A stretch of DNA of 54,358 bases. Origin: Planctomycetota bacterium. GTDB taxonomy: Bacteria; Planctomycetota; Planctomycetia; Gemmatales; Gemmataceae. Each line of letters starts with the position of its first letter. The first letter of the stretch is position 1. Below, piece by piece: positions 1 through 54,358 of this stretch. The notes under the pieces are model-generated. The model was not told the origin of the DNA, searched no databases, and worked only from the letters and a program-made list of their open reading frames with translations. Where the stretch lies: the NCBI GenBank assembly GCA_016191165.1, contig JACPPF010000140.1:1-54358 (forward strand), given 5' to 3'. The position numbers and the translations under genes are program-made.

Positions 1-774
1 TAACGAGATCGCCAATGCCGCGGCCAGAACAGCCGTTCGCATCCTTTGAGCAAACACTGCCGGGGCCGATGATGATGACAGCCCTCTGGCCGCTCGCCGA
101 TGTGCCAAAGAAAATGACTCTGGTTCACGGGAGAGGTCATTGCTTCCGATGTTCAAGTCTCGGAGCGAAGCGTCAACTTCGCTCCGAGGCGTTCTATCCC
201 CGCTCTCCTTCGGTATTACTTTACAAGATGTGCCGAATCGCGCGGTCCACCGCTCGCGCGGTGGCCCGGCCCAACGCGCGTTTTTGGGCCGTTATCAGAG
301 CGTTGCTGACACGGCTCGGACCTCCACGGTGTCGTCCCTCTTCTTCGTCGTGATCTTGAACTTGCTGGGTGGATCTCCTGCGGCGGCAACGGCGGCGATG
401 GCGAGGATGGAGCAAGACGTGGACGAGATTCGTAGTCATGAAAAGCCCCTGGGGCCAACGAATTTTTTTGCGTCGGCGATTTTTGGAAATGGCTTCGAGG
501 AAAAATCTTCAGCCAATTCCTGGCGAACGAAGCGACGTGGCTTTTTTAATATGAAACACGAGGAAGGGCACGGAGCCAAGCCTGGGTAGGGGTGTCAGCC
601 AGACTTTTTTCGATTGAGATCTTTGCCGATGGACAATGTAACACGACCTCGGCCAGGCTTTTTCGACAAAATCTCCCGCCTCGGCTACGAGTCAGTACAC
701 AATTGAACCAAATCGTAGTACAGTAGGTTAGCGAAAGACCGAACCGTGAACAACACGCCGAAGGAGGAGCGAAC
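1..774. other. Left-edge region without a convincing gene
   Basis: Several short open frames cross this stretch on both strands. Their translations are arginine- and serine-rich, frame-shift into one another and show no recognisable domain or ribosome binding site, so none is called. The stretch holds two clear hairpins (159-188 and 247-264; the second has 7-bp arms ccaccgc/gcggtgg around tcgc). The end of an upstream gene could lie at the very edge but cannot be shown. Confidence 0.5.
159..188. repeat. Perfect 12-bp inverted repeat (hairpin)
   Basis: The arms ctcggagcgaag (159-170) and its exact reverse complement (177-188) surround a 6-base loop. There is no T-tract, so it looks more like a REP-type palindrome than an intrinsic terminator. 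The agcgaag core recurs in the hairpin at 53118-53173. Confidence 0.6.
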
Positions 775-1395
775 ATGCGCCTTTCTTACGAACAAGTCCT
801 ATCCGATGAGAAGGACATGACGGATTTCATCTGCGAGCGCCTCACTGCGGCTCCCACTAAGCTCATCCTTTCCGCTGGCGAGGAGGGCGAGACCTGGGCC
901 GAACTATGGCCTGACTGGGATGACGCCACGGGCTGGAACCTTTCGATGGAAACGAGCGACGAGGAGGTGGATCTTGAAGACGTGTACGATCACTTGCGCC
1001 GCAAGGAGATGACCCTTCGAGAATGGTGGCGGGAATTTGAGTTTGAGGCGAATCGATCCAAAGTGTTCAGACTGGAGCAGGAGATCGCAGTCATTCAACA
1101 GGGTCGGTGCGACCTGCCGCCAGGCATCCTTGCTGCTCACGACATCGTTGAATACTACCAAGGTAAGATCAGCTTGCGACTGGCATACCAGATCATGGAG
1201 AAGTGCAAGCCCGTTCGGGCCGAGGGAAAGCGATTGATTTCTGCCGAGAGCTTTGACGAATACCTCCGTGCGATACCGGATGAAACGCCACAAGATCCAC
1301 CCCAGTCATCCGAGCCTGACGAATCGGCTACGAGCCGGAAGCGACCGGGATCACGGGCTGATGACGGCTTTGAGTTTTTTCGCTTCCCGCACTGA
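775..1395 (+). CDS. Acidic protein with excisionase-like C-terminal helix-turn-helix
   Basis: This is a 206-residue soluble protein with a strong ribosome binding site (aaggagg at 761-767, 7 bases before the ATG). The first two thirds are acidic and unrecognised. Residues about 120-165 run ISLRLAYQIMEK...GKRLISAESFDEYL, which resembles the MerR/Xis-type winged helix seen in small excisionases (helix, wing with GxRxLI, closing helix). The gene converges on the recombinase at 1328-2638 and their 3' ends overlap by 68 bases, which fits a recombination-directionality or regulatory partner. The wHTH reading is by eye only; the N-terminal part has no assigned function. Confidence 0.7.
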   Translation: MRLSYEQVLSDEKDMTDFICERLTAAPTKLILSAGEEGETWAELWPDWDDATGWNLSMETSDEEVDLEDVYDHLRRKEMTLREWWREFEFEANRSKVFRLEQEIAVIQQGRCDLPPGILAAHDIVEYYQGKISLRLAYQIMEKCKPVRAEGKRLISAESFDEYLRAIPDETPQDPPQSSEPDESATSRKRPGSRADDGFEFFRFPH

Positions 1396-2638
1396 CTCGA
1401 AATTCTGAAAGCACGTTGCGGAGGTGGACAGCTTCCTCCGGGTTCAGACGGTTGTGATGCTCCTTGACCAGTGCAATGAGCTTTTCCACCAGATCCGAGG
1501 CGAGGGGTGTGCTATTGGCCCGTGCTTTCTGCTCGGCGCTGAATGTGCAAAGTAGTTTTCGCATCTTCTCACGGTCGGCATCGAGATGCCCGTAATGCTG
1601 CTCGATGATCGCTACCGAGTTTCCCATCAACTCGGCCAGCACCTTGATCGACCCGCCGCTCTTTAGCCAGTTGGTGGCAAACGTATGCCGGTACGAGTAC
1701 GGGATCATTTTGCTGGTCAGCTTGAGCCTGTCCCTCAGCCTCTTCAGCATCAAGTAGACGGAACTGTCCGTCCAACGGCCCCCGTCACGATTTCGGAAAA
1801 GGTAGCCGGTCGGATTGCTTTTGCAGAGTCGTTCCACCAGAGCGACCATATCGGATGACAGGTAGATCACCCGGTCTCGCCCAGTTTTCTGAGCCGTCTT
1901 GTGGATGTAGCCCACCGTCGCATCCCAACGATAAACGATGGCTCCCATCGCACGGTCATAGTGCATTGCCTCGCAGTGGTACGCTTCCCCTGGCCGACAG
2001 CCGGTCTCTTGAAGGAAGTTCAGAACATCAGCAAAATACGGCTTGGCGATAGCAACCATGTCGTCGTGTTCGCCTGTCTTCAGCACATACTCCCGACCTC
2101 TGCTTCCCTTGCGGCGAATGCCGAGGGCTTTTCTCGCTTTTCGGTCGATCAAGTTGTACGAGACGAGGCCCTGCTGCTCGGCCCAACTGAATGCGCACTG
2201 GAGCTTGTCGAGGGCAATTCGCTTCATCGAGTCGCCCCATTTTCGGAGGCGATTGCCTTTTGATCGCCCACGTTCCAGGCCCATCCGGTCGAGCCACTTT
2301 TGAACGTGGTAACGCTTCAACTCCTCGTAGCGTAAGTTTCCGAAGTCCTCATTGGCGCTCTCAAGACAGCCTGTGACCATCTCCAGGGTGCGTGTTCGGC
2401 CCTGGTTCTTCAGGTGCTTGGCGTACAACTCAAGGATCGTGCAAACTAGATTGGTGTTGTCGGCCTTGTCGGCTTTCGCCAGGTGCATGATCTCAGCGAA
2501 TTTCTTCACGGCGGCTTGGTAGGTGGGACCAGCGGGCTCGTCCTTGGGGCCATGAGCGAGGAGTCGCTGCTGATTCTTGTACTGGGTGAAGTAACCCTGG
2601 CGGCTCTCAAAGTAGTTGATCTTCGGGGTTGCAGGCAT
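1328..2638 (-). CDS. Tyrosine recombinase / phage-type integrase
   Basis: This 436-residue protein cuts and rejoins DNA at specific sites through a covalent 3'-phosphotyrosine. A SAM-like N-terminal core-binding domain (about 60-170) is followed by the catalytic domain (about 190-360). Visible catalytic residues are Arg215 (TGCRPGEA), Arg317 (YSYRHTFATNW) and the nucleophile Tyr349 (EQHYGH). Two usual positions differ: the histidine of the HxxR box is Tyr314, and the box III histidine is Asn340 (LMGNS). The leader carries iterons (2642-2712). No tRNA or obvious att site was seen beside it. It could be a resident xerC-like or mobile-element integrase; the neighbouring Xis-like gene favours the latter. 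Confidence 0.93.
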   Translation of the reverse strand: MPATPKINYFESRQGYFTQYKNQQRLLAHGPKDEPAGPTYQAAVKKFAEIMHLAKADKADNTNLVCTILELYAKHLKNQGRTRTLEMVTGCLESANEDFGNLRYEELKRYHVQKWLDRMGLERGRSKGNRLRKWGDSMKRIALDKLQCAFSWAEQQGLVSYNLIDRKARKALGIRRKGSRGREYVLKTGEHDDMVAIAKPYFADVLNFLQETGCRPGEAYHCEAMHYDRAMGAIVYRWDATVGYIHKTAQKTGRDRVIYLSSDMVALVERLCKSNPTGYLFRNRDGGRWTDSSVYLMLKRLRDRLKLTSKMIPYSYRHTFATNWLKSGGSIKVLAELMGNSVAIIEQHYGHLDADREKMRKLLCTFSAEQKARANSTPLASDLVEKLIALVKEHHNRLNPEEAVHLRNVLSEFRVSAGSEKTQSRHQPVIPVASGS

Positions 2639-2641
2639 GGT

Positions 2642-2712
2642 CGCACGCTTGTCGATTTAGGGTACAGAATAACACGACAAAGTGCTATCGTAGCGTGCGT
2701 CGTAGCGTGCGT
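2642..2712. repeat. Iterons in front of the integrase gene
   Basis: A 12-bp unit cgtagcgtgcgt is repeated exactly in tandem at 2689-2700 and 2701-2712. Its 8-base core agcgtgcg appears once more in inverted orientation at 2642-2649, four bases upstream of the integrase start. Spaced short repeats of this kind are typical of integrase arm-binding or operator sites; that role is inferred from position. Confidence 0.55.
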
Positions 2713-2720
2713 CAAGACGG

Positions 2721-3836
2721 TTATCCGACCCGATACTTCGCCACGATCTCCTCGTTCAGATCGATCCCAAGGCCAGGTTCTTCGGGCACGGAAATGTCGC
2801 CGTCGATCACCGGAAATGATTGTTTTGTAAGGTACTTGCGAAGATCGCCCTGTTCGACGCAATACTCGAAGTAGTGAGTGTTCGGCAGGGCGGCGACGAA
2901 GTGCAAGCTGGCGGCGATGTTGATTCCTGTCTTGTACGAATGGTTTACCGCCAGGCGATGTCGATCGGCGGCGTCCCAGCCCATGCGTTTGCTGCGCGCC
3001 AGGCCGCCCACACGCGTCACATCGACCTGTACAACGTCGATGCCGGCGTCCATCATCGCGACCATCTCCTTCACGTCGCAAATCTCCTCGCCAGCCGCAA
3101 TGCGCATGGGCGGCGTGCTCTCGCACAGCCGGCGATAACCGTCGAGGTTGTCCGGATGCAACGGCTCCTCCAGCCAGGCGAGGTTGAACTCGCCGAATTG
3201 CCTGGCACGCCGAATCGATGTCGCCGTGTCCCAGCACAAGCCCGCGTCAACCATCAACTCGACAGCCGGCCCGACTCCCTTGCGCGCGGCGCGGACATGG
3301 GCGATGTCGCTCTCTTCGCTCAGGCCCATCGGGCCCCAGCCGAACTTGACTGCCTTGTACCCCTGGCCTGCCAGGCCGCACGCGATTTGTTCGGTCTCGT
3401 CGGGTGTGTTGCCGAAGAGGATGGAAGCGTAGGCGCGGAATGTCTTGCGAAATCCGCCGCCCAGGAGTTGATAGACGGGCCGCTTGACCGCTTTGCCGAC
3501 GATGTCCCACAGGGCAATCTCGATACCTGAAATCGCCTGAATGACAGCGCCTTGCCTGCCAAAGAAGATGCTCCCCTCGTACATGCGATGGATGAGCCGA
3601 TCGATTTCAAACGGATCCTGCCCAAGCACGCATTCGGCGAGCCCACGCGAAATTTTGTGCGAGACGGGCGCGTCGATGATGGCCTTGGCAACCGATGGCG
3701 ACGAGTCCACCTCGCCCACACCAACGAAGCCGGCATCGGTATGCACCCGGACGACCAGCGTGTCCTGGCTGCCGTCGCAACGCTCATTGACAACGGGCAG
3801 GCGCAGGTGGATGGCTTCGACCTGGGTAATTTTCAT
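2721..3836 (-). CDS. Mandelate racemase / muconate lactonizing enzyme family protein (enolase superfamily)
   Basis: This is a 371-residue cytoplasmic enzyme predicted to abstract the alpha proton of a carboxylate, often a sugar acid or lactone. The start at MKITQVEA is chosen because aaaggaag stands 7 bases upstream; the longer frame adds only nine residues. The N-terminal capping domain is followed by the TIM barrel. Visible are a general-base lysine in AVKFGWGP, metal ligands Asp (MVDAG), Glu (WLEEPL) and Glu (AAGEE), an Asp in [10 protein letters not shown] and the base histidine in NHSYKTG. The exact substrate cannot be read; galactonate- or galactarate-type dehydration is one possibility. 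It stands alone, tail toward the integrase iterons. Confidence 0.92.
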
Positions 3837-3972
3837 CGGCAGTCTTCCTTTCTTGAATAGCAACGCTCACCGCGTCCGATGCCTGCCACTTCCATGAAGA
3901 CGTTCCGCGGTCGATCAAGGCGCAAAAAAAAACGCGGATGTATTTATTCATGAAGCGTGGGCCCGGCCCCTA

Positions 3973-4341
3973 GCCCGGATTATTTACCAACATTCACCGC
4001 GCAGAACGCAACGAACGCAGAGATAAGAGGTTGGGAGAATCTAACCCATCGAGAAAAACACGCATGGTGCTTTTGGAATTCCCTGCGAAATAACTTCCCA
4101 GTTTCCTCGTTCCCAGGCTCCGCCTGGGAACGCACTACCCGCGAGGCTCTGCCTCGCGTCCAGCTGGCGGAGGCGATTCCCGGTTCGAGAGGCAGAGCCT
4201 GCGACATCCTGCGTTCCCAGGCAGAGCCTGGGAACGAGGTCGAGAATTTTTTTCGCTGGCTGTCCTTATCTTATGCTGCCGATCTCCTTATTCTTGCCTT
4301 TCTCAGCGTACTCCGCGTTCTCCGCGGAGAATAATCCGGGC
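3973..4341. mobile_element. MITE-like nested inverted-repeat element
   Basis: Perfect 12-bp terminal inverted repeats (gcccggattatt at 3973-3984, aataatccgggc at 4330-4341) bound a non-coding 369-bp unit. Just inside, both ends carry imperfectly inverted copies of an accgcggagaacgc/aacgcagaga-like sequence. The centre holds REP-type palindromes: cgttcccaggc/gcctgggaacg at 4108-4132 and again at 4212-4236, plus gcgaggc-tct-gcctcgc at 4141-4157. No clear target duplication was found. The open frame across it (3957-4334) is a by-product of the repeats. The rest of the 3837-4464 gap holds no gene. Confidence 0.6.
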
Positions 4342-4464
4342 TTGTGCAATTCAACAAGAAACGCCTTCAGCTTGCGGGGTGGCGAGAATTGCACCTGGCG
4401 TTGACCGATGCAATTCCAGCAACCACGCACGCCGAAGGCGTCGAGGTTAGCCGTTAAGCACTTG

Positions 4465-5928
4465 CTACTGCAAAATCCCCGTCACCACGTCCCCCTGCAC
4501 CAGTTCGCGCGGCTGATTCAAGTGGTTGTAGGCGATGGTGTGCGGGTTGATGCCGAGGCTGTGGTAGATCGTCGCCAGGAGATTGCGCGGGTGGACGGCG
4601 TTGTCCAGCGGTGCCGAGGCGGTGGCGTCCGAACGGCCGTGAACATGCCCGCGGCGGACGCCGGCGCCGGCGGCGATACCGGTGTAGCAGTAGGGCCAGT
4701 GGTCGCGGCCGTCGGCGCTGTTGCTGTTACCGGACGTGCTCACGCCGCGCAACGGGCTGCGGCCAAATTCACCCACGGCGAGGACGAGCGTTTCGGAAAG
4801 CAGCCCGCGTTCGTCCATGTCGCTGATGAGTGCGGACAGACCGGCGTCCAGCATCGGCGCACACTGGCGGCGCATGCGATCGGGCAGGCCGACGTGAACG
4901 TCCCAGCTGTGATTGTCGGAGTTGGCGACCTTCGGCCAGTTGATCTGAACGATTCGCGTGCCCGATTCGATCAGCCGGCGTGCGAGCAGGCAGCACTGGC
5001 CGAACGTGTTCATGCCATAGCGCTCGCGCATCGCCACCGGCTCACGGGCCAGCGCGAAGGCGTCGCGCGCCCGGCCCGACAGGACGAGATTCAACGCCTG
5101 GGTGTAATATTGCGGCAAGTCATAACGGGCGACCGCGCGTTCGAGGTCGGGCATGCCGGCTGAAAGCTGCTCGCGCAACCGCCCGCGACGTTCCAGCCGC
5201 GCCGCGGGAACTTCAGGCCGCAGCTGAAGGTCGGTCACCGAAATGCGGTTCATCTTGTTCATGTCCATATCGTCGCCGGCCGGGAACAGGTAGTACGGAT
5301 CGTACGCCCGACCCAGGAAGCCCGCGGTGCCTCCCTTGTTGACGACATTGCTCTCTTGCAGCGGTCGTGGCATCATGACGAACGGCAGCGTCGGCTGGGT
5401 CGGCGGTTTCAGTCGCGTCACCTGGCTGCCGAAGTGCGGATAGTCGCGCGGCGTCGGCGGTTCCAGCTGGCCCGACGGGCTGACCGCATCGGCCTGGTAG
5501 CCAGTCATCATCTGGTAGATCGCAGCCGTATGGTTGAACAAACCGATGGGAGTGTAGCTCATCGTGCGGATCATCGTCGTCTTGTCGTTGATCTGCGCGA
5601 TGCGCGGCAACAACTCGGTGACGCGCGTGCCGGGAAGCCGCGTGTTGATCGGCGTGAAAATGCTGCGCACACGTTCCGGCGCATCGGGCTTGGGGTCCCA
5701 CAGGTCGAGATGGCTCGGCCCGCCTTGCAGGTAGATGAGGATGACGCTGCGAGCGCGGTTCCAACCGGGGCCGCCTGTGCCGTTGTCGGGCGGAGTGGCG
5801 TTCGCTTTCAAGGCGAAGATGTCGGCAAGCGAGAGGCCCAGCATCGCCGAGCCGCCGATGCGGAGCAATTCACGTCGCGTCATGCCGTCACAGGTCGCCT
5901 GATCTTGAGAACCGGGGATCACCAGCAT
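4465..5928 (-). CDS. DUF1501 domain protein with twin-arginine signal
   Basis: This 487-residue exported protein belongs to the planctomycete DUF1501 family, related in fold to alkaline phosphatase/sulfatase-type hydrolases; the reaction is unknown. The N-terminus has a Tat motif [10 protein letters not shown] (17-26) and a hydrophobic stretch ending near residue 43. The family signature [19 protein letters not shown] lies at about 66-84, and the C-terminal half has [11 protein letters not shown] and GRDHWP. A strong ribosome binding site (ggaggaa) precedes the ATG. DUF1501 genes usually follow a PSCyt1/DUF1553 gene; this copy has none beside it. Confidence 0.93.
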
Positions 5929-6113
5929 TTCAATTCCTCCGAAGAGTTAGGTAGGCATCGGTTTGGTATTAGCGTAACAGACAAACCAGGTCATGGGAAG
6001 GAAAATCGGCGGGATTCTGGAATCGTTTGTTCACCCTTGTTATATCCTCGGCCGATGGGGCGCGTCAATGAAGAAATTCCACGTTTGTGAACCAAACCGG
6101 CAGCCGAAGTGAA

Positions 6114-7850
6114 TCACGAATTGCCCAGGGCGACCGCGTCGTCCGTCCGACTGGCACGGTAGTACGAATAACCCGGAATCAAGAAACAAAGGCTCGCCAC
6201 CACGCCAAAGTAAATCATCGCAAAATCCGGAAACACCATCATGGGAGCGCTACAGGCGAAGAGGGCTGCGGAGGCCAGGTAGAGTTTGCCCGAGAGGAGC
6301 CCGCCCTTGAGATAAAAAACGATGCCGCCGATGATGGCGAGGCAATAGCTCAGTGACAATACCGGTAGGTTCATGTGCCATTCGACGAAGAAAACCAGCA
6401 GGGTGCCGAGGCCGCCGGCGATCCAGATGTGTTCGACAATGCGCTCGACCGCGCCAACCGCGCCCATGCGCGTCCGGCGCAGCTTCATGTACACACTCCA
6501 GGGGATGACGATTGCCGTCCAGGTCAACGCGATCGTGATGCGCCCGAAGCCGTAGGACGTCAGCAGGTATGTGACCAGACAAAGCACCAGGCTTTGGGCG
6601 CCGTGCAACATCCATAACGAACCCCAGTTCTTGAGAACCCAGGCGTGCTCGGTCGCCCGAAAGAGGCGATGCACGAGCAAGGAGAAGTCGCCCGCCTCGA
6701 CCGAGGTCGGCTCGCCGCGAACGTAATGTTCCAGGTCCTCCGCCAGTTCCGCAGCGGACTGGTAACGATCACGAGGATTTTTCCGCAGACATTTCAAGCA
6801 GATCGCCTCCAGTTCGGAATCCACGTTTGGGTTGATCCGGCGCGGCCGGGCCGGCTCGTGGGTCAGCAGATGGTCAATGGTCTCGCGCAGATTTGCGCCG
6901 GCGAACGGCGTGATGCCCGTGAGCATTTCATAACAAACCACGCCGAGGCTGAAAACATCGGTGGCAGGGGTCAACGCTTGCGTTTCGTGGTCGGCTTGCT
7001 CCGGGGCCATGTACTTGGGCGTGCCGGCCAGCCCGCCGCTCAATACCGCCGCGCCGCCGCCGAATTCTCGGGCCAGGCCGAAATCGGTTATGAACGGTTG
7101 GCCCTTTTCATTGATCAGGATATTGGACGGTTTCAAATCCAGGTGCAGGATGCCGGCGTCATGGGCATGTGCCATCGTTCGCGCCAAGGATCCTAGAACC
7201 TTTGCCGCGTCGCTGGCGTCCAGGCGTCGTTTTTTCATAAACTGTTCCAGCGTGCCCCCCTCGATCAGCTGCATGGTGAAATAGTAGACTCCCTCGTGGT
7301 CATCGACTTCATGGACAACGACGATCTGCGCATGTTTGACCTTGGCGGCCGCGAACACCTCCTCGCGAAAGCGTTCCATCTTGCTATGCGACGGCGCGTC
7401 CTCACCGATTAGCATTTTCAACGCCACGTGCCGATGCAATTTCTGATCCCAGGCTTTGAAAACAATTCCCATGCCGCCGCGACCCAGTTCTTCGAGCAAC
7501 ACATACTTACCGAATCGTCGGCCTGGCGGCCCACTGGTAATTGCCACGTCCGACTGAGAGGCCGGCCGTTCAGCAAAATCGGCGGTCTGCATTTGGGCGA
7601 GAAGCTGCTCCAGTGGCCCCTGAACACCAAGCGCCGCGTCATGTAGGGTTTCAAGCGCCGGTAGGAGATGATTGCAGTTTGGTTCCGTACACGAGTCCAG
7701 CTTTCGTGTCGTTTCGATCGTGTTGCGAACCTCTTTGGAGAGGCGAAGCAAATGCGCAAGCGGATCCGTAAGCACATCCTTAAAGTGCGTGGCAGCGGTA
7801 TCCCGCGAAACGGGGGCGGACTGAAAATCTGAGCTCATGACGATCGCCAT
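6114..7850 (-). CDS. Membrane-anchored Ser/Thr protein kinase (non-RD)
   Basis: This is a 578-residue Hanks-type kinase. An N-terminal region of about 110 residues of unknown role is followed by the kinase domain (about 114-385): glycine loop GRGGMG (123-128), ATP lysine in HVALK (Lys135), catalytic loop HLDLKPSN (236-243), DFG (256-258) and the APEQ segment. The catalytic-loop arginine is replaced by Leu237, making it a non-RD kinase, which usually means control that does not rely on activation-loop phosphorylation. The last 170 residues contain about six membrane segments, so the kinase faces the cytoplasm. A start at residue 5 is also possible. No phosphatase or substrate gene is adjacent. 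Confidence 0.93.
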   Translation of the reverse strand: MAIVMSSDFQSAPVSRDTAATHFKDVLTDPLAHLLRLSKEVRNTIETTRKLDSCTEPNCNHLLPALETLHDAALGVQGPLEQLLAQMQTADFAERPASQSDVAITSGPPGRRFGKYVLLEELGRGGMGIVFKAWDQKLHRHVALKMLIGEDAPSHSKMERFREEVFAAAKVKHAQIVVVHEVDDHEGVYYFTMQLIEGGTLEQFMKKRRLDASDAAKVLGSLARTMAHAHDAGILHLDLKPSNILINEKGQPFITDFGLAREFGGGAAVLSGGLAGTPKYMAPEQADHETQALTPATDVFSLGVVCYEMLTGITPFAGANLRETIDHLLTHEPARPRRINPNVDSELEAICLKCLRKNPRDRYQSAAELAEDLEHYVRGEPTSVEAGDFSLLVHRLFRATEHAWVLKNWGSLWMLHGAQSLVLCLVTYLLTSYGFGRITIALTWTAIVIPWSVYMKLRRTRMGAVGAVERIVEHIWIAGGLGTLLVFFVEWHMNLPVLSLSYCLAIIGGIVFYLKGGLLSGKLYLASAALFACSAPMMVFPDFAMIYFGVVASLCFLIPGYSYYRASRTDDAVALGNS

Positions 7851-8158
7851 CTGGGGTTGGCAGAAAAGTTCCGAAACCGAGAATCACGACCAAGAAAAGA
7901 ACGGTTTGATTCTCCGGCGTCCAAAACCAGCGTACCAATACGCGCAGAAAATCAGGTCGCTCCCTCCCAAGCCGGTTCTTGGGTTATGCTATCCATGTCG
8001 TTTGCAATAGGTACCGTTTGGCCGGAGAAAAAAAGGATTTTTCCATCCGCTTTTGATGCCAGGGCGCGAATTTTGCGACTATATCGTGAAATTGAAACGA
8101 GAAATGGCGTTACGACTCCGGTCGAGAAGGAAGATTGGCCCCGGGGTGCGTGATGGCC
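7851..8158. other. Intergenic gap between kinase and exonuclease genes
   Basis: Upstream of the kinase gene and downstream of the exonuclease gene. A 98-codon frame (7857-8153, plus) has no domain and biased composition and is not called. Nothing else stands out. Confidence 0.4.
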
Positions 8159-8893
8159 CTAACCGTCGCGCATCCATGCCAGGCAGTCCTCGCGTGACAT
8201 CCCTTTGGTCGTCATCCACGACGTGTCTGGCAACGGCATCGCCAGGGCTTCCCGCACCGTTTTCCAGCCGCGTGGCAGCGGCTTTGCGCTGCGCGACCCC
8301 TTGGCCGTGATCCAGGCGAATTCCTTTCGTTTCTCACACTCGGCGGCTACCTGCAAGGCGAGGCGCACGTCCTGAGCGACATAGGTCAGCACTTTCTCGT
8401 ATTCGCCCGCCGCCCACAACGTTGGCGCTTCGCCGCCCGACATGCCGCCTGCCTTTCCGGGCAAGCCAACCCCTTCAGCGGCTTTTTGCAGCTTGACGCC
8501 GAAGCCCATCATGCAGACGAGGTGGAACATCATATCGACGTGATCGTGCGCGATGGTCTTGCATTCATCGAGCGAAGCCGATTCTTCCGCGAGCACATCG
8601 AAATCAAAGCTGGCGCCGTTCCAGGTCAGAATGGTGTAACCCTTCGAGGTCATGGTGGAAAGGTAACTCACCAGTTGCGCCGCGTCGGGTCTTGTCATGC
8701 GCGCAGCGGGTTTACCGGCCTGGGTGGTCGAGTGCCAGAGTTTCGGTTCGGCATCGCTGGCGCAGGTGGCGGCGCAAATGATGCCGAGCGGGCGATGGGT
8801 GCGCCATTGCGCGAAGTCGCCGGGGACTTCCTTCGCGGTTTCGATGTCGAAGGCGAGGTATTTGCGAGGGATGGATTCGCCTGGCATGGCCAT
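8159..8893 (-). CDS. DEDD-type 3'-5' exonuclease (DnaQ/PolB-like RNase H fold)
   Basis: This is a 244-residue soluble protein. The three exonuclease motifs are visible: motif I LAFDIET (Asp16, Glu18), motif II ILTWNGASFDFDV (Asn92, Asp97) and motif III YVAQDVRLAL (Tyr171, Asp175). The Y-x3-D arrangement puts it in the DEDDy branch together with predicted 3'-5' exonucleases related to the proofreading domain of family-B polymerases. It would remove nucleotides from a 3' end with two metal ions; whether on DNA or RNA is not visible. It starts 7 bases after the small gene at 8901-9134 and very likely shares its transcript. Confidence 0.82.
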   Translation of the reverse strand: MAMPGESIPRKYLAFDIETAKEVPGDFAQWRTHRPLGIICAATCASDAEPKLWHSTTQAGKPAARMTRPDAAQLVSYLSTMTSKGYTILTWNGASFDFDVLAEESASLDECKTIAHDHVDMMFHLVCMMGFGVKLQKAAEGVGLPGKAGGMSGGEAPTLWAAGEYEKVLTYVAQDVRLALQVAAECEKRKEFAWITAKGSRSAKPLPRGWKTVREALAMPLPDTSWMTTKGMSREDCLAWMRDG

Positions 8894-8900
8894 GTGTTTC

Positions 8901-9134
8901 CTACTTGGCCGCGGTTGTGTCGATGTCAGTCGTAATCTTGCTGACGCCAGTGTTATCGAAATGCGTGATTTCGTTGTCTTTATCTACGTACACGGCAACT
9001 TTGGTTCGAAAGATCAAGGCCTCGGGATGTTCAATGAGCAAGCGTGTACCGCTGACCAATTCGACCATGAACGGCTGGAACGGCTTACGCCGAGTAAAAG
9101 CCCGGAGGGACCGTTCAAATGCTTCCGCTTCCAT
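8901..9134 (-). CDS. Small conserved planctomycete-type protein
   Basis: This is a 77-residue protein with an RxFTRRKPFQPFMVELVSG opening, an LLIEHPEAL centre and a hydrophobic VAVYVD strand. The pattern matches a short beta-rich family that I associate with planctomycete genomes, whose role is unknown. It is first in a two-gene unit with the DEDD exonuclease (7-base gap). No catalytic motif is visible. Confidence 0.7.
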   Translation of the reverse strand: MEAEAFERSLRAFTRRKPFQPFMVELVSGTRLLIEHPEALIFRTKVAVYVDKDNEITHFDNTGVSKITTDIDTTAAK

Positions 9135-9293
9135 GGTTGCCTCGTCAATCGCGGAGTTGCTTTGATCTCACAATCATTGTATCACCATAACCGCGTCTGA
9201 ATGCGGATTCCCAGTTTTTTGTGCGCCGATGCTTCGGCGGCACGGTAAAACGATTTTGATCCCAGGAAACCACAACCACACCGGAGACCGTCC

Positions 9294-10169
9294 ATGCCAA
9301 GCCGCGCCGCCACCGAGTATCGTTACGAAAAACTGACCTGGCCCGAGATCAACGATGCCGTCGATCTGGGTAAAGTCTGCATCCTGCCATGCGGCGCTGT
9401 CGAGCAACACGGGCCGCATTTGCCGCTGGATGTCGATCTCGTCTGTCCCGGCGGCATTGCCAAGGGCGCGGGGCAAGCGATGGCTGACAAGATTCTCGTC
9501 CTGCCAATTGTCGCCTATGGGTATACCGGGCATGTGATGGATTTCCCCGGCACCATCAATAATGACTTCGAGCACTTCATGCACCACGTTTTGGATATCA
9601 CCAAGTCGCTCGCCTATCACGGGTTCAAAAAGATCATCCTCCTCAACGGCCACGGCTCAAATTGGCCGAACCTCGACCTGGTCGCGCGCCGCACGAATTT
9701 GGAGACCGATGCCGAATGTGTGCCGATTTGCTGGTGGCAACTCCTGAGCGTGGACAAGGCGTTCATGCCGAGCTGGCGCGAGAGCAAATTCCCCGGCGGT
9801 TGCGCCCATGCGTGCGAACTCGAAACGTCGCTGTACCTCTACCTCGACGGCGACAACGTGCGCAAAGACCTGATCAAGAGCGGCGACATCAGCTTCAACA
9901 ACGACAACAGCCCTTTCAACTGGGTAGACCTGTTCGGCGCCGGCCCGGCAACGTGCGTGTCGTGGACGAGCAGCTATAGCGACACCGGCGTCCTGGGTGA
10001 AGCGGAACTCGCGACTGCCGAAAAGGGCAAGCGAGCGTATGAAGAAGCGGTGAAGCAACTGTGCCGCTACGTGGCGTATTTTCAACCCCGTGCCAAAGAC
10101 GTGCGCAAAGATCATCATCGCAAACCGCCGACGATGCCAATCCCGTGGGGCCAGCGGCCGGTGCAATAA
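9294..10169 (+). CDS. Creatininase family amidohydrolase
   Basis: This is a 291-residue metal-dependent amidohydrolase of the creatininase / ArfB-type family, which opens or cleaves cyclic or formyl amides. Metal-ligand motifs are visible: PCGAVEQHGPHLPLDVD (about 32-48, with Glu37, His39 and Asp46/48) and LLNGHGSN (116-123). Length fits the family (about 240-300). The start has weak spacing but agrees with the family N-terminus (YEKLTWPEI). It is followed by a hairpin at 10176-10208. The substrate cannot be assigned from sequence. Confidence 0.92.
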   Translation: MPSRAATEYRYEKLTWPEINDAVDLGKVCILPCGAVEQHGPHLPLDVDLVCPGGIAKGAGQAMADKILVLPIVAYGYTGHVMDFPGTINNDFEHFMHHVLDITKSLAYHGFKKIILLNGHGSNWPNLDLVARRTNLETDAECVPICWWQLLSVDKAFMPSWRESKFPGGCAHACELETSLYLYLDGDNVRKDLIKSGDISFNNDNSPFNWVDLFGAGPATCVSWTSSYSDTGVLGEAELATAEKGKRAYEEAVKQLCRYVAYFQPRAKDVRKDHHRKPPTMPIPWGQRPVQ

Positions 10170-10175
10170 TCCTCC

Positions 10176-10208
10176 AGCCCGCCGTTACGCACACGTAACC
10201 TACGGGCT
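10176..10208 (+). terminator. Hairpin after the creatininase gene
   Basis: Stem agcccg/cgggct plus gttac/gtaac with loop gcacac begins 6 bases after the stop codon. It lacks a T-tract, so termination is only suggested. Confidence 0.4.
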
Positions 10209-10311
10209 CACAAGCGACAACAATCCTCACACAAACTTCATTAGCGTTTTCGACACCGGTTGATAACATCCACCCTTTTACGATGACCTCGTACATCGAA
10301 AGGGGTGCCCC

Positions 10312-11169
10312 GTGAGGACCGCCGGGTTTTTGGTATGCGCATTGTTTCTGCTCTTCGTCGCCCTGGGTTGTCAGCGCGAATCGCCGCCAGTCGCCAAGGC
10401 AAGTCCGAACGACGATCGCGACAAGCCGCCTGGGCAATCGATCAAGAAATTGGCCAGCGACGAAAACGTGAAGACGAAGGATGCCCGTAAAGACAAGGTG
10501 AAAGATCGCGTGGCCAGGGCGGACGACGCCAGGGTCAAGAAAGGCGAAGCGGCTGCGGATGAAAAAAAGAACCCCGCCAGCAAACCCGCGAGCGACCCTC
10601 TTGCCAAGGCGATGCCCCTGCACGCGCCGCCCCTTGGCGTGGGAACGCCGCAAAGCCCGATATGGCCGGACCTGAGTGAGTTCGCCGAACGCATGCGTGG
10701 CATCGCCACGAACGAGCGGGCGATCAAGTTCGGTCTGTCGCCCTTGTATCGCGCGACGTTCAGCACGCGCAACTTCAGGCAAGATGTACCGCTCAAGTGG
10801 GCATCCGGTCGAAACGCGGTGGTATTCGCTGGCCGATACGACCCCATCAAACAGCTCAACACGTGGGATTTCTTTTTTTGGTTTCAGAACAAGGGCAACC
10901 GGTTTGTCAACGGCAAGTTCTTCGCGGAAGCGCGCGACGTCTGCTTCATCACAGTCCCCTTGCCAATGGACGCCGACGTCGCCAGCGCGTGGAATAGCGC
11001 TCTTCAGGCGGGAAACCTGGAGGTGACGGTCTGGTTTCGTCTGGAGCGTGTGGCTCGTAAGCGCTGGGCCGTTTTGCCGGATGAATTAATGCCGGGGCGG
11101 TTATATCACGACCTGGCGTTCGACGCCAAGCTGTTGGGTTTTGAGAGCAACGTGGGCAAGGTGAAGTGA
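10312..11169 (+). CDS. Putative lipoprotein of unknown function
   Basis: This is a 285-residue protein starting at GTG. The N-terminus MRTAGFLVCALFLLFVALGC is a signal peptide ending in a lipobox (VALGC), so residue 20 should be lipidated. A charged, Lys/Asp/Ala-rich linker (about 25-100) is followed by a globular part with aromatic beta-strand patterns (WDFFFWF, VTVWFRLERV). No known domain was recognised. The linker suggests it spans away from the membrane. It lies tail-to-tail with the kinase-PilZ gene. Confidence 0.82.
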   Translation: MRTAGFLVCALFLLFVALGCQRESPPVAKASPNDDRDKPPGQSIKKLASDENVKTKDARKDKVKDRVARADDARVKKGEAAADEKKNPASKPASDPLAKAMPLHAPPLGVGTPQSPIWPDLSEFAERMRGIATNERAIKFGLSPLYRATFSTRNFRQDVPLKWASGRNAVVFAGRYDPIKQLNTWDFFFWFQNKGNRFVNGKFFAEARDVCFITVPLPMDADVASAWNSALQAGNLEVTVWFRLERVARKRWAVLPDELMPGRLYHDLAFDAKLLGFESNVGKVK

Positions 11170-11230
11170 GTGGAGTTTCGCAAAGGGCACGGATCTTCGC
11201 CACGAATTCAATTGGCCCCGCCATGTTGAG

Positions 11231-12481
11231 TCAGCGCATTTTCGTTCGTTCCATCAGATCGCTGATGAGGCCGTTCAACTCTTCGTCCGTGAACGGATGA
11301 ACGAATTCACACCCATGAATCCAGAGCTTGTTGTCGGCCGGCTTGATCCAGCGCACGCGCGCGAGTTGGGGGACGACGTCCTCGCACAGATCGCTGGACA
11401 ACGCGACCTGGAGGACGATTCCCGGCTCGAAACGGCGATTGCATTGCAGGCACAATCCCGTTGTGGACAGGTCGATCACGGCCGAGTCCCAGACCTGGGC
11501 GGCGGAACCGAGCGCTGGCCGGCAGTTCCCGGGGACGTCGGTTTCAAAGCGCAGCGCCTTGCGGCGTTCTTGGCCGGTTTTCTTGCTCACCTTCGTCGGG
11601 CCTTGTTGTGTCGGGCCGCCGGGCAGCCGCAAGTCCGCGGGGAAACTTTTCCAGCCCGTCAGGTAGGCAACAAACTCGCTCACCGATTTGGGCCGGCGCG
11701 CCGGGTCAGCCTGGAGTGCCATGCGAATCGCCAGATCGACCGCTGGCCGAATTCCCGGTAACTTGCTGATCGAGGCGTCGTACTGGTTTGTCATTTTTCG
11801 ATGAAGCAGTGTGGTTATCGTCCCCGTGCCAAAGGGACATTCGCCAGTCAGAGCCGTGTGAAGGGTTGCGGCGAGGGAATAAACGTCACAGCGCTCGTCC
11901 GCGGTGCTGGCGTCTTCAAATTGTTCGGGCGCCGCGAAATGTAGCGAGCCCAACGCCATCTTGGTCTTTGTCAGCCGGCTCAGGGAACCGAGGTCTTTGA
12001 TTAAGCCCAAATCGGCGAGCTTGATCTGCCCGTTGGCCCCCACGAGGATGTTAGCCGGTTTGACATCGCGATGGATGATCTGACGCTTGTGCAAATAAAT
12101 CAACGCATCCGCGATCGGGAGAATCGCCGAGAGCGCTTCGTGTTCGCGCAGGTGTTTTTTTTGGGTGATGGCCTCAGTCAAGCTGCAACCTTCGATGTAC
12201 TCCATGACGAGAAAGGGAAGCTGTCCGTGGGTACCGTAGTCGAAGAACTTCACCAGATTCCGATGAGATAAAACCTTGGCGGTGGCGTATTCCAGCTCAA
12301 AGCGCCTGACGAGCTGGGGATCGCCAACAACCGCGCGGGATGCCAGTTTGATAGCGACGATCTCATCCGTCACGGGATTTCGCGCCTTGAAGACCGTACT
12401 CATGCCGCCCTGGCCGATTTTCGACAGCACCTCGAATCTGCCGATTTGGGGAACACCTTGTTTTGGGATGAGCGAGGTCAT
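11231..12481 (-). CDS. Ser/Thr protein kinase fused to a C-terminal PilZ domain
   Basis: This is a 416-residue soluble fusion. The kinase domain (about 15-275) shows GQGGMS (23-28), Lys45 in VAIKLA, HRDVKPAN (137-144), DLG in place of DFG (157-159) and APEQ. After a linker, residues about 300-410 look like a PilZ c-di-GMP receptor domain: ERRKALRFE with the RxxxR element (Arg307/Arg311) and DLSTTG (337-342) for the D/NxSxxG element. The kinase would phosphorylate Ser/Thr under possible c-di-GMP control. It is divergent from the GGDEF-PilZ gene at 12813, whose C-terminus looks homologous. No transmembrane segment is seen. Confidence 0.9.
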   Translation of the reverse strand: MTSLIPKQGVPQIGRFEVLSKIGQGGMSTVFKARNPVTDEIVAIKLASRAVVGDPQLVRRFELEYATAKVLSHRNLVKFFDYGTHGQLPFLVMEYIEGCSLTEAITQKKHLREHEALSAILPIADALIYLHKRQIIHRDVKPANILVGANGQIKLADLGLIKDLGSLSRLTKTKMALGSLHFAAPEQFEDASTADERCDVYSLAATLHTALTGECPFGTGTITTLLHRKMTNQYDASISKLPGIRPAVDLAIRMALQADPARRPKSVSEFVAYLTGWKSFPADLRLPGGPTQQGPTKVSKKTGQERRKALRFETDVPGNCRPALGSAAQVWDSAVIDLSTTGLCLQCNRRFEPGIVLQVALSSDLCEDVVPQLARVRWIKPADNKLWIHGCEFVHPFTDEELNGLISDLMERTKMR

Positions 12482-12812
12482 CGATCCGTTTTCACTTTCT
12501 TGAATCCGTGTCCAACACGTCGGCGCCGCTTCGGAATGGCCTGTTGCTGAAAGGATACCTCACGAAGTCCTCCGCCGCACCTGGGGGTTCCCCTGAAATC
12601 TCGCTTGGCACTTCACCTGACGCGCGCCTGGATGGTTAACGGATTGAAATGCAAGGAGTTATGACATTGGGACCGGCAAACGCCCAGCCGGGAAACGACG
12701 ACGACTTTAGCCAAAGGACGTATTATTTCGCTCCATCCACGGCGCGACGCCAAAAGGAATGTTATGCTTTCCTTGTGCAAACCAAGCCCGTTTGGCTGGC
12801 CGAATAAACACC
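12482..12812. other. Shared divergent promoter region of the two PilZ-containing genes
   Basis: This is about 330 bp between the kinase-PilZ gene (minus) and the GGDEF-PilZ gene (plus). It must hold both promoters. I did not find a convincing -35/-10 pair on either strand. The start of the GGDEF gene could extend to 12759. Confidence 0.45.
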
Positions 12813-14105
12813 ATGATAAAGCCCAACATGATTTCTGAATCGTCCCAAAAAGCCCTGAAAGGCTCACCGCGGTTGCTGGGGCAAGACCACGCCAGGCACG
12901 CCGATCAGGTGTTTCTTGGCGGCTGGCACGGCCTGGTGCTTGGCGTTGCGTGCCTGGCGCTGGTCGCAATCATTGCTCTTCTCGATTTGGCGACCGGACC
13001 CGAATTGTCGTTCGCGATATTTTACCTCGTGCCAATTGCATTGGCTGCCTGGTGGGGCGGATTTGCGCAAGGAATCCTTTTCTCGGTGGCATGTGCCGTG
13101 GGCTGGCATTTCGTCGAGGCTGCCGACGGTTCCACATTCACGCCCGCGATTCAATTGTGGAACGGCACGGCGCGCTTCGGCATCTTCATCATCACGTCCA
13201 GCCTGCTGTCGCGTTTGAGGCTAAGCCTCTACCTGGAAAAAAAATTGGCTCGTTCCGATCCACTCACCGGTGCGGTGAATGGCCGAACCTTTTACGAAAA
13301 GTTCAGCCTGACGATTGAACATGCCTTGCGGGCCAATCAACCGCTTACGCTGGCGTACATCGATCTGGACCAGTTCAAATGGATCAACGACAACCTGGGC
13401 CATCCGGTGGGAGATCGGCTGTTGTGTGATCTGGTGCGAGTCGTTCAAGAGAATACGCGGGCGATCGATTTGCTGGCGCGCCTGGGCGGGGACGAATTCG
13501 CCTTGCTCCTCACGGATTGCGGGGAAGCCGATGCCCGCGCGACGCTGGAGCGGATTCGCGAGCGCTTCGTGCAAGAGACGCGCAAGAAAAAATGGCCCGT
13601 GACGCTCAGCATCGGCGCAGCCACCTTTTCGACGCCGGCGCGGGACATCGACAGCCTGGTACGCAAAGTGGACGAACTGATGTACCGGGCGAAAAAAGCG
13701 GGCAAGAACCGGGTGGTTCACCAAAACATGGGCGAGAGCGTGGAGGTCAAGGCCCCGTCCAAGTTGATCGAACGCCGGGCGACGGCACGCGTGTTGTGCG
13801 ATCGCATGGCCCGAATTCGCTCGCGCGACGATCAACCCTGTCACGATGAGTTTGCCCGGGTCCGCGACATTTCCGCCAGCGGCCTGTGCCTGTTCCTTGA
13901 GAGTCCGATGGCCGAGAACACACTCCTCGCAATCGAACCGTTGCACGAATGCGGGGCGGTGACGCTGGTCGTGCGCGTGATGTGGTCGGTGGAGGAAAAC
14001 GGCGGCTGGCTCCACGAATGCGTGCTGCCAAACCGCCTCACGTCGGAGGAACTACGGTTTTGGGTCAACGAGACGACGGCGGAGTCGTGCCACGATTGCT
14101 TTTGA
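12813..14105 (+). CDS. Membrane diguanylate cyclase (GGDEF) with C-terminal PilZ-like domain
   Basis: This 430-residue protein makes c-di-GMP from two GTP. Four hydrophobic segments (about 38-142) form a membrane sensor. The GGDEF domain (about 150-305) has DLDQFKWINDNLGH, the intact active site RLGGDEF (223-229) and, five residues upstream, RAID (216-219), an RxxD I-site for product inhibition. The last 110 residues read as a PilZ-like domain: IERRATAR and DISASGLCL. That segment resembles the PilZ end of the divergent kinase (xxGLCL, VRVxW, a closing EEL helix). An upstream ATG at 12759 would add 18 residues that do not look like protein; no start has a good ribosome site. Confidence 0.91.
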   Translation: MIKPNMISESSQKALKGSPRLLGQDHARHADQVFLGGWHGLVLGVACLALVAIIALLDLATGPELSFAIFYLVPIALAAWWGGFAQGILFSVACAVGWHFVEAADGSTFTPAIQLWNGTARFGIFIITSSLLSRLRLSLYLEKKLARSDPLTGAVNGRTFYEKFSLTIEHALRANQPLTLAYIDLDQFKWINDNLGHPVGDRLLCDLVRVVQENTRAIDLLARLGGDEFALLLTDCGEADARATLERIRERFVQETRKKKWPVTLSIGAATFSTPARDIDSLVRKVDELMYRAKKAGKNRVVHQNMGESVEVKAPSKLIERRATARVLCDRMARIRSRDDQPCHDEFARVRDISASGLCLFLESPMAENTLLAIEPLHECGAVTLVVRVMWSVEENGGWLHECVLPNRLTSEELRFWVNETTAESCHDCF

Positions 14106-14110
14106 CCAGG

Positions 14111-15865
14111 CTATTTGATTTTACCTATCTGCACATAGCGGGCGCCTGCGGACGTGGCGCCGTCGACGATTCGTGCCTCCACCTGGATTGGTCCGGCAAT
14201 CAAGTCCATGCCGCGAAACAACACCGCCTTCTGGTTCGGCATCGCCTTGCTTGAAAACATCTTCTGGCCGATCAGCAAGCGCACGCTCGCCTGGTTACCC
14301 GCGGGCTTGAGCAGCGTCACTTCAACGTCGTAACGCCCGGCCTGGTCAACCTGAATAAGCCAATGGCCGATGCTCTTGGGCGTCCATCCGGCTTGCGGAC
14401 CGCGCCAGTCCTGGCGAGTCAGCACCGTCGGGTTCTCCTCTTCCGAGCCGACGACAATCCGCGGCGGCGCAAATCCGCGCGTGCTGGCCACGTCCTTGAA
14501 CCAGGTTTCGTATTCTTTTTTCAACTTCGCGACGACGTCGGGTTTTTGTACTGCCAGATCGTTCCTTTCGTGCGGATCATTCTCGATATCGAACAAGAGC
14601 ACCTTGTTGCGATCGAATTTCGAGTTCTCCCCGACGCCGACGGGTTGGACCAGGCGATAGCGCTGCGACCGCGCCGCGAAGGCGCGATACATCTGGGGCA
14701 CATCGCCGCGATGCCATTGAAAAAAAAGCGTGCGCTCGGGCCAGGCAACTTGTTGGCCTTTCCACAACGGCAGCAGGCTTTTGCCATCGATCTTGCGATC
14801 CTTCGGCAACGTGCCGCCGCAAACCTCCACGATCGTCGGCGTGATGTCGATATGGGCGGCGACCCGGTCAATATCGCGATCTCCCTTGAACCCCGCCGGC
14901 CAACTCACGAAAAACGGCACGCGCGTGCCGCCTTCAAAAACGGTCCCCTTGCGGCCACGCAGGCCGAAAACGAACCGGGGTTGCTGCGGACCGTTATCGC
15001 TCAAAAAGATGATGATGGTATCGTCGGCAATGCCGAGCTTGTCGAGCACCGCGAACAGTCGGCCGACGTTGTCGTCGATGTTGGTGATCATGCCATAGAT
15101 TTTGGCGGTCTCGTCGAGGTTAACTTTGCCCTGAATTGGGAAGCCCACCTTCGGGAAATCGCCAGCCTTGATCTGGTCCTTGTACATGCGATAGTACTTG
15201 TCGGGCACCTGGAGCGGCGTGTGCGGGCAGTTGAATGGCAGGTAACAAAGGAACGGCCCATCGCGGCTCTTCTTGATGAAGTCAATGGCCGCGTCGGTGA
15301 GGATGTCGCTGATGTATCCGTCCTTCTTGACGGCTTTGCCGTTGTGAAGGAGGATGGGGTTGAAATAGCTTTCGCCGCCAGGAGGATCGGAGGGCTGCCC
15401 GATGCCGCCTCCTTTGAGGACAAGCGATTCGGTGAAACCCTGATCGATTGCGCGAAGCGGGTAGTTGTCGCCCAGATGCCATTTGCCGAAGATACCGGTG
15501 CGATAGCCGAGGGCGCGCAGGATTTCCGCAAGGGTGATTTCATCGGGATGCATCATCGCCCGCCCGATGAAGGTATCGACGACGCCGGTGCGGTAGTTGT
15601 AGCGCCCGGTCATCAGGCTGGCGCGCGTCGGGGCACAGACGGGCGAGACGTGGAAGTTTCTCATGCGGATGCCTTTTTTGGCGAACCTGTCGATATGCGG
15701 CGTCTTGATGACCGGGTTGCCGTGACAACTGAGATCGCCAAAGCCCTGGTCATCGGTCATGATGACGATGACGTTCGGCCGCTTCGCTTTCTTTGGCGTT
15801 TGGCCGTGAACGAACGGCACGCATGAGACGGCAATCGAGACGGCGAACAAGAATCGAATGAACAT
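14111..15865 (-). CDS. Secreted arylsulfatase-family sulfatase
   Basis: This is a 584-residue sulfatase that hydrolyses sulfate esters outside the cytoplasm. The start at MFIRFLFAV is chosen because a signal peptide (1-21, cleaved after VHG) follows at once and ggaa stands in front; the longer frame adds 30 unlikely residues. The calcium-binding N-terminus NVIVIMTDDQGFGD (31-44), the formylglycine motif CAPTR (77-81, Cys77 to be oxidised) and GKWHLG are intact. A C-terminal beta region of about 110 residues follows the catalytic part. No formylglycine-generating enzyme is in the window. The polymer attacked is unknown; planctomycetes use such enzymes on algal sulfated polysaccharides. Confidence 0.94.
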   Translation of the reverse strand: MFIRFLFAVSIAVSCVPFVHGQTPKKAKRPNVIVIMTDDQGFGDLSCHGNPVIKTPHIDRFAKKGIRMRNFHVSPVCAPTRASLMTGRYNYRTGVVDTFIGRAMMHPDEITLAEILRALGYRTGIFGKWHLGDNYPLRAIDQGFTESLVLKGGGIGQPSDPPGGESYFNPILLHNGKAVKKDGYISDILTDAAIDFIKKSRDGPFLCYLPFNCPHTPLQVPDKYYRMYKDQIKAGDFPKVGFPIQGKVNLDETAKIYGMITNIDDNVGRLFAVLDKLGIADDTIIIFLSDNGPQQPRFVFGLRGRKGTVFEGGTRVPFFVSWPAGFKGDRDIDRVAAHIDITPTIVEVCGGTLPKDRKIDGKSLLPLWKGQQVAWPERTLFFQWHRGDVPQMYRAFAARSQRYRLVQPVGVGENSKFDRNKVLLFDIENDPHERNDLAVQKPDVVAKLKKEYETWFKDVASTRGFAPPRIVVGSEEENPTVLTRQDWRGPQAGWTPKSIGHWLIQVDQAGRYDVEVTLLKPAGNQASVRLLIGQKMFSSKAMPNQKAVLFRGMDLIAGPIQVEARIVDGATSAGARYVQIGKIK

Positions 15866-15981
15866 GGTGGCTTTTTCCGTCGGATTAGGGCACAATACTC
15901 GTTGTGAATTCGGCCTTGCGATCATCGCACAACGGTTTGAGGTTTTCATCAACATTTCCCGCCTTTTTTGAGAGGTGCTGC

Positions 15982-16794
15982 ATGTGGACGAGTTCAGTCT
16001 TGATGGTGGCCTTTCTGCTGCCGGCCACGGGTGATTTCGCCTCCGGCCCGCAAGTCGGCGACAAGCTCCCCGATTTCAAAAGCCATGCGTTTTCCGGAGA
16101 CGACGCGGGCAAGGAGTTCAAAATCCTCGGCAAGACCAAGGGCGGGCCCACGCTGCTAATCTTCATGCACGCGACTGCGGAAAAATTCAGCATCACGCGC
16201 CCTGGGAATCAATTCTTGAGGCCGGTGGATGCGTATGCGGCCACGCAGAAGAAGCTTGCCGCCAATATTGTCTGGGTCACGGGCGACAAAGAAAAGGTCG
16301 AAGGCTGGCTGAAGTTGACCGACGCGCTGAAGCTACAAACGCCGGTCAGCATTTGTCTGGAAGGCGGCAAAGACGGCCCGGCCACCTATGGCCTCAACGA
16401 CAAGGTTCAGATCACGGTCCTGGTTTGCAAAGACAACAAGGTCATCAACAACTTCGCCCTGACCGACCCCAACGCCAACGATTCACGCAAGGTAATCGTG
16501 GCCGTCGCCAAGGTCCTTGGCAAGGCGCCGCCCAAGGAAGAAAAACAGCCGGCCAAGAAACGGCCGATCAAGAAAGGCAAGGAACGCTCCCCGGAGTTGC
16601 AAAAACTGATGCGCAGCATTATTCAAAAGGACAATAGCGCGGACGACGTAAAGGGCATTGCCGAAAAAATGGCGAAGTGGGCAGGCGATGACGCGAAAAA
16701 GCTGGCCGAGCTGCGCGACTTCGCGGCCCTTGTCGTGCGCCTGGGTTATGGCAACGAGCACGCGCAAGCGGCTTTGAAGAAGCTGGCGAAATAA
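15982..16794 (+). CDS. Secreted thioredoxin/peroxiredoxin-fold protein lacking CxxC
   Basis: This is a 270-residue protein. The start at MWTSSVLM is set by gagaggtg 5 bases upstream and gives a clean signal peptide (to about residue 20). VGDKLPDFKSHAF and GGPTLLIFMHA resemble the opening of AhpC/TSA-type redoxin domains, but the CxxC position reads MHATAEKF, so redox activity of the usual kind is not expected. After residue 180 comes a lysine-rich linker and a short helical tail. It is divergent from the sulfatase and 87 bases before the DUF1501 gene on the same strand. The role may be structural or binding; this is inferred. Confidence 0.75.
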   Translation: MWTSSVLMVAFLLPATGDFASGPQVGDKLPDFKSHAFSGDDAGKEFKILGKTKGGPTLLIFMHATAEKFSITRPGNQFLRPVDAYAATQKKLAANIVWVTGDKEKVEGWLKLTDALKLQTPVSICLEGGKDGPATYGLNDKVQITVLVCKDNKVINNFALTDPNANDSRKVIVAVAKVLGKAPPKEEKQPAKKRPIKKGKERSPELQKLMRSIIQKDNSADDVKGIAEKMAKWAGDDAKKLAELRDFAALVVRLGYGNEHAQAALKKLAK

Positions 16795-16881
16795 ACTCGT
16801 GCATTGATCCGCCCCGCCGAAGGCGTGCGTGTCCGAGGCTGCTCCTCGGTCGGCAAGAAGCCAGTACGATTTGGAAACACC

Positions 16882-18309
16882 ATGAAACGAAGCGCATGTC
16901 CCAATTTCATGTTCAACCCCACCGTCCACCGCCGCGAGTTCCTGCGCGCCGGGGCGCTTAGCCTGTTCGGCCTTGGCTTGCCACAGATGTTGCAAGCCCG
17001 TTCCCCTCACCCCCAACCCCTCTCCCGCGAGGGGAGAGGGGAACCAAGGCGAGCCAAGTCGTGCATCCTTTTGTTCATGTGGGGCGGTCCGGCGCAGCAA
17101 GACACTTGGGACATGAAACCCGATGTGCCGGAAGTCTATCGCGGTGAATTTCGCCCGATCGCGACCAGCGTTCCTGGCCTGCAAATCTGCGAGCATTTGC
17201 CACGCCTCGGCCAGCGCGCCCATCAACTCGCGCTGATTCGCTCGATGACGCACAACAACGTCGATCACACCAGGGCCACGCATTTTCTGCTGACCGGCAA
17301 ACCGCCGCCGGCTGGCGAACTCGGCGACGATTGGCCCAGCTACGGCGCCATCCTCTCAAAGCTCGGCCGGGGCAGGGGACCGCTGCCGCCGTTCGTGTCG
17401 ATGATGCCCGTGGTGCCCAACGGCTCGCCGCGTTTCGTGGAGCAAAGCCACGGCCAGGGCGCCGGCTGGCTGGGTCCGATGTACAACCCGATGCGCATCG
17501 ACGCCGACGCTTCGCTGCCGAGTTATCGTGTTGGGGAATTCGCCCTGTCCGCCGACATGACCGCCCTGCGTGCTGGCGGGCGCCAGCGGCTCGTGCGCAG
17601 CCTCGATCGACAAGTTCGCACGATCGAACAGCACGCCCAGGTTCAGGCGATGAGCTCGCATTACGATCGCGCCTTCTCGATCCTCGCCCGGCCCCAGGTG
17701 ACGCGCGCTTTCGACTTGACCCAGGAGCCTCGCCATGTTCGCGAACGCTACGGTATGAACATCCACGGCCAATCGGTGCTGCAGGCGCGGCGCCTCGTCG
17801 AGGCGGGCGTGCCGATCGTCACCGTCTTTTGGCCCAACGACGGCATCACTAACGTCAGCGTCTACTGGGACACGCACAACCGCAACTTCATCGACCTACG
17901 CGAACGGCTCTGTCCCGTCACCGATCTCGCGTTCTCGGCATTGCTCGACGATCTCGACCAACGCGGGATGTTGGACGAGACGCTCGTTGTGTGGACGGGC
18001 GAAATGGGCAGAACGCCAAGAGTCGGCCAATCGGTGGTCGGCGGGGCAGGGGCCGGACGTGATGGCCGCGACCACTGGGGCAAGGTGTTCACCAGCGTAC
18101 TGGCCGGCGGCGGCATCCGCGGCGGCGTGGTGCATGGCTCCAGCGACCGCTACGCCGCCGAACCCGCGTCGAATCCGACGCCGCCCGCTGATTTAGCGGC
18201 GACGATTTATCACTGCCTCGGCGTCGATCCGCGCATGGAGGTGCGCGACCGCCTGAGCCGGCCGGTGACGCTGTGCGAGGGGCAGGTGATTGAGGCGTTG
18301 CTGCGTTAG
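16882..18309 (+). CDS. DUF1501 domain protein with in-frame repeat peptide
   Basis: This is a 476-residue DUF1501 protein. The start at MKRSACPNF is preferred (ggaaa 8 bases upstream); ATG 16909 is an alternative, and the longer frame to 16804 adds junk. The Tat motif HRREFLRAGAL is followed by a hydrophobic stretch. Directly after it, residues about 41-54 (SPHPQPLSREGRGE) are encoded by a palindromic repeat (17003-17041). The mature domain then starts with CILLFMWGGPAQQDTWDMKP and has VVWTGEMGRTP and GRDHWG later. Apart from the insert the protein is of usual length and looks complete. The gene stands near a sulfatase and not near a DUF1553 gene. Confidence 0.92.
   Translation: MKRSACPNFMFNPTVHRREFLRAGALSLFGLGLPQMLQARSPHPQPLSREGRGEPRRAKSCILLFMWGGPAQQDTWDMKPDVPEVYRGEFRPIATSVPGLQICEHLPRLGQRAHQLALIRSMTHNNVDHTRATHFLLTGKPPPAGELGDDWPSYGAILSKLGRGRGPLPPFVSMMPVVPNGSPRFVEQSHGQGAGWLGPMYNPMRIDADASLPSYRVGEFALSADMTALRAGGRQRLVRSLDRQVRTIEQHAQVQAMSSHYDRAFSILARPQVTRAFDLTQEPRHVRERYGMNIHGQSVLQARRLVEAGVPIVTVFWPNDGITNVSVYWDTHNRNFIDLRERLCPVTDLAFSALLDDLDQRGMLDETLVVWTGEMGRTPRVGQSVVGGAGAGRDGRDHWGKVFTSVLAGGGIRGGVVHGSSDRYAAEPASNPTPPADLAATIYHCLGVDPRMEVRDRLSRPVTLCEGQVIEALLR
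17003..17041. repeat. GC-rich palindromic repeat inside the DUF1501 gene
   Basis: The unit is cctcacccccaacccctctccc followed by a short loop and gggagagggg; the inner 10-bp arms are at 17017-17026 and 17032-17041. It keeps the reading frame and falls between the Tat signal and the mature domain. A near-identical unit in opposite orientation lies in the Lhr gene (25680-25719). Confidence 0.75.
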
Positions 18310-18345
18310 CGTGATAGGATGGCATGGGCATGCTGGAGTCAATCC

Positions 18346-18600
18346 ATGAAAACGAAAAAAACACTCGGTCGCTACGTCGTCGTGGATCCGAAAATCTGCC
18401 ACGGCGAGCCGACCATACGTGGCACGCGTATTCTTGTGCGCGATGTGCTGGAACAGGTCGCCGAGGGGATGCCGTGGGAAGAAATAGAGGAACAATGGCG
18501 CGGGGCCGTTAGCCAGAAGGCGATCGCCGAAGCGGTTCGACTGGCCCGGCAGGCCCTTCTGGAACATCTGCCGAACGAGTTGGTTCCTGCACAAACATGA
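18346..18600 (+). CDS. DUF433 family protein (orphan antitoxin-like)
   Basis: This is an 84-residue protein with the DUF433 pattern VVDPKICHGEPTIRGTRILVRDVLEQV, a winged-helix family that often serves as antitoxin to DUF5615 PIN-like proteins. The start at MKTKKT is chosen for ggag 8 bases upstream. No DUF5615 partner follows; the next gene, 19 bases on, is an AAA+ ATPase. A second DUF433 gene lies at 20071 with a true partner. Confidence 0.88.
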   Translation: MKTKKTLGRYVVVDPKICHGEPTIRGTRILVRDVLEQVAEGMPWEEIEEQWRGAVSQKAIAEAVRLARQALLEHLPNELVPAQT

Positions 18601-18619
18601 TCCTCTGCGAGAAATTCCC

Positions 18620-19993
18620 ATGTCCTGGCTTCGGCGATTCTTTTTCGGGGACCGGTCCCCTCTGCACACCTTGCTCGTGCAACATTTCCACCCACACCGA
18701 CTGAGCAGCCTTGCCGTCCACGAACGTAGTTTTCCTTTGCGCGTAAAAGCGGATCTGCAGCGTGCCCTCGACAGTGTCATGAACAACGCTGCCGTGAGTC
18801 ATTTCTCCGGCGTTCAACTGCTGCAATTCACGCCGGGGCTTGGCGGGTTTGCGTCGATCTTGACGGACCAATCGACAAACTGCGCTGCCCTGATTACCGC
18901 GCCGCAATATGAGGAGGTTGATGTTGGCGAATCAGAGCCGGTGCGGCAACTCAAGGATGGCATTTGGCTAATGAATGAGGAGTGCCGTTTTGCAGTGATG
19001 CTCGTGCCGCCCGACATGTACTGCTATAACCAATCACCCACGATGCGCATCCAAGTTGCGGTGCCGAGGGAAATGCAGGCCAACGGTATTGTGCAGAGTT
19101 TTTTCGACCGCCTGGAATCCGCCGTCCGAGCCGGGCGGTCATACCGGGGAAAGGTCTTATCTTTGGAGCAGGCGACCGATTACACGGGCCGTTACACGGG
19201 CATCAAGGTTCACAAGTTGCATTCCGTGGCAAGGGAAAACGTCATCTTACCGCGTGCCACGCTCGAATTGCTTGACCGCAACGTAATTCGGTTCGTGACG
19301 CAGCGGCCGCAACTTGCCAAACTGGGCATGTCCACCAAGAAAGGGATTTTGTTCTATGGGCTGCCGGGGACCGGCAAGACGTACACGATTCACTATCTGG
19401 CATCGGCCCTCCCAGAGATAACCACGCTCTTGATAACAGAGGAACAAATCAACTTGCTTTCGGATTATATGGCCCTGGCTCGGCTCCTCCAGCCCAGCAT
19501 GGTGGTGATCGAGGATGCCGATCTTATCGCACGGGACCGCACGGCGACGGCAGGGCCGGGACAAGAAATGTTTCTCAACAAGCTGCTCAATGAAATGGAC
19601 GGCCTTCGCCCTGACGCGGATATTCTGTTTATTCTGACGACCAATCGGCCAGAAACCCTGGAAGCCGCGTTGACGTCGCGGCCTGGCCGAATCGATCAGG
19701 CCATCGAATTCCCCTTGCCAGATGAGGCTGGTCGAGAAAAGTTGATTCGCCTCTATGCAAAAGAAGCGCCGATCACCGACAACATCGTACAGGCGACCAT
19801 AAAGCTTACCGAAAATGTGAGCGCAGCGTTCATCAAGGAACTGATGCGCCGGGCCACGCAATTCTACTTAGAACGTGGTGGGACCGAAACCATCCTGCTG
19901 CATGATGTCGATGCAGCGATGGAGGAGATGATGTTCGAGGGTGGTTCTTTGAATCGAAAACTGCTTGGAGGTCATCAGGAAAGCGAGGAATAG
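18620..19993 (+). CDS. AAA+ ATPase of the BCS1/CDC48-like branch
   Basis: This is a 457-residue protein. The N-terminal 200 residues have no known domain. The AAA module (about 205-400) shows Walker A GLPGTGKT (237-244), a Walker B segment VVIEDADLI (275-283) with Glu278-Asp279 as in BCS1-type ATPases, sensor 1 LTTNRPE and arginine finger SRPGRID. It should remodel or unfold protein partners as a ring. There is no protease domain. It sits between two DUF433 genes and upstream of a DUF5615 gene, all on one strand with short gaps, so a link with the toxin-antitoxin proteins is possible but unproven. Confidence 0.9.
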   Translation: MSWLRRFFFGDRSPLHTLLVQHFHPHRLSSLAVHERSFPLRVKADLQRALDSVMNNAAVSHFSGVQLLQFTPGLGGFASILTDQSTNCAALITAPQYEEVDVGESEPVRQLKDGIWLMNEECRFAVMLVPPDMYCYNQSPTMRIQVAVPREMQANGIVQSFFDRLESAVRAGRSYRGKVLSLEQATDYTGRYTGIKVHKLHSVARENVILPRATLELLDRNVIRFVTQRPQLAKLGMSTKKGILFYGLPGTGKTYTIHYLASALPEITTLLITEEQINLLSDYMALARLLQPSMVVIEDADLIARDRTATAGPGQEMFLNKLLNEMDGLRPDADILFILTTNRPETLEAALTSRPGRIDQAIEFPLPDEAGREKLIRLYAKEAPITDNIVQATIKLTENVSAAFIKELMRRATQFYLERGGTETILLHDVDAAMEEMMFEGGSLNRKLLGGHQESEE

Positions 19994-20070
19994 ATTACAA
20001 TAGGATTGTTTCCAGGCGCCCGATCATGAAAACCATCGAAACCACAAAAACCGCGGAGAGGAGGCCCCTC

Positions 20071-20322
20071 ATGGCCACCGGTACGACCAACAAGAGCTGG
20101 GTGCAGAAAACGCCGAACGTCTGCGGTGGCGACGCTTGCATTCGCAACACGCGCATCACGGTGTGGGGGCTTGTGCTGAGCCGCCGTCTCGGAACCGCTG
20201 ATGAACGCATTCTTGAGAACATCGTCGGCTTGACGCCCGAAGACCTGAAAGTGGCATGGGATTACTATCGCCAGCATCCTGCCGAAATCGATGAAGCAAT
20301 CCGCGAAAATGAAGAACCGTAG
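20071..20322 (+). CDS. DUF433 antitoxin
   Basis: This is an 83-residue protein with CGGDACIRNTRITVWGL, the DUF433 signature, and a helical C-terminus (LTPEDLKVAWDYY). The start is set by gagaggagg 6 bases before the ATG; the frame extends to 20026 but without a ribosome site. It ends 5 bases before the DUF5615 gene, the standard antitoxin-toxin order. Confidence 0.9.
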   Translation: MATGTTNKSWVQKTPNVCGGDACIRNTRITVWGLVLSRRLGTADERILENIVGLTPEDLKVAWDYYRQHPAEIDEAIRENEEP

Positions 20323-20327
20323 TCTCC

Positions 20328-20678
20328 ATGGCACGCCTTTACGCCGATGAAGATTTCCCGTTTCCTGCGGTGCTGATCTTGCGCGGGCTGGGTCATGACG
20401 TGCTTACGGTACATGACGCAGGAAGGTGTGGCGCGGATGATCCCGAAGTGCTGGCCGACGCGACCGCCGATGGTCGAGCCGTTCTGACCCACAATCATGG
20501 TGATTTCCGGCGCTTACATCGAGTGACACATCCGCACGGAGGAATCGTTTCGTGTACTCACGACGACAATGATCCCGCAGGGCTGGCGCAGCGCATTCAC
20601 GATGCCGTGTCCGTTGAATCGAGCCTGACGAACCTTTTCATCCGCGTCATTCGCCCAAATGTGGCGACCAACCCGTGA
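20328..20678 (+). CDS. DUF5615 PIN-like toxin
   Basis: This is a 116-residue protein of the DUF5615 group, PIN-like predicted RNases. Acidic residues expected for metal binding appear in LYADEDFP and in LTHNHGDFRRL. It is directly behind its DUF433 partner. Overexpressed alone it would be expected to cleave RNA; the target is unknown. The next gene, 12 bases on, is a beta-CASP RNase. Confidence 0.88.
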   Translation: MARLYADEDFPFPAVLILRGLGHDVLTVHDAGRCGADDPEVLADATADGRAVLTHNHGDFRRLHRVTHPHGGIVSCTHDDNDPAGLAQRIHDAVSVESSLTNLFIRVIRPNVATNP

Positions 20679-20690
20679 GGTGACACCCCC

Positions 20691-22079
20691 ATGAACCCCA
20701 TCACCGTCACCTTCTGGGGCGCCGCCCACACCGTCACCGGCTCGATGCACTTGGTCGAGGCCGGGCGGCAGCGCATCCTGCTGGACTGCGGGCTCTTTCA
20801 GGGCAGGCGCGCAGAATCCTGGAAACGCAACAGGGAGTTTCCGTTCGCGCCCAGCGACATCGACGCCGTCGTTTTGAGCCACGCCCACATCGACCATTGC
20901 GGCAACCTGCCCAATCTGGTGCGACGTGGTTTCAAGGGGCCGATCTATTGCACCCCAGCAACGCGCGACCTCATCGCCGTCATGCTCAACGATTCCGCAA
21001 AGATTCAGGAAGAAGACGCCGGGCATCTCAATCGGCATCGCCGCGAAGATGAACCGAGGATTGAACCGCTTTACGATTATGGCGATGTGCGCCGCACGAT
21101 GAAGCTGGCGCGGGCGGTGCCGTACGATACGCCCCACGACATTGGTAACGGCATCACGGCGCATTTCGTTGACGCGGGGCATCTCCTGGGCTCGGCGATG
21201 GTGCATCTGACGCTGAACGGCGACCGCAGCATCACGTTCACCGGCGACCTGGGTCGGGCGGGGATGCCGATCCTGCGCGACCCGGCACCGATCCCGCCCG
21301 CGGATCTGCTCATAAGTGAATGCACCTATGGCGGGCGCAACCACCCCGGCATTGAAATGCTGGCCTCCGACCTGGGCGAGGTGATTCAGCGCACAATCGC
21401 CCGCGGCGGCAAGGTGCTGATTCCGGCGTTCAGCCTGGGCCGCACGCAGACCGTCGTTTTCTTTCTGCACCAGCTCATCGCGGCAGGAGTCATTCCGCGC
21501 ATGCCAATCTACGTGGATAGCCCGCTCTCGGCGGCCGCGACCGAGGTTTTTCGCCTGCATCCGGAATGCTTCGACGAGGAGACCTCGCTGCTCCTTTACA
21601 GGGATCGCGGCCTGTTCGGCGAGGAGCTCGTGCGCTACACGCGCAGCGTCGAGGAAAGCAAGGCGATCAACCAACGCCCCGAACCTTGCGTCATCATCGC
21701 CTCGAGCGGCATGTGCGAATCGGGCCGGATTCTGCATCACCTTCGCAACAACATCGGCAATCCACGCAACACGGTGCTCATCATCGGCTTTCAGGCGCCC
21801 GAGACGCTCGGCCGACGGCTGGTCGAAAAGAAGCCGGAAGTCCGCATCCTGGGCGGGACGTACGAACTCAGGTCCGAGGTGGCGATCATGAACGGCTTTT
21901 CGGGCCACGCCGGCCGCGACGACCTGCTGGCGATGCTGACGCCGCTGGCCGATCCGAAGCGCAAGGTGCGCCTGGTGCATGGCGAACGCGATCAGGCCGA
22001 CGCGTTGATGCAGACGCTCAAAGAGCGCGGCTTCATGGATGTCGCGTACCCAGAGCGTGGCGAAAGCGTGACGTTGTAG
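20691..22079 (+). CDS. MBL-fold beta-CASP RNA nuclease
   Basis: This is a 462-residue metallo-beta-lactamase-fold protein with the beta-CASP insertion, related to CPSF73/RNase J-type RNA processing enzymes. Motif 2 is HAHIDHCGN (64-72); further motifs are CTYGGRNHP, VDAGHLLGSA, FTGDLGR, ASSGMCESGRILHHL and GHAGRDDLL. Two zinc ions would activate a water for RNA cleavage. Length (about 460) fits the bacterial YsH1-type branch. It follows the DUF433/DUF5615 pair by 12 bases and ends at a hairpin shared with the convergent Lhr gene. Confidence 0.93.
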   Translation: MNPITVTFWGAAHTVTGSMHLVEAGRQRILLDCGLFQGRRAESWKRNREFPFAPSDIDAVVLSHAHIDHCGNLPNLVRRGFKGPIYCTPATRDLIAVMLNDSAKIQEEDAGHLNRHRREDEPRIEPLYDYGDVRRTMKLARAVPYDTPHDIGNGITAHFVDAGHLLGSAMVHLTLNGDRSITFTGDLGRAGMPILRDPAPIPPADLLISECTYGGRNHPGIEMLASDLGEVIQRTIARGGKVLIPAFSLGRTQTVVFFLHQLIAAGVIPRMPIYVDSPLSAAATEVFRLHPECFDEETSLLLYRDRGLFGEELVRYTRSVEESKAINQRPEPCVIIASSGMCESGRILHHLRNNIGNPRNTVLIIGFQAPETLGRRLVEKKPEVRILGGTYELRSEVAIMNGFSGHAGRDDLLAMLTPLADPKRKVRLVHGERDQADALMQTLKERGFMDVAYPERGESVTL

Positions 22080-22080
22080 A

Positions 22081-22135
22081 TTAGCCGGACGCGCAAGCGA
22101 CGGACAAGGCTTCCGTCGCTTGCGCGTCCAGCTAA
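22081..22135. terminator. Long hairpin between convergent genes
   Basis: The 24-bp arms (22081-22104 and 22112-22135) match with one exception around a 7-base loop. The hairpin begins 2 bases after the RNase stop codon and ends 9 bases before the Lhr stop, so it could end both transcripts. There is no T-tract on either side, and the gcgcaagcgacgg core is shared with other repeats here, so it may be a REP-type element used as a bidirectional terminator. Confidence 0.55.
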
Positions 22136-22144
22136 CGTGCCGCC

Positions 22145-25100
22145 TTATGGTTGCCACACCGCGTACAGGGTCATCGCTTGATAATCGCGTACGAAGCCGA
22201 CTGCGTCGAGCAAGTGCTTGCCGAGGGTGCCGGTCACGGGTTCGCCGTCCCAGGTTTCCACGGAGAGTTTATGGCGGATATCGCGGCCTGGTATCAATTT
22301 CAGAAGTTCAGGCAGGCACGCCGTCGCCTGGGCGAGGTCGGAGGGGTTGGCCGGCGGAATGGTTGTCAAACGCTTGCCGTGCTGCTCGATCAGTAGAACG
22401 GGCCTACCAGCTTTGACGATGAGCCAGTTGCCCTGGCGGCGTTGAAAAGCACGTGCGTCCTCGGTCCCCTGAGGAATCTCGAGGGCGGCGCCGCTGCCGT
22501 AGAGGTTGGCGGGATCGAGACTGTGGACCAGCAAGGCGGGGGCCCGCGCCGTGCTGGGCATTGCGAGTTGGTGCAGTAAATCGGCGGCATCAGGCAGGGC
22601 GAACTGGGCGCCGGACAATCCTTCGACAAAATAGCCGCGCCGGACAGCGCCGGCTAATTCCATGCTGCTCAGAATTTCATACAGCACGCGCCATGAGGTG
22701 GTGCATCCGTTCAATAGGGCAAGTTCGCGCGACACGACGCCGTAGCGATCGAGAAGCAGCCGAGCCTGAAAACAAGCAGCCGACTCTGCGTCGGGCTGTC
22801 CCCACGGAACCAGCGCCCAGCGGCCATCAGGCCAGGTCGTTTCACGGCGTCGTCGGCCATCCCGGAGAAACGCTCGCAGTTCCGCTTGCGAGCGCATGGG
22901 CGGCGGTTCTTCGCCCGGAGGCTCACCGCGGCGGAACACGTCGAATTGATCCGTCGTCACCAGACCCAGCCTGAGCAGCGACCACAACGCGGCGCGCACC
23001 CCGGGCATCGGCAATCGGGATTGCGCCGCGATTTCCTGACCGAAAAGGGCGCCGCGACCGCGCAGGACTTCCATCACCGCCGAAGCGGCCGCCGACAAAA
23101 CGACCTCGCCTGGATTCGGCGGCGACAACTGGCTAACCATCTCGCGCTCGACAAATGCAAGCCTTGCGTCGTCGCCCTCGTACTGACTCCACCAGGTCCA
23201 CTGCCCCGATACGATCAAATCGTTCAAATGGCGCGGCGCATAGGCCTGACAACGCAGCGGCAAAATCGCCTGTTCCCACATTGCTCCTGGCAAAAGGCAT
23301 GCTTGCAAGCGACCCAGAACTTCACGCAATCCTTCCGCATTCGCGGCCCTTGTATCCGGGTGCAAATGTTGCCAGCGAACAACGAAGTCGGCAAACTGCG
23401 GCGCCGGGCATGTCATCACTTCGCGACGCAGGATCGACAGCGTGCCTCGCTGGATTTGTTCGAAACTCTCCGGCATCGACCATTGCAAGGGCGTTTCCTC
23501 TTTGGCCACTACGCGAACGAGCCGGCCCTGGCGCGTCCATTCTTCGAGTTGCCTTTGCGCCCAGGTCGGATCAAACGGATAACGATGCAAGATGTCGTCG
23601 AGACCAATCAGCGCGTGCGTTTCGAGGAAGCGTTGCAAAATTCGCGCTGCGGAGCCCTGGATCGCTTCCGCGTCGCCTACCCGGGCGGCAAAGGCCGAAT
23701 GGTAAAGTTCCCTATCCTCGGCCATGATCCAGCGCTCTGGCTCCATGCAGGATGGCAGGGTGATTTTCACGGCGAGGCCTTCACCCTCCAGTTCACGCAA
23801 GAACCCACGCGCTGGTCCTTCCATTTCGGTAGCCGTCACGTCGCCCAGGCGGCGCAACCATTCGGCGGCCTCAGCCTTGCTGCGCGGGGGAAGCCCAACG
23901 CCGCGCAAGCGCCGATCGACTTGCTGGATCGCGCGCGGATCGAGCGGCAGCGGCTGGCCTTGATGGCCGAGAATTTGGTCCAGCAACTCCTGATCGAGCG
24001 CCGCTGATTCGTGCTTGCCTGCCGCCTCGACGCCGTCGTACTGATACATGAACACCGCCGTGAAGGCGAAGAGCAAGCCGGCGGCAAATGGCGATGGCAT
24101 GTCAAGCCGGCGCGTCTGCACGTCGATGGCGCCCCGGGCGATCCCGGTCAGCAGTTCCTCAAGGCGAGGCAAATCGAGGTGATCGTGCAGGCATTCACGG
24201 AACGTTTCCACCACGATCGGGAAATCGGCATGACGGCGCGCCGCCTGTAAAAGGTCGCGCCCGCGCAGACGCTGAAGCCAAAGCGGGGCACGCTTCCCCG
24301 CGGCGCCGCGCGGCATCATCAACGCACGCGCCGCGTTCTGGCGAAAGCGCAGCGCGAACAACGCGCTATCCCCCAGTTCCTCCAGGATCAGCTCACGCAA
24401 ATTCTCCAGCGTGATGCCATCGAAAAGATCGAGAACTGGCTCATCGCTCTCCGTCAGGCGGATGAGCACGCCATCATCGTGATGCAAACACTGCGGGCGA
24501 TAACCGAGGCGTTGGCGCAAACGCGCCTCCAGCGCCAAACGCAAACTGAGGTTGATGGCCCGGCCCAGCGGACAGAGCAAAATCAACTGCCAATCGCCCA
24601 GTGGATCCCGCGACGCTTCGATCAGAAGGGTTTGATCCGTGGGCAGGCATTGGGTGCGCTGCATCTGGCGCCTCACGAAATCACGCACATTGCGCGCGGC
24701 AGCGCCATCGAGGAAATGTTCGTGCTCAAGCCAATCGAGGCAGGCCGGGTCATCCAGGCGCTGGCTCAACTCGCGCAAAAACTTTCCCTGGGCGACACCC
24801 AGGTCGTAGGTGCGCCCGGTGTTTTCGCCGCGCCAGAACGGCACCATCGCGGGCGTTCCCTCGGCAGGGTGAACGAGCACCCGATCGGTGTCGATGCGGT
24901 CGATCCGCCAGGCGCTAGTGCCCAGAAGAAACGTGTCGCCGACACGCCGTTCGTAAACAAATTCCTCATCGACCTCGCCGATGCGCAGGCCCTTGGACGT
25001 GTAAACCGCGAATTGGCCGGTATCGGGAATCGTGCCGCCGTGAACCAGCGCGAGTCGCTGGCTGCCAGGCAACGCTTGTAGTTTTTGATGCACGCGGTCC

Positions 25101-26665
25101 CAGTGGATGCGCGGCTGCAACGCGGTGAGTTGTTGCGCCGGCGAAAACCCTACCTCGGCAGGAGGTTCGTCCGCCCGCGCGTTGAAACGGTATCGACCCG
25201 AGACCATTTCCAGCACCGCATCGAACGCGGCGGGGGCCAGATCGTGATAGGGATACGATCTACGGATTAACTCATACAGGTCATTTACCGACCAGTCGTC
25301 CATGGCCGTCATGGCGACGATTTGCTGGGCGAGGACATCGAGGCAATTCATTGGCACGCGCAACGCCTCAACCCGGCCGGCAACCATTTCCGCCGCCAGC
25401 ACTGCTTGATTCAAAAGGTCAGGTAACGTCTTCGCAATGAGCCGGCCCTTGCTCGACTGCCCGACCAGATGCCCCGCGCGCCCGACCCGTTGTAGTCCGC
25501 GCGCGACGTTGCCGGGCGATTCGACCTGGCAGACGAGATCGACCGCCCCCATGTCGATGCCGAGCTCCAGCGATGCGGTGGCGACGACGGCGCGTAGTCG
25601 GCCCTCCTTGAGTGCCTGCTCGGTCTGTTGGCGTACTTCAAGGGCCACGCTGCCATGATGGGCACGAACCAGGATTTCTCCCCTCTCCCCTTGTGGGAGA
25701 GGGGCTGGGGGTGAGGGGGAAGTCGCGGCGCGCGGCTCGCCACGAGCCTCGTCCCCCCAACCGTGGGCCAACACCTCGTTGAGTTCCGCGGTGATGCGTT
25801 CCACGCTACGCCGATTGTTCGCGAAGATGATCGTCGAACGATGGCTGCGAATCTCGTCGACGAGGCGGCGAAAGATGGCTGGCCAGATCGACTTTTCGGG
25901 CAACGGCCCAAAATGCTCGACGGGGCTTACGACTTGCAGGTCAAGATTCTTGCGCAAACCAGCATCGACGATGGTTACCGGGCGTTCGCGCCACACTCCG
26001 TCTGCGGCATGGGTGAAACCGCCGAGGTAGCGGGCGACCTCGTCCAACGGACGTTGGGTCGCAGAAAGGCCGATGCGGACAATTTCCCGCTTGTTGATCG
26101 CTTGCAGGCGTTCCAGAAGGAGCGCCAAAAAGACGCCGCGCTTGTTGGGACAAAGCGCATGGATCTCATCGACGATGCAATGCGTGACCTGGCGCAGCAC
26201 GTCGCGAGCCTTTGAAGTCAACAGCAGATGCAACGATTCCGGAGTCGTAATCAACACGTGCGGCGGCTTGCGCACGAGACGCTGACGCTCGACGGCGGGC
26301 GTGTCGCCCGTGCGGACGGCAACCTCGATTTTTGGCAACACGAGGCCTGAACCCTGCGCCGTGGCGACGACGCCGGCGAGGGGGATTTGCAGGTTTCGAT
26401 AGATGTCGTTGTTCAGCGCCTTGAGCGGGGAGATGTACAGGACCTGCACGCCGCGCGTGATTGGCGTCTGCCGCCACAAACCATCCAGACAGGCGAGAAA
26501 GGCAGCCAGCGTCTTGCCCGACCCCGTCGGCGCCAGGAGCAGCGCGCTTTGACCGGCGGCGATCACCGGCCAGCCCTGCGCCTGCACCGGCGTGGGCTGG
26601 CCGAGACTGGCGCGGAACCATTCGCGCACCGGAGGCAGGAACATTTCCAGGCTGGCGTCCATCAT
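22145..26665 (-). CDS. lhr: Long Lhr-type ATP-dependent helicase
   Basis: This is a 1506-residue superfamily 2 helicase, close in length to E. coli Lhr. RecA1 holds LLLAPTGSGKTLAAF and the DEIH box (CIVDEIHALCPN). RecA2 holds ATASLELGIDMGAVD and QRVGRAGH. The Lhr core winged-helix and beta domains and a large C-terminal half follow. The start at MMDASLEMF is preferred because the extended frame to 26824 reads through the end of the upstream gene. Residues about 316-329 come from a repeat (25680-25719) lying between RecA2 strands. The protein unwinds DNA or RNA:DNA hybrids in repair. It is 10 bases after the GT39-like gene. Confidence 0.93.
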   Translation of the reverse strand: MMDASLEMFLPPVREWFRASLGQPTPVQAQGWPVIAAGQSALLLAPTGSGKTLAAFLACLDGLWRQTPITRGVQVLYISPLKALNNDIYRNLQIPLAGVVATAQGSGLVLPKIEVAVRTGDTPAVERQRLVRKPPHVLITTPESLHLLLTSKARDVLRQVTHCIVDEIHALCPNKRGVFLALLLERLQAINKREIVRIGLSATQRPLDEVARYLGGFTHAADGVWRERPVTIVDAGLRKNLDLQVVSPVEHFGPLPEKSIWPAIFRRLVDEIRSHRSTIIFANNRRSVERITAELNEVLAHGWGDEARGEPRAATSPSPPAPLPQGERGEILVRAHHGSVALEVRQQTEQALKEGRLRAVVATASLELGIDMGAVDLVCQVESPGNVARGLQRVGRAGHLVGQSSKGRLIAKTLPDLLNQAVLAAEMVAGRVEALRVPMNCLDVLAQQIVAMTAMDDWSVNDLYELIRRSYPYHDLAPAAFDAVLEMVSGRYRFNARADEPPAEVGFSPAQQLTALQPRIHWDRVHQKLQALPGSQRLALVHGGTIPDTGQFAVYTSKGLRIGEVDEEFVYERRVGDTFLLGTSAWRIDRIDTDRVLVHPAEGTPAMVPFWRGENTGRTYDLGVAQGKFLRELSQRLDDPACLDWLEHEHFLDGAAARNVRDFVRRQMQRTQCLPTDQTLLIEASRDPLGDWQLILLCPLGRAINLSLRLALEARLRQRLGYRPQCLHHDDGVLIRLTESDEPVLDLFDGITLENLRELILEELGDSALFALRFRQNAARALMMPRGAAGKRAPLWLQRLRGRDLLQAARRHADFPIVVETFRECLHDHLDLPRLEELLTGIARGAIDVQTRRLDMPSPFAAGLLFAFTAVFMYQYDGVEAAGKHESAALDQELLDQILGHQGQPLPLDPRAIQQVDRRLRGVGLPPRSKAEAAEWLRRLGDVTATEMEGPARGFLRELEGEGLAVKITLPSCMEPERWIMAEDRELYHSAFAARVGDAEAIQGSAARILQRFLETHALIGLDDILHRYPFDPTWAQRQLEEWTRQGRLVRVVAKEETPLQWSMPESFEQIQRGTLSILRREVMTCPAPQFADFVVRWQHLHPDTRAANAEGLREVLGRLQACLLPGAMWEQAILPLRCQAYAPRHLNDLIVSGQWTWWSQYEGDDARLAFVEREMVSQLSPPNPGEVVLSAAASAVMEVLRGRGALFGQEIAAQSRLPMPGVRAALWSLLRLGLVTTDQFDVFRRGEPPGEEPPPMRSQAELRAFLRDGRRRRETTWPDGRWALVPWGQPDAESAACFQARLLLDRYGVVSRELALLNGCTTSWRVLYEILSSMELAGAVRRGYFVEGLSGAQFALPDAADLLHQLAMPSTARAPALLVHSLDPANLYGSGAALEIPQGTEDARAFQRRQGNWLIVKAGRPVLLIEQHGKRLTTIPPANPSDLAQATACLPELLKLIPGRDIRHKLSVETWDGEPVTGTLGKHLLDAVGFVRDYQAMTLYAVWQP
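25680..25719. repeat. GC-rich palindromic repeat inside the Lhr gene
   Basis: The unit cccctctcccc-ttgt-gggagagggg followed by ctgggggtgaggggg is the reverse-oriented counterpart of 17003-17041. In the Lhr frame it encodes SPSPPAPLPQGERGE without a stop, in a loop of the second RecA domain. Confidence 0.75.
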
Positions 26666-26675
26666 GATGCAAGGG

Positions 26676-28049
26676 TCAGCTTTCCTGTTGCTGTTGCTGC
26701 ATCTGTTTCGCGGCCGCCCCTGGCGTTGACACCAGGCCCGGAACCAAACTCGCCAGAGCGTAGGCCATGAAGCACAAGACAACGCCATCCAGCGGCAAAC
26801 GCGGGCCATGCAGCGGCTCCGCATGGCTTACGATATAGGGAAGCGGGATGAAGATCGCCGCGATGATGCAAAGGCGGCCATAGCGCCGCCAGGCATGACT
26901 GTAGCGCCAGCCAAGCAAACCCAGGGCGATCATCGCCAGCAACGCACCCTGGAGAATCGTCGGCGCATGTTCGCGGACCCAGTCGGGGGATTCCGCGATC
27001 GTGTCGGAGGGTTGGACCATGCTGGCGACTTGCCTGCTTTTAAGCCAGTTGTCACCAAGGAAAAAAGCCAGCGCGGCCTCGATGCGGCGTGCGAGTGTTT
27101 CCGCGGGATGTTCTTTCACTTCTTGCCAGACGTCATTTGCCAGGGCGTTGTACCGAAGCGTCTGATTGGGTTCGTCGCGCAACTCCTTCCAGCGTTCGTC
27201 GGAAAGGGTGGGTTTTAACGTTCCATCGTCGAGTGTCGAAACGATTCCGCGCGGATTGTTCCCCATCCATAGGTGCAGGTAGGTCGAGGTCGCCACGGGA
27301 ACCGGGCGCTCGAACGCCTGCCAGTTCCGTAGCGCCCATGGCGCCAGGCCATTGACAAAGCCGAGCAGGGCGAGAAAGGCCGCGAACCAGCCAAGCGGAT
27401 GCCGCCGGCATTCCCAGATAAACCAGAGCAACGCGACCACCGCGAAAGGCAAGAGGGCGGCGCGAGTTAGCGCGACGGCGGCCAGGGCGAAGCCGAAAGC
27501 CAGTCCCGTGAGTGGTCCACCGCTTTGCGCCCCGCGGGCGCCCAGCGCCAGGGCGAGCCCAAGCATAAAGCTGGCGAGGACTCCGTCATTCATTTCACCC
27601 GTATTGAAAATCCAAAATGGATGAAACGCCGCCAGCAAGCCCGCCAAGGTTGCGACGAGGGTGTTGTGGAAGGATCGCCGGGCGAAGAAGAAATAACAAA
27701 CCGCGGTCAGGCTTCCCAGCACCACCTGAAGCCAGCGCCAACTCCAATCGGGCGTTTCGCTACGCGAAGAAATCAGGCCGACCAGCAAAGGATACAGCGG
27801 CGCCGAATGTGCGGTCGTCTCTTCCTCCTTGGCCAGCGGCGCCTGACACATGAAGGAATAGTCCTTGGCAAAGTTGACGAGCAAGGCGTTTTCATAGGAC
27901 AAAGGCCGGTCCTGGACATGAATCTCCGGGTCGAGATACCCGTTCGAGCAACAGGCCACGACATACCAGGCCCTGGTCCCGGCCGAGACGGACATCACCG
28001 TCAGGAGCGCCAAAAAAGTCCAGACGGTGAAACTCGGCAATTGCTTCAT
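26676..28049 (-). CDS. GT39-like multi-pass membrane glycosyltransferase
   Basis: This is a 457-residue protein with about ten hydrophobic segments. An N-terminal signal-anchor is followed by a periplasmic loop (about 45-80), then repeated helices and a second large soluble loop (about 270-350). The pattern resembles the PMT/ArnT family that transfers a sugar from a polyprenyl carrier. The acidic residues usually found in the first loop include Asp41 (GYLDPEIH) and the EEETTAHSAPLYPLL motif. The C-terminus ends in a glutamine run (QQQQQ). It precedes the Lhr gene by 10 bases; no shared role is evident. Confidence 0.8.
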   Translation of the reverse strand: MKQLPSFTVWTFLALLTVMSVSAGTRAWYVVACCSNGYLDPEIHVQDRPLSYENALLVNFAKDYSFMCQAPLAKEEETTAHSAPLYPLLVGLISSRSETPDWSWRWLQVVLGSLTAVCYFFFARRSFHNTLVATLAGLLAAFHPFWIFNTGEMNDGVLASFMLGLALALGARGAQSGGPLTGLAFGFALAAVALTRAALLPFAVVALLWFIWECRRHPLGWFAAFLALLGFVNGLAPWALRNWQAFERPVPVATSTYLHLWMGNNPRGIVSTLDDGTLKPTLSDERWKELRDEPNQTLRYNALANDVWQEVKEHPAETLARRIEAALAFFLGDNWLKSRQVASMVQPSDTIAESPDWVREHAPTILQGALLAMIALGLLGWRYSHAWRRYGRLCIIAAIFIPLPYIVSHAEPLHGPRLPLDGVVLCFMAYALASLVPGLVSTPGAAAKQMQQQQQES

Positions 28050-28234
28050 GGTGGCCGTCCTCGGTCGGGATGGAGGTTCCGTTTGCCATGATAATCGGAA
28101 TTCGCGTCGAGCGAAACCCGACTCCGTGCTCTTTTTCGAGCGGCGTCCTTGTGCGACCCCCTTGCGAAATGATCCATCGGGACATAAATTAGTTGATTGA
28201 TCGGATGTTCCCGCACAGGAAGGAGACGAAAATC

Positions 28235-28687
28235 ATGGGCAAGAAGCGGACCCAAAATTATCGCGAGCTGCGTGCAGATTTTGATGAGGAAGAAGAAGGT
28301 CGCGAAGACGAAGAAGAAGGCGACGACGACGACGACGATGACGACGATGACGAGGAAGAGGAAGATGCCTCAGCCGAAGGGGAGCCCGCCGAGGAAGGCG
28401 AGGACGGGGAAGACGAAGAAGGTCTTCCCAAGAAAAAGAAAAAAAAGGTAAAACCCAAGGCCAAGCCGAAGCCGAAGCGGACGCGTGCCGTCAAGGTGAC
28501 GCGCATGCGCGTCGTGTGGGGCGTTTTCAACAACTCCCACCAGATGGTAGCCTCGTATGATTATCCGAAGAAAAGCGATGCCGAGGCGCACGCCGCCAAG
28601 CTGATTGCCGACAAAAAGTCCACCCACTTTGTTCAGCCGGTCAAGGAGCCGATCGAGGAAAAGAAAGAAGACAAGAAGGAAAAGTAG
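28235..28687 (+). CDS. Low-complexity acidic/basic protein with conserved C-terminal core
   Basis: This is a 150-residue protein. The start at MGKKRTQNY is set by aaggaga 9 bases upstream. Residues about 15-57 are almost all Asp and Glu, residues about 59-75 are Lys- and Pro-rich, and about 80-125 form a globular piece (VWGVFNNSHQMVASYDYPKKSDAEAHAAKLI) resembling a small alpha-beta domain. A charged tail closes it. The polyampholyte start suggests binding of basic partners or nucleic acid; that is inference. It precedes the rhodanese gene by 79 bases. Confidence 0.75.
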   Translation: MGKKRTQNYRELRADFDEEEEGREDEEEGDDDDDDDDDDEEEEDASAEGEPAEEGEDGEDEEGLPKKKKKKVKPKAKPKPKRTRAVKVTRMRVVWGVFNNSHQMVASYDYPKKSDAEAHAAKLIADKKSTHFVQPVKEPIEEKKEDKKEK

Positions 28688-28766
28688 AGTCCAGACCAGC
28701 GCCGGGGTGGTTCTCTCCGATCCCGGCCTGGGTTCCGTATTTTGTTCCTCCCGCGGAGAGTCCGTC

Positions 28767-29093
28767 ATGGCACAAGAAATAACCGCGCGCGAATTGGCGA
28801 AGGCGATTGAGAACGGCCAACCCGTCCGGCTCATTGATGTTCGCCAAACCTGGGAAAGCCAGACCGCCAGTATTCCCGACAGTGTGCTGATTCCGCTCAA
28901 TGAGTTGCCTGGCCGCGCCGGGGAGATTCCGCGTGACCCGGGCACGCTCCTTGTCATTTATTGCCATCATGGCGTGCGCAGCCAATCCGCAGCCGAATAT
29001 GTGTTGCGCCTGGGCCATTCTAACGTCCGTTCGCTGGCCGGGGGCATCGATTCCTGGTCGTGTGAGGTCGATCCGGAGGTGCCTCGCTATTGA
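28767..29093 (+). CDS. Single-domain rhodanese
   Basis: This is a 108-residue sulfurtransferase, one rhodanese domain (RLIDVRQTWESQTASI to the C-terminus). The active loop is CHHGVRS with Cys66, which would carry persulfide sulfur. The start is ATG 28767 with ggagag in front; the longer frame runs through the intergenic gap. There is no signal peptide, so it is cytoplasmic. Its usual substrate is thiosulfate or a protein persulfide; the partner is unknown. Confidence 0.93.
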   Translation: MAQEITARELAKAIENGQPVRLIDVRQTWESQTASIPDSVLIPLNELPGRAGEIPRDPGTLLVIYCHHGVRSQSAAEYVLRLGHSNVRSLAGGIDSWSCEVDPEVPRY

Positions 29094-29211
29094 TTCGCCG
29101 GTAGCGTCGCCAATCCCACAATCAAAGTTTGCGCAATCGCCAGGGTTTTCCCCACTTCCAACCGCCCGCGGTGATTCCCCAGGCAACGTTTAAGGAACCC
29201 CTTTCGGAAGA

Positions 29212-29370
29212 GTGCTGGTCGGTTCATCCGACACCCCGTTTCATCTTATTTTCGCCAAGCCAGGCGGGACTAGCAACGAGCGAATGCCGATCATTGGCGT
29301 GTGCCAGACCGATGGCAAACTGACAACGATCAAGGTTGATCCGGTTCTAACAACAGGTACGGTTGTATGA
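29212..29370 (+). CDS. Small coupled open frame ahead of a zinc-ribbon protein
   Basis: A frame bounded by TAA at 29191 can start at GTG 29212 (52 residues) or ATG 29284 (28 residues). It reads GGTSNERMPIIGVCQTDG and KVDPVLTTGTVV, a protein-like composition. Its TGA overlaps the ATG of the next gene (ATGA at 29367-29370), the usual sign of translational coupling. No domain is recognised and no strong ribosome site is seen, so it may be either a real small gene or a leader. Confidence 0.35.
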   Translation: MLVGSSDTPFHLIFAKPGGTSNERMPIIGVCQTDGKLTTIKVDPVLTTGTVV

Positions 29371-29672
29371 GCGGCTATACGATCCGATTGGTGGACGACG
29401 CCAAGGAAGGCTGTTGCTCCAAATGCGGCCAACAAACGCTGGGGAAACGAGGCCTGACCTTGTTTGCCGACGATATGGGTAAACCCGTATGCCGCCCATG
29501 CGGGAAGAAGCTGGCGCCCACGATGATCGCGTTGCTTGATCTGGCGTTGACGGCGGAGCGGGTTGGCAAAGGTTGCCGGCATCTCTTGACGCCGCCCATG
29601 GAATCACTTCTCGACCTGGCCCATGCCGCCGAAAACTACTCGAATACCGCACCCACCTTGCGCGCGGGTTGA
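29367..29672 (+). CDS. Small CxxC zinc-ribbon protein
   Basis: This is a 101-residue protein with two cysteine pairs, CSKCG (17-21) and CRPCG (42-46), about 25 residues apart, a typical zinc ribbon. The C-terminal half is helical with LLDLA repeated (LIALLDLALTAERV and ESLLDLAHAAENY look like a duplicated helix). The start overlaps the stop of the preceding small frame. Function is not known; a nucleic-acid or protein-binding adaptor is plausible. Confidence 0.6.
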   Translation: MSGYTIRLVDDAKEGCCSKCGQQTLGKRGLTLFADDMGKPVCRPCGKKLAPTMIALLDLALTAERVGKGCRHLLTPPMESLLDLAHAAENYSNTAPTLRAG

Positions 29673-29716
29673 CAGGATGAGTCTGATGTGTAAATCCGAC
29701 GAGCTGGAATCGTAAG

Positions 29717-29836
29717 CGACGGTCAGGTAGTGTCTCAGTTTGATGGTAGACCTCACGCTCCGCGTGAGGAATTCCTCACGCGGAGCGTGAGGTCTACCAT
29801 GCGCCGAAGCAAAGTGAGACACCACCGACGGTCAGG
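29717..29836. mobile_element. Palindromic foldback insertion with direct-repeat flanks
   Basis: The core is a perfect 58-bp palindrome (arms 29743-29771 and 29772-29800). Outside it are 15-bp terminal inverted repeats (29728-29742 and 29810-29824, 13 of 15 matching, tgtctca core). The whole is flanked by an exact 11-bp direct repeat, cgacggtcagg at 29717-29727 and 29826-29836, as expected of a target duplication. There is no coding capacity. It would need a transposase encoded elsewhere. Confidence 0.75.
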
Positions 29837-29873
29837 CTGCCACCGTCACATACGCTTCCAGCTCGTCCTTTGA

Positions 29874-29941
29874 CCAACCCCCAGCGCAAGCTGGGGGTCG
29901 TGTGAGGCCGCTCACGCCCCTTCGCTTGCGCGTGGGGTTGG
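29874..29941. repeat. Inverted repeat downstream of the DEAD-box gene
   Basis: The 18-bp arms (29874-29891 and 29924-29941) match at 16 positions. It lies 31 bases after the helicase stop and could end that transcript. The gcgcaagc core is shared with the hairpin at 22081-22135. Confidence 0.5.
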
Positions 29942-29971
29942 TATCGCTGCGCTTGCCGAACGGTAACCCGT

Positions 29972-31225
29972 CTACAGTCGCTGGCTATAGCGTTTGGAGC
30001 GCCGGCCGAAGATCGGCTTCATTTCCTTTTCCTCTTCGGGGTTCTTGACGCGTTTCTCGTACGTCTGTAGCCCTTCGATGCGATCCTCGGGGATTAGCTT
30101 GTTGATGAAATCCTCGATGCGTGTCAGTTCCTTGCCTTCTTCAGGCAACACGAACGAAATGGCGACGCCGTCCTTGCCCATGCGCCCCGTGCGGCCAATG
30201 CGGTGGACGTAATTCTCGGGGTCAAGCGGCAAATCGAAGTTGATGATGTGCGAGATGCCCATCACGTCAATGCCGCGGCCCACGACATCGGTCGCGACCA
30301 GGTAGCAAATCTTGCCTTCCTTGAATGCCTTCATGATCCGTTCGCGTTTGGACTGCTCAAGGTCGCCGTGCATGGTGGCGACGCGTTTGCGTTCGCCGCA
30401 CAGCTGCTCGTAGATTCGGTGAGCGCCGATTTTGCGTTCGCAGAAGATAATGCACTGCCGCGGCTGCTCGCGTTCGATCAGTTTGAGGAGCAACTCGAAT
30501 TTGTTGTGCCGGTCCACGGTGAAATAGGACTGGCGAATCTTGTCAATCGTCACCTTCTTGGGCGACATTTGCAGATGGATGATGGGCTTGCGCATGTAGC
30601 GCTTGGCAAGCGACAGGATGTCCGGCGGCATCGTCGCGGACAGGAGGAGCGTTTGCCGATCCATCGGGCAGTTCTTCAGGATGCGGCGAATGTCTTCACG
30701 AAAACCGAGGTCGAACATGCGGTCGGCCTCGTCGAGGACGAGATACCTGACCTTGTGGAGCATGAGCGTGCCGCGACCGAGGTGGTCGAGAATGCGACCG
30801 GGGGTGCCGACCACAAGATCGACGCCGCGGCGCAGGCCGCGCACCTGGGCGTCCATGGGTCGGCCGCCGTAGATGGGCAGGACGTGAAGTTCCTTGTCGG
30901 GGGAAAGTTTTTTGGCCTCGTCGCAGACCTGAATGGCGAGTTCGCGGGTCGGAACGAGAACGAGGGCGGTGGGTTCCTGATGATTGGAATCCTGCCAGCG
31001 CTCGAAATAGGGGATGAGGTAGGCAGCAGTCTTGCCGGTCCCGGTCTGGGCCTGGCCCATGACATCGGCGCCCGTGAGGACGCGCGGGATAAATGCCTTC
31101 TGAATACTGGTGGGTCGCTTGTAGCCGACAGCTTCGACGGCGGCCAGAACGGACGGAGAGAGGGAAAGTGCGTGGAAACCCGTGGCGGGTTCCACCAAAG
31201 TAGCGGTGGTCAAAAGAACCTCCAA
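29972..31225 (-). CDS. DEAD-box RNA helicase
   Basis: This is a 417-residue RNA helicase, RhlE-like in length. The Q-motif region (GYKRPTSIQKAFIP), Walker A AQTGTGKT, DEAD box VLDEADRMFDLGF, SATMP, and in the second domain TDVVGRGIDV and HRIGRTGRMG are all present. The protein opens short RNA duplexes with ATP and typically acts in ribosome assembly or RNA decay. The C-terminal tail is short and basic (GRRSKRYSQRL). Transcribed alone. Confidence 0.95.
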   Translation of the reverse strand: MEVLLTTATLVEPATGFHALSLSPSVLAAVEAVGYKRPTSIQKAFIPRVLTGADVMGQAQTGTGKTAAYLIPYFERWQDSNHQEPTALVLVPTRELAIQVCDEAKKLSPDKELHVLPIYGGRPMDAQVRGLRRGVDLVVGTPGRILDHLGRGTLMLHKVRYLVLDEADRMFDLGFREDIRRILKNCPMDRQTLLLSATMPPDILSLAKRYMRKPIIHLQMSPKKVTIDKIRQSYFTVDRHNKFELLLKLIEREQPRQCIIFCERKIGAHRIYEQLCGERKRVATMHGDLEQSKRERIMKAFKEGKICYLVATDVVGRGIDVMGISHIINFDLPLDPENYVHRIGRTGRMGKDGVAISFVLPEEGKELTRIEDFINKLIPEDRIEGLQTYEKRVKNPEEEKEMKPIFGRRSKRYSQRL

Positions 31226-31574
31226 ATGTTTTGCCCGGCCCCTAGGTTGAGGCGAGCTCTTACAACAAGCGATCGTGCCGGGTTGGCGACCGGAGCGTGC
31301 GACCTAGTAAACGACATAGGGTGATGGCCGCAGAGTCCTGTCCATGCAACCAATGGTGGAAAGCAGGGACCGCTTGTTTTCAAAGAAAAAGCGTTTACTG
31401 GATAGGTATTGTAACGGATAGGAAAATTGAAGTCCAGGCCGTTTTGGCTGGTTCGCCCATTTTACTTTGCCCCGATGCCGCACTTTTTCCTCGACGGACC
31501 GCCTGTCGATGTGATAAAATCCCGATATCCCACCCGAAGGCATTGGCCTTTTTCCCTCCACGAAGTGATCTGCC
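31226..31574. other. Divergent promoter region of the DEAD-box and PSCyt1 genes
   Basis: This stretch of about 350 bp holds no gene. It is AT-richer than its surroundings, as promoter regions are, but no unambiguous -35/-10 pair was found. A gataaaat sequence near 31516 is a possible -10. Confidence 0.4.
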
Positions 31575-34571
31575 ATGATCCACGAAAAAACGATTTGCAC
31601 GCTACTGAGCCTTTTTCTTCTCCCCACCCTGGCCTGTGCGGGCGGAAAAGACGGCAAGGGGTTCGAGTACTTCGAAAACAGGATCCGCCCGGTGCTGAGC
31701 AAGCACTGCTATGAATGTCATTCCGCACAGGCCAAAAAGCTCAAGGCCGGCTTGCTTCTCGACAGCAAGGCCGGGATGCTCCAAGGCGGCGACAGCGGCC
31801 CGGTGCTTGTTCCCGGCAAGCCCAGGGAAAGTTTGCTCATCAAGGCGCTCATGCACGATGGGCCGACGAAGATGCCGTCGCAGTCGGTCAAGTTGCCGAA
31901 AGAGATCATTGCCGACTTCGTCAAATGGATCGAACTTGGCGCGCCTGACCCGCGCGTCGGCAAGTTGGTCTCGAAGAAGCGAACGATTGACATTGAAAAG
32001 GGCCGGGAATTCTGGTCGTTTCGGCCTTTGAAAGCCGTCCCGCCGCCCGGCGTCAAGAACCCGAGCTGGGTGAGGACGCCGGTCGATCGATTTGTCCTGG
32101 CGAAGCTCGAAGCGAAGGGGTTGACGCCCAATCCACCGATCAGCGCCGAGCGTTTGTTGCGTCGGGCGTATTTTGATTTGCATGGCCTGCCGCCGTCGCC
32201 GGGGGAGTTGGGTTCGTTCATGAAGGACACCGCGATCGTCAAGCCGCAAGCGGCGTTTGAAAAGGTCGTCGATCAGTTGTTGGCCTCCCCGCGCTTCGGC
32301 GAACGCTGGGCCCGCCATTGGCTCGACACGGTCCGTTTTGCCGAGAGCGGCGGATACGAATTCGATGGCAATCGGCCCAATGCCTACCATTATCGCGATT
32401 TCGTTATCAAGGCGATGAACGACGACATGCCGTTCGATCAGTTTCTGCGCTGGCAGATCGCGGGCGACCAGCTGGCGCCAGGGGACCTGCACGCAATATC
32501 GGCCACCGGTTTTTTGGTTGCGGGATCTTATCCAGGCCAAACCACGGCCAAGACGCTGGCGCTGATTCGCTACGATCACCTTGACGACATGATTTCGACG
32601 CTCGGCACCTCGATGCTCGGCCTGTCGCTTGGGTGTGCCCGCTGCCACGAGCACAAATACGACCCGATTCCCCAGGAGGACTACTATCGCCTGGTCGCCA
32701 CCCTTGGCCGAACCGATTCAGCCAACCTGAAGGTGAACACGGATGCCGCTGGTTTCAAGAAAGCCAAGGACGCCTTCGATCGCGCCCACGCACCGCTTTT
32801 GAAAAACCGGGATCAATTCGAGCAAGCGGAATTGCCGAAACGAGTGCAAGCATTCTGGAATTCGCACAAAGATAAACCTGGCAGCCCGTGGCTTGTTGTT
32901 TCCCCCGTCGCGGCCAATTCGGGAAAGACGCCGGTTGCCATCGACAAGGACGATTCGATCCAGGTTGCCAAGGCCGCAACGTACACGATTGTCGCACACA
33001 CCTTGCAACGCAAGATCCAGGGTTTGCGTCTCGAAGCGGTGGACGTCTTCGCCAGGGATGGCCGGTTCGTGCTGAATGAAATCACGGTGACCGCCACGCC
33101 TTTGAGGAACCCGAAGAAAGCGAAGCTCAAACCAGTTGTGGTGAAGATGAAAGCCGGGCAGGCGGGGCCTCAGGATCCGAAATTCCCTCTCTCCGGCGCG
33201 GTCGATGGCAATCCGAAAACCGGCTGGGCCTCACAAAAGAATCAGACGGCCAGTTTCGACTTCGTCGGCGACATCGGCTTCGACGGCGGAACGGTCTTGA
33301 CGATCAACCTCAAGTTCGCAAACGAGGCGCTGGCGATTACGCGAGCCCGTCTCGCCATCACGACCACGGCATCAGCGCCACCCGGCGCCCCGTCCCAGGG
33401 CCAGGCGGCTACCGAGCTGACGACCGCCCTGCAACCGACCGCGGGCGCCTGGAAAATTCAGCAGCGCGATACGGTTCTCCCCTGGCTGCGCAAGTTGGAC
33501 GCCGGCGTTGATACGATCTACCGCGCCGTGGAGGAACACGCCAAGGTCGAGCCAAAACCCAAGCTCATCGACGTCTTCGCCGCCCAGTCCAACCGGGGTG
33601 GGCCGGTTCATTTCCTGATCCGTGGGGAACCTGAGAAGAAACGGGAGCTCGCCAAGGCCGGTTTTGCCCAGGTGCTGATGACCGACCCGAAAAAGGAGGG
33701 CCGTTGGCTTGGAGGCGAAAAGCCAACGATCGAGCCGCGCGTCGCCCTCGCGCGATGGCTGACCGACGCCGAGCATGGCGCGGGACATCTCGTCGCCCGC
33801 GTCATCGTCAATCGCCTTTGGCAACATCACATGGGCAAGGGCATCGTCGGGACGCCCAACGACTTCGGCCTTCAGGGCGACGCGCCGACGCATCCTGAAT
33901 TGCTCGATTACCTGGCAAGCGAACTCATCAAGAACGGCTGGCGGTTAAAACCTATTCACAAACTCATCATGACCAGCACTGTCTACATGCAATCCAATGC
34001 GGTAAGCGAGGCCAACCTCAAAGCCGATCCCGCGAACCGCCTCTGGTGGCGCCATCCGACCCGCCGCCTCGAAGCCGAGGCGATTCGCGACAGCCTGTTG
34101 GCCGTTGCCGGCACGCTCGATTTGACGATGTATGGTCGCGGCACGCTCGACGGCAACAGCCCGCGCCGCAGCGTTTACCTCACCGTGAAACGCAGCCAGA
34201 TGATTCCCTTCCTGCAAATGTTTGACGTGCCCGAATCACTGCAATCGATCGGTGAGCGCAGCGTCACGACGGTGGCAACGCAATCGCTGGCGTTCATGAA
34301 CTCCCCGCTCGTGCGCGGCGCCGCCCAGAAGCTTGCGTCCCGCCTGAAGAAGCCCGCAGGTGAGCGCAGCGAACCTGCGGGATCGGAGATCGATCGCGCC
34401 TACCTCATCGCCCTGGCCCGCCGCCCGACCGACGCCGAACGCCTGCGCATGGCCTCGTTCATCGAGCGCCAATCGCAAAGCTACGGCGGCACTCCGCAGG
34501 CACGCGAGCGGGCGCTTGTGGATTTTTGCCAGGTGTTGTTGTGCTTGAATGAGTTTATTTATGTGGATTGA
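31575..34571 (+). CDS. PSCyt1-DUF1549-DUF1553 planctomycete cytochrome-like protein
   Basis: This is a 998-residue exported protein. A signal peptide (1-22) is followed by the PSCyt1 domain with one heme c site CYECH (45-49) and a Met ligand candidate in KMPSQ. DUF1549 comes next (about 140-360, with ERWARHWLDTVRF and GCARCHEHKYDPI), then a beta-rich insert with KTGWASQ (about 520-610), then DUF1553 (about 715-998, with VNRLWQHHMGKG and DFCQVLLCLNEFIYVD). Residues 927-936 (PAGERSEPAG) come from a palindromic repeat. The family is thought to act with DUF1501 proteins on an unknown substrate. Its usual DUF1501 partner lies 1.3 kb on, beyond four small genes. Confidence 0.94.
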   Translation: MIHEKTICTLLSLFLLPTLACAGGKDGKGFEYFENRIRPVLSKHCYECHSAQAKKLKAGLLLDSKAGMLQGGDSGPVLVPGKPRESLLIKALMHDGPTKMPSQSVKLPKEIIADFVKWIELGAPDPRVGKLVSKKRTIDIEKGREFWSFRPLKAVPPPGVKNPSWVRTPVDRFVLAKLEAKGLTPNPPISAERLLRRAYFDLHGLPPSPGELGSFMKDTAIVKPQAAFEKVVDQLLASPRFGERWARHWLDTVRFAESGGYEFDGNRPNAYHYRDFVIKAMNDDMPFDQFLRWQIAGDQLAPGDLHAISATGFLVAGSYPGQTTAKTLALIRYDHLDDMISTLGTSMLGLSLGCARCHEHKYDPIPQEDYYRLVATLGRTDSANLKVNTDAAGFKKAKDAFDRAHAPLLKNRDQFEQAELPKRVQAFWNSHKDKPGSPWLVVSPVAANSGKTPVAIDKDDSIQVAKAATYTIVAHTLQRKIQGLRLEAVDVFARDGRFVLNEITVTATPLRNPKKAKLKPVVVKMKAGQAGPQDPKFPLSGAVDGNPKTGWASQKNQTASFDFVGDIGFDGGTVLTINLKFANEALAITRARLAITTTASAPPGAPSQGQAATELTTALQPTAGAWKIQQRDTVLPWLRKLDAGVDTIYRAVEEHAKVEPKPKLIDVFAAQSNRGGPVHFLIRGEPEKKRELAKAGFAQVLMTDPKKEGRWLGGEKPTIEPRVALARWLTDAEHGAGHLVARVIVNRLWQHHMGKGIVGTPNDFGLQGDAPTHPELLDYLASELIKNGWRLKPIHKLIMTSTVYMQSNAVSEANLKADPANRLWWRHPTRRLEAEAIRDSLLAVAGTLDLTMYGRGTLDGNSPRRSVYLTVKRSQMIPFLQMFDVPESLQSIGERSVTTVATQSLAFMNSPLVRGAAQKLASRLKKPAGERSEPAGSEIDRAYLIALARRPTDAERLRMASFIERQSQSYGGTPQARERALVDFCQVLLCLNEFIYVD
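34353..34381. repeat. Palindromic repeat inside the DUF1553 gene
   Basis: The arms cccgcaggt (34353-34361) and acctgcggg (34373-34381) surround gagcgcagcga. It encodes PAGERSEPAG in frame, shortly before the last DUF1553 helices. Confidence 0.65.
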
Positions 34572-34577
34572 TTGACG

Positions 34578-34862
34578 ATGACATATTATCGCGGCGGTCC
34601 CACCTTGGCTCCGCGTCGCATTGATGTTATCATCAATCGTAAGACCGGGCTGGTGATGCCGGGCCGCGGTGTTTCGATCGCGGATCGGTCAGACGGGCTC
34701 GATCGATTCGGTGGCGCGTTTGAAGTCGGAACAATTCCGAACACGCTCGAAATCGTGGGGGCCGGACGTAACCCGCATCATTTCGAGATTGCGCCGAAGC
34801 AGGAGATGACGTTCGAGCAATACGAAGCTGAACTGGCTAAGATTAGCTTGACCAAGGTGTGA
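34578..34862 (+). CDS. Small protein, first of a four-gene cassette (possible toxin-like fold)
   Basis: This is a 94-residue protein starting at ATG 34578, 6 bases after the DUF1553 stop. The opening YYRGGPTLAPRRIDV and the closing HHFEIAPKQEMTFEQYEAEL resemble, by eye, the frame of Tse2-type ADP-ribosyltransferase-fold toxins (RGxSV..., H(Y/F)xIxPxxxM). This is a weak resemblance and could be wrong. Composition is less GC-rich than the neighbouring export genes. The next gene begins 2 bases later, the arrangement expected of a toxin-partner pair or simply an operon. Confidence 0.65.
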   Translation: MTYYRGGPTLAPRRIDVIINRKTGLVMPGRGVSIADRSDGLDRFGGAFEVGTIPNTLEIVGAGRNPHHFEIAPKQEMTFEQYEAELAKISLTKV

Positions 34863-34864
34863 GC

Positions 34865-35182
34865 ATGAACACGACAGGTAAATACGAAGTCGTCTTCCCC
34901 GAATGGTACGACGAACGCGGTGAATGGGAAGCGAAGGAGAAGGGTTGGCTGCAAGGCGTTGAGGTTCGCTTTTTCAACGGTAGCATTCATCCCGTGTTCT
35001 TTTATGATCCCGTGAGACTCGCGCAAGACTTGGAAACGGATGTCAAACACGGGCGTCCGTTTGTCGCACAGCCGGGAATGGTCGTGCTTTCCGAAATAAC
35101 CAGGGACGCGATTCTCGACGTCGTCGACAAACTCGTGCACGAAGCGTACTTTTCAGCTACAGCCGCGATCACCAAGCGGTAG
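34865..35182 (+). CDS. Unrecognised acidic small protein (possible partner of the preceding gene)
   Basis: This is a 105-residue protein starting at ATG 34865; a GTG 6 bases earlier overlaps the preceding stop. It is acidic and aromatic at the N-terminus (YEVVFPEWYDERGEWEAKEKGW) with beta-strand-like VRFFNG and PVFFYDP and a helical C-terminus. No domain was recognised. Size, acidity and position would suit an immunity or antitoxin protein, but nothing proves that. Confidence 0.65.
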   Translation: MNTTGKYEVVFPEWYDERGEWEAKEKGWLQGVEVRFFNGSIHPVFFYDPVRLAQDLETDVKHGRPFVAQPGMVVLSEITRDAILDVVDKLVHEAYFSATAAITKR

Positions 35183-35198
35183 CGGCGGTAGACTCGAA

Positions 35199-35471
35199 AT
35201 GTTTGGCACAACGACACTCGCCGAAGTCAAAAAGAAGCTGATCAATCGGTTCGGCTCTTTGCCGGATTTTTCCGCTGAGGCAAGGACGGCTCGTCAGCGA
35301 CACAGGCCGGCACCGATCCAGGACCTGAGTGAACTCGAAAAATCACTCTTCGCAGCACTCGAAGAGTTGGAACGGAAAATCAAGAGGGCAAACATCGACC
35401 AAGTTGATCACGTTGACGAACCGATGATTTACTATCGAGAGCGCCCGCATGGCGGAAAAGAACACTCCTGA
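35199..35471 (+). CDS. Unrecognised small helical protein
   Basis: This is a 90-residue basic, mostly helical protein (LAEVKKKLINRFG; LSELEKSLFAALEELERKIKR), coiled-coil-like in the middle. It overlaps the next gene by 23 bases, so the two are probably co-translated. No domain was recognised. There is no obvious ribosome site. Confidence 0.6.
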   Translation: MFGTTTLAEVKKKLINRFGSLPDFSAEARTARQRHRPAPIQDLSELEKSLFAALEELERKIKRANIDQVDHVDEPMIYYRERPHGGKEHS

Positions 35472-35889
35472 CCGGAATTCGACGCACTTGGCGGGTGAGT
35501 ATTTCGTCGCGGCGGAGCTTTACCGTCGTGGCTATTCGGTCGCAATGACGCTTGGCAATGCCAAAGCGATCGATCTGTTCGCTGAAAGCGGCGAGCGAAC
35601 AGTGAATATTCAAGTGAAAGCCATTCGGGACAAGAAAAGTGTCGGCTGGCCGCTGATGAGGGGCAAGGTGAAGGACGGTATCGTTTATGTGTTCGTATGC
35701 TTGAATGCACCGGGCGTTCCACCCAATTACTACGTTTGCACCGCAGAGGAAGTTCGAACCAAGGTTAAACAGTATGCGACTCGCGGCATTGTCGATATCA
35801 CAAGCTTGAAGAGCGAAGACTACATCGAGCGGTGGGATAAGATTGAGGCCGCGTTGGCGCTTCCGAGCGAAACCGCATCAAAAAGTTAA
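35449..35889 (+). CDS. PD-(D/E)XK-like nuclease
   Basis: This is a 146-residue soluble protein. HLAGEYFVAAELYRRGY (Glu17 in a helix), AIDLFAE (Asp42) and VNIQVKA (Gln55-x-Lys57) reproduce the E...D...QxK pattern of small PD-(D/E)XK proteins of the restriction/resolvase superfamily. It would cleave DNA using magnesium; target unknown. It ends the cassette, 14 bases before the DUF1501 gene. Such stand-alone nuclease-fold proteins are also found as orphan genes of unknown role. Confidence 0.75.
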   Translation: MAEKNTPDRNSTHLAGEYFVAAELYRRGYSVAMTLGNAKAIDLFAESGERTVNIQVKAIRDKKSVGWPLMRGKVKDGIVYVFVCLNAPGVPPNYYVCTAEEVRTKVKQYATRGIVDITSLKSEDYIERWDKIEAALALPSETASKS

Positions 35890-35903
35890 GGCAGGATAAC
35901 CAC

Positions 35904-37328
35904 ATGGTCAACGAATCCCCGATCCCCCTCCCCACCCGCCGCCGCTTCCTGCAAAACGCAGGCATGGGCCTCGGCTCGCTTGCCCTGGCATCGCTGTTGC
36001 ACGAGCAAACCGGCGGACAGGAGCGTCGGCAAGCGCCGCACTTTGCCCCCAAGGTGCGGTCGGTCATCTGGCTCTTCATGACCGGCGGGCCGTCGCAGGT
36101 CGATACGTTCGACTACAAGCCCGAGTTGCAGCGCCGTAATGGCCAGGCCCTCGCCGGCGCCGATCCGCGTACCGGATTCTTCCAGACCAGCGGCCGTTGC
36201 CTGGCGTCGCCATTCGCCTGGAGCCAGCACGGTCAGTCCGGCTCGTGGGTGTCCGAACTGTTGCCGCACACCGCCCGGCACGTGGACGACATGGCATTCA
36301 TCCATTCGTGCTATTCCAACCAGAACAATCACGCGCCGGCGGCGATCGAGCTCATGACCGGCCTCAATCGGCCTGGCTATCCAAGCATGGGCTCCTGGCT
36401 TACCTACGGCCTGGGCACGATGAACGAGAACCTGCCCGCCTTCGTCGTCATGCACGAGACGAAACCGCGCGGCGACGACAATATCTGGACGCCGGGCTTT
36501 TTGCCCAAGAGCTATCAACCTTTGCTGCTTGACGCGCGCCGCCGCGAGGAGGTCGCCAATCTGACCCGCGCTCTTGGCATGACGGAAACCCAGCAGCGCA
36601 CGCAACTGGATTTGCTACGCGAGATGAATCAATCGCATCAGCAGCAACGCCCGCAGGAGGCGGACCTGGCCGCGCGCATTCAATCCTTTGAACTGGCCTA
36701 CCGCATGCAATCGGCCGCGCCGGAGGCGCTTGACCTGCGCCAGGAAACCCGCCTCGTGCAGGATCTTTACGGGTTGAACCAGCGCGACACCGCCACGTTC
36801 GGCCGGCAGTGCCTGCTCGCCCGGCGTCTGGTCGAGCGTAACGTGCGCTTCGTGCAAATCTTTTTCAGCGCGAGCCGAATCTCCGGGGGCGCGGTCAACG
36901 ACGTGCCGTGGGATGGGCACAACGACATCAACGTCAACCACCGCGATTGCGCTCGCACCATGGATCAACCGGTCGGAGCGCTGCTATCCGATCTCAAGGC
37001 GCGCGGCTTGCTCGATTCGACGCTCGTCGTCTGGGGCGGCGAGTTCGGCCGCACGTCGGACTCACAGGGTTCGGTGGGCCGCGATCACAATCCGCACGCC
37101 CACACCATCTGGATGGCCGGCGGCGGCATCCGCGGCGGGGTTCACTACGGCGCCACCGACGACTTCGGCTACAAAGCAGTCCACAATCGCGCCAGCGTTC
37201 ACGACATCCAGGCAACCGTGCTGCACCTGATGGGCCTGGACCACACGCGCCTGACCTATCGCTTCAATGGCCGCGACTTCCGCTTGACGGATGTGGCGGG
37301 GAATGTGATTCGGCCCGTGCTATTGTGA
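35904..37328 (+). CDS. DUF1501 domain protein with twin-arginine signal
   Basis: This is a 474-residue exported protein. The Tat motif PTRRRFLQNAG (10-20) and hydrophobic stretch are followed by IWLFMTGGPSQVDTFDYKP, then VVWGGEFGRTSDSQG and GRDHNPHAHTIWMAGGG. The conserved HNDINVNH and DHNPHAH histidines are present. It belongs with the PSCyt1/DUF1553 gene at 31575 as the usual two-gene unit; here four small genes intervene. The reaction is unknown. Confidence 0.94.
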   Translation: MVNESPIPLPTRRRFLQNAGMGLGSLALASLLHEQTGGQERRQAPHFAPKVRSVIWLFMTGGPSQVDTFDYKPELQRRNGQALAGADPRTGFFQTSGRCLASPFAWSQHGQSGSWVSELLPHTARHVDDMAFIHSCYSNQNNHAPAAIELMTGLNRPGYPSMGSWLTYGLGTMNENLPAFVVMHETKPRGDDNIWTPGFLPKSYQPLLLDARRREEVANLTRALGMTETQQRTQLDLLREMNQSHQQQRPQEADLAARIQSFELAYRMQSAAPEALDLRQETRLVQDLYGLNQRDTATFGRQCLLARRLVERNVRFVQIFFSASRISGGAVNDVPWDGHNDINVNHRDCARTMDQPVGALLSDLKARGLLDSTLVVWGGEFGRTSDSQGSVGRDHNPHAHTIWMAGGGIRGGVHYGATDDFGYKAVHNRASVHDIQATVLHLMGLDHTRLTYRFNGRDFRLTDVAGNVIRPVLL

Positions 37329-37375
37329 GCATGCCAGCCCGCGGCGCAAGCAAGGGGAAGGCGCGACTTAGCGCG

Positions 37376-37608
37376 TGTCCAAAATTAACTTCAGCATTCG
37401 TTCGCAGCAAACAAAACTAACCACAGAGACACAAAGGCACAGAGAGAAAGCTGGGAAAATACAATTCTCCAATCAATGGTTTGACCGCAAGATTTGCAAG
37501 GAAAAACTCATCGGATACCTTTGTATTTCCTCTGTGGTTTTGTGTCTCTGCGGTTAATTCTTCGGGGATGGCGACTTCGCCCAGATCAGCTGAAGTTAAT
37601 TTTGGACA
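37376..37608. mobile_element. MITE-like element with 20-bp terminal inverted repeats
   Basis: Perfect 20-bp terminal inverted repeats (37376-37395, 37589-37608; tgtccaaaattaacttcagc) bound a 233-bp non-coding unit. Inside is a second, imperfect pair: taaccacagagacacaaagg near 37418 and its inverted counterpart near 37540-37556. The full unit can fold back on itself. No target duplication was seen. The right end is 5 bases from the stop codon of the gene at 37614. Its inner cagaga-type sequence resembles the inner part of the element at 3973-4341. Confidence 0.7.
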
Positions 37609-37613
37609 TTGAC

Positions 37614-40106
37614 TTATCGGAGCCGATAGGTGGCTCGCTTCTTTTTTGAAACGATCCCGTTTCTCATGCCCCCCTCGAATATCCACACATCGATCTGCGG
37701 GTTGGGCGGCAGGAACACCGGCGCGTACACGTTGAGCGTGCCTTGCGCCTTCATCTGGCTCCCCTTGGCCTGAAAGAACTGAACCGGGTTGCCTCCCTTC
37801 ACGCTGAAGAAGCCTCCGTAAACGGTATTGGCGTTGGGCTTGGCCCCGTTGACGAACTTGTAGTGAAGTTCGATGGCCACGCCGCCCTTCTTGGCTTGCA
37901 AGCGCGTGAAGGTCGCGGCCGTGATCTGAATCGGGGTCTTGGCGTCCGGGGGGTCGTTCCTGCCGGCTGCGCCCACCTGGGCGGTGATGGTGTTGCTGCA
38001 CTGCACACCTTTGATTTCGGTTGCCTTGTTCTTGGTGACCCAGAAACGAAATTCTGGCCCATTTCCGACAAACGCGGGCAGAAGGTCAGCGGTCACCTGT
38101 CCCGACTTCTTCCAGCCCTTGCCCGGTCCCTGCTTCACGAAAGAACTGACGGCCGATTTGGAATTCGTCTGCTGGATTAGGAACGCGTAGTTGTGATCCG
38201 GGACTGGATCGGTGTTAAACTCATAATCCAGATAAACCTTGAAGAACCTCTGATCGCTCTCAATGCGCGCGGCCGTGATCCTGATTTCGGTGTTTCCGGA
38301 CGGCGGATCGCTGCTGGCAACGCCGGCGGTGACCAGTTTGACCGTGGAAATCTTCTTGATCGCGTCGAGGGGATTGACGCCTTCCGCCATCCAGAGGCGA
38401 TAGCGCGGGGCGGTGCCGATGCCGTTGCGAAAGATTTTGCGCGTGACCTCCCCGCGCATTTGCATCTGGTCGCCGCGAGACTGCAGCACGATGACGCCCG
38501 GTTGCCCCTTGTCCTTGATGTCGGAGCGCTGGATCATCAGGGTGTACCATTTCTGCGGATCGGGTTTGCGGGTGAATTCATATTCGAGTTGCACGTTGAC
38601 ATTGAAATCATCGATCCTGTCAACGCGCAGGCGCGTAAGCACGACGTCCTTGGTGGGGGCGGCCGCGCTGCCTTGAATGCCGACGCCGGCGATTTGCCCG
38701 AGACGGGCGGCGGGGTTGCTGAATTCGCGCACGATAATCGTACATGTGTCGCTGGCGTCGGCGGGCATTCGCACCTGGGTCGCGCTGACCTTGGTCCCCT
38801 TTCGCACATCGCTGCCGAACACGGGGGAACCAAAGCTAACGGGCGTCTGCGCCACGCCATTGACGCTGAAGATGGCGGCGCACTGGTAAATCTTGTTTCC
38901 CTGCAACGGCGAATCGGTTTTCAGGTCGACGTCGATATTGCAGGTGTCGGGGGTCGGCGTGCGCCTCACCTGGACGCCCGAAATCGCAACGCTCAGGTTC
39001 GCGGGGGGCGCTCCCGAATCGATGCGCAAATTCTGCACGCGCACAAGGTTGCCCCTCCCTGGCTGCACGTCGCTGATGAACAGGTCGCATAGGTCTCCGG
39101 GCCGGAAAGCACAGATGACGGAACAACGGACCGTTTCCGTCTGTTTGATGGCCGCCCCGCTGAAGCTGGCGAGCGAAACGCGCCGACGTTCCTTCGTGGC
39201 CTCATCGACAATGTCCGCTTCGATCCAGACCGTCCCCGCGCCGGGGGGCTGGCCAACGACGACGTACTCCAGGGTAAACTCGATCAGGTTGGGATTACTC
39301 TCGTTTCTCCGGGCTGTTTTTTTTGGAAGCTGCATCACCAGCTGCGCCGGCGCGGTAGGCAACGATACGCCGTTCAGGCGGCCGATCTCCTTGCCTGCGC
39401 CGACCTGGTTGATATCCTTGGCCAGGCGCACCACGATGTCGCAGGTCCTGTCAGCGGCGGGCGCAGCCGGGCCCTGAACGCCATCGACGCTCCACTGGCC
39501 CTTCGGGGCGTTCCGCAACTCATTCGTGGAGAAAACCTTGGCCAGGCGAGGATTCTTTTGGTCGCTGGGAAACACACAGAAACAGCCGAGTTTTTCCCCC
39601 TGGGGAAGATTGGCGGCGTCATAATCGACAGTCAACCGCAGACGATCGCCGCTGCGCTCAAATCGCCCGCTGGCGAGCATGACCTGAGGCGCCTTCGGAT
39701 CGCCGGCCACGGGAGGTGGGTCCGGGTTGGCCGGCGTTGCCGTATCGCGAAGGAACAGGAACCAAACGCCGCCAGCGCAGACGATCATCCCCAGGAGCAA
39801 GACGGCCGCGCCACCGCCCAGGACCAGCCACAGCATGCCGCTGCCGGACTTTTTCTTCGCGGGCTTTTTTTCGTCGTCACGATCATCGTCGTCATCGGCA
39901 TCGGCGTGACGGGGCTTTTTCGCGGCCGGCTTCTTGGGGTTTCCTTTGGCCGACACCGCCGTGGTTTTCTTGGCGCGTGGCCCCTCCTCTTCGTCGTCGG
40001 CAGGGACGGCAACCACCGCCCGGCAATCCGGACATCGCACCTTCTTGCCGGCTTGACTGTCGTTGACTTTCAGCTTCTTGTCACATTCCGGGCAGATTAC
40101 GTGCAT
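37614..40106 (-). CDS. Zinc-ribbon, membrane-anchored repeat protein
   Basis: This is an 830-residue protein. An N-terminal zinc ribbon has CPEC (5-8) and CPDC (25-28), like the MJ0042 type. A charged, low-complexity cytoplasmic linker (about 36-88) precedes one transmembrane helix (91-119). The rest is extracytoplasmic and beta-rich with at least three related units of about 110 residues near the C-terminus, each with a Y-(E/K)F strand, an F-x-Q-x(S/T) strand and a WxxEG/FWVTK close. Similar zinc-ribbon/TM proteins are common in planctomycetes with no known role. The stop lies beside the MITE-like element. Confidence 0.83.
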   Translation of the reverse strand: MHVICPECDKKLKVNDSQAGKKVRCPDCRAVVAVPADDEEEGPRAKKTTAVSAKGNPKKPAAKKPRHADADDDDDRDDEKKPAKKKSGSGMLWLVLGGGAAVLLLGMIVCAGGVWFLFLRDTATPANPDPPPVAGDPKAPQVMLASGRFERSGDRLRLTVDYDAANLPQGEKLGCFCVFPSDQKNPRLAKVFSTNELRNAPKGQWSVDGVQGPAAPAADRTCDIVVRLAKDINQVGAGKEIGRLNGVSLPTAPAQLVMQLPKKTARRNESNPNLIEFTLEYVVVGQPPGAGTVWIEADIVDEATKERRRVSLASFSGAAIKQTETVRCSVICAFRPGDLCDLFISDVQPGRGNLVRVQNLRIDSGAPPANLSVAISGVQVRRTPTPDTCNIDVDLKTDSPLQGNKIYQCAAIFSVNGVAQTPVSFGSPVFGSDVRKGTKVSATQVRMPADASDTCTIIVREFSNPAARLGQIAGVGIQGSAAAPTKDVVLTRLRVDRIDDFNVNVQLEYEFTRKPDPQKWYTLMIQRSDIKDKGQPGVIVLQSRGDQMQMRGEVTRKIFRNGIGTAPRYRLWMAEGVNPLDAIKKISTVKLVTAGVASSDPPSGNTEIRITAARIESDQRFFKVYLDYEFNTDPVPDHNYAFLIQQTNSKSAVSSFVKQGPGKGWKKSGQVTADLLPAFVGNGPEFRFWVTKNKATEIKGVQCSNTITAQVGAAGRNDPPDAKTPIQITAATFTRLQAKKGGVAIELHYKFVNGAKPNANTVYGGFFSVKGGNPVQFFQAKGSQMKAQGTLNVYAPVFLPPNPQIDVWIFEGGMRNGIVSKKKRATYRLR

Positions 40107-40347
40107 GGCATCACCGGGATTACGAATAATTCAGGGTAGGTGTTTTTGCGTGGTAAAGTGGGGTCACCCCAATTGTAGGACTCTCAGGCAAATACGCCAG
40201 CGGTCGAAGTTGGCGCGATTGCCTAAAACGAACTGCGGGGAATCCTTGGCCCCGCCGCCCTTCGTGGTTCGTTCAACTTGAATATCAGTCAATGGCGGCA
40301 GGAATCTCATTCGGTTCGCGTGGCATCGGCCCAAACTTCGTGAAGGC

Positions 40348-40395
40348 GTAGGTCAGGTTTTTGAGCCTGACGTCAGGCTTGAAAGCCTGACCTAC
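40348..40395. repeat. Long inverted repeat in front of the sigma factor gene
   Basis: The 23-bp arms (40348-40370, 40373-40395) match at all but about two positions; the unit is gtaggtcaggtttttgagcc-type and its mirror. It lies 22 bases before the GTG start of the sigma gene and could form a hairpin in the mRNA leader. The remaining part of the 40107-40416 gap has no gene. Confidence 0.6.
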
Positions 40396-40416
40396 TTCTT
40401 TTTCTCGGGAAACGCC

Positions 40417-41208
40417 GTGAATCACCTCAGCAACATCGTGTCGCGCTTTCAATTTGGCCATACCCACTGGTCAATCGTGTTCCAGGCAGGCCAGGGGGAG
40501 GGGAGCATCGCCGAGCAGGCGCGCGGCGAACTTTTGGTTCGCTATCACGATGCGGTCTATCGGTACCTTTGCGCCAAGCTCGGCGATTCCGATGCGGCCT
40601 GCGAACTCTTCAGCCGCTTTGCCGAGCGTGTGGTCGAAATCCATCCTTTCTTGCAGCGGGCCAATCCGGAGAAGGGGCGTTTTCGCGACTACCTCAAGTC
40701 CGTCTTGAGCCGCATGGTCATCGATTACCACCGTGAAAACCAGCGCGAGCAAAAGAAAAGGCGCGAAATCACGCCGGGCTCCGATCATGAACCGATGCAG
40801 GCGGAAACCGATCCGGGGAATGACGTTGAATTCCAGAAGGTCTGGGTCGAGGAATTGATGAACCATGCCTGGAAAGGACTGGAGCAGGTCGAGAAGACCA
40901 AAGGCCAGCCCTATCATTCGCTGCTGCTTTACAAGGCCCAGAACCCGCAGGTCCGCTCTGAGGCGATGGCCCAGCATTTCACGACTGTCCTCGGCAAACC
41001 GATGAGCGCCGCCAACATTCGCCAATTGCTCCACCGCGGGCAGGAACTCCTGAGCGATCTGCTCGTGGAGGAGGTGGCCCGATCTCTGCGCGACGGAGAA
41101 AACGCGACGGTCAGTGCCGAACGCGTCGAGGAAGAATTGATCAACCTGCAACTCTTCGACAAGTTTCGCCGGGATGCGCTCGATCGATATCGCGAGCGCA
41201 CGGGATGA
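40417..41208 (+). CDS. ECF-type RNA polymerase sigma factor
   Basis: This is a 263-residue protein starting at GTG. Region 2 is YHDAVYRYLCAKLGDSDAACELFSRFAERVV and NPEKGRFRDYLKSVLSRMVIDYHR, the layout seen in planctomycete sigma factors (PLYAFLRR...DLTQEFFARL). The region-4 helix is IRQLLHRGQELLSDLLVEEV. A tail of about 50 residues follows. It would direct RNA polymerase to a non-housekeeping promoter set. No anti-sigma gene is adjacent. It lies upstream of the caspase gene, whose promoter-like motif (41257-41282) is a candidate target. Confidence 0.88.
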   Translation: MNHLSNIVSRFQFGHTHWSIVFQAGQGEGSIAEQARGELLVRYHDAVYRYLCAKLGDSDAACELFSRFAERVVEIHPFLQRANPEKGRFRDYLKSVLSRMVIDYHRENQREQKKRREITPGSDHEPMQAETDPGNDVEFQKVWVEELMNHAWKGLEQVEKTKGQPYHSLLLYKAQNPQVRSEAMAQHFTTVLGKPMSAANIRQLLHRGQELLSDLLVEEVARSLRDGENATVSAERVEEELINLQLFDKFRRDALDRYRERTG

Positions 41209-41256
41209 GCGTCGCGCTCCCCTTCGGGTCGCGGCTAAACATTTCCCGTTCGTCGT

Positions 41257-41310
41257 TGTCACAACCGCCTCCGCTTGCGTTAAGGGTGTGAAGCTTTTGA
41301 AACCCTTAAC
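41257..41310 (+). promoter_or_regulatory. Candidate ECF promoter and hairpin upstream of the caspase gene
   Basis: TGTCACA (41257-41263) and CGTTA (41278-41282) are 14 bases apart, followed by agGGTGTGAA. The same arrangement with the same 14-base gap precedes the gene at 43510. A 9-bp perfect stem (41279-41287 with 41302-41310) overlaps the downstream part. TGTCACA resembles the -35 reported for ECF41-group promoters, though the -10 differs. Confidence 0.6.
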
Positions 41311-41330
41311 CCCAATCGGAGTAACTCACC

Positions 41331-42218
41331 ATGTTCGCGTTCATCAACCTGCGTCGCTTTGTCCTCTCCCTGTGCCTGGTCGCGGCTTTCACATTTGCGA
41401 TGCCCCACGCCCACGGTAACCCCAATGACACGCCAACCGTTCACCTGGTCGCGATCGGCGATACCGATGTCGGCGGCGACTTTGGCCGAAAGCTTGGCGA
41501 GGATGCCCGCAACATCAAAACCACCTTCGAAAAGGCCTTCGCCCGCGCCAACCGGTCCAGCCAGCTCAAGACGCATCTGCTCTTGGGCCAGAGCGTGACG
41601 CCGGCGAATATTCTCAAGGTGATCGGCCAGCTCAAGGTGGGCCGCAATGACACGATCGTCGTCCTGTATTCAGGCCACGGAGCGACCGACCCGCGCCTCG
41701 GCCACGTGCTGACGCTGGACCACGGCCGACTGTATCGCAAGGACCTCCTGAACGCCCTGAAAGCGAAGAACCCGCGGCTCATGGTGGTGCTGACCGATTG
41801 TTGCTCGTCGGGCGTTCCAGCCCGAGCCGTGGTGAACACCTACACGCCGCGTCCGCTGGCCTCCGGCCAGGTCATGCAGTGGAGCACGGTGCAAAGCCTG
41901 TTCCTTCGCCATCAAGGCCTGGTGGACATCACCGCGGCCGAACCGGGTTACTGCGGCAAGATCGACCTGCAAAAGTCGGGCAGCCTGTTCACGAATGCTC
42001 TGACCAAGATTCTGACGGCCCCCAACGCCAGCCTGGTGAGCAACCTCGACAAGGACGGCGACGGCCAAATGCAGTGGGACGAAATCCTCCCGCAACTGCG
42101 AGCTCAGGCCGCCCAGTACGACCGCAACCAGATGCGAACCCGGGACGTGCGGCCGCAGCAAGCCTATGCGACCTCGCTGGGCCGCTGGATACCGATGACT
42201 TCGCCGACCGCTCGCTAA
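41331..42218 (+). CDS. Secreted caspase-like (peptidase C14) protein with EF-hand loop
   Basis: This is a 295-residue protein with a signal peptide (1-29). The caspase p20-like core holds the catalytic His116 (YSGHG) and Cys158 in TDCCSSG (155-161). Near the C-terminus DKDGDGQMQWDE (240-251) is a canonical 12-residue EF-hand loop with Asp at 1, 3 and 5 and Glu at 12. So a calcium-regulated, metacaspase-like cysteine protease outside the cytoplasm is likely; the substrate is unknown. It has its own promoter-like motif and a strong terminator and sits behind the sigma gene. Confidence 0.9.
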   Translation: MFAFINLRRFVLSLCLVAAFTFAMPHAHGNPNDTPTVHLVAIGDTDVGGDFGRKLGEDARNIKTTFEKAFARANRSSQLKTHLLLGQSVTPANILKVIGQLKVGRNDTIVVLYSGHGATDPRLGHVLTLDHGRLYRKDLLNALKAKNPRLMVVLTDCCSSGVPARAVVNTYTPRPLASGQVMQWSTVQSLFLRHQGLVDITAAEPGYCGKIDLQKSGSLFTNALTKILTAPNASLVSNLDKDGDGQMQWDEILPQLRAQAAQYDRNQMRTRDVRPQQAYATSLGRWIPMTSPTAR

Positions 42219-42236
42219 TCGATGACTGAAAACGCC

Positions 42237-42273
42237 AGCCCGTCCCGGTGTAACGCCGGGGCGGGCTTTTTTT
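42237..42273 (+). terminator. Rho-independent terminator of the caspase gene
   Basis: A 12-bp stem (42237-42248 with 42256-42267, one G-T pair) and a 7-base loop end in seven T residues. It starts 19 bases after the stop codon. Confidence 0.88.
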
Positions 42274-42302
42274 GTGCGCCGAGACATCTGAACAGAAGGC
42301 CC

Positions 42303-42335
42303 TTGACAGACCGCGCGGATGGTTACATAATGTAA
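42303..42335 (+). promoter_or_regulatory. Promoter and operator of the higBA pair
   Basis: TTGACA (42303-42308) and CATAAT (42326-42331) are 17 bases apart, near-consensus for the housekeeping sigma. The 13-bp palindrome ttacat-a-atgtaa (42323-42335) covers the -10 element, a natural place for HigA autorepression. Confidence 0.75.
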
Positions 42336-42362
42336 ACATCGCCCTGTGATCGGAATATGATC

Positions 42363-42671
42363 ATGCGTGTCATCACGCGAAAACGGCTACGAGAATTCGC
42401 CGAACGATATCCGGACGCCGCTGAGCCCTTGGGGAAGTGGGAGTCGGTGGTTCGTGAGGCCGGTTGGACGAGCCTCCAGGATGTGCGACGCGTGTTTCCC
42501 CATGCCGACGCAGCGATTGTGGCGAGTGAAAACACCGTGACCGTCTTCAATATCGGCGGCAACAAGTATCGTCTGATTACCGCCATCCACTACAACACCC
42601 AACGCATTTTCGTCCTTCGATTACTCACACACGCCGCATACAGCAAGGATTTGTGGAAGGACACCCTATGA
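42363..42671 (+). CDS. higB: HigB-type mRNA interferase toxin
   Basis: This is a 102-residue toxin of the RelE/HigB superfamily that cleaves mRNA at the ribosome. The opening MRVITRKRLREFAERYPDA and the closing RIFVLRLLTHAAYSKDLWK are typical of the HigB_toxin family. The start at the second ATG is preferred, since gga stands 8 bases before it; ATG 42357 is possible. Its stop overlaps the antitoxin start (ATGA). Confidence 0.92.
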   Translation: MRVITRKRLREFAERYPDAAEPLGKWESVVREAGWTSLQDVRRVFPHADAAIVASENTVTVFNIGGNKYRLITAIHYNTQRIFVLRLLTHAAYSKDLWKDTL

Positions 42672-43141
42672 AAGCCACGACGACAAAACCGCGTGCGACG
42701 ACGAAACGTAACGCCAACCGCGGTCCCGGCCGGGCCTATCTGGCGCTGATCGACGCTCTGCCGCTTCGGCCGTTGCGTTCGGATCGCGACTATGACGCCG
42801 CGGCGGCGATTCTCGACTCCCTGGCGGTGCGGCCTGAAGGCGACCTGGACCGCGGCGAGCAGGACTATTTCGACACGTTGACCTTGCTGGTCGAAGCGTA
42901 TGATCGGGAACACTTTGCCGACGTGACGCCGCGCGATCCCGTTGAGATGCTCAAGTACCTGATGCAAGAAAGCGGCATGACGCAGGCGGACCTGGGGCGA
43001 CTGCTCGGCAATCGCGCCCTGGCGTCGTTGATCCTTAACGGACATCGGCAACTCAGCAAGAGCCACATCGTCAAGTTGGCGAAACACTTCAAGGTTTCGA
43101 CGGCACTCTTCCTTGGCGCCACGAAATCGAGCGGAGGTTAA
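42668..43141 (+). CDS. higA: HigA-type antitoxin
   Basis: This is a 157-residue antitoxin. A Thr/Lys/Arg-rich N-terminal extension of about 25 residues is unusual. Residues 30-100 are acidic and helical and should wrap HigB. The C-terminal HTH (about 98-150, MTQADLGRLLGNRALASLILNGHRQLSKSHIVKLAKHF) is of the Xre/HigA type and would bind the palindrome at 42323-42335. The start has ggaagga 7 bases upstream. It overlaps higB by 4 bases. Confidence 0.92.
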   Translation: MKATTTKPRATTKRNANRGPGRAYLALIDALPLRPLRSDRDYDAAAAILDSLAVRPEGDLDRGEQDYFDTLTLLVEAYDREHFADVTPRDPVEMLKYLMQESGMTQADLGRLLGNRALASLILNGHRQLSKSHIVKLAKHFKVSTALFLGATKSSGG

Positions 43142-43243
43142 CGACTTGGGTGCCTGGGAATCCGACACCCGCGAAATGGTGACACTTCGGCGTTGACTTC
43201 CCGATTTCCGTTTTCGCCTGATCCTCAGACTCGCAATCGTGCT

Positions 43244-43323
43244 CGCTTGGCGGTTTCGCGCCAGGAAGAAACCGGGAAGCCAGAATGCCGACGCCAGCGA
43301 TCCGTCCGCGAGACCGCCAAGCG
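43244..43323. repeat. Inverted repeat in the gap after higA
   Basis: The 17-bp arms (43244-43260, 43307-43323) match at 16 positions with 46 bases between. The 43142-43509 gap otherwise contains only the promoter-like motif at 43411-43436 and no gene. Confidence 0.5.
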
Positions 43324-43410
43324 GGCGCGTCGGCGGATCTTGAGAGCGCATTGAAACGACGAGCCTGGCGGCCCCCGGTTCTCGTGAATTCAAAAAAAAT
43401 CCTTCAAGCC

Positions 43411-43445
43411 TGTCACACCAACCCTCCTCGCCGTTAGAGGTGTGA
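43411..43445 (+). promoter_or_regulatory. Candidate ECF promoter of the two-repeat secreted protein gene
   Basis: TGTCACA (43411-43417) and CGTTA (43432-43436) are 14 bases apart, followed by gaGGTGTGAA, just as in front of the caspase gene at 41257. The tcacacc/ggtgtga ends (43413-43419, 43439-43445) also form an inverted pair. The motif lies 65 bases before the start codon. Confidence 0.6.
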
Positions 43446-43509
43446 AACCAAAACAGGTCGCGGCGGTTGCCGAGGCCGATTCAACACCTTCAAGCCACAG
43501 GAGAAGACC

Positions 43510-44229
43510 ATGTTCCGCAAAATGATGATCGCTGCTTTGCTTGCATTCAGCCCCGTCCTCGCTTTCAGCCAGGACCCGATGACCGAACGGCCCAATAGCC
43601 CGGCGCCGCTGGTGAAGCCGATGCCCGCTCCTCAGAAAAACGCCAGCCGGCAGGTTTCGCCGATGATCCAACAGAAGGCCGTCACCGTGCCAGGCTCGAT
43701 GTGGGGCGGCAGCGAACAGATCAACAACACCGGCCGGCTCGCCTTTGGGCTTGGCAAAGATGGCCGTGCCGTCATGCTTGACGCCAACAGCATTGTCAAG
43801 GGAACCTGGGCTCGCCACGGTGACGACATTGTCATCCGCTTCGACAACTGCGTCTACCGCGGCAAAATCCAGGGCAACGTGTTCTCCGGGCGAGGCACCT
43901 TCACCACCGGGACGCAAGCGGGCGTTTCCTGGACCTTCCGCGTGCAGCATGACGACCCGTATCGCGGACGCGAATTCCGCGGCCGCGAAAACCTCAACGG
44001 CTTCGGCCCCGTGAGCTTCCGTTTCGGCAACAACGGCGCGGTCCAGATGATCGATGCCCGCGCGACAGTCAACGGAACCTATTCGATGGATATGAACGTG
44101 GTCACGATGCGATTTGGCAACTGCGTCTACGTCGGCACGCTTCGCAACAACGGCATAACCGGCGTTGCCCGTTACACGACAGGAGCCCCGGGAAACCTGT
44201 GGACCTTCACGGTCAATCTGGCCCGCTAG
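43510..44229 (+). CDS. Secreted protein with two related beta-rich repeats
   Basis: This is a 239-residue protein with a signal peptide (to about residue 20) and a Pro-rich linker. Two units follow, residues about 65-145 and 156-236. Each has a (L/V)(A/S)FxxGxxG strand, a (K/N)GT(W/Y) turn, an RFxNCVYxG core (110-118 and 201-209) and a close of (T/Y)TTGxxxxxxWTF. The single cysteine of each core could pair or bind a ligand. No named domain was recognised. Ribosome site aggagaag. It shares a promoter motif with the caspase gene. Confidence 0.83.
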   Translation: MFRKMMIAALLAFSPVLAFSQDPMTERPNSPAPLVKPMPAPQKNASRQVSPMIQQKAVTVPGSMWGGSEQINNTGRLAFGLGKDGRAVMLDANSIVKGTWARHGDDIVIRFDNCVYRGKIQGNVFSGRGTFTTGTQAGVSWTFRVQHDDPYRGREFRGRENLNGFGPVSFRFGNNGAVQMIDARATVNGTYSMDMNVVTMRFGNCVYVGTLRNNGITGVARYTTGAPGNLWTFTVNLAR

Positions 44230-44268
44230 CGAGACCCCCCCTGCCGCTTCGCGTGCCGTGAGCGGCTT

Positions 44269-46206
44269 TCAAGTCGCGGCCTTGACCGCGGTTTCGGGAT
44301 CCGCTTCCTTCTGATTGCTGCCGAGGACCGCTTCGAGGTCTTCGTGCAGCAATTCTTCTTTTTGCAGCAGTTCTTCCACCAGGCGTTCCAGTTCAGCGCG
44401 ATGTTCGTCGATGATGGTGAAAGCCTTGTCGTCCGCCTCAAGGAGGAGATTGCGAACCTCCTCGTCGATCAGACGGGCGGTTTCTTCGCTGAAGTCGCGA
44501 GGCTCCTGGATTTCCTTGCCGAGAAAAACGTGCTCCTCGCCCACCCGGAAAGACATGGGCCCGAGCTTGTCGCTCATGCCCCAGTGGGTGACCATGTACC
44601 GGGCCAGGCGAGTCGCCTGCTTGAGGTCTTCCTCAACACCGGCGAAGGTCTGAGCGAACATGAGCCGTTCCGCGGCACGCCCGCCCATGGCGACGGCGAG
44701 CCGGGCCTTGAAAAAATCCAAGCCATGATGGACCCGGTCCTCGTTCATCGCAAACATGGTGACGCCGCCCGCCCGGCCGCGCGGCACGATGGTGACCTTC
44801 TGCGGTGGATCGGCATGGGGCATATACCAACCGACCAGGGCGTGTCCGGATTCGTGATAGGCAGTGCGGCGCTTGTCGTCTTCGGTAAGCACCTCCTCAC
44901 GCTTGGGGCCCATCAGGACGCGATCGGCGGCATTCTCAAAATCCTTCCGCTCGATGCGCGATTTGCTCTCACGTGACGCGACCAGCGCTGCCTCATTCGC
45001 CAGATTGCGCAGATCGGCGCCGGTCATGCCGATCATCTTGCGGGCGATTTCCTCCAAATTCACGTCATCCCCCAGAGGCTTGTTGCGGGTGTGGACCTTC
45101 AGAATCTCCATGCGGCCTTGCCAGGTCGGGCGATCAACGGTGACATGGCGGTCAAAGCGCCCGGGCCGCAGGAGGGCGGAGTCGAGCACGTCCGGCCGAT
45201 TGGTGGCGGCGATGACGATCACGGATTCGTTCGGCTGAAAGCCATCCATCTCGCTCAAAATCTGGTTTAGGGTCTGTTCGCGTTCGTCCGACCCGCCGCC
45301 CACCCCGGCCCCGCGCATTCGACCCACGGCGTCGATCTCGTCGATAAACACCAGGCAGGGGGCGCTCTCCTTGGCGGTTTTGAACATGTCGCGCACCCGG
45401 CTGGCGCCGACGCCGACAAACATTTGAATGAATTCGGAGCCGCTGATGGAAAAGAATGGCACCCCCGCTTCGCCGGCGACGGCGCGCGCCAGCAGCGTCT
45501 TGCCCGTGCCCGGCGGGCCGATCAGCAGGACGCCCTTGGGAATCTGGGCGCCCAGTTTCTGGAATTTTTCCGGGGTCTTCAAGAATTCGACGATTTCCTG
45601 CAATTCAGATTTGGCATTGGTCATGTCAGCGACATCGTCGAATGTCGTCCGCATCTTGGTCTTGTCGTAGCGCTTGGCCGGGCTACGGATATAGCTGGAC
45701 AAAAAGCTGCCACCCAGCGGATCACGAAAACGCGGAAGAATCAGGAAAAAGATAATCGCGCCAATAATGAGGAGTGTAAATAGAAACGTCAGGACCGGTA
45801 CGAGCAACGCGCTCATCTGGCGCTCGGTTTTGCGTGGGATTTGATTGGCGTCAAGCAATTCACTGAGCTTGCCGCTCTCGATGTCCCCCTTCCACAGCAA
45901 CACCTCGGATTTGTGCGCGCGGATTTGTTTCTTGGTGGCCTCGTCCAGCGTTTCCTCGACTTTGGGATCGAATTCGGCCACAAGCGTGGCGGCGCCTTCG
46001 CTGAACGTGACCTTGGCGACCTTCTTGGCCTTGACCAGTTTCACGAAATCGGAGTAATCCATCACACCGTGGGACGGCATGCCGAAGGTGATGTACATGA
46101 CAACGCCGAGCAACAGCAACATCACGATCCAGAGCCAGCCGCCCGGCATCGCTTCCTGTCGTCGGCGGTTGCGACTTGGATTGGGTTGCTCGCGTGGCGG
46201 GGGCAT
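44269..46206 (-). CDS. ftsH: FtsH membrane ATP-dependent zinc metalloprotease
   Basis: This 645-residue protease degrades membrane and soluble regulators using ATP. Transmembrane segments are at about 24-45 and 133-158, with the FtsH extracellular domain between. The AAA module has [17 protein letters not shown] and the SRH region (RPGRFDR). The peptidase has HESGH followed by the downstream acidic zinc ligand. It stands alone, tail-to-tail with the secreted-repeat gene. All key motifs are intact. Confidence 0.96.
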
Positions 46207-46329
46207 GAAATCTCCTCACATCCTGGCCATGTTCCGTTTTGGGGCGAAGGATCCCCGCCGCCAGGGCATTCAGATAAAATACGAATTCCCGCAAACGCCG
46301 ACTATATTTCCGTTGAGGCATCCCGAGCG

Positions 46330-46626
46330 ATGGCTTTCGCGTTTTTTTCGCGCTGGTTCAAGCGATCCCCGCGTCAACTATCCGACGTCCGCCTTGTCGT
46401 TTACACGCGTGCGGCCTGTCCGCTTTGCGATGATGCAATCGAGATCCTCCGCAAATATCAGCAGGAATATGGCTTCACGATCGAAACGATCGATGTCGAT
46501 GCGTCAGAGGAATTGAAACGGGATCATGGCAACTGCGTTCCGGTCGTCGCCATCGACGGCACGGTGCGATTTCGCGGGCACGTGAACGAGGTGTTGCTCA
46601 AACGAATAATCCAGCACCTGGGATAA
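46330..46626 (+). CDS. Glutaredoxin-like protein
   Basis: This is a 98-residue cytoplasmic thiol-disulfide protein of the DUF836/glutaredoxin-like group. The active site is CPLC (TRAACPLCDDAIEIL) and the cis-Pro strand is CVPVVAIDG. The frame extends far upstream over the FtsH gene, but the real start is ATG 46330, where the domain begins. It is divergent from ftsH. Confidence 0.88.
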   Translation: MAFAFFSRWFKRSPRQLSDVRLVVYTRAACPLCDDAIEILRKYQQEYGFTIETIDVDASEELKRDHGNCVPVVAIDGTVRFRGHVNEVLLKRIIQHLG

Positions 46627-46677
46627 CCGCTTGCGGTGTAGCGTCCGCCAGGCGCCGCGCGGGGGCTAAACAGGATT

Positions 46678-47295
46678 TCAATCCGACTGCGGCACGCCAC
46701 CGAGGCTGCGCCAGATATACCAGGTCCCGATCGAGCGATAGGGTTTCCAGGATTCCGTCAGTTCGTGCAACGTGTCCTTCTTGGGCAGTTCCGCGAGGGC
46801 GTAGTGTTTTTGCACGCCGGCGCGCAGGCCATAATCACCCACGGGCAGCACATCGAGTCGGCCCAGCGAGAAGATCAGGAACATCTCCGCTGTCCAAGGC
46901 CCGATGCCGCGAACTTGCGTCAAGCTCGCAACCACCTCGGCATCTTCGAGTTTGGCGAGCTTTTTCAGCGGCACGGCGCCGCTGGCGCATTTTTCGGCCA
47001 GGTCGCGAATAGACAGCTGCTTGCCGCGCGATAGCCCGGCGGCGCGCAGGTCGTCGTCGGAGGCCGCCAGCAAGCGTTTGGGTTGAAAGCGACCGACTCG
47101 CTCCATCAAACGATTGGAGATGGCGATGGCCGCCTTGGTGGAGATTTGCTGGGAAACGATGGAGCGGACCAGAATCTCGAAGTGATCGGGATTGTGCCGC
47201 AGGGTGCAGGGACCGACCTCGCGAATCAACGGGCGGAGTACCGCGTCCCGGCGGGAAAGGTGTTTCTTCGCTTTGAGGAGGATTTGCTCGTCCAT
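46678..47295 (-). CDS. DNA-3-methyladenine glycosylase (HhH-GPD, AlkA-like)
   Basis: This 205-residue base-excision repair enzyme removes alkylated bases. The helix-hairpin-helix LTQVRGIGPWTAEMFLIF is followed by the catalytic Asp in DVLPVGDYGL. There is no iron-sulfur cluster motif, as in AlkA/MAG rather than EndoIII. Length is short, as in the core-only members. The gene lies just downstream of a terminator. Confidence 0.92.
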   Translation of the reverse strand: MDEQILLKAKKHLSRRDAVLRPLIREVGPCTLRHNPDHFEILVRSIVSQQISTKAAIAISNRLMERVGRFQPKRLLAASDDDLRAAGLSRGKQLSIRDLAEKCASGAVPLKKLAKLEDAEVVASLTQVRGIGPWTAEMFLIFSLGRLDVLPVGDYGLRAGVQKHYALAELPKKDTLHELTESWKPYRSIGTWYIWRSLGGVPQSD

Positions 47296-47323
47296 GTTTC
47301 TGGCCCCGGTCTGAAAAAGAACG

Positions 47324-47354
47324 AAACCCGCGAAGCATTGATCTTCGCGGGTTT
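47324..47354 (-). terminator. Terminator of the Q-rich secreted protein gene
   Basis: A perfect 12-bp stem (47324-47335, 47343-47354) with a 7-base loop. On the minus strand it is followed by a T-rich stretch (cgttctttttc). It lies 26 bases after the stop of the gene at 47380. Confidence 0.65.
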
Positions 47355-47379
47355 GTAAACTGCGGGAAAACGGGACCGC

Positions 47380-48309
47380 TCAGTTCTTCTTTTTCTTGCG
47401 TTTTTTCTCGGGCTCGGCGCTGCTTTCTGAGGGCGCCTCCTTCGTCAACAACACGCGGCGAATCGTCGGGCGGGCGATAATGCCGGCTTGTTCGTCGTCG
47501 TCCTTCGCATCCTTGTCCTTGGCGTCCTTTTTCTTTTTTGGGGGCACAGGGGTCAGGGTCAACTTGGCGCCGGTTCCCTTTGTCGCTTCCTCAATCTTGG
47601 CGATGTAACCGGGCTTTTTCGCGTCGTCGCCGCGCAGGGCCTTCTTTTCCTTTTCGGAATACTTGCGGACATTGCCCGCGTCGTCATATTCAAACGGCAG
47701 GAAGAGCTTGCGAATCTCGACCTTGTCCTCCATTTCCAATTCGTATTCCTTGGTCGTGGTGACAACGATGAATGGTTCGTTGCCGGGCTTGGATGCCGTG
47801 CTCTTGGCGCCTTGTTGAACGGCCTGGGCGTATTGCTGCATCATCCGATTGTATTGTTGTTGGTATTGCTGCTGGAAGCGGGCCAGGTCCTGGTAATAGC
47901 GCTGCATGGCCTGAAAGCGTTGTTGGGGCGTTCGGGCGGTCATGGCCAGCTGCTGCTGGCGCATCACGTTCTGGTAGGTTCGCCACATCTGGGCTTCCTG
48001 GTTTGCCCTGGCGTTGTAGCCCTTTTGCTTGGGATTGGTTACCTTGGGCGGTTTGTATTTCGGGTTCGGTTCCATGCGTGGAAAATCAACTCGCATCGTC
48101 ACCGTATTACCGGTCACCGCGACGATGGTACCGTTCATTTCCTTCCATTTTTCGATCTTCTTGTAATCGTCAGGCGTCGCGATGATATCAATGTCAGCCT
48201 GCTTTGCCTTTCCCTTCTTCTTTTTCTGCGCGTCGGCATCGGGAGCGGAAAGCGCCAAAACGGTGACAACCACGCCGGCAAACCCGAAAACACGTCCAAC
48301 ATGCCCCAT
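47380..48309 (-). CDS. Secreted or anchored Q-rich coiled-coil protein
   Basis: This is a 309-residue protein starting at MGHVGRVFG, where aggag lies 8 bases upstream. A signal peptide ends near ADA (27). The N-terminal globular piece has GTIVAVTGNTVTMRVDFP (about 55-75). Residues about 95-165 form a Gln/Met/Tyr-rich coiled coil (MRQQQLAM, QQYQQQYNRMMQQYAQ). After a second beta-rich part come long Lys/Asp tails. No known domain; a surface or scaffolding protein is inferred. Confidence 0.8.
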   Translation of the reverse strand: MGHVGRVFGFAGVVVTVLALSAPDADAQKKKKGKAKQADIDIIATPDDYKKIEKWKEMNGTIVAVTGNTVTMRVDFPRMEPNPKYKPPKVTNPKQKGYNARANQEAQMWRTYQNVMRQQQLAMTARTPQQRFQAMQRYYQDLARFQQQYQQQYNRMMQQYAQAVQQGAKSTASKPGNEPFIVVTTTKEYELEMEDKVEIRKLFLPFEYDDAGNVRKYSEKEKKALRGDDAKKPGYIAKIEEATKGTGAKLTLTPVPPKKKKDAKDKDAKDDDEQAGIIARPTIRRVLLTKEAPSESSAEPEKKRKKKKN

Positions 48310-48496
48310 CGCTTGACTCCTGTATTGCAACACGATTCCCGCCAAAACCCCTGTCCATTAAGACCCTATTCTTGGCGAAAAGTTCCGCCAATACAACAAC
48401 AAACCGGCGGCCGGGAGTTAAATTTTCGTAACTTGCCAGCCACACGACCACATGCGTGGGGGGGAAGGTGGGCGTTGCCCTGATTTTTTCCTTGCA

Positions 48497-48525
48497 TTCA
48501 CGGGCAAAAATCGGTCTTGTATAAT
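48497..48525 (+). promoter_or_regulatory. Probable housekeeping promoter of the PSCyt1 gene
   Basis: TATAAT (48520-48525) with TTCACG 17 bases upstream (48497-48502) matches the consensus well at -10 and in part at -35. It stands 42 bases before the start codon. Confidence 0.55.
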
Positions 48526-48567
48526 GAGTGAATTCGCTGGGATGGGTTTTTCACAAGGCACGCCGTC

Positions 48568-51500
48568 ATGCACCATCGAGCACTGAGTATCTTTTTGGCC
48601 ATTCAATGGTTGGCGGGCACCGCTGGGCTGGTGCGGGCCCAGCCGGGCGATCAGGGTTTGGAGCAAAAAGCCCGCGCCATCTTGACGATGCATTGCTTCA
48701 AATGCCATAGCCACAAGGCCGGCAAGGCCAAGGGCGACCTGATGCTCGATACGCGGCTCGCCATGCTCAAGGGCGGTTTCGCGGGACCGTCGTTGGCGCC
48801 AGGGCATCCCGAAAAGAGCCTGATAATCAAATCAATCACGCACGGCGATCCCGAGTTGAAGATGCCACGCGGCGCGCCGAAACTTGCGGCCGACGACATA
48901 GCGCTGCTGAGTCGCTGGGTGAAGGCCGGGGCGCCTTGGACCGATTCGCCCGCGACGACCGGTTTACGCATGCCCGGCAAGATCACCGACGCAGATCGGC
49001 GGTATTGGGCATTCCAGCCGATCAGGCCTGGTGCGTTGCCGGATGGGGACGAAGCCAACCCGATCGACCGCTTCGTGCGTGCGCGTTTGCGGCAAGAGGG
49101 AATCACGCCCGCGCCGGGCGCCGATCCGCGCACGTTGATTCGGCGCATCTCGTTCGACCTCATCGGACTGCCGCCCACGGCGGAGGAGGCGGAAGACTTT
49201 GCCCGCGAATGGGGCGCGAAACCGCAAGCGGCTCTGGCGCGGCTCGTGGATCGGCTGCTGGCGTCCCCGCACTATGGGGAACGCTGGGCCCGCCACTGGC
49301 TGGATGTCGTGCGCTTCGCCGAGTCGGATGGTTACCGCCTGGATTCCTTTCGGCCTCATGCCTGGCGCTATCGCGATTACGTCATCAAATCGCTCAACGA
49401 CGACAAGCCCTACGACCGCTTCGTGCGCGAGCAGATCGCCGGCGATGAACTCTATCCCGACGATTTGGACGCCATGCCCGCCCTCGGTTTCCTGACGCAT
49501 GGCATCTACGAATTCAACCAGCGCAACGTGCGCGGTCAATGGTCGGAAATGATCTACGAGGTCGCCGACGTAACCGGTGAAGCGATTCTTGGCCTGAGTG
49601 TCGGCTGCGCGCGCTGCCACGATCACAAATTCGATCCGATCTTGCAGAAGGATTACTTCGCGCTGAAGGCATTTTTCGATGGCCTGATGCCGAGCGAGGA
49701 CTTGCCGCTGGCAAGCGGCCGCCAGCAAGCCGATTACGTGAAGAAGCTTGAATTCTGGAACGCCAGGACGGCGGCGATTCGCAAGGAGATTGCCGCCATC
49801 GAGGGCCCGGTGCGGGCGAAGGATGCGGCCTATGCCATTTCAAAATTTCCCAAGGACATCCAGTCAATCCTGCACAAGCCCATGGCCGAGCGCACCCCCC
49901 ATGAGCGACAACTGGCGGCCCTTGCGCATCGGCAGATCGTATTCGAGTACGCGAAGATCGATACCCGCATCAAGGGCGCCAACAAGGATCGTCTGCTGGC
50001 GTTGCGTCGGCAGCTTGCCGCCTTTGACAAGATTCGACCGCCTGAAATGCCGTTTTGGCAAGGGGCGCGCGAGGTTGGGACGTTGCCGCCCGCCACGGAA
50101 ATCCCACGCAAAGCCACGCCCGTTGCGCCGGCCTTCCTTACCGTGCTGGGCCAACTGAAGCCGGAGATCACGCCAACCAGGACGACCTCCGGCCGCCGCT
50201 CCGTGCTTGCCAAATGGCTGACGCGCCCCGACCATCCGCTGACGAGTCGCGTGATAGTCAATCGCGTCTGGCAGCAGCATTTCGGCCGCGGACTCGTCGC
50301 CACGGCGAGCGACTTCGGCAACCTTGGCGAGAAGCCGACCCATCCGGAATTGCTGGACTGGCTGGCCGACCGCTTCATCAAGGACGGCTGGCGCCTCAAG
50401 AATCTCCACCGCCTGATCGTGACGTCGAAAACGTATCAGCAATCGTCCTTATCACCGCCGGACTCCGTGGGTCTGCGCAAGGATCCCGACAATCGTCTCC
50501 TCTGGAAAATGGCGCCGCGCCGTCTCGACGCGGAACAAATTCGCGATGCCATGCTCATGGCCACCGGGCAACTCGATCGCAAGGTGGGCGGTCCGAGCGT
50601 CGAGTTCAAGGAGCCGCGCCGCAGCGTCTATCTCAAATGGCTGCGCAATACCAAGGAGCCGTTGCTTGATATCTTCGATTTGCCCGATGGCTTCACCAGT
50701 TCCGCGCGGCGCAATGTTAGCACGACGTCCACGCAGGCCCTGTTCATGCTCAACTCACCGTTCATGATGGGGCAGGGGAGGGCTCTCGCGGACCGGGTCA
50801 ACCAGGACGAGAGTGCCGACGACGATGCGAAGGTGGACCGCGCGTTCCGCCTGGCATTCGCCCGCCCGGCGACGAGCAAGGAAATCCAGCTGGGCAGAAC
50901 CTTCCTGGCTGAACAGGTCAAACGCGTCGCTCCAGAAAAAAACAAGACGCCGACGTTTGAGACCGGCACGATTCCGTTCCACGCGGGGAGGGCCGCCGTC
51001 ATCACGCCGGGCGGGCCGCTGGTCCGCTTTCAGTTGCCCGTGAAATCCGGACTGCCCAGCGACATTTTTACCCTGGAGGCATTCGTCTACTTGCGCAGTG
51101 TCTTCGCCGATGGTCAGGTTCGTACGATTGCGTCCCACTGGAATGGCGACGCCAAGAGTCCCGGCTGGCAGTTCGGCGTCACAGGCAAGAAGTCGTCGTA
51201 CAAGCCGCAGACGCTCGTTTTGCTGCTGTGGGGAAAAAACGCGGCCAACAAATTCGCCTATGAAGCCATCTTCTCCGGCCTGCACTTGCAACTGAACCGG
51301 CCGTATTACGTCGCCCTCGCGGTGAACCTGAGGGACGCGAGCGACAAGGGCGTCACCTTCTACCTCAAGGATTTGGCCAACGACGAGGAGCCGCTCGGCG
51401 TCTATTCCACCACGCACAAGATATTAACAACCGCCGGGAGCCAAGGGCCATTCAGCATTGGCGGGACCGCGGGCAAACTGGAACGACCGTGGGACGGGCT

Positions 51501-51771
51501 GATCGATGACGTGCGCCTGTCACGCAACGTGTTATCGCAAAAGCAGCTGCTGTTTGCCTCCGACGCGGTGACCAAGGACGCGGTCGGCTATTGGCGTTTC
51601 GAGCCGGGCGCGAGTTTCTTGCGGGATTCATCGCCGAGCGGTCTGGCCCTTCAGGTCGTCCGTTCCGCCAAGGCGCCGCCCGTGGTCGTGCGGGTGGAAC
51701 CGCGCCGGGCGGCCTGGATCGACCTGTGCCAGGTGTTGCTGAATGCGAATGAGTTCTTGTATGTTGATTGA
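48568..51771 (+). CDS. PSCyt1-DUF1549-DUF1553 protein with internal LamG domain
   Basis: This is a 1067-residue exported protein. Signal peptide (1-24), PSCyt1 with heme c site CFKCH (43-47), DUF1549 (about 160-370, ERWARHWLDVVRF, GCARCHDHKFDPI), DUF1553 (about 540-785, VNRVWQQHFGRG). Between the last DUF1553 helices, residues about 800-1040, sits a LamG/concanavalin-like domain (FTLEAFVYLRS, DGLIDDVRLSRNVLS, GYWRFEPG). The chain then ends with WIDLCQVLLNANEFLYVD, the usual DUF1553 end. The LamG piece could bind carbohydrate. No DUF1501 gene follows; the next gene is a convergent DUF1015. Confidence 0.93.
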   Translation: MHHRALSIFLAIQWLAGTAGLVRAQPGDQGLEQKARAILTMHCFKCHSHKAGKAKGDLMLDTRLAMLKGGFAGPSLAPGHPEKSLIIKSITHGDPELKMPRGAPKLAADDIALLSRWVKAGAPWTDSPATTGLRMPGKITDADRRYWAFQPIRPGALPDGDEANPIDRFVRARLRQEGITPAPGADPRTLIRRISFDLIGLPPTAEEAEDFAREWGAKPQAALARLVDRLLASPHYGERWARHWLDVVRFAESDGYRLDSFRPHAWRYRDYVIKSLNDDKPYDRFVREQIAGDELYPDDLDAMPALGFLTHGIYEFNQRNVRGQWSEMIYEVADVTGEAILGLSVGCARCHDHKFDPILQKDYFALKAFFDGLMPSEDLPLASGRQQADYVKKLEFWNARTAAIRKEIAAIEGPVRAKDAAYAISKFPKDIQSILHKPMAERTPHERQLAALAHRQIVFEYAKIDTRIKGANKDRLLALRRQLAAFDKIRPPEMPFWQGAREVGTLPPATEIPRKATPVAPAFLTVLGQLKPEITPTRTTSGRRSVLAKWLTRPDHPLTSRVIVNRVWQQHFGRGLVATASDFGNLGEKPTHPELLDWLADRFIKDGWRLKNLHRLIVTSKTYQQSSLSPPDSVGLRKDPDNRLLWKMAPRRLDAEQIRDAMLMATGQLDRKVGGPSVEFKEPRRSVYLKWLRNTKEPLLDIFDLPDGFTSSARRNVSTTSTQALFMLNSPFMMGQGRALADRVNQDESADDDAKVDRAFRLAFARPATSKEIQLGRTFLAEQVKRVAPEKNKTPTFETGTIPFHAGRAAVITPGGPLVRFQLPVKSGLPSDIFTLEAFVYLRSVFADGQVRTIASHWNGDAKSPGWQFGVTGKKSSYKPQTLVLLLWGKNAANKFAYEAIFSGLHLQLNRPYYVALAVNLRDASDKGVTFYLKDLANDEEPLGVYSTTHKILTTAGSQGPFSIGGTAGKLERPWDGLIDDVRLSRNVLSQKQLLFASDAVTKDAVGYWRFEPGASFLRDSSPSGLALQVVRSAKAPPVVVRVEPRRAAWIDLCQVLLNANEFLYVD

Positions 51772-51784
51772 CGACGACACCTGA

Positions 51785-53095
51785 TCAATTCGCCTTCAGC
51801 GAATGAAACACCAGCCCGCTCAGCAGTTTCGGATAAAAGTAGGTCGATTTCGGCGGCATCTTTTCCAGGTTGCCGGCGATTTGCTCGACATGCTGCATGG
51901 TCGCTGGCGGCACGAGCACGGCCAAATCGCACGTCCGCGCGGCGACGGCCTCATTCACCTCGTTAAGAAGATGTACGTACTGGCATTTCGGCTCTTTTTG
52001 CCCGGCATCGGGCAGCAGCTTTTCCAGCACGACCCGCTGGAGCACCGACACCGCCAGGCCCTGCCAGGACGGGCTGTGTTCCTGGGCGAGCTCGGCCATC
52101 ATCTCAGGTGAACGAAAACGCCCCGTCATCCACATGCCATCGGCGACGGTGCCGAAACCCAGCAGGCCCTGCGTGCCATCGGCTTCGATCCACTCCCAGG
52201 CCTGCCGTGCGGCCTCCGGGCCGTGGCCGATCGACTCCAGTTCAAAATGTTTGCCAAGAGCCTCGCGTAGTTGACCCGCCGTCATCGCGCCCAGGTTGGA
52301 GACAAGGCGGTGGGTGGGCAGAATCACCAGCCCCGGATCGTGCATCGAGACGAGCATCATCAATACGAAGTTCGGCGGCGCTTCGGTGCCGGCCACTTCC
52401 CCGGCGGCCTGTTTTTCATCCAGATAGCGCAGGGCCGTCTCGTAGCGATGATGCCCATCGGCGATGAACACCGGCTTTGGGCTCATCAATCGCGCGACGG
52501 TATGGATGACGCCCTGATCGGTGATTGGCCACAACCGGCTGACCACGCCGAGGTGATCGGTCGCCTGGATCGGCAACGCCCTCACGATGGCGGTGTCGAT
52601 CGACTGTTGCACCTCGCCCGCCTCGTCGGGGAACAGGCCGAATATCTGGCTCAGGTTCATGTTGGTGGCGTGAAAAAGTCTGAGGCGATCCGCCTTGGGC
52701 CCGGACATCGTTTCCTCGTGCGGATAAATTCGTCCCGAGCCGAACTTCTCGAGACGAACTCGCGCCATGAAACCTTTTCGAGTATATTTTTTCCCCTCGA
52801 CCTCGAATTCCTGTTGATAGACATAAAGGCAGCGTGCTGAATCCTGGACAAGAACGCCATCGTTGATCCAGTCGCGCAAGGTTTGCGCGGCCCGGCTGTA
52901 GCGGTTGTTGTTCGCGCTGTCGGCCGGCGTTTCCTGGTTAAGAATCAGCCGCACGGTGTTGAAGGGGCTGCGATCGTAAAACGCCTGCTGCAAGGCGGGA
53001 TCGATCACGTCATAGGGCGGCGCGATCACGTCGCTGAGATTGCCCACGCGCGCGAGATCAAAACGGTAACCGCGAAATGCCTGCACCTCGGCCAT
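51785..53095 (-). CDS. DUF1015 family protein
   Basis: This is a 436-residue cytoplasmic protein. Family marks are the N-terminal FRGYRFD, VIAPPYDVID and the central FIADGHHRYETALRYL. The family is related to SerK-type (ADP-dependent serine kinase) proteins, but this activity is not assured here. Length fits. It converges on the PSCyt1 gene with a 13-base gap. Confidence 0.92.
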   Translation of the reverse strand: MAEVQAFRGYRFDLARVGNLSDVIAPPYDVIDPALQQAFYDRSPFNTVRLILNQETPADSANNNRYSRAAQTLRDWINDGVLVQDSARCLYVYQQEFEVEGKKYTRKGFMARVRLEKFGSGRIYPHEETMSGPKADRLRLFHATNMNLSQIFGLFPDEAGEVQQSIDTAIVRALPIQATDHLGVVSRLWPITDQGVIHTVARLMSPKPVFIADGHHRYETALRYLDEKQAAGEVAGTEAPPNFVLMMLVSMHDPGLVILPTHRLVSNLGAMTAGQLREALGKHFELESIGHGPEAARQAWEWIEADGTQGLLGFGTVADGMWMTGRFRSPEMMAELAQEHSPSWQGLAVSVLQRVVLEKLLPDAGQKEPKCQYVHLLNEVNEAVAARTCDLAVLVPPATMQHVEQIAGNLEKMPPKSTYFYPKLLSGLVFHSLKAN

Positions 53096-53117
53096 GAGTC
53101 CTTCCCCTGGTTCTTGT

Positions 53118-53173
53118 CCCGAGCCTGAAGCGTTAGCGAAGAAAAGGCACTTCGCTCACGCTTCAGGCTCGGG
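53118..53173. repeat. Inverted repeat upstream of the DUF1015 gene
   Basis: The 24-bp arms (53118-53141, 53150-53173) match at all but one position. It lies between the divergent DUF1015 and yggS genes and contains the agcgaag core also seen at 159-188. Confidence 0.6.
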
Positions 53174-53256
53174 GGTGGAGTCCAGTTGTTGTTGTAGCGG
53201 AGCGTCACGTCCAAGGCTGCCTTTTCATTGGCTCATTGGCGGGGTAATCTGATGGG

Positions 53257-53967
53257 ATGAATACGTCCGCGCGCCAAAGATTGAATGACAACCTCGCCGG
53301 CGTGGAAGAACGCATCGCGAACGCCTGCGCGCGTTCGGGGCGATCGCGCTCGGATGTGACCTTGATTGCCGTGACGAAAACAGTCTCGACAGAGCTCGCC
53401 CTGCTGCTACCCGACCTGGGCGTTTTCCACTTAGGTGAAAATCGTCCGCAAGAATTATGGCGAAAAACCGGTGAGTCGGGAGAGTCAGCGACCGGAGTAC
53501 GCTGGCACCTGATCGGCCACCTGCAACGCAACAAAATCGAGCGAACCTTGCCGTTGGTGACGTGGATTCACTCCGTCGATAGCCTGCGGCTTCTGCAAGC
53601 GATTGAGGCCGAGGCGGCAAAGCAAAAGCGCACGGTTCCCGTCTTGCTGGAAATCAACGCGAGCGGCGAGGCGAGCAAGCAAGGATTTCCTGGCGTCGAA
53701 CTGGATCAGCTGGCCACGGTCACACCAGGTTTGAAACATGTCCAGGTGCGCGGATTGATGACAATGGCCGCGCTACAGAATCCCGAAAAATGCCGCCCCA
53801 CATTCCGGGTTTTGCGCGAAATGCGCGACACCTTGCTAAGCAAGTTGTCGGACGCGCATCGCTGCGAGCATCTGTCCATGGGCATGAGCAACGACTTCGA
53901 GATTGCCATCGAGGAAGGCGCCACGTTCATTCGCCTGGGCGCCGTGCTTTTCGAGGGCGTGCCATGA
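53257..53967 (+). CDS. yggS: YggS/PROSC family PLP-binding protein
   Basis: This is a 236-residue PLP homeostasis protein with an alanine-racemase-like barrel. The PLP lysine is in LIAVTKTV; LGENRPQEL, WHLIGHLQRNK and LSMGMSNDFEIAIEEGATFIRLG are family marks. It binds and hands over pyridoxal phosphate and has no known enzyme activity. It overlaps the next gene by 4 bases (ATGA). Confidence 0.95.
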   Translation: MNTSARQRLNDNLAGVEERIANACARSGRSRSDVTLIAVTKTVSTELALLLPDLGVFHLGENRPQELWRKTGESGESATGVRWHLIGHLQRNKIERTLPLVTWIHSVDSLRLLQAIEAEAAKQKRTVPVLLEINASGEASKQGFPGVELDQLATVTPGLKHVQVRGLMTMAALQNPEKCRPTFRVLREMRDTLLSKLSDAHRCEHLSMGMSNDFEIAIEEGATFIRLGAVLFEGVP

Positions 53968-54236
53968 TCGCAATTGCTGACCATGCCGAGGGCTGTGTCC
54001 TCTCGGTCCGCGCTCAACCGGGCGCCCGGCGCAACGCCATCGTCGGTGAACAGGCGGGCGCCCTTAAAGTTGCCGTGACAGCGCCCCCGGACAAGGGCCG
54101 CGCCAACGACGCCCTGGTCGAAGTCCTGGCCGACGCACTGTCCGTGAAACGATCACAAATCGAACTCGTCAGCGGCCAGACCAATCGACAAAAGAGGTTC
54201 CTGATTCGGGGTATGACTTCACTACTGTCCGGTTAG
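53964..54236 (+). CDS. yggU: DUF167 (YggU) family protein
   Basis: This is a 90-residue small protein with VRAQPGARRNAIVG, VTAPPDKGRANDALVE and SGQTNRQKRFLI, the DUF167 signature. The start is the ATG that overlaps the yggS stop; the frame extends upstream but that part overlaps yggS. yggS and yggU are commonly linked, often with yggT between, which is missing here. The function is not established. Confidence 0.94.
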   Translation: MIAIADHAEGCVLSVRAQPGARRNAIVGEQAGALKVAVTAPPDKGRANDALVEVLADALSVKRSQIELVSGQTNRQKRFLIRGMTSLLSG

Positions 54237-54358
54237 CGTTTCTGGTTTTTGACGCAACTTATACTGTAGCAATGATCTAGGTTCGGTCATGACTGTTTTC
54301 GATTTCAATTTGGTCGTAGCTTGGAGCCATTCTTTCCGCCTCAACCTCTGGCGAGGGA
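54237..54358. other. Right-edge region, possible start of a further gene
   Basis: An open frame begins at ATG 54289 (MTVFDFNLVVAWSHSF) and runs off the window. There is no clear ribosome site and too little sequence to identify it. Confidence 0.3.

Follow-up and report, generated by a model that had tools for sequence, protein, structure and literature searches.

Two exported-protein genes in a planctomycete genome carry the same promoter-like element, and a sigma factor gene ends just before the first copy. The arrangement raises the question of whether both sites belong to a single promoter class and, if so, which sigma factor reads them. The window (the whole stretch of DNA analyzed) comprises 54,358 nucleotides from a member of the Gemmataceae. 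Its relevant features, all on the forward strand, are as follows.

40417-41208, +: sigma factor gene, 263 aa, GTG start; ECF-type sigma2 and sigma4 predicted, with extra C-terminal helices
41257-41263, +: site 1, -35-like element TGTCACA (exact match)
41278-41282, +: site 1, -10-like element CGTTA (N14; equals N15-GTTA)
41285-41292, +: site 1, downstream block GGTGTGAA (GGGnGTG in the 20-site alignment)
41331-42218, +: exported caspase-like protease, 295 aa (Pfam Peptidase_C14)
42357-42671, +: HigB-type toxin gene (Pfam HigB_toxin, 84.2 bits)
42668-43141, +: HigA-type antitoxin gene (Pfam HTH_3, 33.2 bits)
43392-43399, +: A-tract, UP-element-like, 11 bp upstream of site 2
43411-43417, +: site 2, -35-like element TGTCACA (exact match)
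43432-43436, +: site 2, -10-like element CGTTA (exact match)
43439-43446, +: site 2, downstream block GGTGTGAA (exact match)
43510-44229, +: exported two-repeat protein, 239 aa; predicted beta-barrel, calycin-like

Two matching sites beside a sigma factor gene

The initial annotation described TGTCACA-N14-CGTTA plus a downstream block, equally spaced, at 41257 and 43411. A pattern search for TGTCACA-N14-CGTTA-NN-GGTGTGAA reproduced this exactly on the forward strand, with matches at 41257-41282 and 43411-43436 and GGTGTGAA at identical spacing behind each; at site 1 this block probably lies around the transcription start. The stop codon of the sigma factor gene ends at 41208, which leaves the 48 bases before site 1 that had been reported, and the ATGs of the caspase-like (41331) and two-repeat (43510) genes are 74 and 99 bp past the respective site starts. 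Only 4 of the 14 spacer bases are alike in the two sites. Because the three blocks are kept while the spacers differ, the similarity points to selection and not to a fresh copy; a recent duplication of the upstream piece was ruled out, as spacer and flanks both differ.

The pair is also rare. The exact core occurs twice in the whole genome (7,227,506 bp), both times in the window and 2.2 kb apart, and the backward control of the exact pattern gave 0 occurrences in the same sequence. Relaxing the spacing to TGTCACA-N10..25-GGTGTGAA still yielded just the two window sites genome-wide. With 3 mismatches allowed, the pattern was found at background level (26 found vs 24 expected); what stands out is the exact pair alone. 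When upstream regions were compared blindly, with no motif supplied (41 sigma loci, 1,739 pairs), the window pair ranked sixth; the five pairs above it resemble palindromes or terminators, one duplicated stretch, and GC-rich matches.

Both downstream genes had been annotated as encoding secreted proteins, in keeping with the signal-peptide-like N-termini of the two products. The caspase-like protein matches Peptidase_C14 (PF00656) at 28.6 bits, above the cut-off of 21.4, and by motif has a predicted dyad of His116 (SGHG) and Cys158 (DCCSSG); domain and dyad together place it as a predicted member of family C14. It also contains an EF-hand-like DKDGDGQMQWDEI. The two-repeat protein has no Pfam match. 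Its model is all-beta, with a pLDDT of about 70-92 in the repeats, and the best Foldseek matches, all weak, are to MoaF-like, FABP and nitrobindin barrels; its domain is common to its relatives. The HigB/HigA pair between the two targets (42357-43141) is probably a later insertion, because the orthologous targets of a genome from another genus (G224) lie head to head without it.

The sigma factor itself matches TIGR02937 at 34.7 bits and Pfam Sigma70_r2 at 22.2 bits, both below cut-off. Its AlphaFold2 model (pLDDT 82) has helices at 30-116 and 134-224 plus a C-terminal set at 234-262, and Foldseek matched it to SigE, SigW, AlgU and SigL with probabilities of 0.92-0.99 and E-values of 0.01 or worse. 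As modeled, the protein is of the ECF type, having sigma2 and sigma4 only and no sigma1 or sigma3. Just upstream of its start, at 40349-40394, lies a palindromic stretch, TAGGTCAGG...CCTGACCTA with CCTGACGTCAGG inside, that resembles a small repetitive element. A search of the contig collection with the protein returned a single relative, cut off by its contig end; of two genome surveys, one found relatives in 23 of 41 genomes and the other in 51 of 95, and its own genome holds at least five genes of the family. The window sigma factor is a member of a planctomycete family with kinase links at several loci: a Ser/Thr kinase gene adjoins its relatives in another contig of the same genome (C125) and in two other genomes (G023, G007). 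No kinase gene lies beside the window sigma gene. The nearest one found, at 11231-12481 on the minus strand and ~28 kb away, encodes a Ser/Thr protein kinase that carries a PilZ domain at its C-terminus.

Similar sites in this genome and in other planctomycetes

Several further sites were located in the same genome. One, at C21:77354 on the minus strand, precedes a small secreted protein gene. Another, at C125:34310 on the minus strand and not used in training, is followed by a secreted protein, a Ser/Thr kinase and a sigma paralogue (L078 6170-9850), an order that offers a ready case for studying kinase control of the sigma family. On contig C53, an A-tract and TGTCACA-N14-CGTTTGGG stand before a single-repeat homologue of the two-repeat protein, about 3.4 kb from yet another sigma paralogue.

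Orthologous targets keep the element as well. In G005, another genome of the genus, TTGTCACAA and the register of site 1 are retained before the caspase orthologue; the site reads TGTCACA-N14-CGTTA-N4-TGTGAAG as in the window, although the caspase frame is broken. This genome (91% complete) has no close sigma orthologue. G224 encodes a sigma orthologue (70%) on a different contig from its orthologues of the caspase (53%) and of the repeat protein (44%); the caspase gene is preceded by TGTCACG-N16-GTAAGCGGGGTGAG and the repeat gene by TGTCACA-N15-CGTTGATA. In G001, TGTCACA-N16-GTAAAC lies 91 bp upstream of a caspase homologue. Promoter and target therefore stay together even where the sigma gene lies elsewhere, which argues for a regulon acting in trans. 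The caspase orthologue of G005 and the sigma orthologue of G001 (loci L254 and L085, in that order) are both frame-broken, which may mean that the module is decaying or that the assemblies are in error.

A gapless alignment of 20 sites reads TGTCACA-N16-(g/t)TA-nGGG-n-GTG, and many related sites have an A-tract about as far upstream as that of site 2. Since TGTCACA was the selection criterion for these sites, its invariance is no evidence; the conservation downstream of it is. Across planctomycetes the element is thus best read, from these alignments, as [A-tract]-TGTCACA-N15/16-(g/t)TA-nGGG-n-GTG. The second box in the other genomes is (c/t)GTA-nGGG-n-GTG at N15 (GTA at N16), which marks N14-CGTTA as a genus-level variant.

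The position of the sites relative to sigma homologues recurs. The distance past the stop codon of the homologue is about 29 bp in G107, 9 bp in G033, 10 bp in G015 and about 34 bp in both G065 and G053, and in all five the site precedes genes for exported or surface proteins. G027 has TGTCACA-N13-TCAGAAC on each side of the sigma gene, in G075 and G164 two sites are no more than about 1-3 kb away from the gene, and in G221 and G264 site and sigma gene are divergently oriented. Because TGTCACAAC may encode Cys-His-Asn, sites were checked against reading frames and start-codon distance; coding sequence was ruled out for those of G033 and G221, both of which precede start codons. No TGTCACA site was present in the searched flanks of the sigma relatives of G009 (50%), G250 and G273 (about 44%) or of the broken G001 copy. 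Loci L147 and L148 (G075) and L154 (G164) carry paralogous exported genes of an MTFN... family with a lipocalin-like C-terminus, and their promoters are near-identical, about 17 kb apart and in opposite orientation. The targets in G107 and G075 have Lipocalin_4 matches below threshold, and a lipocalin-like fold is a possible common theme of the targets.

Two scoring models were used to quantify the resemblance. A ten-site matrix that excludes the window sites, one training site being from another contig of the same genome, scored site 1 at 18.1 bits and site 2 at 8.7, the best score in 628 kb of reversed sequence being 16.9. Model R2, trained on 17 sites that all come from other genomes, ranked site 2 first in the window (14.2 bits, E 0.0013) and site 1 second (11.5 bits, E 0.01). 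Over 297 genomes it returned two further sites in the genome of the window and many elsewhere. Among 40 matches outside the training set, 17 are followed at 45-170 bp by an ORF whose product has a signal peptide, as called by a crude rule, compared with 2.6% of random positions drawn from the same loci (p about 4e-17); some of these matches are mutual orthologues, so the effective number is below 40. In automatically chosen sigma loci, 3 sites lie before a start codon against a permuted mean of 0.59, and 9 of 299 controls also reached 3, so the enrichment is real but modest. Class-wide, TGTCACA-N14..16-GTAAGG is no commoner than its backward control, consistent with a small rather than a global regulon. 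TTGTCACAACCGCC was discarded as a class-wide search pattern: it gave few matches, many of them inside genes, and is of little use alone.

Relation to known ECF groups

The likeness of TGTCACA to the -35 element of ECF41 promoters, pointed out in the initial annotation, is correct: these promoters have TGTCACA-N16-CGTC, with the -10 element CGTC at N16 +/- 1, so that the spacer is close to 16 as in the sites described here, and the ECF41 sigma gene stands beside its few targets, as that of the window does beside its presumed ones (PMC3426412). The promoter of Rhodobacter sphaeroides RSP_0606 (ECF41) even starts with TGTCACAACCGCC, 13 bases identical to site 1 (PMC3426412). ECF41 proteins have a fused C-terminal regulatory domain, and their gene neighbors encode a carboxymuconolactone decarboxylase, oxidoreductase or epimerase (PMC3426412). 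In the window, by contrast, both sites have CGTTA at N14, genes of these neighbor types are absent, the sigma gene being next to caspase, HigBA and repeat-protein genes, and the targets encode exported proteins, unlike those of ECF41. The regulatory domain of ECF41 is SnoaL-like; the window sigma factor has no SnoaL match, and TIGR02957 is absent from its profile matches. No gene in its genome or in 12 relatives scores above the TIGR02957 cut-off. Membership of ECF41 was therefore rejected: the -10 element and spacer, C-terminal domain, TIGR02957 and neighboring genes all fail, only the -35 agrees, and this likeness does not make a sigma factor that lacks the other features an ECF41 protein.

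A further parallel is with ECFs that are activated by kinases, which PMC8103513 and PMC8999054 review. ECF59, ECF61, ECF62 and ECF217 include planctomycete examples and are held to be activated by phosphorylation (PMC8999054). As in these groups, planctomycete relatives of the window sigma factor are found beside Ser/Thr kinases; unlike them, the window sigma gene has no adjoining kinase. The DAED motif reads DAAC in the window protein, DVAG and DAAG in near relatives and commonly DAAD elsewhere, an alteration that recalls the kinase-activated groups. Given the kinase beside the sigma gene in the paralogous loci, control of the family by phosphorylation is plausible by analogy. No promoter for the window sigma family or for ECF59, ECF61, ECF62 or ECF217 was found in the literature searched, a set without the main classification papers. 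Judging by their titles, PDB entries 2map and 5or5 show region 2 of E. coli sigma-E on its -10 element and an engineered version on GTAAAA, which indicates that an ECF-type region 2 can read GTA instead of the usual GTC; E. coli sigma-E belongs to another group, however, and the -10 of the window is GTTA, not GTAA.

Candidate readers of the sites and the proposed regulon

Computational observations comprise the two sites, the fact that they are rare in the genome, their conservation before orthologous targets and their link to exported-protein genes and to the sigma family. We consider it likely that the sites are ECF-type promoters through which a few exported-protein genes are controlled in trans, with the adjacent sigma factor as the probable reader. 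The small regulon of extracytoplasmic proteins suggested in the initial annotation thus gains support from sequence comparison across planctomycete genera and families. From adjacency and family-wide association we infer that the adjacent sigma factor reads both sites; the start points and the inducing signal are putative in the same sense. Several observations count against this reading: the sigma relatives whose searched flanks have no TGTCACA site, the missing close sigma orthologue in G005, the class-wide frequency of TGTCACA-N14..16-GTAAGG, the modest enrichment in automatically chosen sigma loci, the many sigma genes of the genome, and a spacer and -10 that read N14-CGTTA in the window but N15-nGTA in other families.

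The promoter class could be the same and its reader a paralogue or another ECF, with the adjacent sigma gene a chance neighbor. The family members elsewhere in the genome would be available for this, as would further ECF-like genes (18 TIGR02957 matches, none above cut-off), and the G005 caspase site has been kept in a genome with no close orthologue of the window sigma factor. However, both N14-CGTTA cores that the genome contains are at the window sigma locus, and sites adjoin sigma homologues in several unrelated families, which makes a different reader unlikely. Operators for a dimeric regulator are less probable still. TGT-C-ACA is itself symmetrical, and the inverted repeat TCACA(n)CC...GG(n)TGTGA, with centers 28 bp apart, places TCACA and TGTGA at equal distance in both window sites and in G005. 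The second arm, however, is not kept as a complement and elsewhere reads GGGAATTGT, GGGAGTTGT or GGAAGACG; what is kept is the directional order of -35, fixed spacer and GTA-GGG, a promoter-like distance to the start codon, and A-tracts upstream. An RNA hairpin in the 5' UTR, formed before the caspase gene by the inverted repeat GTTAAGGGT...ACCCTTAAC at 41279-41310, is a very improbable account of the conserved block: site 1 and its G005 counterpart, where the stem is partly altered (GTTAAGT...ACTTAAC), both fold with a 5' stem, but the mean folding z-score is 0.03 across 29 related leaders, and the window leaders alone give only about -1.4.

If the sites are ECF-type promoters read by the adjacent sigma factor, a promoter of this class would combine TGTCACA as its -35 element, in many cases behind an A-tract, with a fixed spacer, a -10 element of the GTA/GTT type, and a conserved GGGnGTG near the start. 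The sigma factor would bind core RNA polymerase, with sigma4 reading TGTCACA and sigma2 the GTA/GTT box, and transcription would begin near GGGnGTG to give leaders of roughly 40-65 nt. It would thereby switch on a handful of exported-protein genes, among them those for the secreted caspase-like protease and the calycin-like barrel protein.

Many ECF sigma factors are peculiar to planctomycetes, and most of these lack a known promoter or target. For one such family, the present analysis provides a testable promoter definition and a target list, and it links the family to exported proteins that include a secreted caspase-like protease. It also suggests that an unrelated group uses a -35 element known mainly from ECF41. 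A broader reading is more tentative, at somewhat less than an even chance: that a planctomycete-wide, partly kinase-linked sigma family has its own promoter class, TGTCACA-N15/16-GTA-nGGG-n-GTG. Such a family would control exported proteins in trans, and in this lineage it would direct an inducible caspase-like/calycin-like module.
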